DNA from: Rubrivivax sp.
GTDB lineage: Bacteria > Pseudomonadota > Gammaproteobacteria > Burkholderiales > Burkholderiaceae_C
NCBI GenBank assembly: GCA_022842305.1
Contig: JALHPY010000006.1
Coordinates: 21,778 to 85,777 of the forward strand
DNA: 64,000 bases
Reading direction: 5' to 3'
In this document: positions 1 to 64,000 of the stretch, piece by piece
Layout of the letters: every line of letters begins with the position of its first letter
Position numbering within the stretch: the stretch's first letter is position 1
The notes under the pieces: generated by a model
What the model saw: only the letters and a program-made list of their open reading frames with translations
Databases searched by the model: none
What the model was told of the DNA's origin: nothing
Position numbers and translations under genes: made by a program

Positions 1-1
1 G

Positions 2-115
2 GGCAGCTACGCCACGATGTGGTGGCTGTCGGTGGCGCTGGGCGTCTTTGCCGCTCTCATCAACCTGCCGGTGCGCGAGAGCCCCATCGTGCGCCCGCTG
101 CCGGTGGCGGTCTGA
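2..115 (+). CDS. C-terminal fragment of a membrane transporter, probably MFS (5' end outside window)
   Basis: Frame 2 reads GSYATMWWLSVALGVFAALINLPVRESPIVRPLPVAV* with no start in the window; hydrophobic last helix and tail resemble MFS C-termini. Confidence 0.5.
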   Translation, partial: GSYATMWWLSVALGVFAALINLPVRESPIVRPLPVAV

Positions 116-116
116 C

Positions 117-245
117 GTGAAAGCGCGCTGGGCTCGCGTCAGCGGCTGGGTTGCGGCGATTGCCGTCCTGGCGGCCGTCTTCGCCGCCTACCTCAGCCCG
201 CATCTGGCGGTCGACCTCGCCAACCGCGTGTGGGCATGCTTCTAG
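117..245 (+). CDS. Small single-TM membrane protein (42 aa)
   Basis: GTG start; [42 protein letters not shown]; one clear TM helix; overlaps start of the next gene. Confidence 0.45.
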   Translation: MKARWARVSGWVAAIAVLAAVFAAYLSPHLAVDLANRVWACF

Positions 246-808
246 CGCACGGCGGCGGCGCGCCGTCGCCGTGGTTGCGTCGATTCACGGGCCTCATCAA
301 GTCGGGCGGTGCGGTGCTGGATGTGGCCTGCGGCAGCGGCCGCCACGTGCGCTGGCTGGCCGGCCAGGGCTTTGTCGTCACGGGTGTGGACCGCGATGCT
401 GCCGCGCTGGCTGCACTGGCTGCGGACGGCCCGGCGGCTGAACTGATCACCGCCGACATCGAAGCCGGCCCCTGGCCGCTGGCCGGGCGGCGCTTCGACG
501 GCATCGTCGTCACCAACTACCTGTGGCGCCCGCTGTGGCCGCAACTGCTCGATGCGCTGGCCGAAGGCGGCGTGCTGATCTACGAGACCTTTGCCGCCGG
601 CCACGAGCAGTTCGGCCGCCCCTCGCGCCCCGACTTCCTGCTGCAGCCGGGCGAATTGCTGCAGCGCTGCGCCGGGCTGCGCATCGTGGCCTTCGAGGAC
701 GGCTTCGAGCGCCAGGCGCCGCGCTGCGTGCAGCGCATCGTGGCCGTGCGGCCGGCGGCGGCGGGGGCCGGGGCGGCCCTCTACGGCCTGGATGGCGCCG
801 GCAGCTAA
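230..808 (+). CDS. Class I SAM-dependent methyltransferase
   Basis: Motif [20 protein letters not shown]; post-I VTGVDRD; Rossmann-type methyltransferase layout. Confidence 0.85.
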
Positions 809-839
809 AATCATGGGTTCAGCCAGGAACCGCCACCCC

Positions 840-1724
840 ATGAGACCCATCACCGGCAGCATCGTCGCCCTCGTGACCCCTCTGCTCGAGGACGGCAGCG
901 TCGACTACCCCACGCTGCGCCGCCTGATCGACTGGCATGTCGCCGAAGGCACCGACTGCATAGGCGTCGTCGGCACCACGGGCGAATCGCCCACGGTGTC
1001 GGTCGAGGAGCACTGCGAGATCATCCGAGTGGCCGTCGAGCACGCCGCCGGGCGCGTGCCCATCATGGCCGGCGCCGGGGCCAACGCCACGCGCGAGGCC
1101 ATCGAGCTGACGCGCTTCGCCAAGCAGGTGGGCGCCGACTGCACGCTGCAGGTAGTGCCCTACTACAACAAGCCTTCGCAGGAAGGCATCTACCAGCACT
1201 TCCGCGCCGTGGCCGAGGCCGTGGACCTGCCGGTGGTCCTGTACAACGTGCCCGGCCGCACCGTGGCCGACATGCAGCCAGAGACCACGCTGCGCCTGGC
1301 CCAGGTGCCGGGCATCGTGGGCATCAAAGAAGCCAGCGGCAACATCGAGCGCGCGGCGCAGCTCATCAAGCACGCGCCCCAGGGTTTCAGCATCTATTCG
1401 GGCGACGACGGCACGGCCGTGGCGCTCATGCTGCTGGGCGGACACGGCAACGTCAGCGTCACCGCCAACGTGGCGCCGCGCCTGATGCACGAGCTGTGCA
1501 CCGCGGCCATGGCCGGCGACGTGCGCCGCGCCACGGCCATCCACTTCCAGCTGCTGGCGTTGCACAAGCAGCTGTTCTGCGAACCCAGCCCCACCCCCAC
1601 CAAGTGGGCGCTGCAGCAGATGGGCCTGTGCGGCGCCACCGTGCGCCTGCCCATCACGCCCCTCACCGCCGCCGGCCAGGCGCTGGTTGGCGCCGCGCTG
1701 CGCGACGCCGGCCTGCTTCGCTGA
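840..1724 (+). CDS. dapA: 4-hydroxy-tetrahydrodipicolinate synthase
   Basis: [61 protein letters not shown]: full DapA signature. Confidence 0.97.
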
Positions 1725-1765
1725 AGCTTGGCGCCGCCTCTTTCTGCCCTTATCCCGCCCCATGA

Positions 1766-1788
1766 CCAGGGCCGCCCTGCGGCCCTGG
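1766..1788 (+). promoter_or_regulatory. Perfect 9-bp hairpin in the bamC leader next to the Shine-Dalgarno
   Basis: CCAGGGCCG-CCCTG-CGGCCCTGG; GGAG at 1790-1793, GTG start at 1803. Confidence 0.4.
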
Positions 1789-1802
1789 CGGAGACCCCGA
1801 AC

Positions 1803-2957
1803 GTGACTTCCCCTTCCGGCGCCACCCCGATCCGCCTGACCGTGCTTGCGCTGGCGGCATCGCTGGCGGCTTGCCAGTCGATGGACACCATGCTCTCGGG
1901 CGACAAGATCGACTACAAGTCCACCACCACCAAGGCCAAGCCGCTGGACGTGCCGCCCGACCTCACCCAGCTGGCGCAGCAGTCGCGCTACCAGGTGCAG
2001 GGCGGCGTGATCAGCGCCGCCGGCGCCGCGGCCACGGCCGCGGCCCCCGGGGCGGCGGTGGCACCCGCCGCCGGCACACCCTCGGTGGCCTTGGCAGCGC
2101 AGGGCAACCTGCGCATCGAACGTGACGGGCAACAGCGCTGGCTGGTGGCAGCCACCACGCCCGAACAACTGTGGCCGCAGGTCAAGGCCTTCTGGGAACA
2201 ACGCGGTTTCACGCTGGAAGTGGAAAACGCCGCGGCCGGCCTGATGGAGACCAACTGGGCCGAGAACCGCGCCAAGCTGCCCCAGGACGTGGTGCGCAGG
2301 GCCCTGGGCGGCGTGCTCGGCAACCTGTTCGACACGGGTGAACGCGACCGCTTCCGTACGCGCATAGAGCGCACCCCGGGCGGCAGCGAGATCTACATCT
2401 CGCACCGCGGCGCCGAAGAGGCCTACCTCGACGACAAGCGCGAGGGCACGCGCTGGCGCCTGCGCGGCAGCGACCCCCAGCTCGAGGCCGAAATGCTGTC
2501 GCTGCTGATGCTGGCGCTGGGCCCCCGGGACGAAGCTGCGCGCGTGCAGGCGCAGGCCCCGGCCCGCGCCGCTTCGGCACCCGAGGCACCGGCACGCGCG
2601 CGCGCACTGGCCGGCAGCGGAGCGGCGCTGGAGCTGGACGAGCCCTTCGACCGCGCCTGGCGCCGTGTCGGCCTGGCGCTGGACCGCGGCGGTTTTTCGG
2701 TCGAAGACCGCGACCGCAATGCCGGCCTGTACTACGTGCGCTACGTCGACCCCAAGTCCGCGGGCAAGGAAGAGCCGGGCTTCTGGGCGCGCCTGTTCGG
2801 CGACAGCAGCAACCCGCAGGCGGCCATCCGCTACCGCATCGCGGTCAAGGGCGGCGCCAGCAAGACCACGGTGAGCGTGCTCACCTCGGCCGGCGGCACC
2901 GACAGCGGCGACAACGGCCGCAACATCGCTGCAGCGCTGATCAACGAACTGCGCTGA
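1803..2957 (+). CDS. bamC: Outer membrane assembly lipoprotein BamC
   Basis: Lipobox LAASLAAC; KIDYKSTTTKAKPLDVPPDLTQL N-terminal signature; two helix-grip-like domains. Confidence 0.92.
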   Translation: MTSPSGATPIRLTVLALAASLAACQSMDTMLSGDKIDYKSTTTKAKPLDVPPDLTQLAQQSRYQVQGGVISAAGAAATAAAPGAAVAPAAGTPSVALAAQGNLRIERDGQQRWLVAATTPEQLWPQVKAFWEQRGFTLEVENAAAGLMETNWAENRAKLPQDVVRRALGGVLGNLFDTGERDRFRTRIERTPGGSEIYISHRGAEEAYLDDKREGTRWRLRGSDPQLEAEMLSLLMLALGPRDEAARVQAQAPARAASAPEAPARARALAGSGAALELDEPFDRAWRRVGLALDRGGFSVEDRDRNAGLYYVRYVDPKSAGKEEPGFWARLFGDSSNPQAAIRYRIAVKGGASKTTVSVLTSAGGTDSGDNGRNIAAALINELR

Positions 2958-2980
2958 GCACGCGCGTGGCGCACACGTGA

Positions 2981-3006
2981 GAAAGGCCGCCCGAGGGCGG
3001 CCTTTT
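2981..3006. terminator. Rho-independent (probably bidirectional) terminator between bamC and the Ala-rich lipoprotein gene
   Basis: AAA-GGCCGCC-CGAG-GGCGGCC-TTTT between convergent genes. Confidence 0.85.
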
Positions 3007-3042
3007 GACGTTCTCGGCAACGCGCCCGAGGGCGCGCGGCGA

Positions 3043-3264
3043 TTACTTCGGGGCGGCGGCGGAAGCAGCCACGGCAGCAGCCGAAGCCGAGGCGTCGGCG
3101 GCAGAGGCAGCGACGTTGGCGGCCGAAGCAGCGACCTCGGCGGGGGCCGGCGCCGGAGCGGCGACGGGCGCGGGGGCCGGGGCGGGGGCCGGGGCTTCGG
3201 TCTTGCCGCAGCCGACCAGAGCCAGGGAAGCGAGCAGGGAAGCCAGAGCGATGGTCTTGTTCAT
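3043..3264 (-). CDS. Ala/Pro-rich low-complexity lipoprotein
   Basis: MNKTIALASLLASLALVGCGK lipobox, then PAPAPAPAPVAAPAPAPAEVAASAANVAASAADASASAAAVAASAAAPK. Confidence 0.65.
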   Translation of the reverse strand: MNKTIALASLLASLALVGCGKTEAPAPAPAPAPVAAPAPAPAEVAASAANVAASAADASASAAAVAASAAAPK

Positions 3265-3418
3265 GGGTGTCCTCAATGAGTTATGGGTCAGGAGTTGAGC
3301 TATTCTTGGGCGCTGCCGGATTCATCCGGAAAAGACGCCCCGTTCAGACTTCGGAAGCCGGACCGGCAAGCCCACCCGATGTCTAGCCCACGAGTATAGT
3401 CAGAGCCCGGGAAATCCC

Positions 3419-3910
3419 TTACAGACCCAGGATATTGACGGGGAATGCAGCTTCAGAACGTTGCATAAACACGTCAATCCGGTCGCGCCACAGGTGCGCT
3501 GCACGCACGTCCCGCTGGGCCCGACCTCGCCAATGCACGGCATCGATCAGGTGCACGCTCACGGCGCCGTCGTCCAGCAGCAAGGTCGGCAAGTCGGCCG
3601 CCAGTTCAGTAGGCGCCTGCAAGAAGCTGATGGCATGCGCCCAGTCGCGGCGCCAGGCGTTGAAGCGCGGGTGGCAACGCGGCACCTCGTCGTAAGTGGC
3701 CGCCAGAAATACCAGCCGGCGCTGCGGCAGGCGCAGCCACGCCGTCAGGCACTGCAGCAGTTCGGGCTCGCCCAGCGGCCAGGTCTCGAAACTGGGGTCC
3801 ACGCACAGGATCTGGCGTGCGCCCTTCTCCAGCGCCGCGTCGAAACCCCAGCGCAGCGCAGCGACAAAGCTCTCCTGCGAATCGATGCGCGGTGCTTCCG
3901 GGGCGTTCAT
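3419..3910 (-). CDS. Conserved hypothetical protein (downstream of cupin oxygenase)
   Basis: 163-aa ORF, overlaps upstream gene by 4 bp; MNAPEAPRIDSQESFVAALRWGFDAALEKGARQILCVDPSFE. Confidence 0.75.
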   Translation of the reverse strand: MNAPEAPRIDSQESFVAALRWGFDAALEKGARQILCVDPSFETWPLGEPELLQCLTAWLRLPQRRLVFLAATYDEVPRCHPRFNAWRRDWAHAISFLQAPTELAADLPTLLLDDGAVSVHLIDAVHWRGRAQRDVRAAHLWRDRIDVFMQRSEAAFPVNILGL

Positions 3911-5028
3911 GGCACCTCCGGCAAGACCCAGCCGGCGGCCAGCCAATCGTCCAGCAGTTCGGCCGCTTCCGCGCTCAGGCGCTGCAGATCGGCGGCGGAC
4001 AGGCTGCGCTGGTCGGCCAGGCGCTGCATCAGGCGCGCATCACGGCCGCCAGCGCGGAAGGCCTCACCGTTGATGAACACGTGGCGTGCGTCGTACATCA
4101 TGCGTGTGCCGGCGGCCAGGCACACGCCGCCCGCCCCGCGCGGCGCGTCGCTGGCCTGGAACCAGACGCGCGGCTTGGGCTCGCTCAGCGCCTCACCCAG
4201 CGCGCGCTGCAGCCACTGCGGGTCAGCCAGGCGGCGCTGCACGGCCGCGCGCGCGAAGTCCAGCAAGGCCTCTGGAATGGCGCCCGGCGTGGCCGTGGCC
4301 GGCTGGCGCGGGTCGCGGTACAGCGCGCCGGGTTCGTCTTCGTCGTCGGCCAGGCGCTGCAGCAGCTGGCACGCCAGTTCGTCGGCAGCCTGGGCGCGAA
4401 AGCCTACGGAACAGGTGATGCAGTCACCGCCCTCGGCCACGCCGTCGTGGCCCCACAGCGGCGGCAGGTAGAGCATGTCGCCGGGCGCCAGCACCCAGTC
4501 GTGCTGGGGCTCGAACGTGCGCAGGATCTTCAGCGGCAGGTCTTCGAAAAAGGCCGTGTCCCCCGGCGGCGCCACGCGCCAGCGGCGGCGCCCCTGCACC
4601 TGGATCAGGAAGACGTCGTAGGAATCGACGTGCGGGCCGACGCCGCCACCGGGGCTGGCCCAGGACGCCATCAGGTCGTCCAGACGCGCGTCGGGCACGA
4701 AGCGGAAGCACTCGCGCATGGCGGCCGCGGCGCCCACGTGCAGGTCCAGGCCCTGCACCAGCAGCGTCCAGCCGGGGCGCGCCAGTGGCGGCAGCGCACG
4801 CCGCTGCAGCGGGCCGTGGCGCACCTTCCAGGCGGCGCCGTCGCGCAGCACCAGGCGGGCCTCGACGTCCTCGCTCGCGGCCAGATCAAAGAGCCCGGCG
4901 CGCGCCAGCGGTGGCTGCACGCCGGGCCAGGCCTGGCGCACCAGCAACGGCTTCTTCTGCCAGTGGCGACGCATGAATTGATCGGGGGAAAGGCCGCCCA
5001 GAAGGGCCAGCGGAAGGTGGGTGTCCAT
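3907..5028 (-). CDS. JmjC/cupin-domain protein, ribosomal oxygenase-like (YcfD/RoxA family)
   Basis: HWQKKPLLVRQAWPG; iron site HVDSYDVF; QGRRRWRV; GDMLYLPPLWGHDGVA. Confidence 0.88.
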   Translation of the reverse strand: MDTHLPLALLGGLSPDQFMRRHWQKKPLLVRQAWPGVQPPLARAGLFDLAASEDVEARLVLRDGAAWKVRHGPLQRRALPPLARPGWTLLVQGLDLHVGAAAAMRECFRFVPDARLDDLMASWASPGGGVGPHVDSYDVFLIQVQGRRRWRVAPPGDTAFFEDLPLKILRTFEPQHDWVLAPGDMLYLPPLWGHDGVAEGGDCITCSVGFRAQAADELACQLLQRLADDEDEPGALYRDPRQPATATPGAIPEALLDFARAAVQRRLADPQWLQRALGEALSEPKPRVWFQASDAPRGAGGVCLAAGTRMMYDARHVFINGEAFRAGGRDARLMQRLADQRSLSAADLQRLSAEAAELLDDWLAAGWVLPEVP

Positions 5029-5089
5029 GGCCTGATTCTCGCGCGCCGCTGCGCCAGCCTGATCAGGCGGCTGTGCCATCATCTGCCGC

Positions 5090-5599
5090 ATGCAGATTGA
5101 AAGCCCTTGCGTCGTGAGCCTGACCTGGAAGCTCAGCGACGGACAGAACCGCCCCATCGACGAACTGGGCGAGCCCGTGGAGTTCTTCTACGGCGGCAAC
5201 GACCTGCTGACCAAGGTGGAAGAAGCACTGGCCGGCCACGTGGCCGGCGACGAGCTACAGGTTCACCTGGAGCCCGAGCACGCCTTCGGCGACTACGACG
5301 CCGCGCTGGTGTGCTTCGAGGACCGCAAGATCTTCCCCGAGGTGCTGGAAGCCGGCATGGCCTTCGAAGGCCTGCCCGCCGGCCACGCCACGCCAGGCAT
5401 GCCGGCCGACGCCATCTACGTGGTGACCGAGGTCTACCCTTCGCACGTGGTGCTGGACGGCAACCACCCGCTGGCCGGCATGTCGCTGCGCCTGGCCATC
5501 ACCGTACGCGACGTGCGCGCGGCCAGCGCGGATGAGCAGGAGTCGCGCAGCGTGGGCGACGCCCCCCCCATGCTGGGCGCGCCCGGCGCGCTGCACTGA
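5090..5599 (+). CDS. FKBP-type peptidyl-prolyl cis-trans isomerase, SlyD-like
   Basis: VVSLTWKLSDGQ; EEALAGHVAGDELQVHLEPEHAFGDYD; insert-in-flap arrangement; no His/Cys-rich tail. Confidence 0.88.
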   Translation: MQIESPCVVSLTWKLSDGQNRPIDELGEPVEFFYGGNDLLTKVEEALAGHVAGDELQVHLEPEHAFGDYDAALVCFEDRKIFPEVLEAGMAFEGLPAGHATPGMPADAIYVVTEVYPSHVVLDGNHPLAGMSLRLAITVRDVRAASADEQESRSVGDAPPMLGAPGALH

Positions 5600-5603
5600 G
5601 GCG

Positions 5604-6053
5604 CTACGCCCGCCCGGTAGAACCGAAGCCGCCCTCGCCCCGCGCCGAAGCGTCGAACTCTTCGACGCGGCGAAAGCTCGCTTGCACCACCGGCACGATG
5701 ACCATCTGCGCGATGCGCTCCATCGGCTGCACCGTGTAGGCCGCGCTGCCGCGGTTCCAGCAGCTCACCATCAGCGGGCCCTGGTAGTCGCTGTCGATCA
5801 GCCCGACCAGGTTGCCCAGCACGATGCCCTGCTTGTGGCCCAGGCCCGAGCGCGGCAGCAGCATCGCCGCCAGGCCGGGGTCGGCGATGTGGATGGCCAG
5901 ACCGGTGGGGATGAGCACGGCCTGGCCCGGGGCCAGCAGCAGCGGCGCGTCCAGGCAGGCGCGCAGGTCCAGCCCGGCGCTGCCGGGCGTGGCGTAGGCC
6001 GGCAGGTGCTCTGCCATGCGCGCATCCAGCACCTTGACGTCGATGACGCTCAT
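5604..6053 (-). CDS. dut: dUTP diphosphatase
   Basis: [54 protein letters not shown]: all dUTPase motifs. Confidence 0.97.
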
Positions 6054-7276
6054 TCCGCACTGCCCGCCATGCGCCGGGCGATCTCGGCCACCAGCTGGCG
6101 TGCCAGGGTGAGCTTGTCACCGGGCGGCAGCGCATGTTCACCCTGCGCGTCCACCAGCACAAGCTGGTTGTCGTCGCGGCCGAAGGTGGCGGGGCCGTTG
6201 TTGGCCACGATCAGCGGCACGCCCTTGCGCGCCAGCTTTTGGCGCGCGTGCGCCACGATGTCGTGGCTTTCGGCGGCAAAGCCCACGCACCAGGGCCTCT
6301 GGCCGGTGGGCAGGCGCGCCACGGTGGCCAGGATGTCGGGGTTCTCGATGAAGGCCAGCGCGGGCGGCTGGCCGCTGCCGTCCTTCTTGATCTTTTGCGC
6401 CTGGGCCTGCGCCGGGCGCCAGTCGGCCACGGCCGCGGTGGCCACGAAGACCTGGTGCCGCGGCGCCTGCGGCAGCACCGCGTCCAGCATCTGCTGCGCG
6501 CTTTGCACGTCGATGCGGTGCACGCCGCGCGGCGTGGGCAGCTGCACCGGGCCGGCCACCAGCGTGACCTGCGCGCCGGCCTCGGCCGCGGCGCGGGCGA
6601 TGGCAAAGCCCATCTTGCCGCTGGACAGGTTGGTGATGCCGCGCACCGGGTCGATGGCCTCGAAGGTGGGGCCCGCAGTGACCAGCATCGAGCGCCCCGC
6701 CAGCAGCTTGGGCTGGAAGTGGGCGATCAGCTCATCCAGCAGTTCGGCCGGCTCCAGCATGCGGCCGTCGCCCACTTCGCCGCAGGCCTGATCACCGGCG
6801 GCCGGCCCCAGCACATGGGCGCCGTCGGCGGCGATCTGCGCTGTGTTGCGCTGCGTGGCCGGGTGGGCCCACATCTCGCGGTTCATGGCCGGGGCCACTA
6901 GCAGCGCGCAGCGTTCGGCCGGCCGCGCCAGGCACAGCAGGCTCAGCAGTTCGTCGGCGCGGCCCTGGGCCAGGCGGGCGATGAAGTCGGCACTGGCCGG
7001 CGCGATGAGCACGGCATCGGCCTGGCGCGACAGGTTGATGTGCGGCATGTTGTTGGGCTCGCGCGCGTCCCACTGGTCGGTGTGCACGGCGCGGCCGCTC
7101 AGCGCCTGCAGCGTGACCGGAGTGATGAAGCGCGTGGCCGCCTCGGTCATGACCACCTGCACCGTGGCGCCGGCCTTGACCAGCAGGCGCGTGAGCTCGG
7201 CCGCCTTGTAGCAGGCGACGCCGCCGCTCAGGCCCAGGACGATGTGGCGGCCCTGCAGGGCCAGCGTTTCCGACAT
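6050..7276 (-). CDS. coaBC: Bifunctional phosphopantothenoylcysteine decarboxylase / phosphopantothenate-cysteine ligase
   Basis: [57 protein letters not shown]; overlaps dut. Confidence 0.96.
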
Positions 7277-7295
7277 GCTGGTGGTCCCCGCCGCG

Positions 7296-8084
<789 letters not shown>

Positions 8085-8105
8085 GGCAGGGCTCTCTGGA
8101 AGGTC

Positions 8106-8663
8106 TCAGCCGGCGTCGGGCCAGGCCAGGGTGGGGGGTTGGGGATGCAGGCGCGCCATGCTCAGCACGTCGGTGTAGACACCGCCGCGCAAGGCAAAGC
8201 CGCGGTGCAGGCCTTCCTGGCGAAAGCCGAAGCGGCGGTACAGCGCGATGGCGCGTTCATTGTCGGTAAAGACGGTGAGCTCGATGCGCAGGAGCTGGCC
8301 CCAGCCGTCGGCGTAGTCGCACAGCGCCTGCATCAGGGCCGTGCCCACCCCCAGCCCTTGCGCGGGGCGCGCCACGCTGATGCCCAGCACGGCCGTATGG
8401 CGCCGGCGCAACTGGGGGGATGGGTGCAGGCCGGCGCTGCCGACCACCTGGCCGTCGCGCTCGGCCACCAGTTGCAGGTGGTCGGCGCGCGCCGGGGTGT
8501 TGTTGTCGGCCAGGCGCGTGTGCCAGATCTCGTCGCTGGGAAAGGGCAGCTGCATCAGGCCGGCGTAGACCTCGGGGTCACCCATCAGCTGCGCAAAAGC
8601 CGCAGCGTCGCGCGTGGTGGCGCGGCGCAGGGTCAGGGTGAAGGTCGGGGCCGGGTCGCTCAT
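8106..8663 (-). CDS. GNAT-family N-acetyltransferase
   Basis: LGISVARPAQGLGVGTALMQALCDYA, ELTVFTDNERAIALYRRFGFRQEG. Confidence 0.9.
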   Translation of the reverse strand: MSDPAPTFTLTLRRATTRDAAAFAQLMGDPEVYAGLMQLPFPSDEIWHTRLADNNTPARADHLQLVAERDGQVVGSAGLHPSPQLRRRHTAVLGISVARPAQGLGVGTALMQALCDYADGWGQLLRIELTVFTDNERAIALYRRFGFRQEGLHRGFALRGGVYTDVLSMARLHPQPPTLAWPDAG

Positions 8664-8685
8664 GGCCGCTTGCTGGCGCTGGCGA

Positions 8686-11319
<2,634 letters not shown>

Positions 11320-11344
11320 GGCGGCAACAGGTCGGTTGGAGTTT

Positions 11345-11746
11345 TCAGTTCAGGACTTCGATGCCCAGCGCTCGGGCCGCGTCGACGAGACGCGCGTCGT
11401 GCGTAGCCATGGGGCAGCGACGCGACAGCGCCAGATCGACATACAGCGCATCGTAGGGCGTGAGGTCGTGGGCGGTGGACAGTTCCAGGTGGCGCAGCGG
11501 GTCGTTGACGCGCGGCGTCACCAGTTCGACCTCCAACGCGGCCAGATGGGCGCACAAGCCGCGGGCCCGTGCCAGGTCGAAGCGTCGCCGGCGAATGCCA
11601 TTGCGCATGGCGCTGGCCACTTCGAGGGGCCAGATGAAGGGCGCGATGAGTTCCTTGCCCAGCACCTCACGCATGCCCGCGGGTCGCAACTCGTCGGGCA
11701 TCACGCAGGCCAGGGCGTACGACGTGTCGATGACGAGTTGGCTCAT
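11345..11746 (-). CDS. PIN-domain toxin (VapC-like)
   Basis: [55 protein letters not shown]: conserved acidic PIN residues. Confidence 0.88.
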
Positions 11747-12051
11747 CCGCCGCTGCCGGTAGCGGCCGACCAGATGCGCTCTTCGCGATCTTCGCGGCCC
11801 TCGCGAACCCACTCGACGATCTCCTGGGTGGTCAGGGGCTCACCGCGCTCGGCGATCTCGCGCCCGATCTGCTGCATCGCCGCCACCGCCTTGAGGCGGC
11901 GTTCGAGCAGTTCCGCCGACACGCCACCGAAGGGAACGATCTTGGCCACCGGCTTGTTGTGGCGCGTGATGATGACTTCCTCGCCGCGCTCGGCGCGGGC
12001 GATGAGCTCCGACAAGTGGGTCTTGGCTTCGAACAGGCCTATGGATTCCAT
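11743..12051 (-). CDS. Phd/YefM-type antitoxin
   Basis: MESIGLFEAKTHLSELIARAERGEEVIITRHNKPVAKIVPFG; ATGA overlap with toxin gene. Confidence 0.9.
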   Translation of the reverse strand: MESIGLFEAKTHLSELIARAERGEEVIITRHNKPVAKIVPFGGVSAELLERRLKAVAAMQQIGREIAERGEPLTTQEIVEWVREGREDREERIWSAATGSGG

Positions 12052-12064
12052 GGCGGCTCAGGGA

Positions 12065-12081
12065 CTGGTTGAATCAACCAG
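12065..12081. promoter_or_regulatory. Palindromic putative operator of the toxin-antitoxin operon
   Basis: CTGGTTGA-A-TCAACCAG perfect 8-bp inverted repeat, 13 bp upstream of the antitoxin ATG; minus-strand TAGAAT at 12082-12087 could be a -10. Confidence 0.6.
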
Positions 12082-12180
12082 ATTCTATGCGCGCGGCACC
12101 ACCGTACGATAGCGCCGACCCGCTCAACGACGGGATGCCTTGGCGCGCCGCGCGCCTTATCGCATCGACAGGAGACAAGC

Positions 12181-13665
12181 ATGGACATGAAGACCTCCCC
12201 CCTGGCCACCCTGGCCGACGCCGGCTTGCTGCGCACCGACGCGCTGATCAACGGTGAGTGGAGCGCCGGCCAGGCCGGCGCCCGCTTCGCGGTGCACGAC
12301 CCGGCCACCGGGCTGGAGCTGGCGCAGGTGGCCAACCTGGGCGCGGTGGACGCCGCCGCGGCCATCAGCGCGGCCGAGAAGGCCTGGCCGGCCTGGCGCG
12401 CCAAGACCGCCAAGGAGCGCGGCGCGATCCTGATGAAGTGGTTCGCGCTGCTGCATCAGCATGCCGACGACCTGGCGCGCATCATGACCGCCGAACAGGG
12501 CAAGCCCCTGGCCGAGGCGCGCGGTGAAGTCACCTACGGCGCCAGCTTTCTTGAATGGTTTGCCGAAGAGGCCCGCCGCACCTACGGCGAGACCATCCCC
12601 AGCACCGACAACAACAAGCGCTTCATCGTCATCCGCCAGCCCATCGGCGTGTGCGCGGCCATCACGCCCTGGAACTTTCCCATCGCGATGATCACGCGCA
12701 AGGTGGCGCCGGCGCTGGCCGCGGGCTGCCCGGTGATCATCAAGCCGGCCGAGCAGACGCCGCTGTCGGCACTGGCCGTGGCCGAGCTGGCGCAGCGCGC
12801 CGGCATGCCGGCGGGCGTGTTGAACGTGCTGTCGGCCGACGCCGCCAACTCCATCGAGATCGGCAACGTGCTGTGCAGCAGCGACGTGGTGCGCCACCTG
12901 TCCTTTACCGGCAGCACCGAGGTCGGCCGCATCCTGGCGCGGCAGTGCGCGCCCACCATCAAGAAGATCAGCCTGGAGCTGGGCGGCAACGCGCCCTTCA
13001 TCGTCTTCGACGACGCCGATCTGGACAGCGCGGTCGAGGGCGCGATGATCAGCAAGTACCGCAACGCCGGCCAGACCTGCGTCTGCGCCAACCGCCTGTA
13101 CGTGCAGGCCGGCGTGTACGACGCCTTCGTGGCCAAGCTGGCGGCCAAGGCCGTGGGCATCAAGGTGGGCAACGGCTTCGAGGCCGGCGTCAACCAGGGC
13201 CCGCTGATCGACGATGCGGCGCTGACCAAGGTGGAAAGCCACGTGGCCGACGCGCTGGCCAAGGGCGCGCGCGTGGTGGTGGGTGGCGGCCGTGCGGGTG
13301 AGCGTTTCTACACGCCCACCGTGCTGGCCGACGTGACCAGCGACATGCTCTGCGCCAAGGAAGAGACCTTCGGCCCGGTGGCCCCGGTGTTCCGCTTCGA
13401 GACCGAGGCCGAGGTCGTGGCCCTGGCCAATGCCACTGAGTTCGGCCTGGCCAGCTACTTCTACAGCCGCGACATCGGCCGCATCTTCCGCGTGGGCGAG
13501 GCGCTGGAGTACGGCATGGTGGGCATCAACACCGGCCTGATCTCGACCACCGAAGTGCCCTTCGGCGGCGTCAAGCAAAGCGGCCTGGGGCGCGAAGGCG
13601 CGCGCCAGGGCATGGACGACTACCTCGAGACCAAGTACCTGTGCCTGGGTGACATCCTGAAGTAG
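12181..13665 (+). CDS. gabD: NAD(P)-dependent succinate-semialdehyde dehydrogenase
   Basis: ITPWNFPIAMITRKVAPALAAGCPVIIKPAEQTPLSAL; FTGSTEVGR; LELGGNAPFIVFDDADLD; NAGQTCVCANR; GGVKQSGLGREG. Confidence 0.92.
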   Translation: MDMKTSPLATLADAGLLRTDALINGEWSAGQAGARFAVHDPATGLELAQVANLGAVDAAAAISAAEKAWPAWRAKTAKERGAILMKWFALLHQHADDLARIMTAEQGKPLAEARGEVTYGASFLEWFAEEARRTYGETIPSTDNNKRFIVIRQPIGVCAAITPWNFPIAMITRKVAPALAAGCPVIIKPAEQTPLSALAVAELAQRAGMPAGVLNVLSADAANSIEIGNVLCSSDVVRHLSFTGSTEVGRILARQCAPTIKKISLELGGNAPFIVFDDADLDSAVEGAMISKYRNAGQTCVCANRLYVQAGVYDAFVAKLAAKAVGIKVGNGFEAGVNQGPLIDDAALTKVESHVADALAKGARVVVGGGRAGERFYTPTVLADVTSDMLCAKEETFGPVAPVFRFETEAEVVALANATEFGLASYFYSRDIGRIFRVGEALEYGMVGINTGLISTTEVPFGGVKQSGLGREGARQGMDDYLETKYLCLGDILK

Positions 13666-13712
13666 CGCCGCTTCAGCCCTCGCATGCGAGACATGCTCGG
13701 GCCTTCGCCTGG

Positions 13713-13742
13713 CACAGGACAGTCCGCAGGGACTGTCCTGTG
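13713..13742. repeat. Perfect 13-bp inverted repeat between convergent genes (possible bidirectional terminator or REP-like element)
   Basis: CACAGGACAGTCC-GCAG-GGACTGTCCTGTG; no T-tract. Confidence 0.65.
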
Positions 13743-13749
13743 TCCCGGC

Positions 13750-14568
13750 TCAGTACCCAGCTTCGGTGCGCGTGCCTTCGGCCAGGGTGTGCACCTGGGT
13801 CTTTTCGGGCGCATGGCTCAGCGCCTGCACGGCGGCCTGCGCGCCGCGCATCAGCAGGCCCAGGTCGGAGCTGACGGCGATGAAGTCGAAGCCGGCGGCG
13901 CGGTAGCGCGTCACCACCTCGGGGTTGCCGCCCACGGTGCCGATGGGCTTGCCCAGGGCGCGCGCGCGGCGCGCGGCGTCGGTCATCAGCGTCATCACCG
14001 CCGGGTGGGTGGTATTGCCCACATGGCCCATGGCCGCCGACAGGTCGGCCGGGCCGACGAACAGCGCGTCCACGCCGGGCACCGCGGCGATCTCTTCCAG
14101 CCGGGCTATGGCCTGCGGCGTCTCGAGCTGCACCACCACGCCGATGCTGCGGTTGGCCGTGCGCAGGTAGTCGGGCGTGGTGCCGAAGCGCGAGGCGCGG
14201 CTCATGTCGGCCATGCCGCGCACGCCTTCGGGCGGGTAGCGCGTGGCGGCCACGGCCTGGGCGGCCTCGGTGGCGTTCTGCACGAAGGGGAACATCAGCG
14301 TCTGTGCCCCGGCGTCGAGCACGCGCTTCACGGTGACCGTGTCGTTCCAGGGCACGCGCACCACCGGCACCATCTTGGTATTGCCCACGGCCTGCAGCAG
14401 GTGCACCAGGTCCATCAGGTCCAGCGGCGTGTGCTCCATGTCGAGCACGCCCCAGTCGAAGCCGGCCAGGCCCACGGCCTCGGCCACCAGCGGGCTGGCC
14501 GACATCACCCAGGTGCCGATGGGCGACCGGGCGCCATGCGCGCGCAGCAGTTGGTTGAAGGGGTTCAC
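13750..14568 (-). CDS. HpcH/HpaI-family aldolase
   Basis: IGTWVMSASPLVAEAVGLAGFDWGVLDMEHTPLD; VRVPWNDTVTVKRVLDAGAQTLMFPFVQNATEAAQAV; FVGPADLSAAMG; probable GTG start. Confidence 0.9.
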   Translation of the reverse strand: MNPFNQLLRAHGARSPIGTWVMSASPLVAEAVGLAGFDWGVLDMEHTPLDLMDLVHLLQAVGNTKMVPVVRVPWNDTVTVKRVLDAGAQTLMFPFVQNATEAAQAVAATRYPPEGVRGMADMSRASRFGTTPDYLRTANRSIGVVVQLETPQAIARLEEIAAVPGVDALFVGPADLSAAMGHVGNTTHPAVMTLMTDAARRARALGKPIGTVGGNPEVVTRYRAAGFDFIAVSSDLGLLMRGAQAAVQALSHAPEKTQVHTLAEGTRTEAGY

Positions 14569-14690
14569 GGCGGCCTCCGGCGATGCTGAAACGATGCCGG
14601 ATTCTGACCCAGACGCGGTCCCTTCCGGCTGCCGCAAGCGGGCTCAGAATACGCAGCCATCGGCGCCCGCAGAACGAAGGAGACAGACCC

Positions 14691-15626
14691 ATGGCCCGCA
14701 TCGTCATCACCGAGACCATGGAAGAGCGCGCCGTGGCGCGGCTGCGCCGCGCGCACGAGGTGCTGCACGACCCGCAGCTGGTGGACGACGCGCCGCGCCT
14801 GCTGGCCTTGGCCGCCGGCGCCGATGCGCTGATCGTGCGCAACCGCACGCAGGTGCGCGGCGCGCTGCTGCAGGCGCTGGTGCGCTGCCGCGTGGTCGGT
14901 CGCCTGGGCGTGGGCATGGACAACATCGACATGCCCGGCTGCCAGGCGCGCGGCATCCAGGTCTTCCCGGCCACCGGCGCCAACGCGCAGAGCGTGGCCG
15001 AGTACGTGATCACCGCTGCGCTGATGCTGCTGCGCGGCGCCTGGCTGCACACGGCCGCGGTGGCCGGCGGCCAGTGGCCGCGCCAAGCGCTGTCGCAGGG
15101 GCACGAGGTCGCCGGGCGCACGCTGGGCCTGGTGGGCTTCGGCTCCATCGGCCAGACCACGGCGCGGCTGGCGCGCGGCCTGGACATGCAAGTCTGCGCC
15201 TTCGACGCGCTGATGGACCAGGACAGCCCGGCCTATGCGCAGCTGGGCGTGCGCTGCGCCGGGCTGGAAGAAGTGATCACCACGTCCGACGTGGTGAGCC
15301 TGCACGTACCGCTGATGGACAGCACGCGCGGCCTGCTGGACGCCGGCAAGATCGCCTTGATGAAGCCCGGCGCCGTGCTCATCAACACCGCGCGCGGCGG
15401 CATCGTCGACGAGCAGGCCGTGGCCGCGGCGCTGAAGCGTGGCCACCTGGGCGGCGCCGCGCTGGATGTGTTCGAGGCCGAACCGCATCCGCCCGCGCCG
15501 CACTTTGCCGACTGCCCCAACCTGATCCTCACGCCGCACATCGCCGGCGTGACGCAGCAGTCGAACGAACGCGTCAGCGGCCTGATCGCCGACCGCGTGC
15601 TGGCGGCGCTGGCCGCGCTGCGCTAA
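14691..15626 (+). CDS. D-isomer specific 2-hydroxyacid dehydrogenase
   Basis: GVGMDNIDMPGCQARGIQV; GRTLGLVGFGSIGQTTARLARGLDMQV; INTARGGIVDEQAVAAAL; LTPHIAGVTQQSNER. Confidence 0.93.
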   Translation: MARIVITETMEERAVARLRRAHEVLHDPQLVDDAPRLLALAAGADALIVRNRTQVRGALLQALVRCRVVGRLGVGMDNIDMPGCQARGIQVFPATGANAQSVAEYVITAALMLLRGAWLHTAAVAGGQWPRQALSQGHEVAGRTLGLVGFGSIGQTTARLARGLDMQVCAFDALMDQDSPAYAQLGVRCAGLEEVITTSDVVSLHVPLMDSTRGLLDAGKIALMKPGAVLINTARGGIVDEQAVAAALKRGHLGGAALDVFEAEPHPPAPHFADCPNLILTPHIAGVTQQSNERVSGLIADRVLAALAALR

Positions 15627-16504
15627 GGATCGTTGGCCGCGCGCGTGGCGCCGTGCGCGCCGGGCCCGACCTGGCGCTGGCCGCCATCCGAAACCACCCA
15701 GCCGGCCTGCGCCAGCGCGCGCTGCAGCAGGCTGCGCGCATCGCGGCCGTGGTCGGGGTAGACGGCCAGACCGGCGCACACGCGCACGCTGCAGGCCTCA
15801 CCGCCCACCACCAGCGGCTGGTGCAGTGAACGCGTGAGCTTGGCCACGACGCGCTCGCCGTCGCCCTTGTTCTCGAGCCGGCCCAGCAGCACGGCAAAGC
15901 CGTCGCCGCCCAGCGAGGCCACCACGTCGCTGGCGCGCAGGCCGCCGCGCAGGCGCACAGCAACCTTGCGCCGCAGCAGCTGTGCCGCCACGGCGCCCAG
16001 GCGCGCTTCGGCCTCGCCCAGACCTTCAAGGCGCAGCGCAATCAGCCCCATGGGCACGGGTTCGCGGTCGCGCAGCGCCAGCAGCTGCGCCATGTGTTCA
16101 AGCAGCTGCGCCTGGTGCGGCAGGCCGGTGCTCAGGTCGGTGGCATAGGCGGTGCGGGCGGCACACTCCAGCCGCTTGCGCTCGACCGCGTGGCGGATGG
16201 CGCGTGCCAGGGCCTGCGGGCCTTCGGCCTGGGTGACGATGGCCTCGACGCCGGCGCGGAGCAGCCGCGCCTCGAGCGCGTCATCGGCCAGCGCACTGAG
16301 CACGACCAGGGCGATGTCGCCCCCCACGGCCGCCACGGGCTTGTCGGCCAGGGCGGTGAGCTCTTCGCGCGTGGCGGCGAACACCAGCACGGCATCCGCC
16401 TCGTCGCCCGCGGCTGCAATGGCAAAGCCGGCGGCGCGCAACTCGGCCGCGTGGGCGCTGGCGGCGCCCACCAGGATCAGGGTGGTCATTGCATCGCTGG
16501 GCAT
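15623..16504 (-). CDS. Pseudo-receiver plus degenerate GGDEF-domain protein
   Basis: GGDGF replaces GGDEF; RASD five residues upstream matches the I-site; N-terminal REC-like fold without a clear phosphoacceptor Asp. Confidence 0.8.
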   Translation of the reverse strand: MPSDAMTTLILVGAASAHAAELRAAGFAIAAAGDEADAVLVFAATREELTALADKPVAAVGGDIALVVLSALADDALEARLLRAGVEAIVTQAEGPQALARAIRHAVERKRLECAARTAYATDLSTGLPHQAQLLEHMAQLLALRDREPVPMGLIALRLEGLGEAEARLGAVAAQLLRRKVAVRLRGGLRASDVVASLGGDGFAVLLGRLENKGDGERVVAKLTRSLHQPLVVGGEACSVRVCAGLAVYPDHGRDARSLLQRALAQAGWVVSDGGQRQVGPGAHGATRAANDP

Positions 16505-16573
16505 GGGGATGTCAGGCCGCGTGCGCAGACGCGGTTGGCGCCGCAAGGGCCGGCCGGGCTAGGTTCGGGCGCC

Positions 16574-16647
16574 TGGAGCGGGTGAAGGGAATCGAACCCT
16601 CGTATGAAGCTTGGGAAGCTGCCGTTCTACCATTGAACTACACCCGC
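16574..16647 (-). tRNA. tRNA-Gly(CCC)
   Basis: Reverse complement GCGGGTGTAGTTCAATGGTAGAACGGCAGCTTCCCAAGCTTCATACGAGGGTTCGATTCCCTTCACCCGCTCCA: full cloverleaf, anticodon CCC, encoded CCA. Confidence 0.97.
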
Positions 16648-16668
16648 AGCGGGCCGCAGTTTACGCGA

Positions 16669-19600
16669 TCAGCGCGCTGACGCACCGGCCTGCGGGCCTG
16701 CAGCCGGGGGCGGCCGCAGCGGTGCCATGGGTCGGCTTTCGACCAGTTGCAGCGCGCCACTGGCACGCCATTCGGGCAGCGGCCGCTGCAGACCGCGGCG
16801 CAAGTCCGCTTCGGTGTCGGCGCGCGCGCTGATCAGGCCCAGCCAGCCGTCGCGGCCGCTGCGCTTGACCTCGTACAGCGCGGCGTCGGCCAGCTTGACC
16901 GTGGCCGCCCAGTCCAGCGCGCGCGGCAGTTCGGGTGCCAGCGGGAAGCAGGCAAAGCCGATCGAGCAGGTCTTGCGCAGCGCAAGGCCATCTGCCAGGA
17001 CGAAGGGCTGATCGGACACGGCGCGGCGCACGCGCTCGGCCAGCTCGGCCGCGCCGGCGCGCGCCGCGTCGCGCGCCACGATCAGGAATTCCTCGCCGCC
17101 CCAGCGCACCAGGTAGTCGGCCTCGCGGAACACCTGCTGCAGGCGGCCGCGCATCTGCACCAGCACCGCGTCGCCGGCATCGTGGCCGTGGTCGTCGTTG
17201 ACGCGCTTGAAGTGGTCGATGTCGACCATGAAGAACACCAAGTCGGCGGCGTCGGGCGGCGCCATGCCCTGGCGCCGGAAGTTCTCGTGCCGGCGCACCG
17301 CCAGCGTGGTGTCGCTCTCGATGCGCTGCAGCAGGAAGCGGCGGTTGTGCAGGCCGGTGAGGGGGTCGATCAACGCGGTGGCTTCCAGCGCCAGGGTCTT
17401 CTGTTCCAGTGCCATCTTCGTCGACTGCAGCCTGGCCGTGCGCTCGCCGACCACGCGCTCGAGCTTGTCGTGGCGACGCTGCAGCACGCGCAGGCGCAGC
17501 GCCACCACGCCGCGGCCTGCGACCAGCAGCCCGATGACCAGTAACCCGAGGGCGTACCAGGTCTGCCACCAGGCCGGGTGCACCTGCACCGGCAACGCCA
17601 ACTCGGCGGGGCTGGGCACGCCGCTGCGCGTGGTGGCACGCACGCGCAGCAGGTAGCGGCCGGGCCACAGGTTGCTGTAGGCGGCGACGCGGAGCTCGGC
17701 ACCGGTCTCGACCCAGTCCTCGTCGTACTTGTCCAGCCGGTAGGCGTAGCGCACGCGCGCGGCTTCGGTGAAGTCCAGCGCCGCGAACTCGACGCTGAAG
17801 CCACGCTGCCCGGGCTGCAACTGCAGCCCGGGCGCGCCGGGCCCCGCGCTGTAGGGTTCGCCGTCGACGCGCACCTCGGACACCACCAGCGGCGGCGCGT
17901 GCGTGGGCCGGTCGAAGGCCTCGGGCCGCACCACCAGCAGGCCCTTGGTGCCGCCGAACAGCAGCCGACCGTCGGCCGTGCGGGCGTGGACCAGGAAGCG
18001 GCCGTTGCCGATGCGCACGCCGTCGCTGGCGTTGAGCGTGTCCAGGCGGTCGGCAGCCGGGTCGTAGACGTGCATGTGCGTCCAGATGCGGCCGCGGCCG
18101 TCCTCGAGCAGGCTGCTTCCGAAGGGCCGGTTGACGTGGCCGTGCCGGGCGCTGACGCGGTCGAAGCGCGCGCGGGTGCCGTCCCAGGCCACCAGACGGT
18201 GCAGGCCGGCCACCGGCGTGTCCAGCCACAGCCCGCCCCGGCGGTCGACCAGCAGACCGATGACGATGGGATTGCCCAGCCCATGGCCGGGTTCGGCCTG
18301 CACCGGCTCCAGTTCGGTGGCGCCGGGCGGGATGCGGAACAGGCCCTTGGCCGTGCCGGCGATCAGCCCCAGCTCGGGGGTCTCTGCCAGCACGTACACG
18401 TCGCCGGCCAGCGCCGGCCCGCCGGCCAGGCGCATGCGCTGCAGCGTGGCAGCGCCGGGCGCCAGGCGGTACAGGCCGTCCTGGGTGGCGGCCCACAGCG
18501 TGCCGTCACCGCTCTCGTGCAGCTGATTGGCTATGCCTCCCTCGTGGCGCATTCGGCCCCGTGGCTGGCGCTGGCGGTCCAGGCGCATCAGCACGCCGTT
18601 GGCGCCCAGCCAGACCGAGCCGTCGCGCAGTTGGCGCATGGCGGTCACCGCCCCGGGCGCGGGGCTGGCGTCGCTGGCCAGCGGCACGCTGCCGACCACG
18701 CGCAGCTGCGCGTCCATCACCGCCACGCCGCCGCCCTGTGCGCCGAACCAGATGTCGCCGGTGTCCAGCGCCAGCAGGCTGCGCACGTCGGCTTCCAGTG
18801 CGCAGCTGCCGGGCGCCGGGCCGATGGTGTGCACCCGGATGCCGCGGTTGCCGGGGTTGTGCCGCTGCAGCCCGATGCCCACGCCGCCCACCCAGATCCA
18901 GCCGGCGCGGTCCAGCATCAGGCTGGTCACCTGGTGGCCGGCCAGCCCGGCGGGCTTGCACAGGTCGTGGCGCAGGCTTTGCAGCCAGCGCCCCTGCTGC
19001 GCATCGAACAGGTCGATGCCGCCATCGTGGCCCACCCAGACCGGGCCGCCGGGCGGCTGCAGGAAGGCCGTGACCGCGCCGCGCGGCGGGCCGGCCTGCG
19101 GGTCGGATTGCGCAGCCGCCAGCAGCTGGCCCTGGCCGGTGGCGGGGTCTACCAGCGCCAGCTCGCCACGACGCGTGCCCAGCCAGATGCGGTCATCGGC
19201 GGCCTGGAACAGCGCCTGCACCACCAGGCCTTCGCGGCCCGCCTCGGGGCCACCGAACACGGTCTCGAAGCGGCCGCTGCCCGGCACGAGGCGGCTCAGG
19301 CCCTGCCAGGTGCCCACCCACAGCGTGCCGTCACGGCCCACCAGCAGGGCCAGCACGCGGTCATCGGGCAGGCTGCCGTCCAGCGCCGTCTGGCGGTGGT
19401 GGGTGACGCGTTGCTGCGCGGGCTCGTAGCGCGTCAGGCCACCGCCCATGCGGCCTATCCAGATGCTGCCGTCCGGGCCTTCGGCCAGCGCGTGGATCTG
19501 CGGCACGCTGGAAAGCCCGGCGGCGGCATCCGCTGCCTGCAGCGCGGCGATCAGGCTGACGCGGCCGCTGGCGGGGTCGTGCACGGCCAGGCCCTGGGAT

Positions 19601-19962
19601 TCGGTGGCGATCCACAGGCGCCCGTCGCGCGCCGCCAGCAGGCTGCGGATCCAGCCCAGGTTGCGGTCGGCCGGGCTGGCGGCCTCGCGTTCCTGCGGGC
19701 GGAAGCGGTAGCCATCGTGGCGCACCAGACCGTCGCCGGTGGCGATCCAGACGAAACCGGCAGTGTCTTGCGCCAGGGTGGCGACCACGTCGCGCGGGAT
19801 CGCACCGGCACCCACCGTCTCGAAATGCGGCTCGACCGGAATCTCGCTGGCCAATGGCACCGGGCGCGCTTCGGCCGCGCGCGCCCCCGACGCAAAAGCC
19901 AGGCAACACACAACCCCCAGCAATGCCGCCTGGAGCCCTGGTCTGCGCAGGCACGTCTGCAT
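16669..19962 (-). CDS. Ligand-binding beta-propeller / Y_Y_Y / TM / GGDEF diguanylate cyclase (1097 aa)
   Basis: Repeated propeller blades (VWIATGDGLVRHDGYRF, LWIATESQGLAVHD, IWIGRMGGGLTRYEP); Y_Y_Y-like RYAYRLDKYDEDWVETG; TM; GGDEF with READ I-site and GGEEF. Confidence 0.93.
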   Translation of the reverse strand: MQTCLRRPGLQAALLGVVCCLAFASGARAAEARPVPLASEIPVEPHFETVGAGAIPRDVVATLAQDTAGFVWIATGDGLVRHDGYRFRPQEREAASPADRNLGWIRSLLAARDGRLWIATESQGLAVHDPASGRVSLIAALQAADAAAGLSSVPQIHALAEGPDGSIWIGRMGGGLTRYEPAQQRVTHHRQTALDGSLPDDRVLALLVGRDGTLWVGTWQGLSRLVPGSGRFETVFGGPEAGREGLVVQALFQAADDRIWLGTRRGELALVDPATGQGQLLAAAQSDPQAGPPRGAVTAFLQPPGGPVWVGHDGGIDLFDAQQGRWLQSLRHDLCKPAGLAGHQVTSLMLDRAGWIWVGGVGIGLQRHNPGNRGIRVHTIGPAPGSCALEADVRSLLALDTGDIWFGAQGGGVAVMDAQLRVVGSVPLASDASPAPGAVTAMRQLRDGSVWLGANGVLMRLDRQRQPRGRMRHEGGIANQLHESGDGTLWAATQDGLYRLAPGAATLQRMRLAGGPALAGDVYVLAETPELGLIAGTAKGLFRIPPGATELEPVQAEPGHGLGNPIVIGLLVDRRGGLWLDTPVAGLHRLVAWDGTRARFDRVSARHGHVNRPFGSSLLEDGRGRIWTHMHVYDPAADRLDTLNASDGVRIGNGRFLVHARTADGRLLFGGTKGLLVVRPEAFDRPTHAPPLVVSEVRVDGEPYSAGPGAPGLQLQPGQRGFSVEFAALDFTEAARVRYAYRLDKYDEDWVETGAELRVAAYSNLWPGRYLLRVRATTRSGVPSPAELALPVQVHPAWWQTWYALGLLVIGLLVAGRGVVALRLRVLQRRHDKLERVVGERTARLQSTKMALEQKTLALEATALIDPLTGLHNRRFLLQRIESDTTLAVRRHENFRRQGMAPPDAADLVFFMVDIDHFKRVNDDHGHDAGDAVLVQMRGRLQQVFREADYLVRWGGEEFLIVARDAARAGAAELAERVRRAVSDQPFVLADGLALRKTCSIGFACFPLAPELPRALDWAATVKLADAALYEVKRSGRDGWLGLISARADTEADLRRGLQRPLPEWRASGALQLVESRPMAPLRPPPAAGPQAGASAR

Positions 19963-20067
19963 GCGCCAAGGCTAGGCCCCCACGTGCACCGTCGCTTGAT
20001 GCAGCGCAAGCCGACGCAGCGCGCACGGGGGCTACCGTCCTCAGTTGTGCGGTCGCACACACAGTCA

Positions 20068-20104
20068 ATAGACAGCGGCAATCGGCAGCATTCTTTCAAT
20101 CAAT
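20068..20104 (+). promoter_or_regulatory. Candidate OxyR-type site upstream of ahpC
   Basis: ATAG-N7-CAAT-N7-ATTC-N7-CAAT: 12/16 to ATAG-N7-CTAT-N7-ATAG-N7-CTAT with exact spacing, about 88 bp upstream of ahpC. Confidence 0.35.
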
Positions 20105-20191
20105 CCAGCAAATGCTGCGGCGCACACACAATCCAATCCGTCAGATCAATAGTCTCTTTCTTCCTTAACCACCCACCACGGAGTTCCATCC

Positions 20192-20755
20192 ATGTCGCTG
20201 ATCAACACCACCGTCAAGCCCTTCAAGGCCACCGCCTTCCACAACGGCAAGTTCGTCGAGGTCTCGGACCAGTCCATCAAGGGCAAGTGGAGCGTGTTCA
20301 TGTTCTACCCGGCCGACTTCACCTTCGTCTGCCCCACCGAGCTGGAAGACCTGGCCGCGTTCCACCCGCAGTTCAAGGACATGGGCGTCGAGCTGTACGG
20401 CGTCTCCACCGACACCCACTTCGCGCACAAGGCCTGGCACGACACGTCCGACGCCATCAAGAAGGTCAACTACGCGCTCATCGGCGACCCCACCGGCACC
20501 CTCACCCGCAACTTCGACGTGATGATCGAAGAAGAAGGCCTGGCGCTGCGCGGCACCTTCGTCGTCAACCCCGAAGGCCAGATCAAGCTGTGCGAGATCC
20601 ACGACAACGGCATCGGCCGTGACGCGTCGGAGCTGCTGCGCAAGGTCAAGGCGGCGCAGTACGTTGCCAGCCACCCGGGCCAGGTGTGCCCGGCCAAGTG
20701 GCAGGAAGGCGCGGCCACGCTGACCCCTTCGCTCGACCTGGTCGGGAAGATCTAA
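20192..20755 (+). CDS. ahpC: Alkyl hydroperoxide reductase subunit C (peroxiredoxin)
   Basis: [18 protein letters not shown]; resolving-Cys motif [27 protein letters not shown]. Confidence 0.98.
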
Positions 20756-20889
20756 CCCGGCTTCACACCGGCCCGGCGCAGCACCCGCTGCACCGGGCCC
20801 CGCGGGCCCCGCTGCCAGCGCGTCGTGCGCGCGCCGGCAACAGGGTCTGAACACCCACGCCGCTTCACTTCAGTCAAAAGGGAACCACC

Positions 20890-22455
20890 ATGTTGGACGC
20901 CAACCTCCAGGCCCAGCTCAAGGCCTATCTGCAACGCCTGACGCAGCCCATCGAACTGGTGGCCTCGCTGGACGATCGCCCGGCATCAGGCGAGATGCGC
21001 GATCTGCTGCAGCAGGTTGCCGGCCTGAGTGAACTGATCAGCCTGCGCCTGGACGGGCAGGACGCCCGCCGGCCCTCGTTCTCGATCAGCCGTGCCGGGG
21101 CCGACATGGGCCTGCGCTTTGCCGCCATCCCCATGGGGCACGAGTTCACCTCGCTGGTACTGGCGCTGCTGCAGGCCGGCGGCCACCCGCCCAAGGTCGA
21201 GGCCGACGTCATCGAGCAGGTGAAGGCGCTGCAGGGTGACTTTGTCTTCGAGACCTACATGTCGCTGACCTGCCACAACTGCCCGGACGTGGTGCAGGCG
21301 CTCAACCTGATGGCCGTGCTCAACCCGCGCGTGCGCCACGTGGCCATCGACGGCGGGCTGTTCAAGAGCGAGGTCGAGGCACGCCAGATCATGGCGGTGC
21401 CCACCGTGTACCTCAATGGCCAGGTGTTCGGCTCGGGCCGGATGGAGCTGGCCGAGATCCTGGCCAAGGTGGACACCGGCAGCGCCGCGCGCGACGCCGC
21501 CAAGCTGGGCGCGAAAGACACGTTCGACGTGCTGATCGTCGGCGGCGGCCCGGCCGGCGCGGCGGCCGCGGTGTACGCGGCGCGCAAGGGCATCAGCACC
21601 GGCATCGTGGCCGAGCGCTTCGGCGGCCAGACGCTGGACACGCTGGGCATCGAGAACTACATCTCGGTGCTGGAAACCCAGGGCCCCAAGTTCGCCGCCG
21701 CGCTGGAAGCGCACGCCCGCGCCTATGGCGTGGACATCATGAACGGCCAGCGCGTCAAGTCGCTGGAGCCGGCGGCCGAGCCCGGCGGCACGGTGGCGCT
21801 GACGCTGGACAACGGCGCGGTGCTGCGCGGCCGTACCGTCATCCTCTCCACCGGCGCGCGCTGGCGCAACGTCAACGTGCCCGGCGAAGCCGAGTACCGC
21901 AACAAGGGCGTGGCCTACTGCCCGCATTGCGACGGCCCGCTGTTCAAGGGCCGCGACGTGGCCGTCATCGGCGGCGGCAATTCGGGCGTCGAGGCGGCCA
22001 TAGACCTGGCCGGCGTGGTGCGCCATGTCACGGTGATCGAGTTCCTGGACCAGCTCAAGGCCGACGCGGTGCTGGTCAACAAGCTCAAGAGCCTGCCCAA
22101 CGTCACCGTCTACACCGGCGCGCAGACCACCCAGATCACCGGCGACGGCCAGAAGGTCAGCGCCCTGCACTTCAAGCACCGCGCCAGCGGCCAGGAACAG
22201 GTGGTCGAACTGGCCGGGGTGTTCGTGCAGATCGGCCTGGTGCCCAACACCGAATGGCTCAAGGGCACGGTGGAGCTCAGCAAGTACGGCGAGATCATCG
22301 TCGACGCGCGCGGCGCCACCAGCCTGCCGGGCGTGTTTGCCGCGGGTGACGCGACCACCGTGCCCTACAAGCAGATCGTCATCGCCGCGGGTGACGGCGC
22401 CAAGGCGGCGCTGTCGGCCTTCGACCACCTGATCCGCACGCCGCGCGCGGGCTGA
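20890..22455 (+). CDS. ahpF: Alkyl hydroperoxide reductase subunit F
   Basis: Glutaredoxin-like CHNC; FAD motif [44 protein letters not shown]. Confidence 0.98.
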
Positions 22456-22561
22456 GTCGCACGAACACCGGCGCCCGCACGGCGCCGGGCTTCAGTTCTG
22501 GCGCGAGCGGTCGAAATCAGGGCTTGAGGGCCCCTGTCTTTCGGCCCTGAAAGCCTGCGCC

Positions 22562-24367
22562 ATGAAACTTTCCCGATTCAGCGTCACCCAGCGGCTGGCC
22601 TTTGCATTCGGCGTCGTGCTGCTGATCTCCATCGCCGTGGCCGTGTTCTCGATCACCAAGTTCGACTACATCGGGCACAACCTCGAGGACGTGGCAGTCA
22701 ACAACGCCAAGGTCTCGGCCACCAACGAGGTCGTCGACGGCGTCAAGGACGGCATGGTCGCGCTGCGCAACCTGGTGCTGCTCGAGGACAAGGCCAAGGT
22801 CGAGGCCGCGCTGGGCCAGCTGAAGGAGGCGCATGCGCGCTACGACGAGCACTGGGCCGATTTGCTGAAGGCGCCGGCAGGCCAGCGTGGCCTGGCGATG
22901 CGCGAGAAGATCGCGGCGGCGCGCGCCGCCGTGCTGCCCCTGGACGAGCGCGTGGTGGCGCTGCTGCGGGCCGACCAGCGGGCCGAAGCGGTGGCGCTGG
23001 TAATGGGTGCGTCCAGCACCGCCAACCAATTGCTGAAGGACTTGCTCGAAGAGGACATCAGCATGCTCGAAGGTCTGAGCACGACCAGCTTCGAGGAAGC
23101 CCAGCAGGCGCATGAGCAGGCCCGGCTGTTGCTGATCGTGGCCAGCCTGCTGAGCGTGGCCGTGGCCGCAGGCCTGGCTTGGCTGGTGACGCGTTCCATC
23201 ACGCAGCAACTGGGCGCCGAGCCGGGCGCGGTAGTCGACCTGGTGCAGGCCGTCGCCCAGGGTGACCTGAGCCAGGACATCCGCCTGCAACCGGGCGACC
23301 ACGGCAGCCTGATGTCGCATGTCAAGGACATGCAGGCCTCGCTGGTCAAGGTGGTGGCCGGCGTGCGCGAGAACGCCGAAAGCGTGGCCACGGCCAGCGC
23401 CGAGATCTCGCAGGGCAACGCCGACCTGAGCCAGCGCACCGAGCAGCAGGCTTCGGCGCTGGAAGAAACCGCGGCCTCGATGGAAGAACTGGGCTCTGCA
23501 GTTCAGCAGAACGCCGACCATGCGCGCCAGGCCAACCAGCTGGCCCAGGGTGCATCCGAAGTGGCGGCGCAGGGCGGCGCGGTGGTGGGCGAGGTGGTCG
23601 AGACCATGAAGTCCATCAACGACAGCTCGCGCCGCATCGCCGACATCATCGGCGTGATCGACGGCATCGCCTTCCAGACCAACATCCTGGCGCTCAACGC
23701 CGCGGTCGAGGCCGCGCGTGCCGGTGAGCAGGGCCGCGGCTTCGCCGTGGTGGCGGCCGAGGTGCGCAGCCTGGCGCACCGCTCGGCCGACGCCGCGCGC
23801 GAGATCAAGACCCTGATCGGCACCAGCGTCGAGCGTGTCGAGCAGGGTTCGGCCCTGGTCGACCGCGCCGGCGCCACCATGAACGAGGTCGTCAGCTCGA
23901 TCCGCCGCGTCACCGACATCATGGGCGAGATCAGCGCCGCCAGCAGCGAGCAAAGCCGCGGCGTGGCCCAGGTGGGCGAGGCGATCTCGCAGATGGACCA
24001 GGTGACGCAGCAGAACGCCGCGCTGGTGGAGCAAAGCGCCGCGGCCTCGGACAGCCTGAAGCTGCAGGCCGGACAACTGGTGCAGGCCATGGCGGTGTTC
24101 CGCACCGGCCGCAGCGCCGCCCAAAGCCAGGCGGCGCCCGCCGCAGCGGCCAGACCGGCGAGCAAGCCTGCCAGCAAACCCCCCTACAAGCCCCTGCCCA
24201 AGGCCACAGTCAAGGCCAGCTCGGCGGCCGTGCCCGAGCCCAGCCCGCAACAGGCCACACAAACGGTGCTGACCAAGGTCAAGGCCATGGCTGCAGCACC
24301 CGCCGCTGCCCCGCCGGCCAAGCCCAGCCCGGCCACGGGCGGCAACGACGACTGGGAAACCTTCTGA
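22562..24367 (+). CDS. Methyl-accepting chemotaxis protein with C-terminal DWETF pentapeptide
   Basis: Four-helix-bundle-type N-terminus, HAMP, hairpin [44 protein letters not shown], Ala/Pro-rich linker. Confidence 0.95.
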
Positions 24368-24428
24368 CCCAAGCGCTGCCCGCGCGGTCCGGCGGGCTCA
24401 ACCCCTGTAGATCACCGGAGCACTCACC

Positions 24429-24758
24429 ATGAAGACCACCCTTGCCCTTGCCCTGCTGGCCGCGGCCATCGCCCTGCCGGCCCAGGCCGCACCCGATGCC
24501 GCCGCCGCCCTGGCGCTGTCCGAATCCAACAAGTGCAACAAGTGCCACACCGTGGACAAGGGCAAGCGCGGCCCTTCGTACAAGCAGATCGCTGCCAAGT
24601 ACAAGGGCCAGGCCGACGCCATGGCCAAGCTCTCGACCATGGTGACCCAGTCACCCAAGGTGAAGTACGAGAACGGCGACGAGGAAGAGCACAAGCCGCT
24701 GAACACCAAGGACCCGGCCAAGGTGCGCAACCTGGTCGAGTGGATCCTGGCGCTGTAG
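24429..24758 (+). CDS. Periplasmic c-type cytochrome (monoheme)
   Basis: Signal peptide [25 protein letters not shown] heme motif. Confidence 0.85.
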
Positions 24759-24798
24759 GGCCCGCCGCGGCTGCGGCCGCAGGCACAATCGCGGCCCC

Positions 24799-25491
24799 AT
24801 GGAAGACAGCCCGGCGCCGCGCCACATCCCCATCCGCAGCTACGTGCTGCGCCCCGGCCGCATCGGCCCCGGCCAGCTGCGCGCGCTGACCGAGCTGGGG
24901 CCGCGCTACCTGCTGCCCTTTGTGCCGCAGCCGCTGGACCCGGCCACCACCTTCGGGCGCAACGCGCCGCTGGTGCTGGAGATCGGCTTCGGCATGGGCG
25001 ACGCCACCGCGCAGGTGGCCGCGGCCCAGCCGCAGACCGATTTCATCGGCGTCGAGGTGCACCCGCCCGGCGTGGGCGCGCTTCTGCAGCGCATCAAAGA
25101 ACGCCAGCTTGCGAACCTGCGCATCGTGCAGTTTGATGCCGTTCCGGTGCTGCAGCAGATGCTGGCGCCGGGCACGCTGGCCGGCGCGCACGTGTGGTTT
25201 CCAGACCCCTGGCACAAGACCAAGCACCACAAGCGCCGGCTGATCCAGCCGCCCTTGGCGGCGCTGCTGGCCAGCCGCCTGGCGCCGGGTGGCTACCTGC
25301 ACTGCGCCACCGACTGGCAGCCCTACGCCGAGCAGATGCTGGAGGTGCTGTCGGCCGTGCCCGGCCTGGCCAACACGGCCGGCAGGGGCTACGCGCCGCG
25401 CCCGGCCTGGCGGCCGCAGACCAAGTTCGAATCACGCGGCCTGCGACTGGGCCACGGCGTGTGGGATCTGGTGTTCACGCGCTCCAGTTGA
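24799..25491 (+). CDS. trmB: tRNA (guanine-N7-)-methyltransferase
   Basis: [67 protein letters not shown]. Confidence 0.97.
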
Positions 25492-26356
25492 CCCATCCGC
25501 CCCAGGCGGTGGCCAGCACGATGGCGCCGAAGACGATGCGGTACCAGGCGAACACCGTGAAGTCGTGCGTCGACACGTAGCGGATCAGCCAGCGTATGCA
25601 CAGCAGCGCGCTGAAGAACGACACCACCAGGCCCACGGCGAACATCGGCAGATCACTGGCGTGCAGTGCGGCGCGTTCCTTCCACACCGAGTAGGCGCCG
25701 GCTGCCATCAGCGTGGGGATGCCCAGGTAGAAGCTGAACTCGGTGGCGCACTTGCGCGAGAAGCCGAAGACCATGGCGCCGATGATGGTGGCGCCCGAAC
25801 GGCTGGTGCCGGGAATCAGCGCCAGGCACTGCATGCAGCCCACCTTGAAGGCGTCCATCGCCGTCATGTCGTCCACCGACTCGACGCGTGCGCGCCGCGT
25901 GCCCTGCAGGTCCATGGCGCCGTAGCGGCGCCGGTGCCAGGCCTCGACGAAGAGGATCACGATGCCGCCCACGATGAAGGCCATGGCCACCGGCACCGGG
26001 TGGAACAGGTGCTGCTTGACCATCTTGCCGAAGGCCAGCCCCAGCACCGCCGCGGGCATGAAGGCGATGAGCAGGTTGCGCACGAAGCGTTGCGCCACCG
26101 GGTCGTGGCCCACGCCCACCACCGTGCTGGTCAGGCGCTTGCGGTACTCCCAGATCACGGCAAACATGGCCCCGGTCTGGATGGCGATGTCGAAGACCTT
26201 GGCCGCCTCACCGGTGAATCCGATGAGTGACCCCACCAGGATCAGGTGCCCGGTGGAAGAGATGGGCAGGAACTCGGTCAGCCCCTCCACCACGCCCATG
26301 ATGGCGGCCTTGATCAGCAGGATGGGGTCCAAGGGTGGCGCTCCGGGCAGGGGCAA
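25475..26356 (-). CDS. uppP: Undecaprenyl-diphosphate phosphatase
   Basis: [64 protein letters not shown]. Confidence 0.97.
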
Positions 26357-26414
26357 AGCGACGGATCATAGTCGCCGGGTATGCGTGGGCCCCTTCAGCC
26401 GGCCGCAGCCGGCG

Positions 26415-26975
26415 TCAACCGGCGCTGGGCACGAAGTCCAGTTCCAGCCCGCGCGGCGTGATGCGCAGCGCGCCCGGTGCCAGGCCCTGGCGCTGCAGCC
26501 GCTGCACGCGATCGGGCGGCAGCTGGTAGACCATCAGGCCCTCCAGCAGCTGCCCGGCCACGGCCGCACCCAGGCGTTCGGCCGGGCCGCGGGCGGGGCT
26601 GGCGCTGCTGTCCAGGCGCAGCTCCTGCACCCGCACCTGCTGCAGGCGCACGGTGTGGTCCTGCGTCTGCCAGCGCAGCGCCGCGTCCAGCTGCATCTGG
26701 CCGCGCCACTGGCCGCCCAGCACGCGCTCGCGCGCCTGCAGGTCCAGCGCCAGCGCCAGGCGTTCGCGTTCGGGCAGCAGGCGCAGCCGCCCGGCCGGCA
26801 GGCTCACGTCGAACAGCTCCAGCACGCGGCGCTGCAGCGGCAGGCGCTGTTGCAGCAGGGCGTCGAGCTCGTCCTCGCTCAGGCGCAGCGTGGGCGGGCC
26901 CAGCAGGCTGGCGCAGCCGCTCAGGCCCAGGGCCAGCAGGGCGGACAAGGTGTGGCGGCGGCTGGGCAGGGACAT
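26415..26975 (-). CDS. DUF1439-type lipoprotein
   Basis: Lipobox ALGLSGC; LRLSEDELDALLQQRLPLQRRVLELFDVSL. Confidence 0.8.
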   Translation of the reverse strand: MSLPSRRHTLSALLALGLSGCASLLGPPTLRLSEDELDALLQQRLPLQRRVLELFDVSLPAGRLRLLPERERLALALDLQARERVLGGQWRGQMQLDAALRWQTQDHTVRLQQVRVQELRLDSSASPARGPAERLGAAVAGQLLEGLMVYQLPPDRVQRLQRQGLAPGALRITPRGLELDFVPSAG

Positions 26976-27025
26976 GGCGGCATTCTAGGAGTCGCTTGAC
27001 CGCCGCCGCCGCGCAGCCTAGCATT

Positions 27026-27039
27026 ACTGACCGGTCAGT
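27026..27039. promoter_or_regulatory. Palindromic putative TetR operator
   Basis: Perfect 14-bp palindrome ACTGACCGGTCAGT immediately 5' of the TetR-family gene. Confidence 0.7.
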
Positions 27040-27046
27040 CATTAAT

Positions 27047-27715
27047 GTGAATCCAAGCCCCAAGACACCAGAATTCGGCCCGCGCCAGCGGCGCAAGCAG
27101 GCCCGGCCCCAGGAATTGCTGGACGCCGCCCTGGCCCTGTTCGTCGAGAAGGGCTTTGCCGCCACGCGCGCCGAAGAAGTGGCGCAGCGCGCCGGCGTGT
27201 CCAAGGGCACGCTGTACCTGTACTACCCGAGCAAGGAAGAGCTGTTCAAGGCGGTGGTACGGCAGAACCTGTCCAACCTCATCGCCGAGGGCCAGGAGCT
27301 GGTGGCCTGCCACCAGGGCAGCAGCGCCGAGCTGATCGAGGACCTGATGCGCGTGTGGTGGCAGCGCTTCGGCAGCACGCCGGCCGCGGGCATCCACAAG
27401 ATCGTGCTGGCCGAGGTGCGCAACTTCCCCGAGCTGGCGCAGTTCTACACCGACGAAGTCATGATCCCGGCCGACCGGCTGTTCTGCAGCGCGGTGCAGC
27501 GCGGCGTGGACCGCGGCGAGTTCCGCGCGCTGCCGCTGCACGACGTGGCGCACGCGCTGATCGCGCCGCTGATCTTCACAGCCATCGAATGCCATTCCTT
27601 CGGCGCCTGCCCGGTGCGCGGCGGCGTGACGATCGACCCCTTCACCGGACTGAAGGTCCACCTGGACTTGTTGTTGCGCGGCCTGGTGACGCGCGATGAC
27701 AGGGCCCCGACATGA
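27047..27715 (+). CDS. TetR/AcrR-family transcriptional regulator
   Basis: ELLDAALALFVEKGFAATRAEEVAQRAGVSKGTLYLYYPSKEELFKAVV; probable GTG start. Confidence 0.93.
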   Translation: MNPSPKTPEFGPRQRRKQARPQELLDAALALFVEKGFAATRAEEVAQRAGVSKGTLYLYYPSKEELFKAVVRQNLSNLIAEGQELVACHQGSSAELIEDLMRVWWQRFGSTPAAGIHKIVLAEVRNFPELAQFYTDEVMIPADRLFCSAVQRGVDRGEFRALPLHDVAHALIAPLIFTAIECHSFGACPVRGGVTIDPFTGLKVHLDLLLRGLVTRDDRAPT

Positions 27716-28914
27716 CGAAGCGGGCCCGCTGGATCCTGGCCCTGGTGCTGCTGCTGGCGGTCGCCGCAGCCGTTGTGGCGCTGCGCCGCGGCAGCACGCA
27801 GACGGCCGCCAGCGCTGCGCGCGCGGCCTCGGCGCCCACGCCGGCCATCGAACTGGCCGCGGGTGACGTGGCCACGGCTGCGATGGCCGAGCTGAGCAGC
27901 CTGCTGCAGGTCTCGGGCGGCCTGAAGGCCAGCCGCAGTGCGCTGGTCAAGGCCAAGGTCGCGGCCGAGCTGACCGAGTTGACTGTGCGCGAAGGCGACC
28001 GCGTCGCCGCCGGCCAGCTGATCGGGCGCCTGGACGCCACCGAATTCCGCTGGCGCCTGCGCCAGGCCGAAGACCAGGCGGCCGCGGCGCAGGCGCAGCT
28101 GGACATCGCGAAGCGCACCCTGGCCAACAACCAGGCGCTGGTGGCGCAGGGCTTCATCTCGCGCAACGCGCTGGACACGTCCGAAAGCAGCGCCGCCGGC
28201 GCCGCCGCCTCGCTGCAGGCCGCGCGCGCCGCGGCCGAACTGGCGCGCAAGGCCGTGGCCGACAGCGAGGTGCGCGCGCCCATCGCCGGGCTGGTGGCAC
28301 AGCGCCTGGCGCAGCCGGGCGAGCGCGTGCCGGTGGACGGCCGCATCGTCGAGATCGTCGACCTGTCGCGTATCGAGCTGGAAGCGGCCGTGGCGCCTGA
28401 AGACGTGCTGGGCCTGCGCATCGGCCAGGCGGCACGGGTGCAGGTGGACGGCCTGGCCGAGGAACTGCCGGCGCGCGTGCTGCGCATCAATCCGGCGGCG
28501 GCAGCCGGCACGCGCTCGGTGATGGCCTACATCGAGCTGGCCCCGGGCGCGGCCGCGGCCGGTCTGCGGCAAGGCCTGTTCGCGCGCGCCACCATCGAGC
28601 TGCAACGGCGCAGCGCGCTGGTGGTGCCGGCCTCGGCGCTGCGCGTGGACCAGGCGCGCCCGCAGCTGCTGGTGGTGGAAGGCGGCCTGGCGCGGCAGCG
28701 CGCGGTGCGCACCGGCGCGCGCGGCGAGGTGCTGATCGACGGCCGGCCCGAGGCCGCGGTGGAGATCCTGGAAGGCGTGGCACCCGGCGCCACCGTGCTG
28801 CGCGGCACCGTGGGCACGCTGCGCGACGGCACGCCGGTGACGCTGGCGCGCGTTGCAACAGCCACTGCCGCGGCCCCTGCAGCGGCCGGCCCCGCTGCTT
28901 CGGCCGCGCGCTGA
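27712..28914 (+). CDS. RND efflux periplasmic adaptor (membrane fusion protein)
   Basis: N-terminal signal anchor; VSGGLKASRSALVKAKVAAELTELTVREGDRVAAGQLIGRLD; VRAPIAGLVAQRLAQPGERV. Confidence 0.93.
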   Translation: MTKRARWILALVLLLAVAAAVVALRRGSTQTAASAARAASAPTPAIELAAGDVATAAMAELSSLLQVSGGLKASRSALVKAKVAAELTELTVREGDRVAAGQLIGRLDATEFRWRLRQAEDQAAAAQAQLDIAKRTLANNQALVAQGFISRNALDTSESSAAGAAASLQAARAAAELARKAVADSEVRAPIAGLVAQRLAQPGERVPVDGRIVEIVDLSRIELEAAVAPEDVLGLRIGQAARVQVDGLAEELPARVLRINPAAAAGTRSVMAYIELAPGAAAAGLRQGLFARATIELQRRSALVVPASALRVDQARPQLLVVEGGLARQRAVRTGARGEVLIDGRPEAAVEILEGVAPGATVLRGTVGTLRDGTPVTLARVATATAAAPAAAGPAASAAR

Positions 28915-28918
28915 CACC

Positions 28919-31900
28919 ATGTGGTTCACCCGCGTCTCGATCGCCAACCCGGTGCTGGCCGTGATGGTGATGCTGGCCTTCGTGGTGCTGGGCCTGTTCA
29001 GCTACCAGCGGCTGTCGCTGGACCAGTTTCCCAACATCGACTTCCCCACCGTGGTGGTGAGCATCGACTACCCCGGCGCCAGCCCCGAGATCGTCGAGGC
29101 CGAGGTCACGCGCAAGATCGAAGAAGCGGTGAACACCATCGCCGGCATCAACGCGCTCAGCTCGCGCTCTTACGAGGGCACGGCGGTGGTGATCGTCGAG
29201 TTCAACCTCGACGTCGACGGGCGCAAGGCCGCCGACGACGTACGCGAGAAGGTGGCGCTGATGCGCCCGCTGCTGCGCGACGAGGTGAAGGAGCCGCGCG
29301 TCTCGCGCTTCGATCCGGCCGCCCAGCCCATCTTCAACGTCGCGGTCATGGCCAGCGGCAGCGAAGCGGTGCCGGCCACGCCGCAGGACCTGACCACCTG
29401 GGCCAGCCAGGTGCTGCAGAAGAAGCTGGAGAACGTGCGCGGCGTGGGCGCGGTCAGCGTCATCGGCGGCGTGCAGCGGCAGGTGAACATCTACCTGCGC
29501 CCGGCGGCGATGGAGGCCGCGGGCGTGTCCACCGAGCAGGTGGCCGCGGCCCTGCGCAGCGAGAACCAGGAACTGCCACTGGGCGCCATCCGCTCGCGTG
29601 AACAAGAACAGGTGGTGCAGATCAACGCGCGGCTGAAGACGCCGCGCGACTTTCGCGACATCGTGGTGGCGCGCAAGACCGGGGGCGCCGTGGTGCGCCT
29701 GTGGCAGGTGGCCGACGTGGTGGACGGCCCGCAGGAGCAGGAAAGCCTGGCCCTGTACAACGGCCAGCGCACCGTGCTACTGAGCGTGCAGAAGAGCCAG
29801 GGCGAGAACACCATCGCCGTGGTCGACGGCCTGCGCCGCGCGCTCGATCAGGCCCAGGCGCTCACGCCGCCGGGCATGCGCACCGAGATCAACCGCGACA
29901 ACTCGCGCGGCATCCGCGTGAGCGTGGCCAACGTGCAGCGCACGCTGCTGGAGGGCGCGGCGCTGACGGTGCTGATCGTCTTCCTGTTCCTCAATTCCTG
30001 GCGCAGCACGGTGATCACCGGGCTGACGCTGCCGATCGCGCTGATCGGCACCTTTCTCTTCATGCACCTGTTCGGCTTCACCATCAACACCATCACGCTG
30101 ATGGCGTTGAGCCTGTGCGTGGGCCTGCTGATCGACGACGCCATCGTCGTGCGCGAGAACATCGTGCGCCACGTGCAGATGGGCAAGAGCGCGCACGACG
30201 CGGCGCTGCAGGGGACCGATGAAATCGGCCTGGCGGTGCTGGCCACCACGCTGTCCATCGTGGCCGTGTTCCTGCCCATCGGCTTCATGGGCGGCATCGT
30301 CGGCAAGTTCTTCCACGAGTTCGGCATCACCATCGTGGCGGCGGTGCTGATCAGCATGTTCGTGAGCTTCACGCTGGACCCGATGCTCAGCAGCGTGTGG
30401 CACGACCCGGCCGCCGAGCACGGCTCGCACCTGGGGGACCGCCGCGTCACGCTCTACGACCGCACCCTGGGCCGCGTGACCGCGCTCTTCGACCGCCTGA
30501 CCGCCTGGTTGTCGCGCGCCTACCAGGCCATCCTGGGCTGGGCGCTGGTGCACAAGATCAAGACCGTGCTGATCGCCACCGCCACCTTCGTCGTGGCGCT
30601 GGCGCTGCTGGGCGCCATCGGCAAGGAGTTCGTGCCCAAGGCCGACTTCTCCGAGACGCTGGTCAACTTCTACACGCCGGTGGGTTCGTCGCTGGAGGTG
30701 ACCGAGATGCGCGCCAAACAGGTGGACGCGGCGCTGCGCGAACTGCCCGAAGTGCGCCACACCGTCATCACCGTGAACAGCGGCTTCGCCCAGGGCAAGA
30801 TCTTCGGCTCGGTGTACGTGCGCCTGGTCGACCGCAAGGACCGCAGCCGCAGCATCGCCGACCTGGTGGTGCCCATGCGCGAGCGCCTGGCGCGCATCCC
30901 GGGCATCACCGTCACCAACATCGGCGTCACCGACCTGGGCGGGGGCAAGAGCATCGCGTTTTCGGTGCAGGGGCCCGACCTGGCCGAGCTGGAACGGCTG
31001 TCGCGCCAGATCATGCCGCGGCTGGGCGCGATCCCCGGCCTGACCGATCTGGACAGCACGCTCAAGCCCGACAAGCCGACCCTGGCCATCGACGTCAAGC
31101 GCGACGCCGCGGCCGACCTGGGCCTGAACGTCAACGCCCTGGCCGGCGCGCTGCGCACGCTGGTGGCCGGCATTTCGGTGGGCAACTGGCGCGCCGCCGA
31201 TGGCGAGAACTACGACGTGCGCCTGAGCCTGGCACCCAGCGCGCGCGACGCGGCCGCCGACCTGGTGAACCTGCCGCTGGTGCTGGGCAGCAACGCCGAC
31301 GGCACGGCGCGCGTGGTGCGGCTGTCGCAGGTGGCCGAGGTGCGCGCCGCCACCGGCCCCAACCAGATCAACCGCCGCGACCTGAGCCGCGAGATCAACA
31401 TCGACGCCAACCCGCTGGGGCGCAGCACCGGCGAGGTCAGCACTGACATCCGCGCCGTGCTCGACAGCATCGCCTGGCCGCCGGGCTACCGCTACAGCTT
31501 TGGCGGCTCCACCAAGAACATGAACGAATCCTTCCAGTACGCGGTGGGCGCTTTAGGCCTGGCGGTGGTCTTCATCTACATGATCCTGGCCAGCCAGTTC
31601 AAGAGCTTCCTGCAGCCGCTGGCGCTGATGAGCAGCCTGCCGCTCACGCTGATCGGCGTGGTGGGCGCGCTGCTGGCCTTTGGCAGCACGCTCAACATGT
31701 TCTCGGTCATCGGCATCGTCATGCTGATGGGGCTGGTGACCAAGAACGCCATCCTGCTGATCGACTTCGCCATCCGCGCGCGCGCCGACCAGGTGCAGCC
31801 CGATGGTTCGGTGCTGCCCGGCCTGGAGCGCAACGCGGCGCTGCTGGAAGCCGCGCGCGTGCGCCTGCGCCCCATCCTGATGACCACGCTGGCCATGGTC

Positions 31901-32107
31901 TTCGGCATGGTGCCGCTGGCCTTTGCGCTGACCGAGGGCTCGGAGCAGCGCGCGCCCATGGGCCAGGCGGTGATCGGCGGCGTCATCACCTCGTCGCTGC
32001 TCACCCTGGTGGTGGTGCCGGTGGTGTACTGCTGGCTGGACGACCTGTCGGCCTGGGCGCGCCGCGGCTTCCGGCGGCGTCCGCTGGGCGCCAGGGTCGC
32101 GGCCTAA
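28919..32107 (+). CDS. RND efflux inner-membrane permease (HAE1-like)
   Basis: FPNIDFPTVVVSIDYPGASPEIVEAEVTRKIEEAVNTIAGI; VGLLIDDAIVVRENI; about 1060 aa with duplicated RND fold. Confidence 0.96.
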   Translation: MWFTRVSIANPVLAVMVMLAFVVLGLFSYQRLSLDQFPNIDFPTVVVSIDYPGASPEIVEAEVTRKIEEAVNTIAGINALSSRSYEGTAVVIVEFNLDVDGRKAADDVREKVALMRPLLRDEVKEPRVSRFDPAAQPIFNVAVMASGSEAVPATPQDLTTWASQVLQKKLENVRGVGAVSVIGGVQRQVNIYLRPAAMEAAGVSTEQVAAALRSENQELPLGAIRSREQEQVVQINARLKTPRDFRDIVVARKTGGAVVRLWQVADVVDGPQEQESLALYNGQRTVLLSVQKSQGENTIAVVDGLRRALDQAQALTPPGMRTEINRDNSRGIRVSVANVQRTLLEGAALTVLIVFLFLNSWRSTVITGLTLPIALIGTFLFMHLFGFTINTITLMALSLCVGLLIDDAIVVRENIVRHVQMGKSAHDAALQGTDEIGLAVLATTLSIVAVFLPIGFMGGIVGKFFHEFGITIVAAVLISMFVSFTLDPMLSSVWHDPAAEHGSHLGDRRVTLYDRTLGRVTALFDRLTAWLSRAYQAILGWALVHKIKTVLIATATFVVALALLGAIGKEFVPKADFSETLVNFYTPVGSSLEVTEMRAKQVDAALRELPEVRHTVITVNSGFAQGKIFGSVYVRLVDRKDRSRSIADLVVPMRERLARIPGITVTNIGVTDLGGGKSIAFSVQGPDLAELERLSRQIMPRLGAIPGLTDLDSTLKPDKPTLAIDVKRDAAADLGLNVNALAGALRTLVAGISVGNWRAADGENYDVRLSLAPSARDAAADLVNLPLVLGSNADGTARVVRLSQVAEVRAATGPNQINRRDLSREINIDANPLGRSTGEVSTDIRAVLDSIAWPPGYRYSFGGSTKNMNESFQYAVGALGLAVVFIYMILASQFKSFLQPLALMSSLPLTLIGVVGALLAFGSTLNMFSVIGIVMLMGLVTKNAILLIDFAIRARADQVQPDGSVLPGLERNAALLEAARVRLRPILMTTLAMVFGMVPLAFALTEGSEQRAPMGQAVIGGVITSSLLTLVVVPVVYCWLDDLSAWARRGFRRRPLGARVAA

Positions 32108-32147
32108 AATCGCGCCCGCCCGACGAACACACCTCTCTCAGAAAGCC

Positions 32148-32822
32148 ATGAACAACGAGATCGCCCGTTTCAACATGATCGAGCAGCAGATCCGCCCCTG
32201 GGACGTGCTGGACGGCAGCGTGCTGTCGCTGCTGGCCACCGTGCGCCGCGAGGACTTCGTACCCGCTGCGCTGCGCGCCCTGGCCTTCGTCGACACCCAG
32301 GTGCCCCTGTTGCCGGGCCAGGCGCACGGCCCGGCCATGCTCGAGCCCAAGGTCGAGGCCCGCCTGCTGCAGGAACTGCAGGTGCAGCGGCATGAGAAGG
32401 TGCTGGAGATCGGCGCCGGCTCAGGCTTCATGGCCGCGCTGCTGGCGCACCGCGCGCAGCAGGTCATCAGCCTGGAATGCCGGCCCGAACTGGCGCGCAT
32501 GGCGCGCGAGAACCTGCAGCGCAGCGGCGTGCTCAACGCCCGGGTGCAGGAAGTCTCGGCGGCCGAGGGCACGCTGGGCCTGCCGGCCGAGGCGCCCTTC
32601 GACGTGATCCTGCTGTCGGGATCGGTGGCCGAGGTGCCGCGCGAACTGCTGCAGCAGCTCAAGCCCGGCGGCCGCCTGGCCGCCGTGGTGGGCGACGAGC
32701 CCGTGATGCGCGCCCGCCTGTACAAGCGCACCGGCGACGTCGCCTGGTCCGAGACCGACCTGTTCGACACCGTGGCGCCGCGCCTGGAAGGCTTTGCCGA
32801 GCCCACGCGCTTCAAGTTCTAG
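32148..32822 (+). CDS. pcm: Protein-L-isoaspartate O-methyltransferase family
   Basis: MIEQQIRPWDVLDGSVL; REDFVPAALRALAFVDTQVPL; VLEIGAGSGFMAALLAHRA. Confidence 0.92.
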   Translation: MNNEIARFNMIEQQIRPWDVLDGSVLSLLATVRREDFVPAALRALAFVDTQVPLLPGQAHGPAMLEPKVEARLLQELQVQRHEKVLEIGAGSGFMAALLAHRAQQVISLECRPELARMARENLQRSGVLNARVQEVSAAEGTLGLPAEAPFDVILLSGSVAEVPRELLQQLKPGGRLAAVVGDEPVMRARLYKRTGDVAWSETDLFDTVAPRLEGFAEPTRFKF

Positions 32823-33011
32823 CCCGCAGTTCCTATGCCCTGCCCCGTGCCAACCGCCGCCACCCTGGCGCCACCGCTGGTCGCGCCGCCTGGCCGTCGT
32901 GTCGCGCGCCGGCTGCAGCCCGTCGCAGGGCAGGGGCGCGGCGGGCACCGCCACCGCTATAACGGCACCGGCGCTGCCGCGGCGCCGCACTGATCACACC
33001 GAGGAATCCGC

Positions 33012-34340
33012 ATGCCCGTCCCCTTCCAACGCCGCACCCCGCTGGCGCTGCTGGTCGCGTTGATGCTGGCCGCCCTGCCCGGCCTGGCCGCAGCGCAAAG
33101 CCTGCGCGAGCTGTACGAGGCCGCGCGCGCCTTCGACGCCACCTACCTGGGGGCCAAGGCCAACGCCGCATCGGCCGAGTACCGCGCGGCGCAGAGCGAT
33201 GCGCTGATGCGCCCCGCGCTGGCCGCCAACGCCTCGGCCGGCACCACCCAGTCCAACCTGCCCAACCTGGGCGCGCGCGGCACCGACAGCATCGGCGCGT
33301 CGCTCAACGGCCGCTACCCGCTGTTCAACCGCGCCAACGGCGTCACCATCGAACAGGCGCGCAAGGGCCTGGTGTCGGCCCAGGCCGACCTGGACGCCGC
33401 CGAGCAAGACCTGATCGTGCGCGTCTCGCAGGCCTATTTCGACGTGCTGGCGGCGCAGGACGCGCTGGGCACCACGCAGGCCAGCAAGGCCTTCATCACC
33501 GAGCAGCTGGCATCGGCCAAGCGCAACTTCGAGGTGGGCACGGCCACCATCACCGACACGCGCGAGGCGCAGGCGCGCTTCGACCTGGTGCTGGCGCAGG
33601 AAATCGCGGCCGGCAACGACCTGCAGAGCAAGCGCATCGCGCTGGACACGCTGGTGGGCCGCGGCAACGTGCAGCCCAAGGGCCTGGCGCTGCCGCCCGT
33701 GCTGCCGGCGGTGACGCCGGCCAACCCCGAAGAGTGGGTGACCGTGGCCGACCAGCAGCACCCCACGGTGCGCCGCGCCCGCGTGGGCCTGGACGTGGCG
33801 GTGCTGGAAACCGCCAAGGCGCGCGCCGGTGATTCACCCACGGTGGACGCCACGGCGTCACTGGGCAGCAACTACGCGCGCGGCTCGGGCGCCACGCTGC
33901 CGGGCACCACCACCTCGGCCAGCCTGGGCGTGCAGATGAACTGGCCGCTGTACACCGGCGGCTTTACGCAGAACCGCATCCAGGAAACGCTGGCGCTGGA
34001 AGAGAAGTCGCGCCAGGACCTGGAAGCCGCGCGCCGCGCCGTGGGCCAGGGCACGCGCGTGGCCTATTTCGGTGTGCAGTCGGGCCTGGCCCAGGTCAAG
34101 GCACTCGAGGCCGCCGAATCGTCCAGCAAGCTGGCGCTGGAAGCCACGCAGCTGGGCTACAAGGTGGGCGTGCGCGTCAACCTGGATGTCCTGAACGCCC
34201 AGACCCAGCTCACCACCACGCAGCGCGACCTGGCCAAGGCGCGCTACGACGTGCTGGTGGGCAGCCTGCGCCTGCGCCAGGCCTCGGGCCAGCTGGCGCC
34301 GACCGACATCGACGCCGTCAACCGGCTGCTGGTGCCTTAA
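33012..34340 (+). CDS. TolC-family outer membrane efflux protein
   Basis: Signal peptide; SLRELYEAARAFDATYLGAKANAASAEYRAAQSDALMRP; LDVLNAQTQLTTTQRDLAKARYDVLVGSLRLRQASGQL. Confidence 0.94.
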   Translation: MPVPFQRRTPLALLVALMLAALPGLAAAQSLRELYEAARAFDATYLGAKANAASAEYRAAQSDALMRPALAANASAGTTQSNLPNLGARGTDSIGASLNGRYPLFNRANGVTIEQARKGLVSAQADLDAAEQDLIVRVSQAYFDVLAAQDALGTTQASKAFITEQLASAKRNFEVGTATITDTREAQARFDLVLAQEIAAGNDLQSKRIALDTLVGRGNVQPKGLALPPVLPAVTPANPEEWVTVADQQHPTVRRARVGLDVAVLETAKARAGDSPTVDATASLGSNYARGSGATLPGTTTSASLGVQMNWPLYTGGFTQNRIQETLALEEKSRQDLEAARRAVGQGTRVAYFGVQSGLAQVKALEAAESSSKLALEATQLGYKVGVRVNLDVLNAQTQLTTTQRDLAKARYDVLVGSLRLRQASGQLAPTDIDAVNRLLVP

Positions 34341-34343
34341 GCC

Positions 34344-35633
34344 TCAGGCCGCCTGCGGCGGCGCGGGCAGCCGCGCCAGGATCTCGGCGGCCATGCGCCG
34401 CGCGGCGCCGCGGTGCGCCGCGGCAAAGGCCAATGCGCGCTCAGCCGCCGCCGGGCGCTCGGCGCCGCCGGCCAAGGCCACGGCCAGGGCCACGCCCTCG
34501 TCGATGTCGCGCACCCGTTGCGCCGCGCCGGCCTGTAGCGCCAGCTCGGCGGCCTGCTCGAAGTTGAAGGTGTGCGGCCCCATCACCACCGGGCAGCCGC
34601 AGGCGGCCAGCTCGATCAGGTTCTGGCCGCCCAGCGGCGCGAAGCTGCCGCCCAGCAGGGCCACGTCGGCCAGCGCGGCGTACAACGCCATTTCGCCCAT
34701 CGTGTCGCCCAGCCAGACATCGGCCTGCGCGGCCTCGTCGGGCGGCGCATCGGCCCAGCTGCTGCGGCGCAAGCCCTGCAGGCCGGCCTGCTGCACCGCG
34801 CGCGCCACCTCGTCGAAGCGCTGCGGGTGGCGCGGCACCAGCAGCAGCAGCGGCCGCGGCGCGGGCAGCGCGCACCAGGCCTGCAGCAGCGGCGGCTCTT
34901 CGCCTTCACGCGTGCTGGCCGCCAGCACCACGGGGCGGCCCAGGGCCTGGCGCCATTGGCGGCCGCGCGCCACCAGCGCCGGCGGCGGCGTCATGTCGAA
35001 CTTGATGTTGCCCAGCACCTGCACCGCCAGCGCGCCCGATTGGCGCAGGCGTTCGGCGTCGGCCTCGGTCTGCGCCAGCACGGCGCTGAAGCCGGCCAGG
35101 GCCGGGTGCATCAGCGCGGCCAGGCGCTGGCCCTTGGCGCGGCTGCGCTCGGACAAGCGGGCGTTGGCCAGCAGCATGGGCACGCCGGCCGCGCGCGCCT
35201 GGGCCATCAGGTTGGGCCAGACCTCGGTCTCCATCACCACGCCCAGCGCCGGGCGGTGGTGGCGCAGAAAGCGCCGCACCGCGCCCGGCGTGTCCCAGGG
35301 CAGCCAGGCCTGGGCGTCGCCCGCTTGCAGCAGCGCCTGCCCGGCCGCGCGCCCGGTGGCGGTGCCGTGGGTCAGCAGCAGGCTCAAGCCCGGTCGCTGT
35401 GCACGTAATTCGGCAATCAGCGCCGCGGCGCCGCGCGTCTCGCCCAGCGACACCGCGTGCAGCCACAGCCGCCCCGGCACGGCCGCTGCGCGGCTGCCGC
35501 CCAGGCGTTCGAGCCAGTGCGTGCGGTAGGCCGGCTCTTCGCCGCCCCGCCACCACAGCCGGGCCAGGTACAGCGGCGTGGCCCCGCGCAGCAGCGTCGA
35601 ATAGGCGGCGCGCGCCAGCCCGGCGCGCAACAC
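34344..35633 (-). CDS. waaA: 3-deoxy-D-manno-octulosonic acid transferase
   Basis: LWLHAVSLGETRGAAALI; EVWPNLMAQARAAGVPMLLANARLSERS; GNIKFDM; GGSFAPLGGQNLIE; GTG start overlapping upstream stop. Confidence 0.96.
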   Translation of the reverse strand: MLRAGLARAAYSTLLRGATPLYLARLWWRGGEEPAYRTHWLERLGGSRAAAVPGRLWLHAVSLGETRGAAALIAELRAQRPGLSLLLTHGTATGRAAGQALLQAGDAQAWLPWDTPGAVRRFLRHHRPALGVVMETEVWPNLMAQARAAGVPMLLANARLSERSRAKGQRLAALMHPALAGFSAVLAQTEADAERLRQSGALAVQVLGNIKFDMTPPPALVARGRQWRQALGRPVVLAASTREGEEPPLLQAWCALPAPRPLLLLVPRHPQRFDEVARAVQQAGLQGLRRSSWADAPPDEAAQADVWLGDTMGEMALYAALADVALLGGSFAPLGGQNLIELAACGCPVVMGPHTFNFEQAAELALQAGAAQRVRDIDEGVALAVALAGGAERPAAAERALAFAAAHRGAARRMAAEILARLPAPPQAA

Positions 35634-37036
35634 TAGTGGGCCGCCGCGGCCACCTGCGCGTCGGGCTTGACGCTGCGCAGCGCGGCCATGAAATCGCCCT
35701 GGATGCGCTGCAGCGCCTCGTCGGTGTGGCCCTCGAAGCGCAGCACCAGCACCGGCGTGGTGTTGCTGCCGCGGATCAGGCCGAAGCCGTCGGCAAAGTC
35801 CACGCGCAGGCCGTCGATGGTGCCCACCTCGCCACCGGCAAAGGTCAGGCGGCCGTCGGCCACGCGCGCCAGCAGCTCGGCCACCACCGCGTGGTGCTCG
35901 CCCTCGGCGCAGGGCACGTTGAGCTCGGGCGTCGAGAAGCTGGTGGGCAGCGCGTCGAGCAGGGCACTGGGGTTCTTCTCGCGGCTCAGGATCTCGAGCA
36001 GGCGCGCCGCGGTGTACATGGCGTCGTCAAAGCCGTACCAGCGCTCGCTGAAGAACAGGTGGCCGCTCATCTCACCCGCGAAGGGCGCGCCGGTCTCGCG
36101 CAGCTTGGCCTTGACCAGCGAATGCCCGGTCTTCCACAGCAGCGGCTTGCCACCGGCCTTGCGGATGACCACCGGCAGGCGCTGGCTGCACTTGACGTCG
36201 AAGATGATGGTGGCACCGCGGTTGCGCTTGAGGATGTCGCGCGCGAACAGCATGATCTGCCGGTCGGGGTAGATGATGTTGCCGCCGGCGGTGACCACGC
36301 CCAGGCGGTCGCCGTCGCCGTCGAAGGCCAGGCCCAGTTCGGCGCCGGTGGCGTGCACCACCTTGATCAGGTCGGCCAGGTTCTCGGGCTTGCTGGGGTC
36401 GGGGTGGTGGTTGGGGAAGTCGCCGTCGACCTTGCTGTACAGGTCGACCACGTCGCAGCCCAGCGCGCGCAGGATGGCCGGGGCGCTGGCGCCGGGGATG
36501 CCGTTGCCGCTGTCGACCACGATCTTCATGCGCCGCGCCAGCTTGCAGTCACGCGTGATGCGGCGCGCGTACTCGGGCACGATGTCCATGGTGGCGCTGC
36601 GGCCGCGCTTGCGCGTGTAGGTCTCGGTCTCGATGCGCTGGCGCAGCTTCTGGATGTCGTCGCCATAGATGGCGCGGCCGCCCAGCACCATCTTGAAGCC
36701 GTTGTAGTCCTTGGGGTTGTGGCTGCCCGTGACCTGTATGCCGCTGCGGCAGCCGTGCTTGCCGCGCGTGGCGGCCACGTAGTACAGCATGGGCGTGGTC
36801 ACCGCGCCCAGGTCCACCACGTCCAGCCCGGTGCTCTTCAGGCCGCGTATCAGCGCGGCCACCAGGCCCGGGCCCGACACCCGTCCGTCGCGGCCCACGG
36901 CCACGGCCTTTTCGCCGGCGGCCACGGCCTCGCTGCCGAAGGCGCGGCCCAGGTGCTCGGCAAAGGCCGCATCGATGTTGCGGCCGACGACGCCGCGGAT
37001 GTCATAGGCCTTGAAGACGGTGGGATCGATCTGCAT
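35633..37036 (-). CDS. Phosphomannomutase/phosphoglucomutase
   Basis: FKAYDIRGVVGRNID; VTGSHNPKDYNGFKM; FDGDGDRLGVV; GEMSGHLFF; RGSNTTPVLVLRFE. Confidence 0.96.
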   Translation of the reverse strand: MQIDPTVFKAYDIRGVVGRNIDAAFAEHLGRAFGSEAVAAGEKAVAVGRDGRVSGPGLVAALIRGLKSTGLDVVDLGAVTTPMLYYVAATRGKHGCRSGIQVTGSHNPKDYNGFKMVLGGRAIYGDDIQKLRQRIETETYTRKRGRSATMDIVPEYARRITRDCKLARRMKIVVDSGNGIPGASAPAILRALGCDVVDLYSKVDGDFPNHHPDPSKPENLADLIKVVHATGAELGLAFDGDGDRLGVVTAGGNIIYPDRQIMLFARDILKRNRGATIIFDVKCSQRLPVVIRKAGGKPLLWKTGHSLVKAKLRETGAPFAGEMSGHLFFSERWYGFDDAMYTAARLLEILSREKNPSALLDALPTSFSTPELNVPCAEGEHHAVVAELLARVADGRLTFAGGEVGTIDGLRVDFADGFGLIRGSNTTPVLVLRFEGHTDEALQRIQGDFMAALRSVKPDAQVAAAAH

Positions 37037-37219
37037 GGGCGGCGCTGCTGTGAAGGTGCGCGGCATTGTAGGCAGCGCCCCTGTGCGCCCGGCCCGTCGC
37101 TGCCTGCTGCCAGGGTCTCGGCAGCGCAGCGCCGCATCCACTGGGCCGGGCGCAGCTTCAGCACCTATTTGGTTGTAATTGGGCTGGCTTGCGTACCAGC
37201 CGGGCCACGCCGGGCCGGC

Positions 37220-37891
37220 TCAGTACCCCAGCATGTTGGCGCGTACATGCTGCAGGTGCGCCAGGCACAGCGCACGCGCGCGCTCGGCGTCGCGTTCGCG
37301 CAGCGCGGCCACCAGGGCGCGGTGTTCCTGCTGGTATTCGCGCCGACGCTCGGGCGTGGCGCTGCGGCGCTTGAGCAGGCCCCATTCGCCCTGCGCGCGC
37401 ACCTCGTTCATCAGGCGGAAGACGCCGCTGATGAAGCCGTTGTGCGCTGCTTCGGCAATGGCCTCGTGCAGCGCCGCGTCCCACTTCTCGAACTCTTCCA
37501 GCGTGCTGGCCGCCTCGGCCTGCAGGTTGCAGTCTTCCATGCGCTGGAAGTCGGCCGGAGTGGCGTTGACGATGGCCATGTCGATGAGCGCCGGTTCCAG
37601 CACCATGCGCGCGTTCATCAGCTCGGCCGGACTCACCTGGTGGGGGCCGGCGGGCGGCGAGATGGCGGCCAGCGCCTCCTGCACACCCTCGGCCACGTAG
37701 GTGCCGCTGCCCACGGTCTGGGTGATCAGGCGGCGGCGCTTCAGATCGGCCAGCACGCGCCGCACGGTGGAGCGGCCGACGCCGTAGCGCTCGCTCAAGG
37801 CGCGCTCGGTGGGCAGGCGGTGACCAGCGCGCCAGACGCGGGTGCGCAGGTTGTCGATGATGTCTTCGCGCAGCTGGGCAGTAGCATCCAT
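37220..37891 (-). CDS. GntR/FadR-family transcriptional regulator (FCD domain)
   Basis: REDIIDNLRTRVWRAGHRLPTERALSERYGVGRSTVRRVLADLKRRRLI; FCD-type C-terminal helices. Confidence 0.93.
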   Translation of the reverse strand: MDATAQLREDIIDNLRTRVWRAGHRLPTERALSERYGVGRSTVRRVLADLKRRRLITQTVGSGTYVAEGVQEALAAISPPAGPHQVSPAELMNARMVLEPALIDMAIVNATPADFQRMEDCNLQAEAASTLEEFEKWDAALHEAIAEAAHNGFISGVFRLMNEVRAQGEWGLLKRRSATPERRREYQQEHRALVAALRERDAERARALCLAHLQHVRANMLGY

Positions 37892-37950
37892 GGCGCGCAA
37901 TGGTATCCTTTTGGGCGATTTGGGTCAGCACACCGAACCGGGGATACAGC

Positions 37951-38811
37951 ATGCGCATCGCCACCGTTCTGCACCAGGGCCGGCCGCGCGTCGGCCGCAT
38001 CAGCGCCGACGGGGCCACGCTGGAGCTGTACAGCGCAGACGGCAGCCGCGGCGCGCTGGCGCTCATCGAAGCCGGCAGCCTGCCCGACAGCGGCGAGCGC
38101 GTGGCGCTGGCCGGCGCGCAGCTGCTGGCGCCGTTGCCGCGGCCGCGGCGCAACATCTTCTGCGTGGGCCGCAATTACCACGCCCATGCGCGCGAGCTGC
38201 GCGAGTCGGTGTTCAAGGACAACGCCAAGGCGGTGGACGCCTGGCCCATCGTCTTCAGCAAGGTGCCTGAATGCGTGGTCGGACCGGGCGCCACGGTGAC
38301 GCTGCCCGCGGCCGTCTCGCAGCAGATCGATTACGAGGCCGAGCTGGCCGTGGTCATCGGCCGCGGCGGGCGCAACATCGCCCGCGCCGATGCCATGGCC
38401 CATGTCTGGGGCTACACCATCGTCAACGACGTGACCGCGCGCGACGTGCAGATGCGCCACGGCCAGTGGCACCTGGGCAAGAGCTTCGACGGCTTCTGCC
38501 CGATGGGGCCGTGGCTCGTCACAGCCGATGAACTGGATGGCCAGGACACGCGCGTGCGCTGCTGGGTCAACGGCGAGCCGCGCCAGGACGCGCGCACCAC
38601 CGACCTGATCTTCGACATCCCCAGCCTGATCGAGACCTGCTCGCGCGGCATCACCCTGTACCCGGGCGATGTCATCGCCACCGGCACGCCGGCCGGCGTG
38701 GGCATGGGCCTGTCGCCGCCACGCTGGCTGGCGCATGGCGACGTGGTGCGCATCGAGATCGATGGCATCGGCGTGCTGGAAAACCGCTTCATCGAGGAGA
38801 ACCGCGCATGA
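37951..38811 (+). CDS. Fumarylacetoacetate hydrolase family protein
   Basis: NIFCVGRNYHAHARELRE; DYEAELAVVIGRGGRNI; GYTIVNDVTARDVQMRHGQWHLGKSFDGFCPMGPWLV; GTPAGVGMGLSPPRWL. Confidence 0.95.
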   Translation: MRIATVLHQGRPRVGRISADGATLELYSADGSRGALALIEAGSLPDSGERVALAGAQLLAPLPRPRRNIFCVGRNYHAHARELRESVFKDNAKAVDAWPIVFSKVPECVVGPGATVTLPAAVSQQIDYEAELAVVIGRGGRNIARADAMAHVWGYTIVNDVTARDVQMRHGQWHLGKSFDGFCPMGPWLVTADELDGQDTRVRCWVNGEPRQDARTTDLIFDIPSLIETCSRGITLYPGDVIATGTPAGVGMGLSPPRWLAHGDVVRIEIDGIGVLENRFIEENRA

Positions 38812-39797
38812 ACCGTCGCCATTTCCACCGCGCTGCCGCTGCAGCGCTGCTGTTCGCCGCCGCCGCCGTGCAGGCCCAGGGCGTACCGACCCAAGGCAGT
38901 TGGCCCGAAAAGACCATCACCCTGGTCGTGCCCTTCCCGCCCGGCGGCGTGGCCGATACCGTGGCGCGGCCGGTGGCCGAGGCCCTGGGGCGCGAGCTCA
39001 AGCAGACGGTGGTGGTCGAGAACCGCGTCGGCGCCGGCGGTGCAACCGGCATGGGCAGCGTGGCGCGGGCCGCGCCCGACGGCTACACGCTGCTGATGGC
39101 GCTGTCGTCCATCTCCATCCTGCCCGAGGCCGACCAGATCCTGGGCCGCAAGCCGGCCTATGCGCTGAACCAGTTGCGCCCCATCGCGCGCTTCACCGCC
39201 GACCCCACGGTGCTGGTGGTGCGCGCCGACGCGCCATGGAAGACCCTGGCCGAGTTCGTGGCCGACCTCAAGGCCCAGCCCGCCCGCTACAACTATGGCA
39301 GCTCGGGCAACTACGGCACCATGCACGTGCCGATGGAGATGCTCAAGGCGGCGGCGGGCTTCCGCATGACGCACATCCCCTACACCGGCGCCGGCCCGGC
39401 CGTGCTGGCGCTGCTGGGCGGGCAAGTGGACGCCATCAGCAGCGGCCCGGCCAGCGTGCTGCAGCACATCAAGGCCGGCAAGCTGCGCGCGCTGGCGCAC
39501 TGGGGCGACAAGCCGCTGAGCGCATTGCCCGATCTGCCCAGCCTCAAGCAGGCCGGCTTCGAGGCCAGCTTTGCCCAGTGGTCGGCGCTGTTCGTTCCCG
39601 CCGGCACGCCCGAAGACGTGGTGACGCGGCTGCGCGCCGCCGCGGCCAAGGCGGCGCGCGACCCGCAGGTGGTGCAGACCATCCAGCGCGCCGGCAGCCC
39701 GCTGGAATACCAGGACGCGCCCGAGTTCAAGACCTACTGGGACGCCGACGCCGCGCTGATGGTGCAGGCCGTGCGCCGCATCGGCAAGGTGGAGTGA
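38808..39797 (+). CDS. Bug-family (TctC-like) tripartite tricarboxylate transporter substrate-binding protein
   Basis: WPEKTITLVVPFPPGGVADTVARPVAEALGRELKQTVVVENRVGAGGATGMGSVARAAPDGYTLLM. Confidence 0.95.
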   Translation: MNRRHFHRAAAAALLFAAAAVQAQGVPTQGSWPEKTITLVVPFPPGGVADTVARPVAEALGRELKQTVVVENRVGAGGATGMGSVARAAPDGYTLLMALSSISILPEADQILGRKPAYALNQLRPIARFTADPTVLVVRADAPWKTLAEFVADLKAQPARYNYGSSGNYGTMHVPMEMLKAAAGFRMTHIPYTGAGPAVLALLGGQVDAISSGPASVLQHIKAGKLRALAHWGDKPLSALPDLPSLKQAGFEASFAQWSALFVPAGTPEDVVTRLRAAAAKAARDPQVVQTIQRAGSPLEYQDAPEFKTYWDADAALMVQAVRRIGKVE

Positions 39798-39800
39798 CGC

Positions 39801-40376
39801 TCAGGCGGGGCCCGGGTCCACCACGCGCTGCTTGATCAGCGCCAGCGCCGGCTTGAAGGCCGCGTCGGTGCAGGCGTCCAGCCACTCGAAGGCCACCATC
39901 TCGGTGCTGACGATCACCGCGCCGGCGCTTTCCAGCCGGCGCATCGCCGCGGCGTGGTCGCGCGGCGAGCGCGAGGCGCAGGCGTCGGCCACGACGAACA
40001 GCGACTGCCCGGCGCGCAGCAGGCCCAGCGCGGTCTGCAGCATGCAGACATGTGCCTCGCAGCCGGCCAGCACCACGTCGCCGGGGTCGGCCGGAGCGAC
40101 CGATTCGCGCAGCGCGTGCAGCAGGCCGTCGCGACAGGCGTCGAAGTGCATCTTGGGCAGCGTGGGTGAGCACAGTTCGCGCAGGGCCGCGACGTTGGGG
40201 CCCAGGCCGGCGGGGTTCTGCTCGGTGCCGATCACTGGCAGGCCCAGCAGCCGCGCCAGGCGCGCCAGGAACAAGGCTTCGTCGACGGCACGCGCGCCGC
40301 CGTGCAGCGCGGGCAACAGCCGCTGCTGGTAGTCCACCAGCACCAGCACCGCCTTGTTCCTGTCCATGTTCTTCAT
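39801..40376 (-). CDS. Isochorismatase-family cysteine hydrolase
   Basis: VLVLVDYQQRLLPAL; GTEQNPAGLGP; VVLAGCEAHVCMLQTALGLL (catalytic D and C). Confidence 0.92.
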   Translation of the reverse strand: MKNMDRNKAVLVLVDYQQRLLPALHGGARAVDEALFLARLARLLGLPVIGTEQNPAGLGPNVAALRELCSPTLPKMHFDACRDGLLHALRESVAPADPGDVVLAGCEAHVCMLQTALGLLRAGQSLFVVADACASRSPRDHAAAMRRLESAGAVIVSTEMVAFEWLDACTDAAFKPALALIKQRVVDPGPA

Positions 40377-40465
40377 CGCGCTGCGGCCTTTCCCCGGTTG
40401 GAATCCGGGCCTGAGCGGTGCATCGTACGCTCGCCTTCCCCGGCCCACCGCACGACCCCATCCCC

Positions 40466-42076
40466 ATGCACACCGATGCCCCCAGCCCGCCCAGCACCGC
40501 CCACCTGATGCGCGGCGCCGACTACCGCGAATCGCTGCGCCGGCTGCGCCCCGTGGTGTACGTGGACGGCCGGCGCATCGAGTCGGTGGCCGACGAGCCC
40601 GCGCTTCAGCCCGGCATCAACGCCCTGGCGGTGACCTATGACTTTGCGCACGACCCGGCGCTGGCGCCGCTGATGCTGGCGCGCCAGGGCACGCGCGCGC
40701 TGCCGGTGAACCGCATGCTGCACGTGGACGAATCGGCGGGCGACCTGCTCAACAAGCTGGAGGCGGTGCGCATCCTGTGCCAGGAAACCGGCTGCGCGCA
40801 GCGCTACCTGGCGCACGACGCGCTGGGCGCCCTGGCCCAGGTGTGCGCGCGCATAGCCGACGCCGACGGCAGCAACGAGCTGCGCGCGCGCTTTGCCGCC
40901 TACCTGGAACACGTGCAGGCGGCCGACCTGGCGCTGGGCATTGCCATGACCGACGCCAAGGGCGATCGATCCAAGCGCCCGCATGAGCAGGCCAACCCCG
41001 ACACCTACGTGCACATCGTCGAGCGCAACGCGCGCGGCATCGTCGTGTCAGGCACCAAGGCCATCGTCACCGGCGCGCCCTACATGCACGAGCTGCTGAT
41101 CATGCCGGGCCGCGCCATGGGCCCGGCCGACGCCGAATTTGCCGTGTGCTGCGCCGTGCCGATAGACGCCGCCGGCCTGACCATCGTCTCGCGCCCGGCC
41201 GGCCGGCCCGGTGACAAGGTGGAGCACGGCGCGCCGCTGTTCTCACGCCGCTACGGCCAGGCCACCGCCGTGGTGCTGCTGGACCGCGTGTTCGTGCCCT
41301 GGGAACGCGTGTTCGTTGCCGGCGAATGGCAACACGCCGGCCACCTGACGCACAGCTACGCCACCCATCACCGCCACAGCTGCATCGCCGCGCGCGCCGG
41401 CTTCGGTGATCTGCTGATCGGCGCCGGCGCGCTGATGTGCGAGGCCAACGGCCTGGACATCGCCAGCAACGCCAGCCTGCGCGAACCCATGGTCGAGCTG
41501 ATCAAGATCACCGAGGGCTTCTACGCCTGCGGCGTGGCTGCCAGCGTCTACGGCGCCCGGGATGAGTTCAGCGGCAGCTTCATGCCCGAGCCGGTGTTCG
41601 CCAACATCGGCAAGCTGCTGCTGGCCACGCAGATCTACGACATGCACCGCCTGGCGCATGAGGTCTCGGGCGGCCTGATCGTGGCCCTGCCCGGGCCCGA
41701 CGAAGACCACAACCCGGCGACTGCCGCCACCCTGGCCGAGGTGCTGCGCGCCAACCCGGCCGTACCCTACGACAAGCGCATCGAGGTGGCGCGCTTCGTC
41801 GAGGACCTGACGGCCTCGTACCAGGGCGGCTGGTATTCGGTGATCAGCCTGCACGGCGGCGGCTCGCCCGCGGCCATGAAGCAGGAGATCTGGCGCCGCT
41901 ACCCGGTGGGCAACAAGGTGGAACTGGTGGAGCGCCTGTTAGAGCGCGGCGTGCTGGCCGATGAGCAGCGCAGCATCACCGCCAACCGCCAGCCCGGCCG
42001 CTGCTGCGACCAGGGCTGCAGCACCCCGGGCCAGGCGCTGATGGTGCCGCTGCCCGAGCCCGGCCGGCGCCGCTGA
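40466..42076 (+). CDS. 4-hydroxybutyryl-CoA dehydratase / 4-hydroxyphenylacetate 3-hydroxylase family protein
   Basis: GADYRESLRRLRPVVYVDG; AMTDAKGDRSKRPHEQANPDTYVHIVERNARGIVVSGTKAIVTGA; GDLLIGAGAL; HGGGSPAAMKQEI. Confidence 0.9.
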   Translation: MHTDAPSPPSTAHLMRGADYRESLRRLRPVVYVDGRRIESVADEPALQPGINALAVTYDFAHDPALAPLMLARQGTRALPVNRMLHVDESAGDLLNKLEAVRILCQETGCAQRYLAHDALGALAQVCARIADADGSNELRARFAAYLEHVQAADLALGIAMTDAKGDRSKRPHEQANPDTYVHIVERNARGIVVSGTKAIVTGAPYMHELLIMPGRAMGPADAEFAVCCAVPIDAAGLTIVSRPAGRPGDKVEHGAPLFSRRYGQATAVVLLDRVFVPWERVFVAGEWQHAGHLTHSYATHHRHSCIAARAGFGDLLIGAGALMCEANGLDIASNASLREPMVELIKITEGFYACGVAASVYGARDEFSGSFMPEPVFANIGKLLLATQIYDMHRLAHEVSGGLIVALPGPDEDHNPATAATLAEVLRANPAVPYDKRIEVARFVEDLTASYQGGWYSVISLHGGGSPAAMKQEIWRRYPVGNKVELVERLLERGVLADEQRSITANRQPGRCCDQGCSTPGQALMVPLPEPGRRR

Positions 42077-42086
42077 ACGTTGAACG

Positions 42087-42311
42087 CTAGTTGAAGCGGC
42101 AGGCCCCCGGCCCGCCCGGGTTGCCGCAGCTGCCGCAGGGGCTGGCGGCCATGGGTGCGGCTTCGGGCGTGGCCGTGGACGTGGCAAACACCGACAGCTG
42201 CTTGGTCAGCGATACCGAGTGGCAGGCGGGGCATTCGGGCACGGTGTCCGAACGCACGAAGGCCTCGAACTCGCGGCCGCAGTCCTGGCAGGCGTACTCA
42301 AAGATGGGCAT
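42087..42311 (-). CDS. FmdB-type zinc-ribbon protein
   Basis: MPIFEYACQDCGREFEAFVRSDTVPECPACHSVSLTKQLSVFA; Cys-rich C-terminus. Confidence 0.93.
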   Translation of the reverse strand: MPIFEYACQDCGREFEAFVRSDTVPECPACHSVSLTKQLSVFATSTATPEAAPMAASPCGSCGNPGGPGACRFN

Positions 42312-42424
42312 GGCGGATCTCCTGGGGAATGGCGCATTTTCCTTCAGTCCGGCCGCGCCTGGACGCTGCATGCTTTGCACACCGCCCCCTTGAAGATCGG
42401 GGCAAGGGCCTCCACATCGGTTGC

Positions 42425-42754
42425 ATGGAACATTCCACACCGCTTTCCATCCCTGCCCGGCTGCAGAGTCTGGCTGCCATGGCCAGTCTGATCGAACGGC
42501 TGGAGCGGCAACCCTTGCGCGCCAGCGCGGCACAGTACCGCGGCGTGGCCCAGTTGCTGGACAGCCTGCTGGCCCAGGCCGCCCCCGGCGCCGAACTCGA
42601 CGCCCTGCTGGGGGCTTCGCCGGCACTGGCCGAGCTGTACGAGAATCAGCACTACGCACAGGCCGGGCTGTGCCGCTCGCCGCTGGAAGCAGGGCTCAAC
42701 GCCGAGCTGGCCGCCGCCGCCGCACTGCGCCACGCCGCCCGCACGGGGGCCTGA
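42425..42754 (+). CDS. Hypothetical protein (109 aa)
   Basis: ORF MEHSTPLSIPARLQSLAAMASLIERL...ELYENQHYAQAGLCRSPLEAGLNAELAAAAALRHAARTGA; fills a coding gap. Confidence 0.6.
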   Translation: MEHSTPLSIPARLQSLAAMASLIERLERQPLRASAAQYRGVAQLLDSLLAQAAPGAELDALLGASPALAELYENQHYAQAGLCRSPLEAGLNAELAAAAALRHAARTGA

Positions 42755-42801
42755 ACAAGCGCCGCCCCGATGCCCCCACTGAAGCGCAGCGGCCCGCCCA
42801 G

Positions 42802-42837
42802 CCCCTGACGCCAGGGCCGCAACCCTGCGGTCAGGGG
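42802..42837 (+). terminator. Two-tier hairpin upstream of the phytochrome cluster (terminator or leader element)
   Basis: CCCCTGAC-GC-CAGGG-CCGCAA-CCCTG-CG-GTCAGGGG followed by TTATGTT. Confidence 0.45.
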
Positions 42838-42975
42838 TTATGTTCGATGTCGCACAGACAGGCCTGCGGCGGCATGCGATGTTGCGGAGCCTGTGTCCTT
42901 CGCCACCCCACCCCGCTGCCCAAGATCGCCCGCGTCGGCGACGTTCCGCATGCACGCAGCCGCGGCGGGTGAACC

Positions 42976-43567
42976 GTGATCCTGCCGCGCCTGAAGCAGG
43001 CCACCGCGGCACGCCACGCCGCCATCGAAACGCGCTCGGTGCTGCTGGAGCCGGGGCTGTCGTACGCCGCTTACCGCGCCTGCCTGCGCCGCTTCTTCGG
43101 CTACTACGCCCCGCTGGAGCGGCGCCTGCTGCGCTCGCCGGCCTGGCGCGGGGCCGGGCTGGCCTATGCCGACCGGCACAAGACGCCGCTGCTGACGCAA
43201 GACCTGGCGGCACTGGGTGTCACGGCCGAGGAACTGGCGCTGAGCCCCTGGTGCCTTGCACTGCCCGACCTGCGCACCACGGCGCAGCTGTATGGCTGCC
43301 TGTATGTGATCGAAGGTGCCACCCTGGGCGGCCAGATCGTCACGAAACACCTGCAGGCCAGCCTGGGGGTCACGCCGCAGACCGGCGGCGCCTTCTTCAG
43401 CGGCTACGCCGAGCACACAGGTTCGCGTTGGAAGGCCTTCGGAGCACAGCTGAACGCCTTCGCTGAGGCATCGGGCGCCGACGAAGAAATCACTGCCAGC
43501 GCCAATGAAACCTTCGCGACGCTGGACCGCTGGCTCTACCCGGCACCCCTCAGGGCACCCCTGCACG

Positions 43568-43590
<23 letters not shown>
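42976..43590 (+). CDS. bphO: Biliverdin-producing heme oxygenase
   Basis: LKQATAARHAAIETR (proximal His); LYVIEGATLGGQIVTKHL; adjacent to phytochrome. Confidence 0.9.
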
Positions 43591-45919
<2,329 letters not shown>

Positions 45920-45921
45920 CC

Positions 45922-46344
45922 ATGCACAGGAAGTACATCCTGGTGGTCGAGGACTCGGACGAGGACTTCGAGACCGTGGCCGACGCTGCGCGCCGCGGCG
46001 GTCTGGCTCACCCCATCGTGCGCGCCAGCTCCGGGGGTGAGTGCCTGCGCCTGTTGCGCGGCGCGGCGGGGCGCCGCGATGCGCTGCCGGCGCTGGTGCT
46101 GATGGACCTGAGCACGCCCGGCGACGACGGGCGCGAAGCGCTGCGCGAGATCCGCAGCGACACCGGCCTCAAGGCACTGCCCCTGGTGGTGCTCAGCGGT
46201 TCGGCCAATCCGCGCGACCTGCAGTTCTGCTACAGCGAAGGCGCCAACGCCTACCACGTCAAGCCCGTGGACCACGCGGCGCACCTGCTGGTGCTGCAGC
46301 AGATCTTTGCGTACTGGCTGGGCAGCGTCGTGCTGCCTGCCTGA
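45922..46344 (+). CDS. Single-domain response regulator (Rcp1-like)
   Basis: YILVVEDSDEDFETVADAARRGG; LVLMDLSTPGDDGREALREIR; HVKPVDHAAHLLVL. Confidence 0.95.
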   Translation: MHRKYILVVEDSDEDFETVADAARRGGLAHPIVRASSGGECLRLLRGAAGRRDALPALVLMDLSTPGDDGREALREIRSDTGLKALPLVVLSGSANPRDLQFCYSEGANAYHVKPVDHAAHLLVLQQIFAYWLGSVVLPA

Positions 46345-46359
46345 ACCCGTGAGCACCTG

Positions 46360-48330
46360 ATGGCAATCGCAAGACCCCTATGGCACATCCTGCTGATCGA
46401 GGACAGCGCCGATGACCGCGCCGACCTGCGCCAGATGCTGCTGCAAGGCAGCCCCCGCCGCTACCGCTTCAGCGAGGCCGAACTGGGCACCGACGGCGTG
46501 CGCCAGGTGCTGGAACGCACACACGGCCCGGTTGACTGTGTGCTGCTCGACCACGACCTGCCCGACATGGACGCCCCCGAGGTGCTGGCCGCCCTGTGCC
46601 AGGGCGCCAACCTGCCGCCGTGCCCGGTGGTGGTGATCACCGGCACCGTGGGCAACAGCGGGTCCAGTCTGCTCAACGCGGGGGCGCAGGACTACATCGG
46701 CAAGCGCTGGACCACCGCCGAGAGCCTGACGCGCGCGGTCGAGAACGCCATCGAACGCTTCGCGATGCGGGCCGAGCGCCAGCGCGTAGAAGCAGCCCTG
46801 CGCACGTCCGAAGAACGCTACCGGGCACTGTTCAACTCCATCGACGCGGGGTATGCGGTGCTGGAGATGATGTTCGACAAGCAGGGCGTCGCGATCGACG
46901 CGCGCTACCTGCAGGTCAACCCGGCGTTCTCGCGCCAGAGCGGGCTGGGCGATGTCGAGGGCCGGACCGTGCGCAGCCTGATCCCCGACCTCGAGCCGGA
47001 GTGGTTCGAGACCTACGGCAGCGTGGCGCTGACGGGCGTACCCGTACGCTTCGAGCGGCACACCGAGGCGCTGAATGTCTGGTTCGAGGCCTACGCCTTC
47101 CGCCTGGGCGCACCCCAGGCTCACCAGGTGGCGGTGCTGTTCTACGACGTCACCGAGCGCAAGCAGTCCGAGCTGGCGCTGATGGCCGCCAATGCCGCCG
47201 CCGAGCGGGCCAGCCGGGCGAAGTCGGACTTCCTGCTGAGCATGAGCCATGAACTGCGCTCGCCGCTGAGCGCGATGCTGGGCTTCGCGCAGCTGATCGA
47301 AGCCGGCACGCCCGCGCCCACGCCGGCCCAGCAAGACAGCGTGCAGCAGATCCTGCACGCCGGCTGGTACCTGCTGGGCCTGATCAACGAGATCCTGGAT
47401 CTGACGGCCATCGAGTCGGGCAAGCCGGTGGTGGACTCGCAGTCGATGTCGCTGGACGAGGTGCTGGACGACTGCCGCGCCATGATCGAACCGCAGGCGC
47501 AGGCCGCAGGCATCGAGGTGCGCTTTCCGGTCTTCGAGCGGGCTTGCCTGGTGCAGGCCGACGCCATACGAACCAAGCAGGTGCTGCTGAACCTGCTGAC
47601 CAACGCCATCAAGTACAACCGCAGCCCCGGAAGCGTGGAGGTGCGCTGCGCCGCGGCCCCCGGGCAGCGCGTGCGCGTCAGCGTGCAGGACACCGGTCTC
47701 GGGCTGTCGGCGGCGCAGCTGGCGCAGCTGTTCGAACCCTTCAACCGGCTCGGCCAAGAGACAGGCGGCGAGCCGGGCACCGGCATCGGCCTGGTGATCT
47801 GCAAGCGCCTGGTCGACCTGATGGGCGGCAGCATCGGCGTCGACAGCAGCTTGGGCGTGGGCAGCTGCTTCTGGTTCGAACTGGACGCGGCGCCGGCGCA
47901 GCTGCCGCACGGCCTGCCGGTGCACACGGTGCTGTGCATCGAAGACGATCTGGCGCGTCTGCAACGGGTCAAGGACCTGCTGGAGCATCGGCCGGGCGTG
48001 TGCCTGCTGCGCGCGCGCGACATCCGCGGCGGCATCGAGACCGCGCGCTCGGCGCGGCCCGACGCGATCCTGATGGGTGTTCCCCTGGCGGACCCGGATG
48101 CCCTGCAGGCGATGCTGCAACTGGCCAAGGACCCGGCCACGGCGCACATCCCGGTCATCGCGCTGGGCACCGACGCCGTGCCGCACGACATCGAGGCCGG
48201 CCTGGCCGCGGGCTGCTTCGATTACCTGGCCCAGCCCGTGCACAGCGAAGTGCTGGCGCGGGCACTGGAACTGGCATTTCAACGAAACCACGCGGGCGGC
48301 CTGCGCGCCACCGCCGAGGAGACCATCTGA
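46360..48330 (+). CDS. Hybrid kinase: REC-PAS-HisKA-HATPase-degenerate REC
   Basis: ILLIEDSADDRADL; PAS RYRALFNSIDAGYAVLEMM; FLLSMSHELRSPLSAMLGFAQLIE; GLSAAQLAQLFEPFNRLGQETGGEPGTGIGLVICKRLVDLMGG; C-terminal REC-like domain. Confidence 0.94.
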   Translation: MAIARPLWHILLIEDSADDRADLRQMLLQGSPRRYRFSEAELGTDGVRQVLERTHGPVDCVLLDHDLPDMDAPEVLAALCQGANLPPCPVVVITGTVGNSGSSLLNAGAQDYIGKRWTTAESLTRAVENAIERFAMRAERQRVEAALRTSEERYRALFNSIDAGYAVLEMMFDKQGVAIDARYLQVNPAFSRQSGLGDVEGRTVRSLIPDLEPEWFETYGSVALTGVPVRFERHTEALNVWFEAYAFRLGAPQAHQVAVLFYDVTERKQSELALMAANAAAERASRAKSDFLLSMSHELRSPLSAMLGFAQLIEAGTPAPTPAQQDSVQQILHAGWYLLGLINEILDLTAIESGKPVVDSQSMSLDEVLDDCRAMIEPQAQAAGIEVRFPVFERACLVQADAIRTKQVLLNLLTNAIKYNRSPGSVEVRCAAAPGQRVRVSVQDTGLGLSAAQLAQLFEPFNRLGQETGGEPGTGIGLVICKRLVDLMGGSIGVDSSLGVGSCFWFELDAAPAQLPHGLPVHTVLCIEDDLARLQRVKDLLEHRPGVCLLRARDIRGGIETARSARPDAILMGVPLADPDALQAMLQLAKDPATAHIPVIALGTDAVPHDIEAGLAAGCFDYLAQPVHSEVLARALELAFQRNHAGGLRATAEETI

Positions 48331-49160
48331 TGTTGACCGAAGCCGACCTGCTGAACGCCAGAATCCTGGTCGTCGACGACCAATTGGCCCACGTGCAGTT
48401 GCTCGAGCGCCTGCTGAATGACGCCGGCTACCTGAACGTGGCCTCCACCACGGACCCGCAGCAGGTCCGCGCGCTGCACCGCGAGCAGTGCTTCGACCTC
48501 ATCCTGCTCGACCTGCTGATGCCGGTGCTGGACGGCTTTGGCGTCATGGCGGCCCTGCAGGCGGATGCCGGCAGCGGCGTGCTGCCGGTGATCGCCCTGA
48601 CCGCACAGCCGGGGCACAAGGTGCGGGCCCTGCAGGCCGGAGCGCGGGACTTCATCAACAAGCCCTTCGACATGGTGGAAGTCAAGCTCCGCATCCACCA
48701 CATGCTGGAGCTGCACCTGCTGCACAAGATGCTGGAAGCCCACAACCAGACGCTGGAGCGCACCGTGCAGGAGCGCACGGCCGAGCTGCGCGAAAGCGAA
48801 GATCGCTATCGCTGCCTGACCGAACTGGCCGTCGACTGGTTCTGGGAACAGGACGAAGTGGGCGTGGTGACGCGGGCCTCGGGGCCGGCGCTTCAACTGC
48901 TGGGCCTGCCCGACCCGGCGGCCGACACCGACGCCGGTGTCGACGCTGGCGCCATCTGGGACGCCACCGGCCGCCAGAGCCTGCAGCAGAGGATTGCGGC
49001 ACGCCGGCCCTTCCTCGACTTCATCGTTGACCGCCTGCGCGCCGACGGATCGCGCCAGCAGTTCAGGATCAGCGGCGAACCCAAGTTCGCCCGGGGCTGT
49101 GCCTATGCCGGCTACCGCGGTGTCGGCACCGAAGTGCTCAACGCAAACCCGCCCGATTGA
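48330..49160 (+). CDS. REC-coiled coil-PAS protein without output domain
   Basis: ILVVDDQLAHVQLLERLL; LILLDLLMPVLDGFGVM; YRCLTELAVDWFWEQDEVGVVTRAS, then stop; TGATG overlap with upstream gene. Confidence 0.92.
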   Translation: MLTEADLLNARILVVDDQLAHVQLLERLLNDAGYLNVASTTDPQQVRALHREQCFDLILLDLLMPVLDGFGVMAALQADAGSGVLPVIALTAQPGHKVRALQAGARDFINKPFDMVEVKLRIHHMLELHLLHKMLEAHNQTLERTVQERTAELRESEDRYRCLTELAVDWFWEQDEVGVVTRASGPALQLLGLPDPAADTDAGVDAGAIWDATGRQSLQQRIAARRPFLDFIVDRLRADGSRQQFRISGEPKFARGCAYAGYRGVGTEVLNANPPD

Positions 49161-49326
49161 GCCCGAGCCGCCGGACGGCAGGTCCGCAAGCGGCTGAGTG
49201 GACACGCTGGCGCGCTCAAGTCACGCGCCCGGCTGCCGACAACCCCTGAACGGCGGCGGTATCGGCCGTGCGGCGGGCGGCGCGACAGTGCCGCCCTGGA
49301 AACAGCACCTGCGGAGCCCCCCCCAC

Positions 49327-50874
49327 ATGCCCTCCCTCAGCATTGCCAGGCGGCTGGCACTCATCATCGCCTGCGCCGCCCTGGGCATCGTCGCCCTGGC
49401 GGGGTGGTTCCTGATCTCCGAGCGCGGGCTCATCCTGGACGAACGCCAGAGCGCCGTGCGCCAGGCGGTAGAGGTGGCGCACGGGCTGGCCCGGCACCAC
49501 CACGAGCAGGTGGGCAAGGGTACGCTCACCGACGAAGAGGCCCGCCGCCGCACGCTGGCCGCCATCAAGGCGCTGCGCTACAGCGGCGCCGAGTACTTCT
49601 GGATCAACGACATGCACCCGACGATGGTGATGCATGCCATCAAGCCCGAGCTCGACGGCAAGGACCTGACGCAGAACAAGGACCCGGCGGGCAAGCACCT
49701 GTTCGTCGAGTTCGTGCAGGTGGTGCGGGCCAGCGGCGCCGGCTACGTCTACTACCTCTGGCCCAAGCCCGGCAGCGACGCGCCGGTGCGCAAGGTCTCC
49801 TACGTCCAGGGCTTCGCGCCCTGGGGCTGGGTCATCGGCTCGGGCGTCTACATCGACACCGTGGAATCCACCTTCGCCCGGCGCGCGGCCAGCTTCGGCG
49901 TCGGCACCTTGCTGCTGGTGGCCCTGCTCGTGGCCATCGGCTGGTTCAACGCGCGCAGCCTGCTGCGCCAGTTGGGCGGCGAGCCGGCCTACGCATCGGA
50001 CGTGGCGCACCGCATCGCCGCCGGTGACCTGGGCGTGCGGATCGCCCTGCGCGCGGGCGACCAGTCCAGCATGCTGCACGCCATCGAGTCCATGCGCGGT
50101 GGCCTGGCGCAACTGGTGAAGCGCGTGCGCGACGGCTCGGAGTCGGTGGCCGTGGCCAGTACGCAGATCGCGCGCGGCAACCTCGACCTGAGCCAGCGCA
50201 CCGAGCAGCAGGCCTCGGCGCTGCAGCTCACTTCGGCCTCGATGGAGCAGCTGGGCGGCACCGTGGGCCAGAACGCCGACAACGCGCGCCAGGCCAACCA
50301 ACTGGCGCAGGGCGCGTCCACGGTGGCGGCGCAGGGCGGCAGCGTGGTCGGCCAGGTGGTGCAGACCATGCGCGGCATCAACGACAGCTCGCGCCGCATC
50401 GCCGACATCATCGGTGTCATCGACGCCATCGCCTTCCAGACCAACATCCTGGCGCTCAATGCGGCGGTCGAGGCGGCGCGCGCGGGCGACCAGGGCCGCG
50501 GCTTCGCCGTGGTCGCCACCGAGGTGCGCAGCCTGGCGGGGCGCTCGGCACAGGCCGCGCGCCAGATCAAGCAGCTCATCGCCGACAGCGTGGGCCGCGT
50601 CGAGTCGGGCACCGCGCAGGTCGAGCAGGCGCAGGCGACGATGACCGAGCTGGTGGGTTCGATCCGGCGCGTGTCGGACCTGATGGGAGAGATCAGCGCG
50701 GCCAGCGTCGAGCAGCGCCAGGGCGTGGGCCAGGTCGGTGAAGCCGTGATGCAGATGGACCGCAACACGCAGCAGAACGCAGCCCTGGTGGAACAGAGCG
50801 CCGCCGCCGCCGACAGCCTGCAGCAGCAGGCACGCCAACTGGTGCAGGCCGTGGCGGCCTTCAGGCTGGGCTGA
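49327..50874 (+). CDS. Methyl-accepting chemotaxis protein with single-Cache sensor
   Basis: [60 protein letters not shown] hairpin; no pentapeptide. Confidence 0.95.
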
Positions 50875-50916
50875 GCACGCGCCGCGTCGCGCTTTGGCGG
50901 ACACTGCGGCCGTCAT

Positions 50917-51915
50917 GTGCCCCTGCCGCCGCGCGTTGAAGCGATGAGATCCTCACCAGGCCCACGCCGCTCGGGCCGGCCGCGCGCGGGCAGCCAGCCC
51001 GCGGTGCTGGTCGAGTGCGTAGGCGGCGCCGCGTGGGGCCCGCTGCTGCCGCACCTGCGGCGGGCCAGCCGCTGGGTGGTCGGCAGCGACGCGGACCCGT
51101 TGGCGTTCGGCCTCTACGAGGTCGACCATGGCTTCCTGCTCGCGCAGGACAGGCTGGACGACTACATGGAACGGTCGGTCGAGGTCTGCCGTGCGCAGGG
51201 CGTCGACATCGTCATCCCCAGCTTCGGCCCCGCCCTGCTGGCGTGGGCCGGGCTGCGCGAGCGCCTGGCCGCAGAGGGCATACAGGTCTGCGTCTCGGCG
51301 CCCGAGGTGGTGGCGATGTGCCTGGACAAGTGGCAGGTCCACGGCTTCTTGCGGGCGCAGGGCGTTCCGACGCCGCAAACGTCCTTGCAGCACGCGTTCG
51401 AGCTGATCAAGCCGCGCCATGGCGAAGGCAGCAGGGACGTGTTTCGTGCCCGGCCGGGCGGCAGCGTGCAGGTCGAGATGGACGGCTACGTCTCGCAGGA
51501 ACTGTTGATCGGCGCGGAGTACTCCGTGGACGCGCTCTGCGATGCGACGGGCAAGCCCGTCTACATCGTGCCCCGCCTGCGGTGCCGGGTGAGCGACGGA
51601 CGCTCCGTTGTCGCCCAGGTGGTCGACGATGACGAGATCGTCGCGTTCACCCGCCGCATCCTGGCCGCGGCAAGCTTCGTCGGGCCGGTGAACATCCAGT
51701 GCTTTCGCACCGAAGCCGGCTTGCGCTTCACCGATCTCAATCCGCGCATCGCGGGCGGGCTTTCGCTGTCTTTCGCAGCCACCGAGAACTGGTTCCGGCT
51801 GCTGCCGCGGCTGCTTCGCGGGGAATCGATAAGGCCCCGCCACACGGTCACGGGCCTGGTGATGATACGGCGCCTGGCAGACACGATCGTTGACGGGGCC
51901 CGGCTGATTGACTAA
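50917..51915 (+). CDS. ATP-grasp domain protein (PylC/CarB-like)
   Basis: GVPTPQTSLQHAFELIKPRHGEGSRDVFRA; QELLIGAEYSVDALCDATGKPVYIVPR; GPVNIQCFRTEAGLRFTDLNPRIAGGLSLSFAA; GTG start at 50917 or ATG at 50944. Confidence 0.88.
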   Translation: MPLPPRVEAMRSSPGPRRSGRPRAGSQPAVLVECVGGAAWGPLLPHLRRASRWVVGSDADPLAFGLYEVDHGFLLAQDRLDDYMERSVEVCRAQGVDIVIPSFGPALLAWAGLRERLAAEGIQVCVSAPEVVAMCLDKWQVHGFLRAQGVPTPQTSLQHAFELIKPRHGEGSRDVFRARPGGSVQVEMDGYVSQELLIGAEYSVDALCDATGKPVYIVPRLRCRVSDGRSVVAQVVDDDEIVAFTRRILAAASFVGPVNIQCFRTEAGLRFTDLNPRIAGGLSLSFAATENWFRLLPRLLRGESIRPRHTVTGLVMIRRLADTIVDGARLID

Positions 51916-51948
51916 TCTGCAGCGCCCGTCAACCGCATCGGAGCACTC

Positions 51949-52197
51949 ATGTCGATCACACGCAATCTGGGTCCTGGCTTGGGTGCAGCGCTGGGTTCGG
52001 ACCAGGCCACGAAGGTGATGCAACAGCAGATCGCCGAGCTCGAGCGCCAGCTCGCGCACGTCACCGAGAGCCTGGACGCGATGGCCCAGTTGAGCCAGGC
52101 CTTGTCAGCCAGCCTGTCGGCCCAGGGCAAGCGCGTGCCCAGCATGCAGAAGGTGATGACGGGGCCGAACACGTTCAAGCTGGTGTTGCGGCCCTGA
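51949..52197 (+). CDS. Small predicted coiled-coil protein (82 aa)
   Basis: GGAG ribosome-binding site 6 bp upstream; MSITRNLGPGLGAALGSDQATKVMQQQIAELERQLAHVTESLDAMAQLSQALSASLSAQGKRVPSMQKVMTGPNTFKLVLRP. Confidence 0.65.
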   Translation: MSITRNLGPGLGAALGSDQATKVMQQQIAELERQLAHVTESLDAMAQLSQALSASLSAQGKRVPSMQKVMTGPNTFKLVLRP

Positions 52198-52308
52198 GCG
52201 AACGCGCATCCTGACCGCCAGCGCCGTTCACGTCCGGCGCCCGGCGCGCCACCGGGGACAGGTCCGAAAACGGCCAGTGCGGGCCAAGCCCCGGCCTATG
52301 ATGGCCGC

Positions 52309-53766
52309 ATGGTTCTCGATGCCGACGCTGCCTACCTTGCACTGAAAGCGCGCGATGCGCGCTTCGATGGGCGGCTGTTCGTCGGCGTCAGCTCCACCGG
52401 CATCTACTGCCGCCCGGTGTGCCGCGTGCGCACGCCGCGGCGCGAGAACTGCCGCTTCTTCGACACCCGCGCGCAGGCCGAGGCGGCGCGCTTCCGCCCC
52501 TGCCTGAAGTGCCGGCCCGAGATCGCCCCGGGGCTGTCGCACACCGATTCCTCGCGCAGCCTGGCCGATGCCGCGGCGCGCTTGATCGAACAAGCCGTGC
52601 AGCGCGGTGAGCCAGCGCGCCTGCCGGCGCTGGCCGCGCGCCTGGGCGTCACCGACCGCCACCTGCGCCGCATCTTCCTGGCGGCGCAGGCGGTGCCGCC
52701 GCACGCCTACCTCAACACCCAGCGCCTGCTGCTGGCCAAGCAGTTGCTGACCGACACCGACCAGCCCGTCACGCAGGTGGCCCTGGCCAGCGGCTTCGCA
52801 AGCCTGCGCCGCTTCAACGCCGCGTTCGCCGAGCATTACCGGCTCAACCCCACGCAGCTGCGGCGCGCGCGCGGCACGGCACGCGCGGGCACGGCAGGAC
52901 CGGCCGCGCTTCGCCTGGCCTACCGGCCGCCGCTGGACAGCGCGGCATTGCTGGGCTTCTTTGCGCGCCGGCAGCTGCGCGGCGTGGAGCAGGTCGAAGG
53001 CCTGAGCCTGCGCCGCACCCTGGCCTGGCCACACGGCGGCGGGCGCATCGCGGGCTGGTTCGACGCGCGCTTCGTGCCCGAGCGCTGCGAGGTCCATCTG
53101 GCCTACGCCCCCGCCCTGGCCCCGGTGCTGGGCGCGCTGTTGGCCTGCGTGCGCCAAGGGCTGGACCTGGACGCCGACCCGGCCCTCATCGCCCCGGCGC
53201 TGGCCACGCTGCCCGGGCCGCCGCGGCCGGGCCTGCGCCTGGCGGGTTGCTTCGACGGCTTCGAGCTGGCGACGCGCGTGATCCTGGGCCAGCAGGTCAC
53301 GGTCAAGGCCGCGTGCACGCTGACGCAGCGCCTGGTGGACCGCTTCGGCGCGCGCGTGGACACGCCGTTCGCCGCGCTCAGCCAGATCTTCCCCGACGCC
53401 GCCACGCTGGCCGGCGCCGACCCGGCGGAGATCGGCGGCCTGGGCATCGTGCGCCAGCGCGTGCGCGCGCTGCAGGCCCTGGCCGCGGCCGTGACCCAGG
53501 GCCGCCTGACCCTGCACCCCGGCGCACCGCTGCAGGCCACGCTGGACGCGCTGCGCGCCTTGCCCGGCGTGGGCGAATGGACGGCGCAGCTGATTGCGCT
53601 GCGCGCCCTGGCCTGGCCCGACGCCTGGCCGGCCGGCGACATCGGCCTGATGCAGGCGCTGGGCACGCGCGACGCCAAGCTGCTGGCCGCGCGCGCCGAA
53701 GCCTGGCGTCCCTGGCGCGGCTATGCCGTGATGCACCTGTGGCAGCAACTGGAGAACCCTGCATGA
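52309..53766 (+). CDS. Ada-AlkA fusion: Zn/Cys alkyl acceptor, AraC-type HTH and 3-methyladenine DNA glycosylase II
   Basis: FVGVSSTGIYCRPVCRVRTPRRENCRFF...RFRPCLKCRPE; HTH LGVTDRHLRRIFLAAQAVPPHAYLNTQRLLLAKQLL; LPGVGEWTAQLIALRALAWPDAWPAGDIGL. Confidence 0.95.
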   Translation: MVLDADAAYLALKARDARFDGRLFVGVSSTGIYCRPVCRVRTPRRENCRFFDTRAQAEAARFRPCLKCRPEIAPGLSHTDSSRSLADAAARLIEQAVQRGEPARLPALAARLGVTDRHLRRIFLAAQAVPPHAYLNTQRLLLAKQLLTDTDQPVTQVALASGFASLRRFNAAFAEHYRLNPTQLRRARGTARAGTAGPAALRLAYRPPLDSAALLGFFARRQLRGVEQVEGLSLRRTLAWPHGGGRIAGWFDARFVPERCEVHLAYAPALAPVLGALLACVRQGLDLDADPALIAPALATLPGPPRPGLRLAGCFDGFELATRVILGQQVTVKAACTLTQRLVDRFGARVDTPFAALSQIFPDAATLAGADPAEIGGLGIVRQRVRALQALAAAVTQGRLTLHPGAPLQATLDALRALPGVGEWTAQLIALRALAWPDAWPAGDIGLMQALGTRDAKLLAARAEAWRPWRGYAVMHLWQQLENPA

Positions 53767-54269
53767 CGCACCCCCCCTGCACCGCCCAGGGTCGGCTGGA
53801 CACCCCGCTGGGCCCGCTCACGCTGTGGGCCAGCGAAACCGGCCTGAGCGCCGTGCTGTTCGACGCGCAGAAGCACCACCCCGGCGCCAGCAACGCGCCG
53901 CTGGCGCCGCAGCATCCGCACATCGCGCGCGCCGCGCAGCAACTGGCCGAGTACTTCGAGGGCCGCCGCCGGCATTTCGAGCTGGCGCTGGACCCGCAGG
54001 GCACGCCCTTCCAGCTGCAAGTGTGGCAAGCGCTGCTGCAGATAGGCTGCGGCGAACTCAGCAGTTATGGCGCAGTGGCTCGGCAAGTGGGTCGGCCGGC
54101 CGCGGTGCGCGCCGTGGGCGCGGCCGTGGGGCGCAACCCGCTGTCCATCGTCGTGCCCTGCCACCGCGTGGTGGGCAGCAGCGGCGCGCTCACCGGCTAT
54201 GCCGGCGGCCTGGATCGCAAGCGCGCGCTGCTGGCCCTGGAAGGCTCGCTGAGCGCAGCGCTGGCATGA
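53763..54269 (+). CDS. ogt: Methylated-DNA--protein-cysteine methyltransferase
   Basis: FQLQVWQALLQIGCGELSSYGAVARQVGRPAAVRAVGAAVGRNPLSIVVPCHRVVGSSGALTGYAGGLDRKRALLALE. Confidence 0.97.
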   Translation: MTHPPCTAQGRLDTPLGPLTLWASETGLSAVLFDAQKHHPGASNAPLAPQHPHIARAAQQLAEYFEGRRRHFELALDPQGTPFQLQVWQALLQIGCGELSSYGAVARQVGRPAAVRAVGAAVGRNPLSIVVPCHRVVGSSGALTGYAGGLDRKRALLALEGSLSAALA

Positions 54270-55168
54270 ATCGACGCGACGGCGCCGAGCTGCTGCTGCT
54301 GGGCGCGCTGTGGGGCGGCTCGTTCCTGTTCATGCGCGCCGGCGCGGTGGACTTCGGCCCGGCGGCGCTGGTCTTCGTGCGCGTGGCCGGCGCCAGCGCG
54401 CTGCTGCTGCCGCTGCTGGCCTGGCGTGGCGAGGTCGGCGCGCTGCGCCGGCACTGGCGCGCCATCGCCGTGGTGGGCCTGATCAACAGCGCCCTGCCCT
54501 TCCTGCTGTTCACGGTGGCCGCGCTGGTGCTGGCGAGCGGCCTGATGGCCATCTTCAACGCCACCGCGCCGATCTGGGCCGCGCTGGTGGCGCGCGCCTG
54601 GCTGGGCGAACGGCTGGACCGCGGCCGCTGGCTGGGCATGGTCATAGGCCTGGCCGGCGTGGCGGCGCTGAGCTGGGACAAGGCCGAGCTGAAGCCGGGT
54701 GCCTACGGCGTGAGCGCGGCCTGGGGCATTGCCGCCTGCCTGGCCGCGGCCGTGTCCTACGGCGTGGCGGCCAACGTGTCCAGGCGCCGCCTGGTCGGGG
54801 TGCCGCCGCTGGCGGTGGCCGCGGGCAGCCAGCTCGTCGCCGCGCTGGCGCTGTTGCTGCCGGCGCTGTGGACCTGGCCTGCCGTCAACCCGGGCCCTGC
54901 CGCCTGGGGCGGGGCGGCGGTGCTGGCGCTGGCCTGCACCGGCCTGGCCTACGTGCTGTATTTCCGCCTGATCGCCCACGTGGGCGCGTCCAACGCCATC
55001 GCGGTGACCTTCCTGATCCCGGGCTTTGCCCTGTTGTGGGGCTGGCTGGCGCTGGGCGAGGTGCCGACGCCGGCGATGATCGGCGGCGGCGCCGTGATCC
55101 TGCTGGGCACGGCGCTGGCAACGGGGGCCGTCAGGCTGCCGACGCGCGCTCGCGCAGGCGCATCGTAA
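54266..55168 (+). CDS. EamA/DMT-superfamily transporter
   Basis: Ten hydrophobic helices; LLLLGALWGGSFLFMRAGAVDFGPAALVFVRV; duplicated EamA repeat. Confidence 0.93.
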   Translation: MNRRDGAELLLLGALWGGSFLFMRAGAVDFGPAALVFVRVAGASALLLPLLAWRGEVGALRRHWRAIAVVGLINSALPFLLFTVAALVLASGLMAIFNATAPIWAALVARAWLGERLDRGRWLGMVIGLAGVAALSWDKAELKPGAYGVSAAWGIAACLAAAVSYGVAANVSRRRLVGVPPLAVAAGSQLVAALALLLPALWTWPAVNPGPAAWGGAAVLALACTGLAYVLYFRLIAHVGASNAIAVTFLIPGFALLWGWLALGEVPTPAMIGGGAVILLGTALATGAVRLPTRARAGAS

Positions 55169-56579
55169 GACCCACCGGCGCCATCGCCAGCTGCAGCTTC
55201 TCGCGCGGGGGCTGGCCGTCGGGCGTGTTCACCGACTCAATCTCGAAGGCGCCCAGCAGCGCGGCCATGGCCATCTTCATCTCGATCAGCGCCAGGTAGC
55301 GGCCGGGGCAGATGCGCGGGCCGGCGCCGAAGGGCATGGAGATGCGCTTGGCGCTGGCGGCCGCCTGCGACGGGCCGCCGTCGCCCAGCCAGCGCTCGGG
55401 GTCGAAGGCCGCGGCGTTGGGGATGTGGCGCTCGCTGGTGGCGTCGCGCCGCATCACCGCGATGACAACCATGCCGGCGGGGATGTGCACGTCGCCCAGC
55501 GTGGTGTCACGCAGCGCCTGCATCGCCTGCTGCGGCGCCACCGGCTTGAGCCGCATGGCCTCATGCGCGCAGGCTTCGATGTAGTCGAGGCGGCCGATCT
55601 GATCGATATCGGGCGCCAGCGTGCCGCCGCAGACCTGCGCCACCTCGGCACGCGCGCGTGCCAGCGCCTGCGGGTGCTGCCACAGCAGGTGGATCATCCA
55701 GGCCACGGTGTTGGCGGTGGTGTCCTCGCCGGCCAGCAGCAGCGTGAGCACGTTGCCGGCCACCTGCGCGTCGTCGATGCCGCTGCCGGGTTCGTCGGCG
55801 GCCACCAGCATGGCCTCGAGCAGGTTGTGCGGCTGCGCGCGCCGCGCCGGGTCGTCGGCCAGGCGCGTGCGTGCCTGCGCGATGAAGCCGTCGACCGCGG
55901 CGTTGACCTCGACCACGCTGCGCGCCAGCGCGCGGTCGTCGGCCGAAGGCCACCAGCGCCAGGTGGGCAGCGGCGCGAAGATGCGCTTGAAGACGGCCGG
56001 GAACAGGCGGTTGAGGTGCTGCTGGATCACGTCTTCGTCGGACGCCAGCGTGTTGACCTCGGCACCGAAGGCCAGCCCGGCGATGGCGTCCACCGTGAAG
56101 CGCATCAGGTCGGCCTGCAGGTCGATGGCGGTGCCCTGGCGCGCCGCGACGCGCCAGCGCGCCACCAGGCGCTCGGCCACGCGCTGCAGCGCCGGGTGGT
56201 AGCGGCGCACGTGCGCCGGGTCGAAGCCGGCCATCACCATGCGGCGCTGGCGCCGCCAGGTGTCGCCGTTGGCGCCGAACACGCCCGGCAGCAGGCCCAT
56301 CTCGAGCCACACCTGCTCGAGCTTGGTGGTGCGGCGGAAGCCGTCGGGGCGGTCGCGCAGCGCCTTGGCGATGAGCTCGTGGTCGCCCACGACCACCGCG
56401 CGCCGCTGCGCCAGGCGCAGCTTGAAGACGGGGCCGAACTCCTGGCACCACTGCTCGAGCTGCTGGTGCATGCGCGTGGAGTCGATCTGCAGCAGGTTGC
56501 CGAAGACCGGAACGCCGCGCGGCCCGGACAGATCGGCGTAATGGCGCAGGGCGGGCGCTTCAGGGGCGTTCGTTTCCAT
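55131..56579 (-). CDS. Cytochrome P450
   Basis: I-helix LLLAGEDTTANTVAWMI; EAMRLKP ExxR; heme loop MPFGAGPRICPGRYLALIEMKMAMA. Confidence 0.96.
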   Translation of the reverse strand: METNAPEAPALRHYADLSGPRGVPVFGNLLQIDSTRMHQQLEQWCQEFGPVFKLRLAQRRAVVVGDHELIAKALRDRPDGFRRTTKLEQVWLEMGLLPGVFGANGDTWRRQRRMVMAGFDPAHVRRYHPALQRVAERLVARWRVAARQGTAIDLQADLMRFTVDAIAGLAFGAEVNTLASDEDVIQQHLNRLFPAVFKRIFAPLPTWRWWPSADDRALARSVVEVNAAVDGFIAQARTRLADDPARRAQPHNLLEAMLVAADEPGSGIDDAQVAGNVLTLLLAGEDTTANTVAWMIHLLWQHPQALARARAEVAQVCGGTLAPDIDQIGRLDYIEACAHEAMRLKPVAPQQAMQALRDTTLGDVHIPAGMVVIAVMRRDATSERHIPNAAAFDPERWLGDGGPSQAAASAKRISMPFGAGPRICPGRYLALIEMKMAMAALLGAFEIESVNTPDGQPPREKLQLAMAPVGLTMRLRERASAA

Positions 56580-56611
56580 GGCCGGCTCCAACGCGCCCGA
56601 GGGCGCCAAGG

Positions 56612-56642
56612 AAAAAGGGCCGCCATGTTGCCATGGCGGCCC
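56612..56642 (-). terminator. Rho-independent terminator of the diheme cytochrome c gene
   Basis: Perfect 11-bp stem GGGCCGCCATG-TTGC-CATGGCGGCCC, followed on the minus strand by TTTTT. Confidence 0.9.
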
Positions 56643-56661
56643 CTGCGCGCGGGTGCCCGGC

Positions 56662-57315
56662 TCAGCGGAACTTGCTTTGCGGCACCGTGTGCAGTTCGCT
56701 GGGCAGCGAGCCGAGGTAGCGGGCCATGGCCTTGAGCTCCTCGCGCTTGAACTGCTTCACCTGCCCGGCCATGATGGCGTTGCCGCGGCCGATGTTGGCA
56801 TTGCCCTCTACGCCGTAGGCCGCCAGCGCCACGAACAGGTAGTCGCCATGCTGGCCCGCCAGCTTGGGGTAGGCGGGATCGATGGGCTTGCTGTAGTTGG
56901 GGCCGTGGCAGCTGTTGCAGGCACCCTTGGCCAGCAGCGCGGCCACGTCGGCGGGCGGTGCCGGCGGCGCAGCCTCGGCCGCGGCGGGTGCGCCGCCGTG
57001 CTTTTCATAGTAGGCCGCCAGGTCGGCCATGTCCTGGTCGCTGAGCGAGGCGGCGATGGCGCGCATGGTGGGGTGCTTGCGCTCGCCCTTCTTGTACGCG
57101 ACCAGCGAAGCCACGATGTACTTGCCGCCCTGGCCCGAGATCATGGGCACCTTGTGCACCTGGGGGAAGGTGGCCTGGTAGCCGTGGATGCCGTGGCAGC
57201 CTATGCACATCGCCGCCTTCTTCTCGCCGGCAGCGGCATCCTGGGCCCAGGCGGAAGACACGGCGCCGGCGGTCGTCACCAGGGTGGCCAGCATCAAGGT
57301 GATCGCTTTGCTCAT
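56662..57315 (-). CDS. Diheme cytochrome c (c4-like)
   Basis: Signal peptide; two heme motifs CIGCH and CNSCH; MRAIAASLSDQDMADLAAYY and NAIMAGQVKQFKREELKAMARYLGSL. Confidence 0.93.
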   Translation of the reverse strand: MSKAITLMLATLVTTAGAVSSAWAQDAAAGEKKAAMCIGCHGIHGYQATFPQVHKVPMISGQGGKYIVASLVAYKKGERKHPTMRAIAASLSDQDMADLAAYYEKHGGAPAAAEAAPPAPPADVAALLAKGACNSCHGPNYSKPIDPAYPKLAGQHGDYLFVALAAYGVEGNANIGRGNAIMAGQVKQFKREELKAMARYLGSLPSELHTVPQSKFR

Positions 57316-57449
57316 CGTCGCAGGGGGGGTCTGGTGGGGGGTGATGGTGCGGGGCCTGGGCCCGTGCACCGGCGCAAAGCGCGCGATTATAGGGGGCACC
57401 TATATACTGACCCGAGACCCCCCAAGCGGCACCCGCCACAACCCCCGAG

Positions 57450-58304
57450 ATGAAGTTCCAAGGCTCCGACCAGTACGTCGCCACACCCGACCTGATGCTG
57501 GCGGTGAACGCCGCCGTCACGCTCAAGCGCCCGCTGCTCGTCAAGGGCGAGCCCGGCACCGGCAAGACCATGCTGGCCGAAGAGGTGGCACGGGCGCTGG
57601 GCATGCCGCTGCTGCAGTGGCACATCAAGAGCACGACCAAGGCGCAGCAGGGCCTGTACGAGTACGACGCGGTGAGCCGGCTGCGCGACAGCCAGTTGGC
57701 CGGTGTCGAAGGTGGGAACAAGGTCAAGGACATCCACAACTACATCGTCAAGGGTGTGCTGTGGCAGGCCTTCACGGCCGAGCAGCCGGTGGCGCTGCTG
57801 ATCGACGAAGTCGACAAGGCCGACATCGAGTTCCCCAACGACCTGCTGCGCGAACTCGACCGCATGGAGTTCTACGTGTACGAGACGCGCGAACTGGTGC
57901 AGGCGCGCCACCGCCCGCTGGTCTTCATCACCAGCAACAACGAGAAGGAGCTGCCGGATGCGTTTCTGCGCCGCTGCTTCTTCCACTACATCAAGTTCCC
58001 CGACGCCGACACCATGCGCAGCATCGTCGACGTGCACTTCCCCGGCCTCAAGCGCGAGCTGCTGGCCGCGGCCATGAAGACCTTCTACGAGGTGCGCAAC
58101 CTGCCCGGCCTGAAGAAGAAGCCCAGCACGAGTGAACTGCTCGACTGGCTCAAGCTGCTGGTGGCCGAAGACATCCCGCTGGAAGTGCTGCAGAGCAAGG
58201 ACGACAAGGTGGCGGTGCCGCCGCTGGTGGGCGCGCTGCTCAAGAACGAGCAGGACGTGACCTTGTTCGAGAAGCTGGTGTTCATGCAAAGGCACAACCG
58301 CTGA
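57450..58304 (+). CDS. MoxR-family AAA+ ATPase
   Basis: Walker A VKGEPGTGKTMLAEEVA; Walker B VALLIDEVDKADIEFPNDLLRELD; ITSNNEKELPDAFLRRCFFHYIKFP. Confidence 0.94.
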   Translation: MKFQGSDQYVATPDLMLAVNAAVTLKRPLLVKGEPGTGKTMLAEEVARALGMPLLQWHIKSTTKAQQGLYEYDAVSRLRDSQLAGVEGGNKVKDIHNYIVKGVLWQAFTAEQPVALLIDEVDKADIEFPNDLLRELDRMEFYVYETRELVQARHRPLVFITSNNEKELPDAFLRRCFFHYIKFPDADTMRSIVDVHFPGLKRELLAAAMKTFYEVRNLPGLKKKPSTSELLDWLKLLVAEDIPLEVLQSKDDKVAVPPLVGALLKNEQDVTLFEKLVFMQRHNR

Positions 58305-58310
58305 CCGGCA

Positions 58311-58910
58311 ATGGCCTGGCCCGATCCCGTGACGCTGGCCGGGCCCCATGCCCGGCTCGAACCGCTGTCCACCGCCCACCACGACGCCCTGTGCGCGGCC
58401 ACGCGCGACGGCGAACTCTGGCGCCTGTGGTACACCGCCGTCCCCGCGCCCGAGGGCATGGCCGCCGAGATCGACCGGCGCCTGGCGCTGCAATCCGCCG
58501 GCAGCATGCTGCCCTTCACGGTGTTCGATGGGTCATCGAGCGAGGGTCGCGTGGTCGGCATGACGACCTACATGCACATCGACCCGGTGCACCGCCGCGT
58601 CGAGATCGGCAGCACCTGGACCGCCGCCAGCGCACAGCGCGGCCCGCTCAACACGCAATGCAAGCGCCTGCTGCTGGGCCACGCCTTCGAGGCCCTGGGC
58701 TGCATCGCGGTCGAATTCCGCACCCACCGCCTCAACACCCAAAGCCGCCGCGCCATCGAACGCCTGGGCGCGCAGCTCGACGGCATGCTGCGCGCGCACC
58801 AGCGCAGCGCCGACGGTTCGCTGCGCGACACCGCCGTCTACAGCATCACCGCGGCCGAGTGGCCCACGGTGAAGGCGCACCTCGACTGGCAACTCGTCAA
58901 GCCCCGCTGA
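58311..58910 (+). CDS. GNAT-family N-acetyltransferase (RimJ/RimL-like)
   Basis: VEIGSTWTAASAQRGPLNTQCKRLLLGHAFEALGCIAVEFRTHRLNTQSRRAIERLGAQ. Confidence 0.92.
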   Translation: MAWPDPVTLAGPHARLEPLSTAHHDALCAATRDGELWRLWYTAVPAPEGMAAEIDRRLALQSAGSMLPFTVFDGSSSEGRVVGMTTYMHIDPVHRRVEIGSTWTAASAQRGPLNTQCKRLLLGHAFEALGCIAVEFRTHRLNTQSRRAIERLGAQLDGMLRAHQRSADGSLRDTAVYSITAAEWPTVKAHLDWQLVKPR

Positions 58911-58923
58911 AGGAAGCCCCGCC

Positions 58924-60963
58924 ATGCCCCGCAAGAAGCCCATCACCGTCGAAGACCTGTGGCAGATCGAACGCCTGGGCACGCCCAGCCTGTCGCCCGA
59001 CGGCGCCCAGGCCGTGGCCGCGCTCACGCGCTTCAGCATGGACGACAACAAGTCCAGCGCCTCGCTGTGGCTGCTGTCCACGTTGGGCGGCCGGCCGCGG
59101 CCGCTCACGCACTGCGGCAGCAAGGACGGCGCACCGCAGTGGAGCCCGCACGGCGACCTGATCGCCTTCACCGCCAAGCGCGAACAGCAGGGCGTCAAGG
59201 ACGACGAGACCCAGCTCTACCTGATCGCCCCCGACGGCGGCGAGGCCCGGCGCGCGGCCGAGGTGCCCACCGGCGTGGACGCCTTCCGCTGGTGCCCCGA
59301 TGGGCGGCGGCTGGTACTGCTGTCCTGGGTCTGGCCCGGTCTGAAGGGCAGCAAGGCACAGGCCCAGGCGCACAAGGACTGGAAGGCGCGCAAGGAGACC
59401 GGCTACGCCACCAGCGAAGCGCAGTACCGCCACTGGGACCAGAACCTGCCCATGGGCCGCGTGCCCCACCTGCACCTGCTGGAGCTGGGCCGCGACGGCA
59501 CGCCGGCCAAGCTGCGCGACCTGTTCGAGGGCACGCCTTACGAGCTGAACCGCGCCGACCCCGACGCCACGCACTTCGACATCAGCCCCGACGGCCGCCG
59601 CCTGGTGTTTGCCTTCGACCCGACGCCCGAGAAGCGCGCCGATGGCCGCTTTGCGCTGGCCGAGATGGACCTGTCCAGCCGCAAGGTGGTGGTGATCGCG
59701 CGCGACGCCGAATGGGACTTCGGCGCGCCCCGCTACAGCCCCACGGGCGATCGCATCGCCTTCAGCGCCAGCCACCAGCAGCGCAAGCACACCATGCCGG
59801 CGCAGCTGGCGCTGTGGGAGCGCGAGACCGGCGCCTGGGAAGTGGTCAGTGCCGAATGGGACCACGAGGTACACGCGCCGCTGCTGTGGGAGGAAGACGG
59901 CCAGGCGCTGCTGTTCACGTCCGAGGACAAGGGCCGCCAGCACCTGTGGCGCTTCGACCTGCCCGACCGCCGCGCCGAGGTGGTGGTGACCGGTGGCTGG
60001 GTGGGCGGCTTCGACAAGACCGCCGGCACGCTGGTGGCGCTGGCCGACAGCGCCAGCCACCCGGGCCGGATTTCGGTGCACCGCACGGGCGAAGCGCCGC
60101 GCCGCATCGAGACCTTCAACGACGCGCTGCTGGCGCGCCTGGACCTGGGCCGCGTCGAGGACGTGTGGTTCGAGGGCGCGCGCACCGTGGCAGAAAGCGC
60201 CGAGGGTGACCCGGTGCAGATGTGGCTGGTCTACCCGCCCGGCTTCGACCCCAAGAAGAAGTACCCGGTGCTGCACAACATCCACGGCGGCCCGCACACC
60301 GGCCCGGGCGACAACTGGCATTACCGCTGGAACACCCAGGTCTTTGCGGCCCAGGGCTACGTGGTGGCCAGCGTCAATTACCACGGCTCATCGGGCTTCG
60401 GCTACGCCTTCCTCGACAGCATCACCCACCGCTGGGGCGAGCTCGAGCTGCAGGATGTGGAGGCCGGCACCGACTGGCTGCTCAAGCGGCGCTGGGTCGA
60501 CAGGAAGCGCGTCTTCGCCGCCGGCGGCAGCTACGGCGGCTACATGGTGGCCTGGATGAACGGCCACGTCGCGCCCGGGCGCTACCAGGCCTACATCTGC
60601 CACGCCGGCTGCTTCGACTGGGTGGGCATGTTCGCCGACGACGCCTGGGCCTGGCACGCGCGCGAACTGGGCGCCTGGTACTGGGACGACATGGCCAAGC
60701 TCAACGCCCAGAGCCCGCACGCCTTTGCCGGCAACATGGCCACGCCCACGCTGGTGATCCACGGCGCGCTGGACTACCGCGTTCCCGACGCGCAAGGGCT
60801 GGCCTACTACAACACGCTCAAGGCGCGCGGGGTCGATGCGCGGCTGCTGTGGTTCCCGGATGAGAACCACTGGATCCTCAAGCCGCGCAACAGCCGCCAG
60901 TGGTATGCCGAGTACTTCGGCTGGCTGAAGCAGCACGACCCGGCCACGGCTCGCCGGGCCTGA
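58924..60963 (+). CDS. S9-family prolyl oligopeptidase
   Basis: Catalytic GGSYGGYMVAWMNG; ALDYRVPDAQGLAYY; PDENHWILKPRNSRQWY; WD40-like N-terminal propeller. Confidence 0.95.
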   Translation: MPRKKPITVEDLWQIERLGTPSLSPDGAQAVAALTRFSMDDNKSSASLWLLSTLGGRPRPLTHCGSKDGAPQWSPHGDLIAFTAKREQQGVKDDETQLYLIAPDGGEARRAAEVPTGVDAFRWCPDGRRLVLLSWVWPGLKGSKAQAQAHKDWKARKETGYATSEAQYRHWDQNLPMGRVPHLHLLELGRDGTPAKLRDLFEGTPYELNRADPDATHFDISPDGRRLVFAFDPTPEKRADGRFALAEMDLSSRKVVVIARDAEWDFGAPRYSPTGDRIAFSASHQQRKHTMPAQLALWERETGAWEVVSAEWDHEVHAPLLWEEDGQALLFTSEDKGRQHLWRFDLPDRRAEVVVTGGWVGGFDKTAGTLVALADSASHPGRISVHRTGEAPRRIETFNDALLARLDLGRVEDVWFEGARTVAESAEGDPVQMWLVYPPGFDPKKKYPVLHNIHGGPHTGPGDNWHYRWNTQVFAAQGYVVASVNYHGSSGFGYAFLDSITHRWGELELQDVEAGTDWLLKRRWVDRKRVFAAGGSYGGYMVAWMNGHVAPGRYQAYICHAGCFDWVGMFADDAWAWHARELGAWYWDDMAKLNAQSPHAFAGNMATPTLVIHGALDYRVPDAQGLAYYNTLKARGVDARLLWFPDENHWILKPRNSRQWYAEYFGWLKQHDPATARRA

Positions 60964-61001
60964 CCCGGGTTCAGCCCGCCGGGCCTGATCCGGGTTCAGC
61001 C
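60952..61001. repeat. Tandem 25-bp duplication (one mismatch) spanning the ends of two convergent genes
   Basis: CGCCGGGCCTGACCCGGGTTCAGCC followed by CGCCGGGCCTGATCCGGGTTCAGCC. Confidence 0.9.
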
Positions 61002-62162
61002 GGCGCACTCGACCCGGTTGCGCCCGGCCGCCTTGGCGCGGTACAGCGCCGCGTCGGCGCGGCGCAGCAGGTCGTCGCTGCCGCGGTCGGCGTCGACGAT
61101 GGCCGCCACGCCGAAGCTGGCGGTCAGGCGCACGGGCTCGCCGCCCAGCGCAATGTCCAAGGCCTGGATACGGGCGCGCACGCGCTCGGCAGCGGCGGCG
61201 GCCTCGGCCAGGCCGGTTTGCGGCATCAGCAGGCAGAACTCTTCGCCGCCCAGGCGCCCGGCGCTGTCGACCTCGCGCGAGGCCGCCTGCAGGCATTGCG
61301 CCACCGCCACCAGCGCCTGGTCGCCGGCGGCATGGCCGCGCGTGTCGTTGACGCGCTTGAAGTGGTCGATGTCCACCATCACCAGCGCATGGACCTGGCC
61401 ACTGCGCTGGTGCCAGCGCTGCTGGTCCTCGATGCGCCGCATCAGCTCGCGCCGGCTGAGCAGCCCGGTCAGTGCGTCGCGCTGCGACAGGTCCTGCAGC
61501 CGCCGCACCATGCGCGCCATCACCATGTAGGCCAGCAGCAGGTGCAGGATGATCACCAGCAGGCACAGGCCCAGCAGCATCAGCTGGTTGGCCAGGCCCG
61601 AGCTGGTGAGCGGCACCGAGCCCTCGGGCACCCGGCCCAGCAGCAGGCGGCCGGCCCGCGTGCCAAAGAGCACGGCGCCGGCCAGCAAAGGCAGCACCGC
61701 CAGGCTGGCAGCCACGCCGCCGAACTCCGCCCGGGCCGCACGCCAGGTCAGCGCCACCGCGTGCAGCAGCACGCCGGCCAGTGCCAGCGAGATCAGTGCG
61801 ACACGCAGGTGGGGCGGCAGACCCCGGATGATGTCCAGAATGCCCAGGGCTGCCGCCACTGCCAGCAGCAGGACGTAGGGCAGGTCGGCCGGCGGCCGGC
61901 GGAAAAACACCGCCAGGCCGCGCGCCAGGGCCACCAGGCCCAGCAGCAGGAAGAACTGGGCCAGCGCCGCGGGCCACGGCCCGGGCAGGCGCGAATTGAA
62001 CGCGCCGGCCAGGCTGGCGGCCAGCCCGGCGGCGCCGAAGACGGACCAGTGGCGCGAGGCGTGGCGCGACACCCGCAGCAGATCGGCGCTCACCCACCAG
62101 CCCAGCGCGGCCAACGATTGGGTCGAAACCAGCACCAGGAACAGCAGGACAATCGGGTCCAC
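60996..62162 (-). CDS. Membrane-anchored GGDEF diguanylate cyclase
   Basis: N-terminal multi-TM region; RDALTGLLSRRELMRRI; ALVMVDIDHFKRVNDTRGHAAGD; REVD I-site plus GGEEF; probable GTG start. Confidence 0.92.
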   Translation of the reverse strand: MDPIVLLFLVLVSTQSLAALGWWVSADLLRVSRHASRHWSVFGAAGLAASLAGAFNSRLPGPWPAALAQFFLLLGLVALARGLAVFFRRPPADLPYVLLLAVAAALGILDIIRGLPPHLRVALISLALAGVLLHAVALTWRAARAEFGGVAASLAVLPLLAGAVLFGTRAGRLLLGRVPEGSVPLTSSGLANQLMLLGLCLLVIILHLLLAYMVMARMVRRLQDLSQRDALTGLLSRRELMRRIEDQQRWHQRSGQVHALVMVDIDHFKRVNDTRGHAAGDQALVAVAQCLQAASREVDSAGRLGGEEFCLLMPQTGLAEAAAAAERVRARIQALDIALGGEPVRLTASFGVAAIVDADRGSDDLLRRADAALYRAKAAGRNRVECAG

Positions 62163-62284
62163 GGATCGAAGCCGGCAAGGACTGCTGCCGGAGGGTCGAA
62201 TGACGGGTGTGGCACCATCATGACACCCGGCGGCCACCCCCGGTGCCGAATCGAAGCCAAGTCCTGCACCGAACCCCCAAAGTC

Positions 62285-63457
62285 ATGCTGATCGACTTCT
62301 TCTACACGCTGCGCTCCGCCAAGCTCAAGGTGTCGGTGAAGGAATTCCTGACGCTGCTCGAGGCCATGAAGGCCGGCGTGATCGGTACCTCGGTCGACGA
62401 GTTCTACTACCTGGCGCGCACCTCGCTGGTCAAGGACGAGGCGCAGTTCGACAAGTTCGACCGCGCCTTCTCCGCCTACTTCAAGGGCGTGGAACTGCTC
62501 ACCGACTTCAGCCAGGACCTGCCGCTCGAATGGCTGCGCAAGACGCTGGAGCTGGAGCTGAGCGAAGCCGACAAGGCCGCCATCCAGAAGATGGGCTGGG
62601 ACGAGCTGATGGAAACGCTGAAGAAGCGCTTCGAAGAGCAGAAAGAGCGCCACGAGGGCGGCAGCAAGATGATAGGCACCGGTGGCACCAGCCCCTTCGG
62701 CGCCTACGGCTACAACCCGCAGGGCATCCGCATCGGCCAGGACAAGAGCCGCAACAAGAGCGCCGTAAAGGTGTGGGACCAGCGCGCCTACAAGGACTAC
62801 GACGACACCAAGGAGCTGGGCACGCGCAACATCAAGGTGGCGCTGCGCCGCCTGCGCCGCTTTGCGCGCGAGGGCTCGGCCGACGAGCTGGACCTGGACG
62901 ACACCATCCACTGCACCGCGGCCAACGCTGGCATGCTGGACATCAAGATGGTGCCCGAGCGCCACAACAAGGTCAAAGTGCTGCTGCTGATGGACGTGGG
63001 CGGCACCATGGACGAACACATCCACCGCGTCGAAGAACTCTTCAGCGCCACCAAGACCGAGTTCAAGCACCTCGAGTTCTATTACTTCCACAACTGCGTC
63101 TACGACTTCATGTGGAAGAACAACAAGCGCCGCTTCAGCGAGAAGCACCCCACCTGGGACGTGATCCGCAAGTACAACAAGGACTACAAGCTGATCTTCG
63201 TGGGCGACGCCACCATGAGCCCCTACGAGATCCTGCAGCCCGGCGGCAGCGTCGAATACAACAACGAGGAAACCGGTGCCGAATGGCTGCAGCGCCTGAC
63301 CCAGGCCTTCCCGCGCTTTGCCTGGATCAACCCCGAACCGCAGGGCGTGTGGCAGTACCGGCAGAGCATCGCCATCGTGCAGCAGCTGATGAACCAACGC
63401 ATGTTCCCGCTCACGCTGGCCGGGCTGGAAGGCGCGATGCGCTTGCTGGGCAAATGA
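62285..63457 (+). CDS. VWA-domain protein (CoxE-like)
   Basis: MLIDFFYTLRSAKLKVSVKEFLTLLEAMKAGV; VKVLLLMDVGGTMDEHIHRVEELFSA; LIFVGDATMSPYEI. Confidence 0.92.
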   Translation: MLIDFFYTLRSAKLKVSVKEFLTLLEAMKAGVIGTSVDEFYYLARTSLVKDEAQFDKFDRAFSAYFKGVELLTDFSQDLPLEWLRKTLELELSEADKAAIQKMGWDELMETLKKRFEEQKERHEGGSKMIGTGGTSPFGAYGYNPQGIRIGQDKSRNKSAVKVWDQRAYKDYDDTKELGTRNIKVALRRLRRFAREGSADELDLDDTIHCTAANAGMLDIKMVPERHNKVKVLLLMDVGGTMDEHIHRVEELFSATKTEFKHLEFYYFHNCVYDFMWKNNKRRFSEKHPTWDVIRKYNKDYKLIFVGDATMSPYEILQPGGSVEYNNEETGAEWLQRLTQAFPRFAWINPEPQGVWQYRQSIAIVQQLMNQRMFPLTLAGLEGAMRLLGK

Positions 63458-64000
63458 GTCTGGCCGCTGCGGCGGCAGCCCGGCTGGCCTTGTGCGCTGC
63501 GCTGCTGCTGGGGGGCTGCGCCAGCCTGCCCGGATACGTGGAAACACCTGCCGATGGCGCCTCGGCACCGGCCACGACCCGTGCCGACAGCGGCCTGCGC
63601 ATCACGATCGACGCCCCGCCCGAGCTCAAGGCCCTGCTCGAGCAGCACCTGGACCTGGTGCGCCTGGGCAGCATGGCGCGCGACGATGTCGACGACGCCG
63701 AATGGTCGCGCCTGATCGAGGCCGCCCCGGCCCAGGTGCGCGACCTGCTGCAGACCGAGGGCTACTTCAGGCCGCAGCTGCAGCTCGAGCGCAGCCACGA
63801 CCCGGCCCATGCCCAACCCGACGAGGTGCGCCTGCGCGTGCAGCCGGGCGCACGCGCACGCGTCTCGCGCCTCACGCTCGAGGCCGAGGGCGCGCTCGGC
63901 CGCGACGCCGCCGCCGGCGACGCCTACGCCGTGGCCACCCTGGCCCAGCTGCGCGGCGCCTGGGAACTGCCCGTGGGCAGCGACTTCCGCAACGCCGTCT
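63454..64000 (+). CDS. tamA: TamA-like autotransporter assembly protein, N-terminal part (continues beyond window)
   Basis: Lipobox-like LLLGGCASLPGY; POTRA-like VRDLLQTEGYFRPQLQLERSHDP, VRLRVQPGARARVSRLTLEAEG; ATGA overlap with VWA gene. Confidence 0.75.
   Translation, partial: MSLAAAAAARLALCAALLLGGCASLPGYVETPADGASAPATTRADSGLRITIDAPPELKALLEQHLDLVRLGSMARDDVDDAEWSRLIEAAPAQVRDLLQTEGYFRPQLQLERSHDPAHAQPDEVRLRVQPGARARVSRLTLEAEGALGRDAAAGDAYAVATLAQLRGAWELPVGSDFRNAV

Follow-up and report, generated by a model that had tools for sequence, protein, structure and literature searches.

The locus analysed here raises the question of whether a protein built on the fold shared by HpaB and 4-hydroxybutyryl-CoA dehydratase (4HBD) is still likely to act as a 4HBD when two of the four positions that hold the cluster of that enzyme are occupied by other residues. 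The 4HBD mechanism is rare, in that a non-redox reaction proceeds via a flavin radical adjacent to a [4Fe-4S] cluster, and the enzyme is used as a marker of CO2-fixation cycles. The original prediction for this locus, derived from the DNA sequence, had proposed an enzyme other than a canonical 4HBD, with a probably flavin-only or otherwise altered activity.

An intact gene for a protein of the HpaB/4HBD fold

The gene was located in the window, i.e. the whole 64,000-nucleotide stretch of Rubrivivax sp. DNA that was analysed, with the following boundaries:

40466..42076, + strand: HpaB/4HBD-fold protein of 536 aa, ATG at 40466, stop codon at 42074-42076, open frame intact
40418, + strand: alternative GTG start, giving 552 aa with the same stop codon (42074-42076)

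The coordinates assigned to it in the original prediction (40776-41395) cover only the middle of the 40466-42076 span. Both HpaB domains were detected in the window protein (PF11794, 279.8 bits; PF03241, 172.3 bits), and its nearest solved relatives were 6vjr (E 4e-84) and 1u8v (E 2e-81), with HpaB monooxygenases trailing distantly. A profile of the subfamily described below returned solved relatives in the same order as the window protein alone, and 1u8v and 6vjr were also the top Foldseek matches of the AlphaFold2 model. Both are 4HBDs, 1u8v being AbfD of Clostridium aminobutyricum and 6vjr the Nitrosopumilus maritimus enzyme. The likeness to these two proteins extends over ~470 residues at ~33-36% identity, and includes the HpaB_N and HpaB domains, the C99, H292 and T190 positions (AbfD numbering) and the AMTDxKGDR and S.HG.GSP blocks. 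The acyl-CoA dehydrogenase superfamily, including AidB, shows distant fold similarity (Foldseek E ~1e-8, TM ~0.4), but no sequence family match and a different domain organisation.

AlphaFold2 modelling based on close relatives only yielded a pLDDT of 63, and a mean pLDDT of 77 was obtained when two distant sequences from a scan of viral contigs were added. The C-terminal tail was undefined in the model, with pLDDT values below 50 for residues 454-497 and 502-536.

Two cluster ligands and three catalytic residues of AbfD are replaced

The [4Fe-4S] cluster of AbfD is held by C99, C103, H292 and C299. Equivalent sites were mapped through an HMMER alignment to the 1u8v chain, indexed per residue, and a 45-sequence MAFFT alignment gave identical columns:

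40793..40795, + strand: Cys110 at AbfD ligand C99, kept (104/104 relatives)
40805..40807, + strand: Tyr114 at AbfD ligand C103 (Tyr throughout the 26 sampled members, Cys throughout the nine 4HBDs)
41264..41266, + strand: Thr267 at AbfD catalytic E257 (Thr in 23/26 and Val in 3/26 sampled members)
41366..41371, + strand: His301 and His302, the latter (codon start 41369) at AbfD ligand H292, kept (both 104/104)
41381..41383, + strand: Cys306 at AbfD catalytic Y296 (104/104)
41390..41392, + strand: Ala309 at AbfD ligand C299 (Ala throughout the 26 sampled members, Cys throughout the nine 4HBDs)
41843..41845, + strand: Ile460 at AbfD catalytic E455 (alignment to the 1u8v chain and 45-sequence alignment)

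The claim that two of four ligands are kept (C110 and H302), with Tyr in place of C103 and Ala in place of C299, was thereby confirmed by residue-indexed alignments. No other cysteine of the protein was found at an AbfD ligand site, as C105, C229, C306, C513, C514 and C518 all lie elsewhere. The CxQR....DA and HR.S...(A/C)(K/R).G.GD patterns fix the register from either side. The single possible ambiguity is that a number of 4HBDs, 6vjr among them, have one residue fewer immediately ahead of C299, but no cysteine of the window protein enters the C299 column as a result. An alignment artefact as the explanation for the absent ligands was ruled out by these two-sided anchors and by the agreement of the HMMER, profile and MAFFT alignments. 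The shorter 4HBD-type sequences comprise 6vjr and five others, each with one residue fewer between Y296 and C299 than AbfD.

Y296, E257 and E455 are reported to have catalytic roles in AbfD, and altering any one of C103, C299, Y296, E257 or E455 is said to abolish, or nearly abolish, its dehydratase activity. The equivalents of the three catalytic residues were replaced in 26/26 sampled relatives of the window protein and in 0/9 4HBD-type sequences; furthermore, K300 of AbfD is represented by R310, and the flavin-side T190 is kept as T202. The window protein might perform the dehydratase/vinylacetyl-CoA isomerase reaction of 4HBD (EC 4.2.1.120/5.3.3.3) by means of different ligands and catalytic residues, as its closest solved relatives are 4HBDs, the domains are the same and the C99, H292 and T190 equivalents are retained. 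This is nevertheless improbable, since the equivalents of C103, C299, Y296, E257 and E455 are all replaced and the protein falls outside the 4HBD clade (see below). Moreover, genome G1062 encodes both a protein of the subfamily and a four-ligand 4HBD-type protein, suggesting that the two have different jobs.

A distinct clade with its own cysteine set

Besides the replacements listed above, the window protein was shown to carry cysteines that set it apart from 4HBDs:

40778..40780, + strand: Cys105, clade-specific (103/104 relatives; Gly in 4HBD)
41150..41152, + strand: Cys229 (104/104 relatives; Gly, Phe or, once, Cys in 4HBD)
41990..42019, + strand: tail motif QPGRCCDQGC, residues 509-518 (C513, C514 and C518 in 102/102 complete tails)

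A total of 104 relatives from several families and classes, 63-84% identical, share the residue pattern of the window protein, i.e. C105-x4-C110, C229, H301-H302-x3-C306 and a QPGxCCxxGC tail, while C127 and C325 vary among these sequences. No counterpart of the tail motif was present in the 4HBD or HpaB sequences of the 45-sequence alignment. The tail cysteines are also retained, as CCATGC, in an unannotated C-terminal fragment on the Mycolicibacterium gilvum plasmid pMSPYR101 (L148:9001-9564), by which the subfamily reaches Actinomycetota; an IS1380 element and a short gene for an acyl-CoA dehydrogenase are located close to this fragment.

In a scan of GTDB genomes, 549 stretches were found to encode relatives, the best 80 of these 549 being 75-84% identical and mostly derived from Betaproteobacteria. 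An order-level sample yielded matches in 14/399 genomes, of which 13 belonged to the subfamily and one was 4HBD-like, and other proteobacterial classes among the sampled genomes hold members at 64-67% identity. Phage records contained no match to the subfamily. Within the genus, the gene is patchily distributed (8/60 genomes), as might be expected if the gene were decaying or misassembled and its active-site changes were products of degeneration; the likelihood of this is negligible, as the frame is intact, dN/dS values against six relatives ranged from 0.13 to 0.24 and the 104 relatives, which span several families and classes, carry the same residues. Gene decay was ruled out on the basis of the dN/dS values and the common residue pattern.

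In a maximum-likelihood tree (LG+C20), the subfamily, the 4HBDs and the HpaB set each occupied one side of a supported branch. The subfamily and the 4HBDs were recovered as sisters on long stems (support 99/98 and 100/99, respectively), with the window protein outside the 4HBD clade and not grouping with HpaB. A further clade of the HpaB family, represented by L094 and L095, carries a 4HBD-like motif (TDPKGDRSKRP) without the cluster ligands, and branches nearest to the group formed by 4HBD and the subfamily.

All four AbfD ligand equivalents were absent from the sampled HpaB sequences, whereas the equivalents of C99 and H292 were invariant in 104/104 relatives; judged from these sequences, the two residues are a shared derived pair of the subfamily and 4HBD. 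Because HpaB proteins lack all four ligands, the tree cannot distinguish loss of C103 and C299 in the subfamily from their gain in 4HBD, and as the subfamily is sister to the 4HBDs rather than nested among them, these ligands may never have been gained. The description of the two ligands as missing is consequently accurate as to their absence, but the loss that it implies is an assumption that the tree does not show.

The proposal of an enzyme other than a canonical 4HBD is thus strongly supported by the consistent replacement of two ligands and three catalytic residues and by the separate clade. No description of the subfamily was found in a search of the open literature, and, on the sequence comparisons above, it is best described as a distinct, widespread and apparently undescribed subfamily of the HpaB/4HBD fold with its own cysteine set. 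Its genes could receive the annotation 4-hydroxybutyryl-CoA dehydratase because of their similarity to 4HBD, an error against which the C103 and C299 positions together with the CCxxGC tail offer a simple test. As a sister clade with exactly two of four ligands and a replaced relay, the subfamily represents a natural experiment on the evolution of the 4HBD site and on the purpose of its cluster.

Genomic context

The genes adjoining members of the subfamily were compared across 99 loci, including that of the window, where the nearest upstream gene is:

39801..40448, - strand: isochorismatase-like cysteine hydrolase (PF00857, 90.8 bits), divergent from the subfamily gene

The probable start of this hydrolase gene is the ATG at 40376, which would leave ~90 bp between the two genes. 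An isochorismatase-like hydrolase adjoins the subfamily gene in 44/99 loci, being divergent and upstream in 34 and downstream on the same strand in 10. A TetR regulator (TetR_C_33) is located upstream in 62/99 loci, always divergently, and no TetR gene lies beside the subfamily gene in the window. These TetR and isochorismatase-like neighbours further distinguish the subfamily from 4HBD.

Several less frequent neighbours are linked to CoA metabolism, including an AidB-type acyl-CoA dehydrogenase (9/99 loci), a PrpE propionate-CoA ligase (8/99) and an AcuI acrylyl-CoA reductase (6/99), representatives of the latter two scoring above the NCBIfam equivalog cut-offs. In one locus, two CaiB CoA-transferase genes and HMG-CoA-lyase-like and CitE-like genes surround the member, and in two loci an oxalate/lactate-type MFS transporter is encoded directly upstream. 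The CoA-related neighbours point to short acyl-CoA metabolism, although most loci lack them and some of their occurrences are among related genera.

The context also bears on whether the window protein is an HpaB-type two-component FADH2-dependent monooxygenase, which would take a phenolic compound or another small molecule as substrate and depend on a flavin reductase whose gene lies elsewhere. No flavin reductase gene (PF01613) was detected in the window, in agreement with the earlier remark that it encodes no HpaC, nor among the recurrent neighbour clusters of the subfamily loci; the only PF01613 (Flavin_Reduct) match in the draft genome is on a different contig. That one gene, the Pfam HpaB domains, the overall fold and domain organisation shared with the oxygenase components of HpaB and chlorophenol monooxygenases (2yyg, 6b1b, 3hwc and 4g5e), and an OYE-type NADPH dehydrogenase gene downstream in 10/99 loci are compatible with such an activity. 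However, identity to these oxygenases is ~20-27%, the invariant cysteines and H302 are absent from the HpaB type, and the window protein scores far below the TIGR02309 and TIGR02310 equivalog cut-offs (131.5 versus 480.2 bits and 87 versus 885.2 bits, respectively). In addition, Ile159 is aligned to the active-site His142 of TtHpaB, and the strongly supported branch that joins the window protein to 4HBD, rather than to HpaB, likewise makes a monooxygenase unlikely.

Proposed function of the subfamily

The reading favoured over its rivals, at a probability of roughly 0.4, is that the subfamily may comprise FAD enzymes with a rewired metal or Fe-S site and a short acyl-CoA substrate. FAD would be bound in the usual cleft, where T202 is kept, and C110 and H302 would hold a metal site beside the flavin that probably consists of either an Fe-S cluster or one metal ion. 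The site could be completed by the new cysteines, namely C306 plus either C105 or the C-terminal CCxxGC tail, the latter perhaps contributed by a neighbouring subunit. Flavin and metal would then jointly assist the conversion of a short-chain acyl-CoA, for instance by elimination or isomerisation, along a route without the Tyr296/Glu455/Glu257 relay of AbfD. Half of the metal-holding residues, together with key catalytic residues, being swapped for conserved cysteines, the chemistry is probably related to that of 4HBD, but different. The divergent TetR regulator probably controls expression in most hosts, and the pathway served by the subfamily protein probably also involves the isochorismatase-like hydrolase.

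A remodelled metal site is preferred over a flavin-only enzyme mainly because the C99 and H292 equivalents are shared derived residues that have been strictly retained. H302 and C306 are both contained in a modelled helix (residues 288-327), and helix geometry suggests that C306, four residues after H302, should face the same side. A more specific version is a third cofactor arrangement for the HpaB/4HBD fold, in which FAD and an adjacent metal or Fe-S centre on C110, H302, C306 and the tail cysteines would support a hitherto undescribed elimination, of radical or Lewis-acid type, on a short acyl-CoA; it is rather unlikely in that exact form; acryloyl-CoA is put forward as an example product because PrpE, AcuI and a lactate/oxalate-type transporter are encoded nearby in some hosts.

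The main rival, a real but lesser possibility, is a flavin-only enzyme, or a flavin enzyme with redox-active cysteines, whose lineage either never gained the cluster or lost it. C110 and H302 would then have acid/base or thiol roles, and the CC..C tail would form a disulfide relay, comparable in principle to the C-terminal cysteine pairs of some flavin reductases. That two of the cluster ligands and three catalytic residues of AbfD are absent is consistent with this, as is the vicinal Cys513-Cys514 pair in the tail that was left disordered by the AlphaFold2 model. The host genera are mainly aerobic, and an exposed cluster would be a liability to them. Conversely, invariant shared ligands with a new cysteine one turn further on the same helix are a common metal-site arrangement, and C110, H302 and C306 are all lacking in the HpaB relatives, themselves flavin-only enzymes. 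The original preference for a flavin-only activity was therefore not upheld, since C110 and H302 are invariant in 104 relatives and absent from HpaB, and six clade-specific invariant or near-invariant cysteines favour a re-ligated site; its broader wording, an otherwise altered activity, is a fair reading of the residue replacements and the separate clade. C306, C105 or the tail cysteines could nevertheless act as redox-active thiols rather than ligands, and H302 as a base.

Other genes flanking the locus

Directly downstream of the subfamily gene, a small zinc-ribbon protein of the FmdB type (PF09723), whose tail contains Cys, is encoded at 42087-42320 on the - strand, and a gene of this type is also found downstream of the subfamily gene in one other locus. 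On the other side, at 37220-39797, a GntR/FCD regulator gene is divergent from a gene of the FAA-hydrolase family and a gene for a TctC-type solute-binding protein, this group probably constituting a separate catabolic operon. A heme oxygenase gene and, after it, a gene for a bacteriophytochrome histidine kinase (PAS_2, GAF, PHY, HisKA and HATPase_c domains) were identified at 42976-45919, and response-regulator genes continue to ~49160, the whole representing a red-light sensing cluster.
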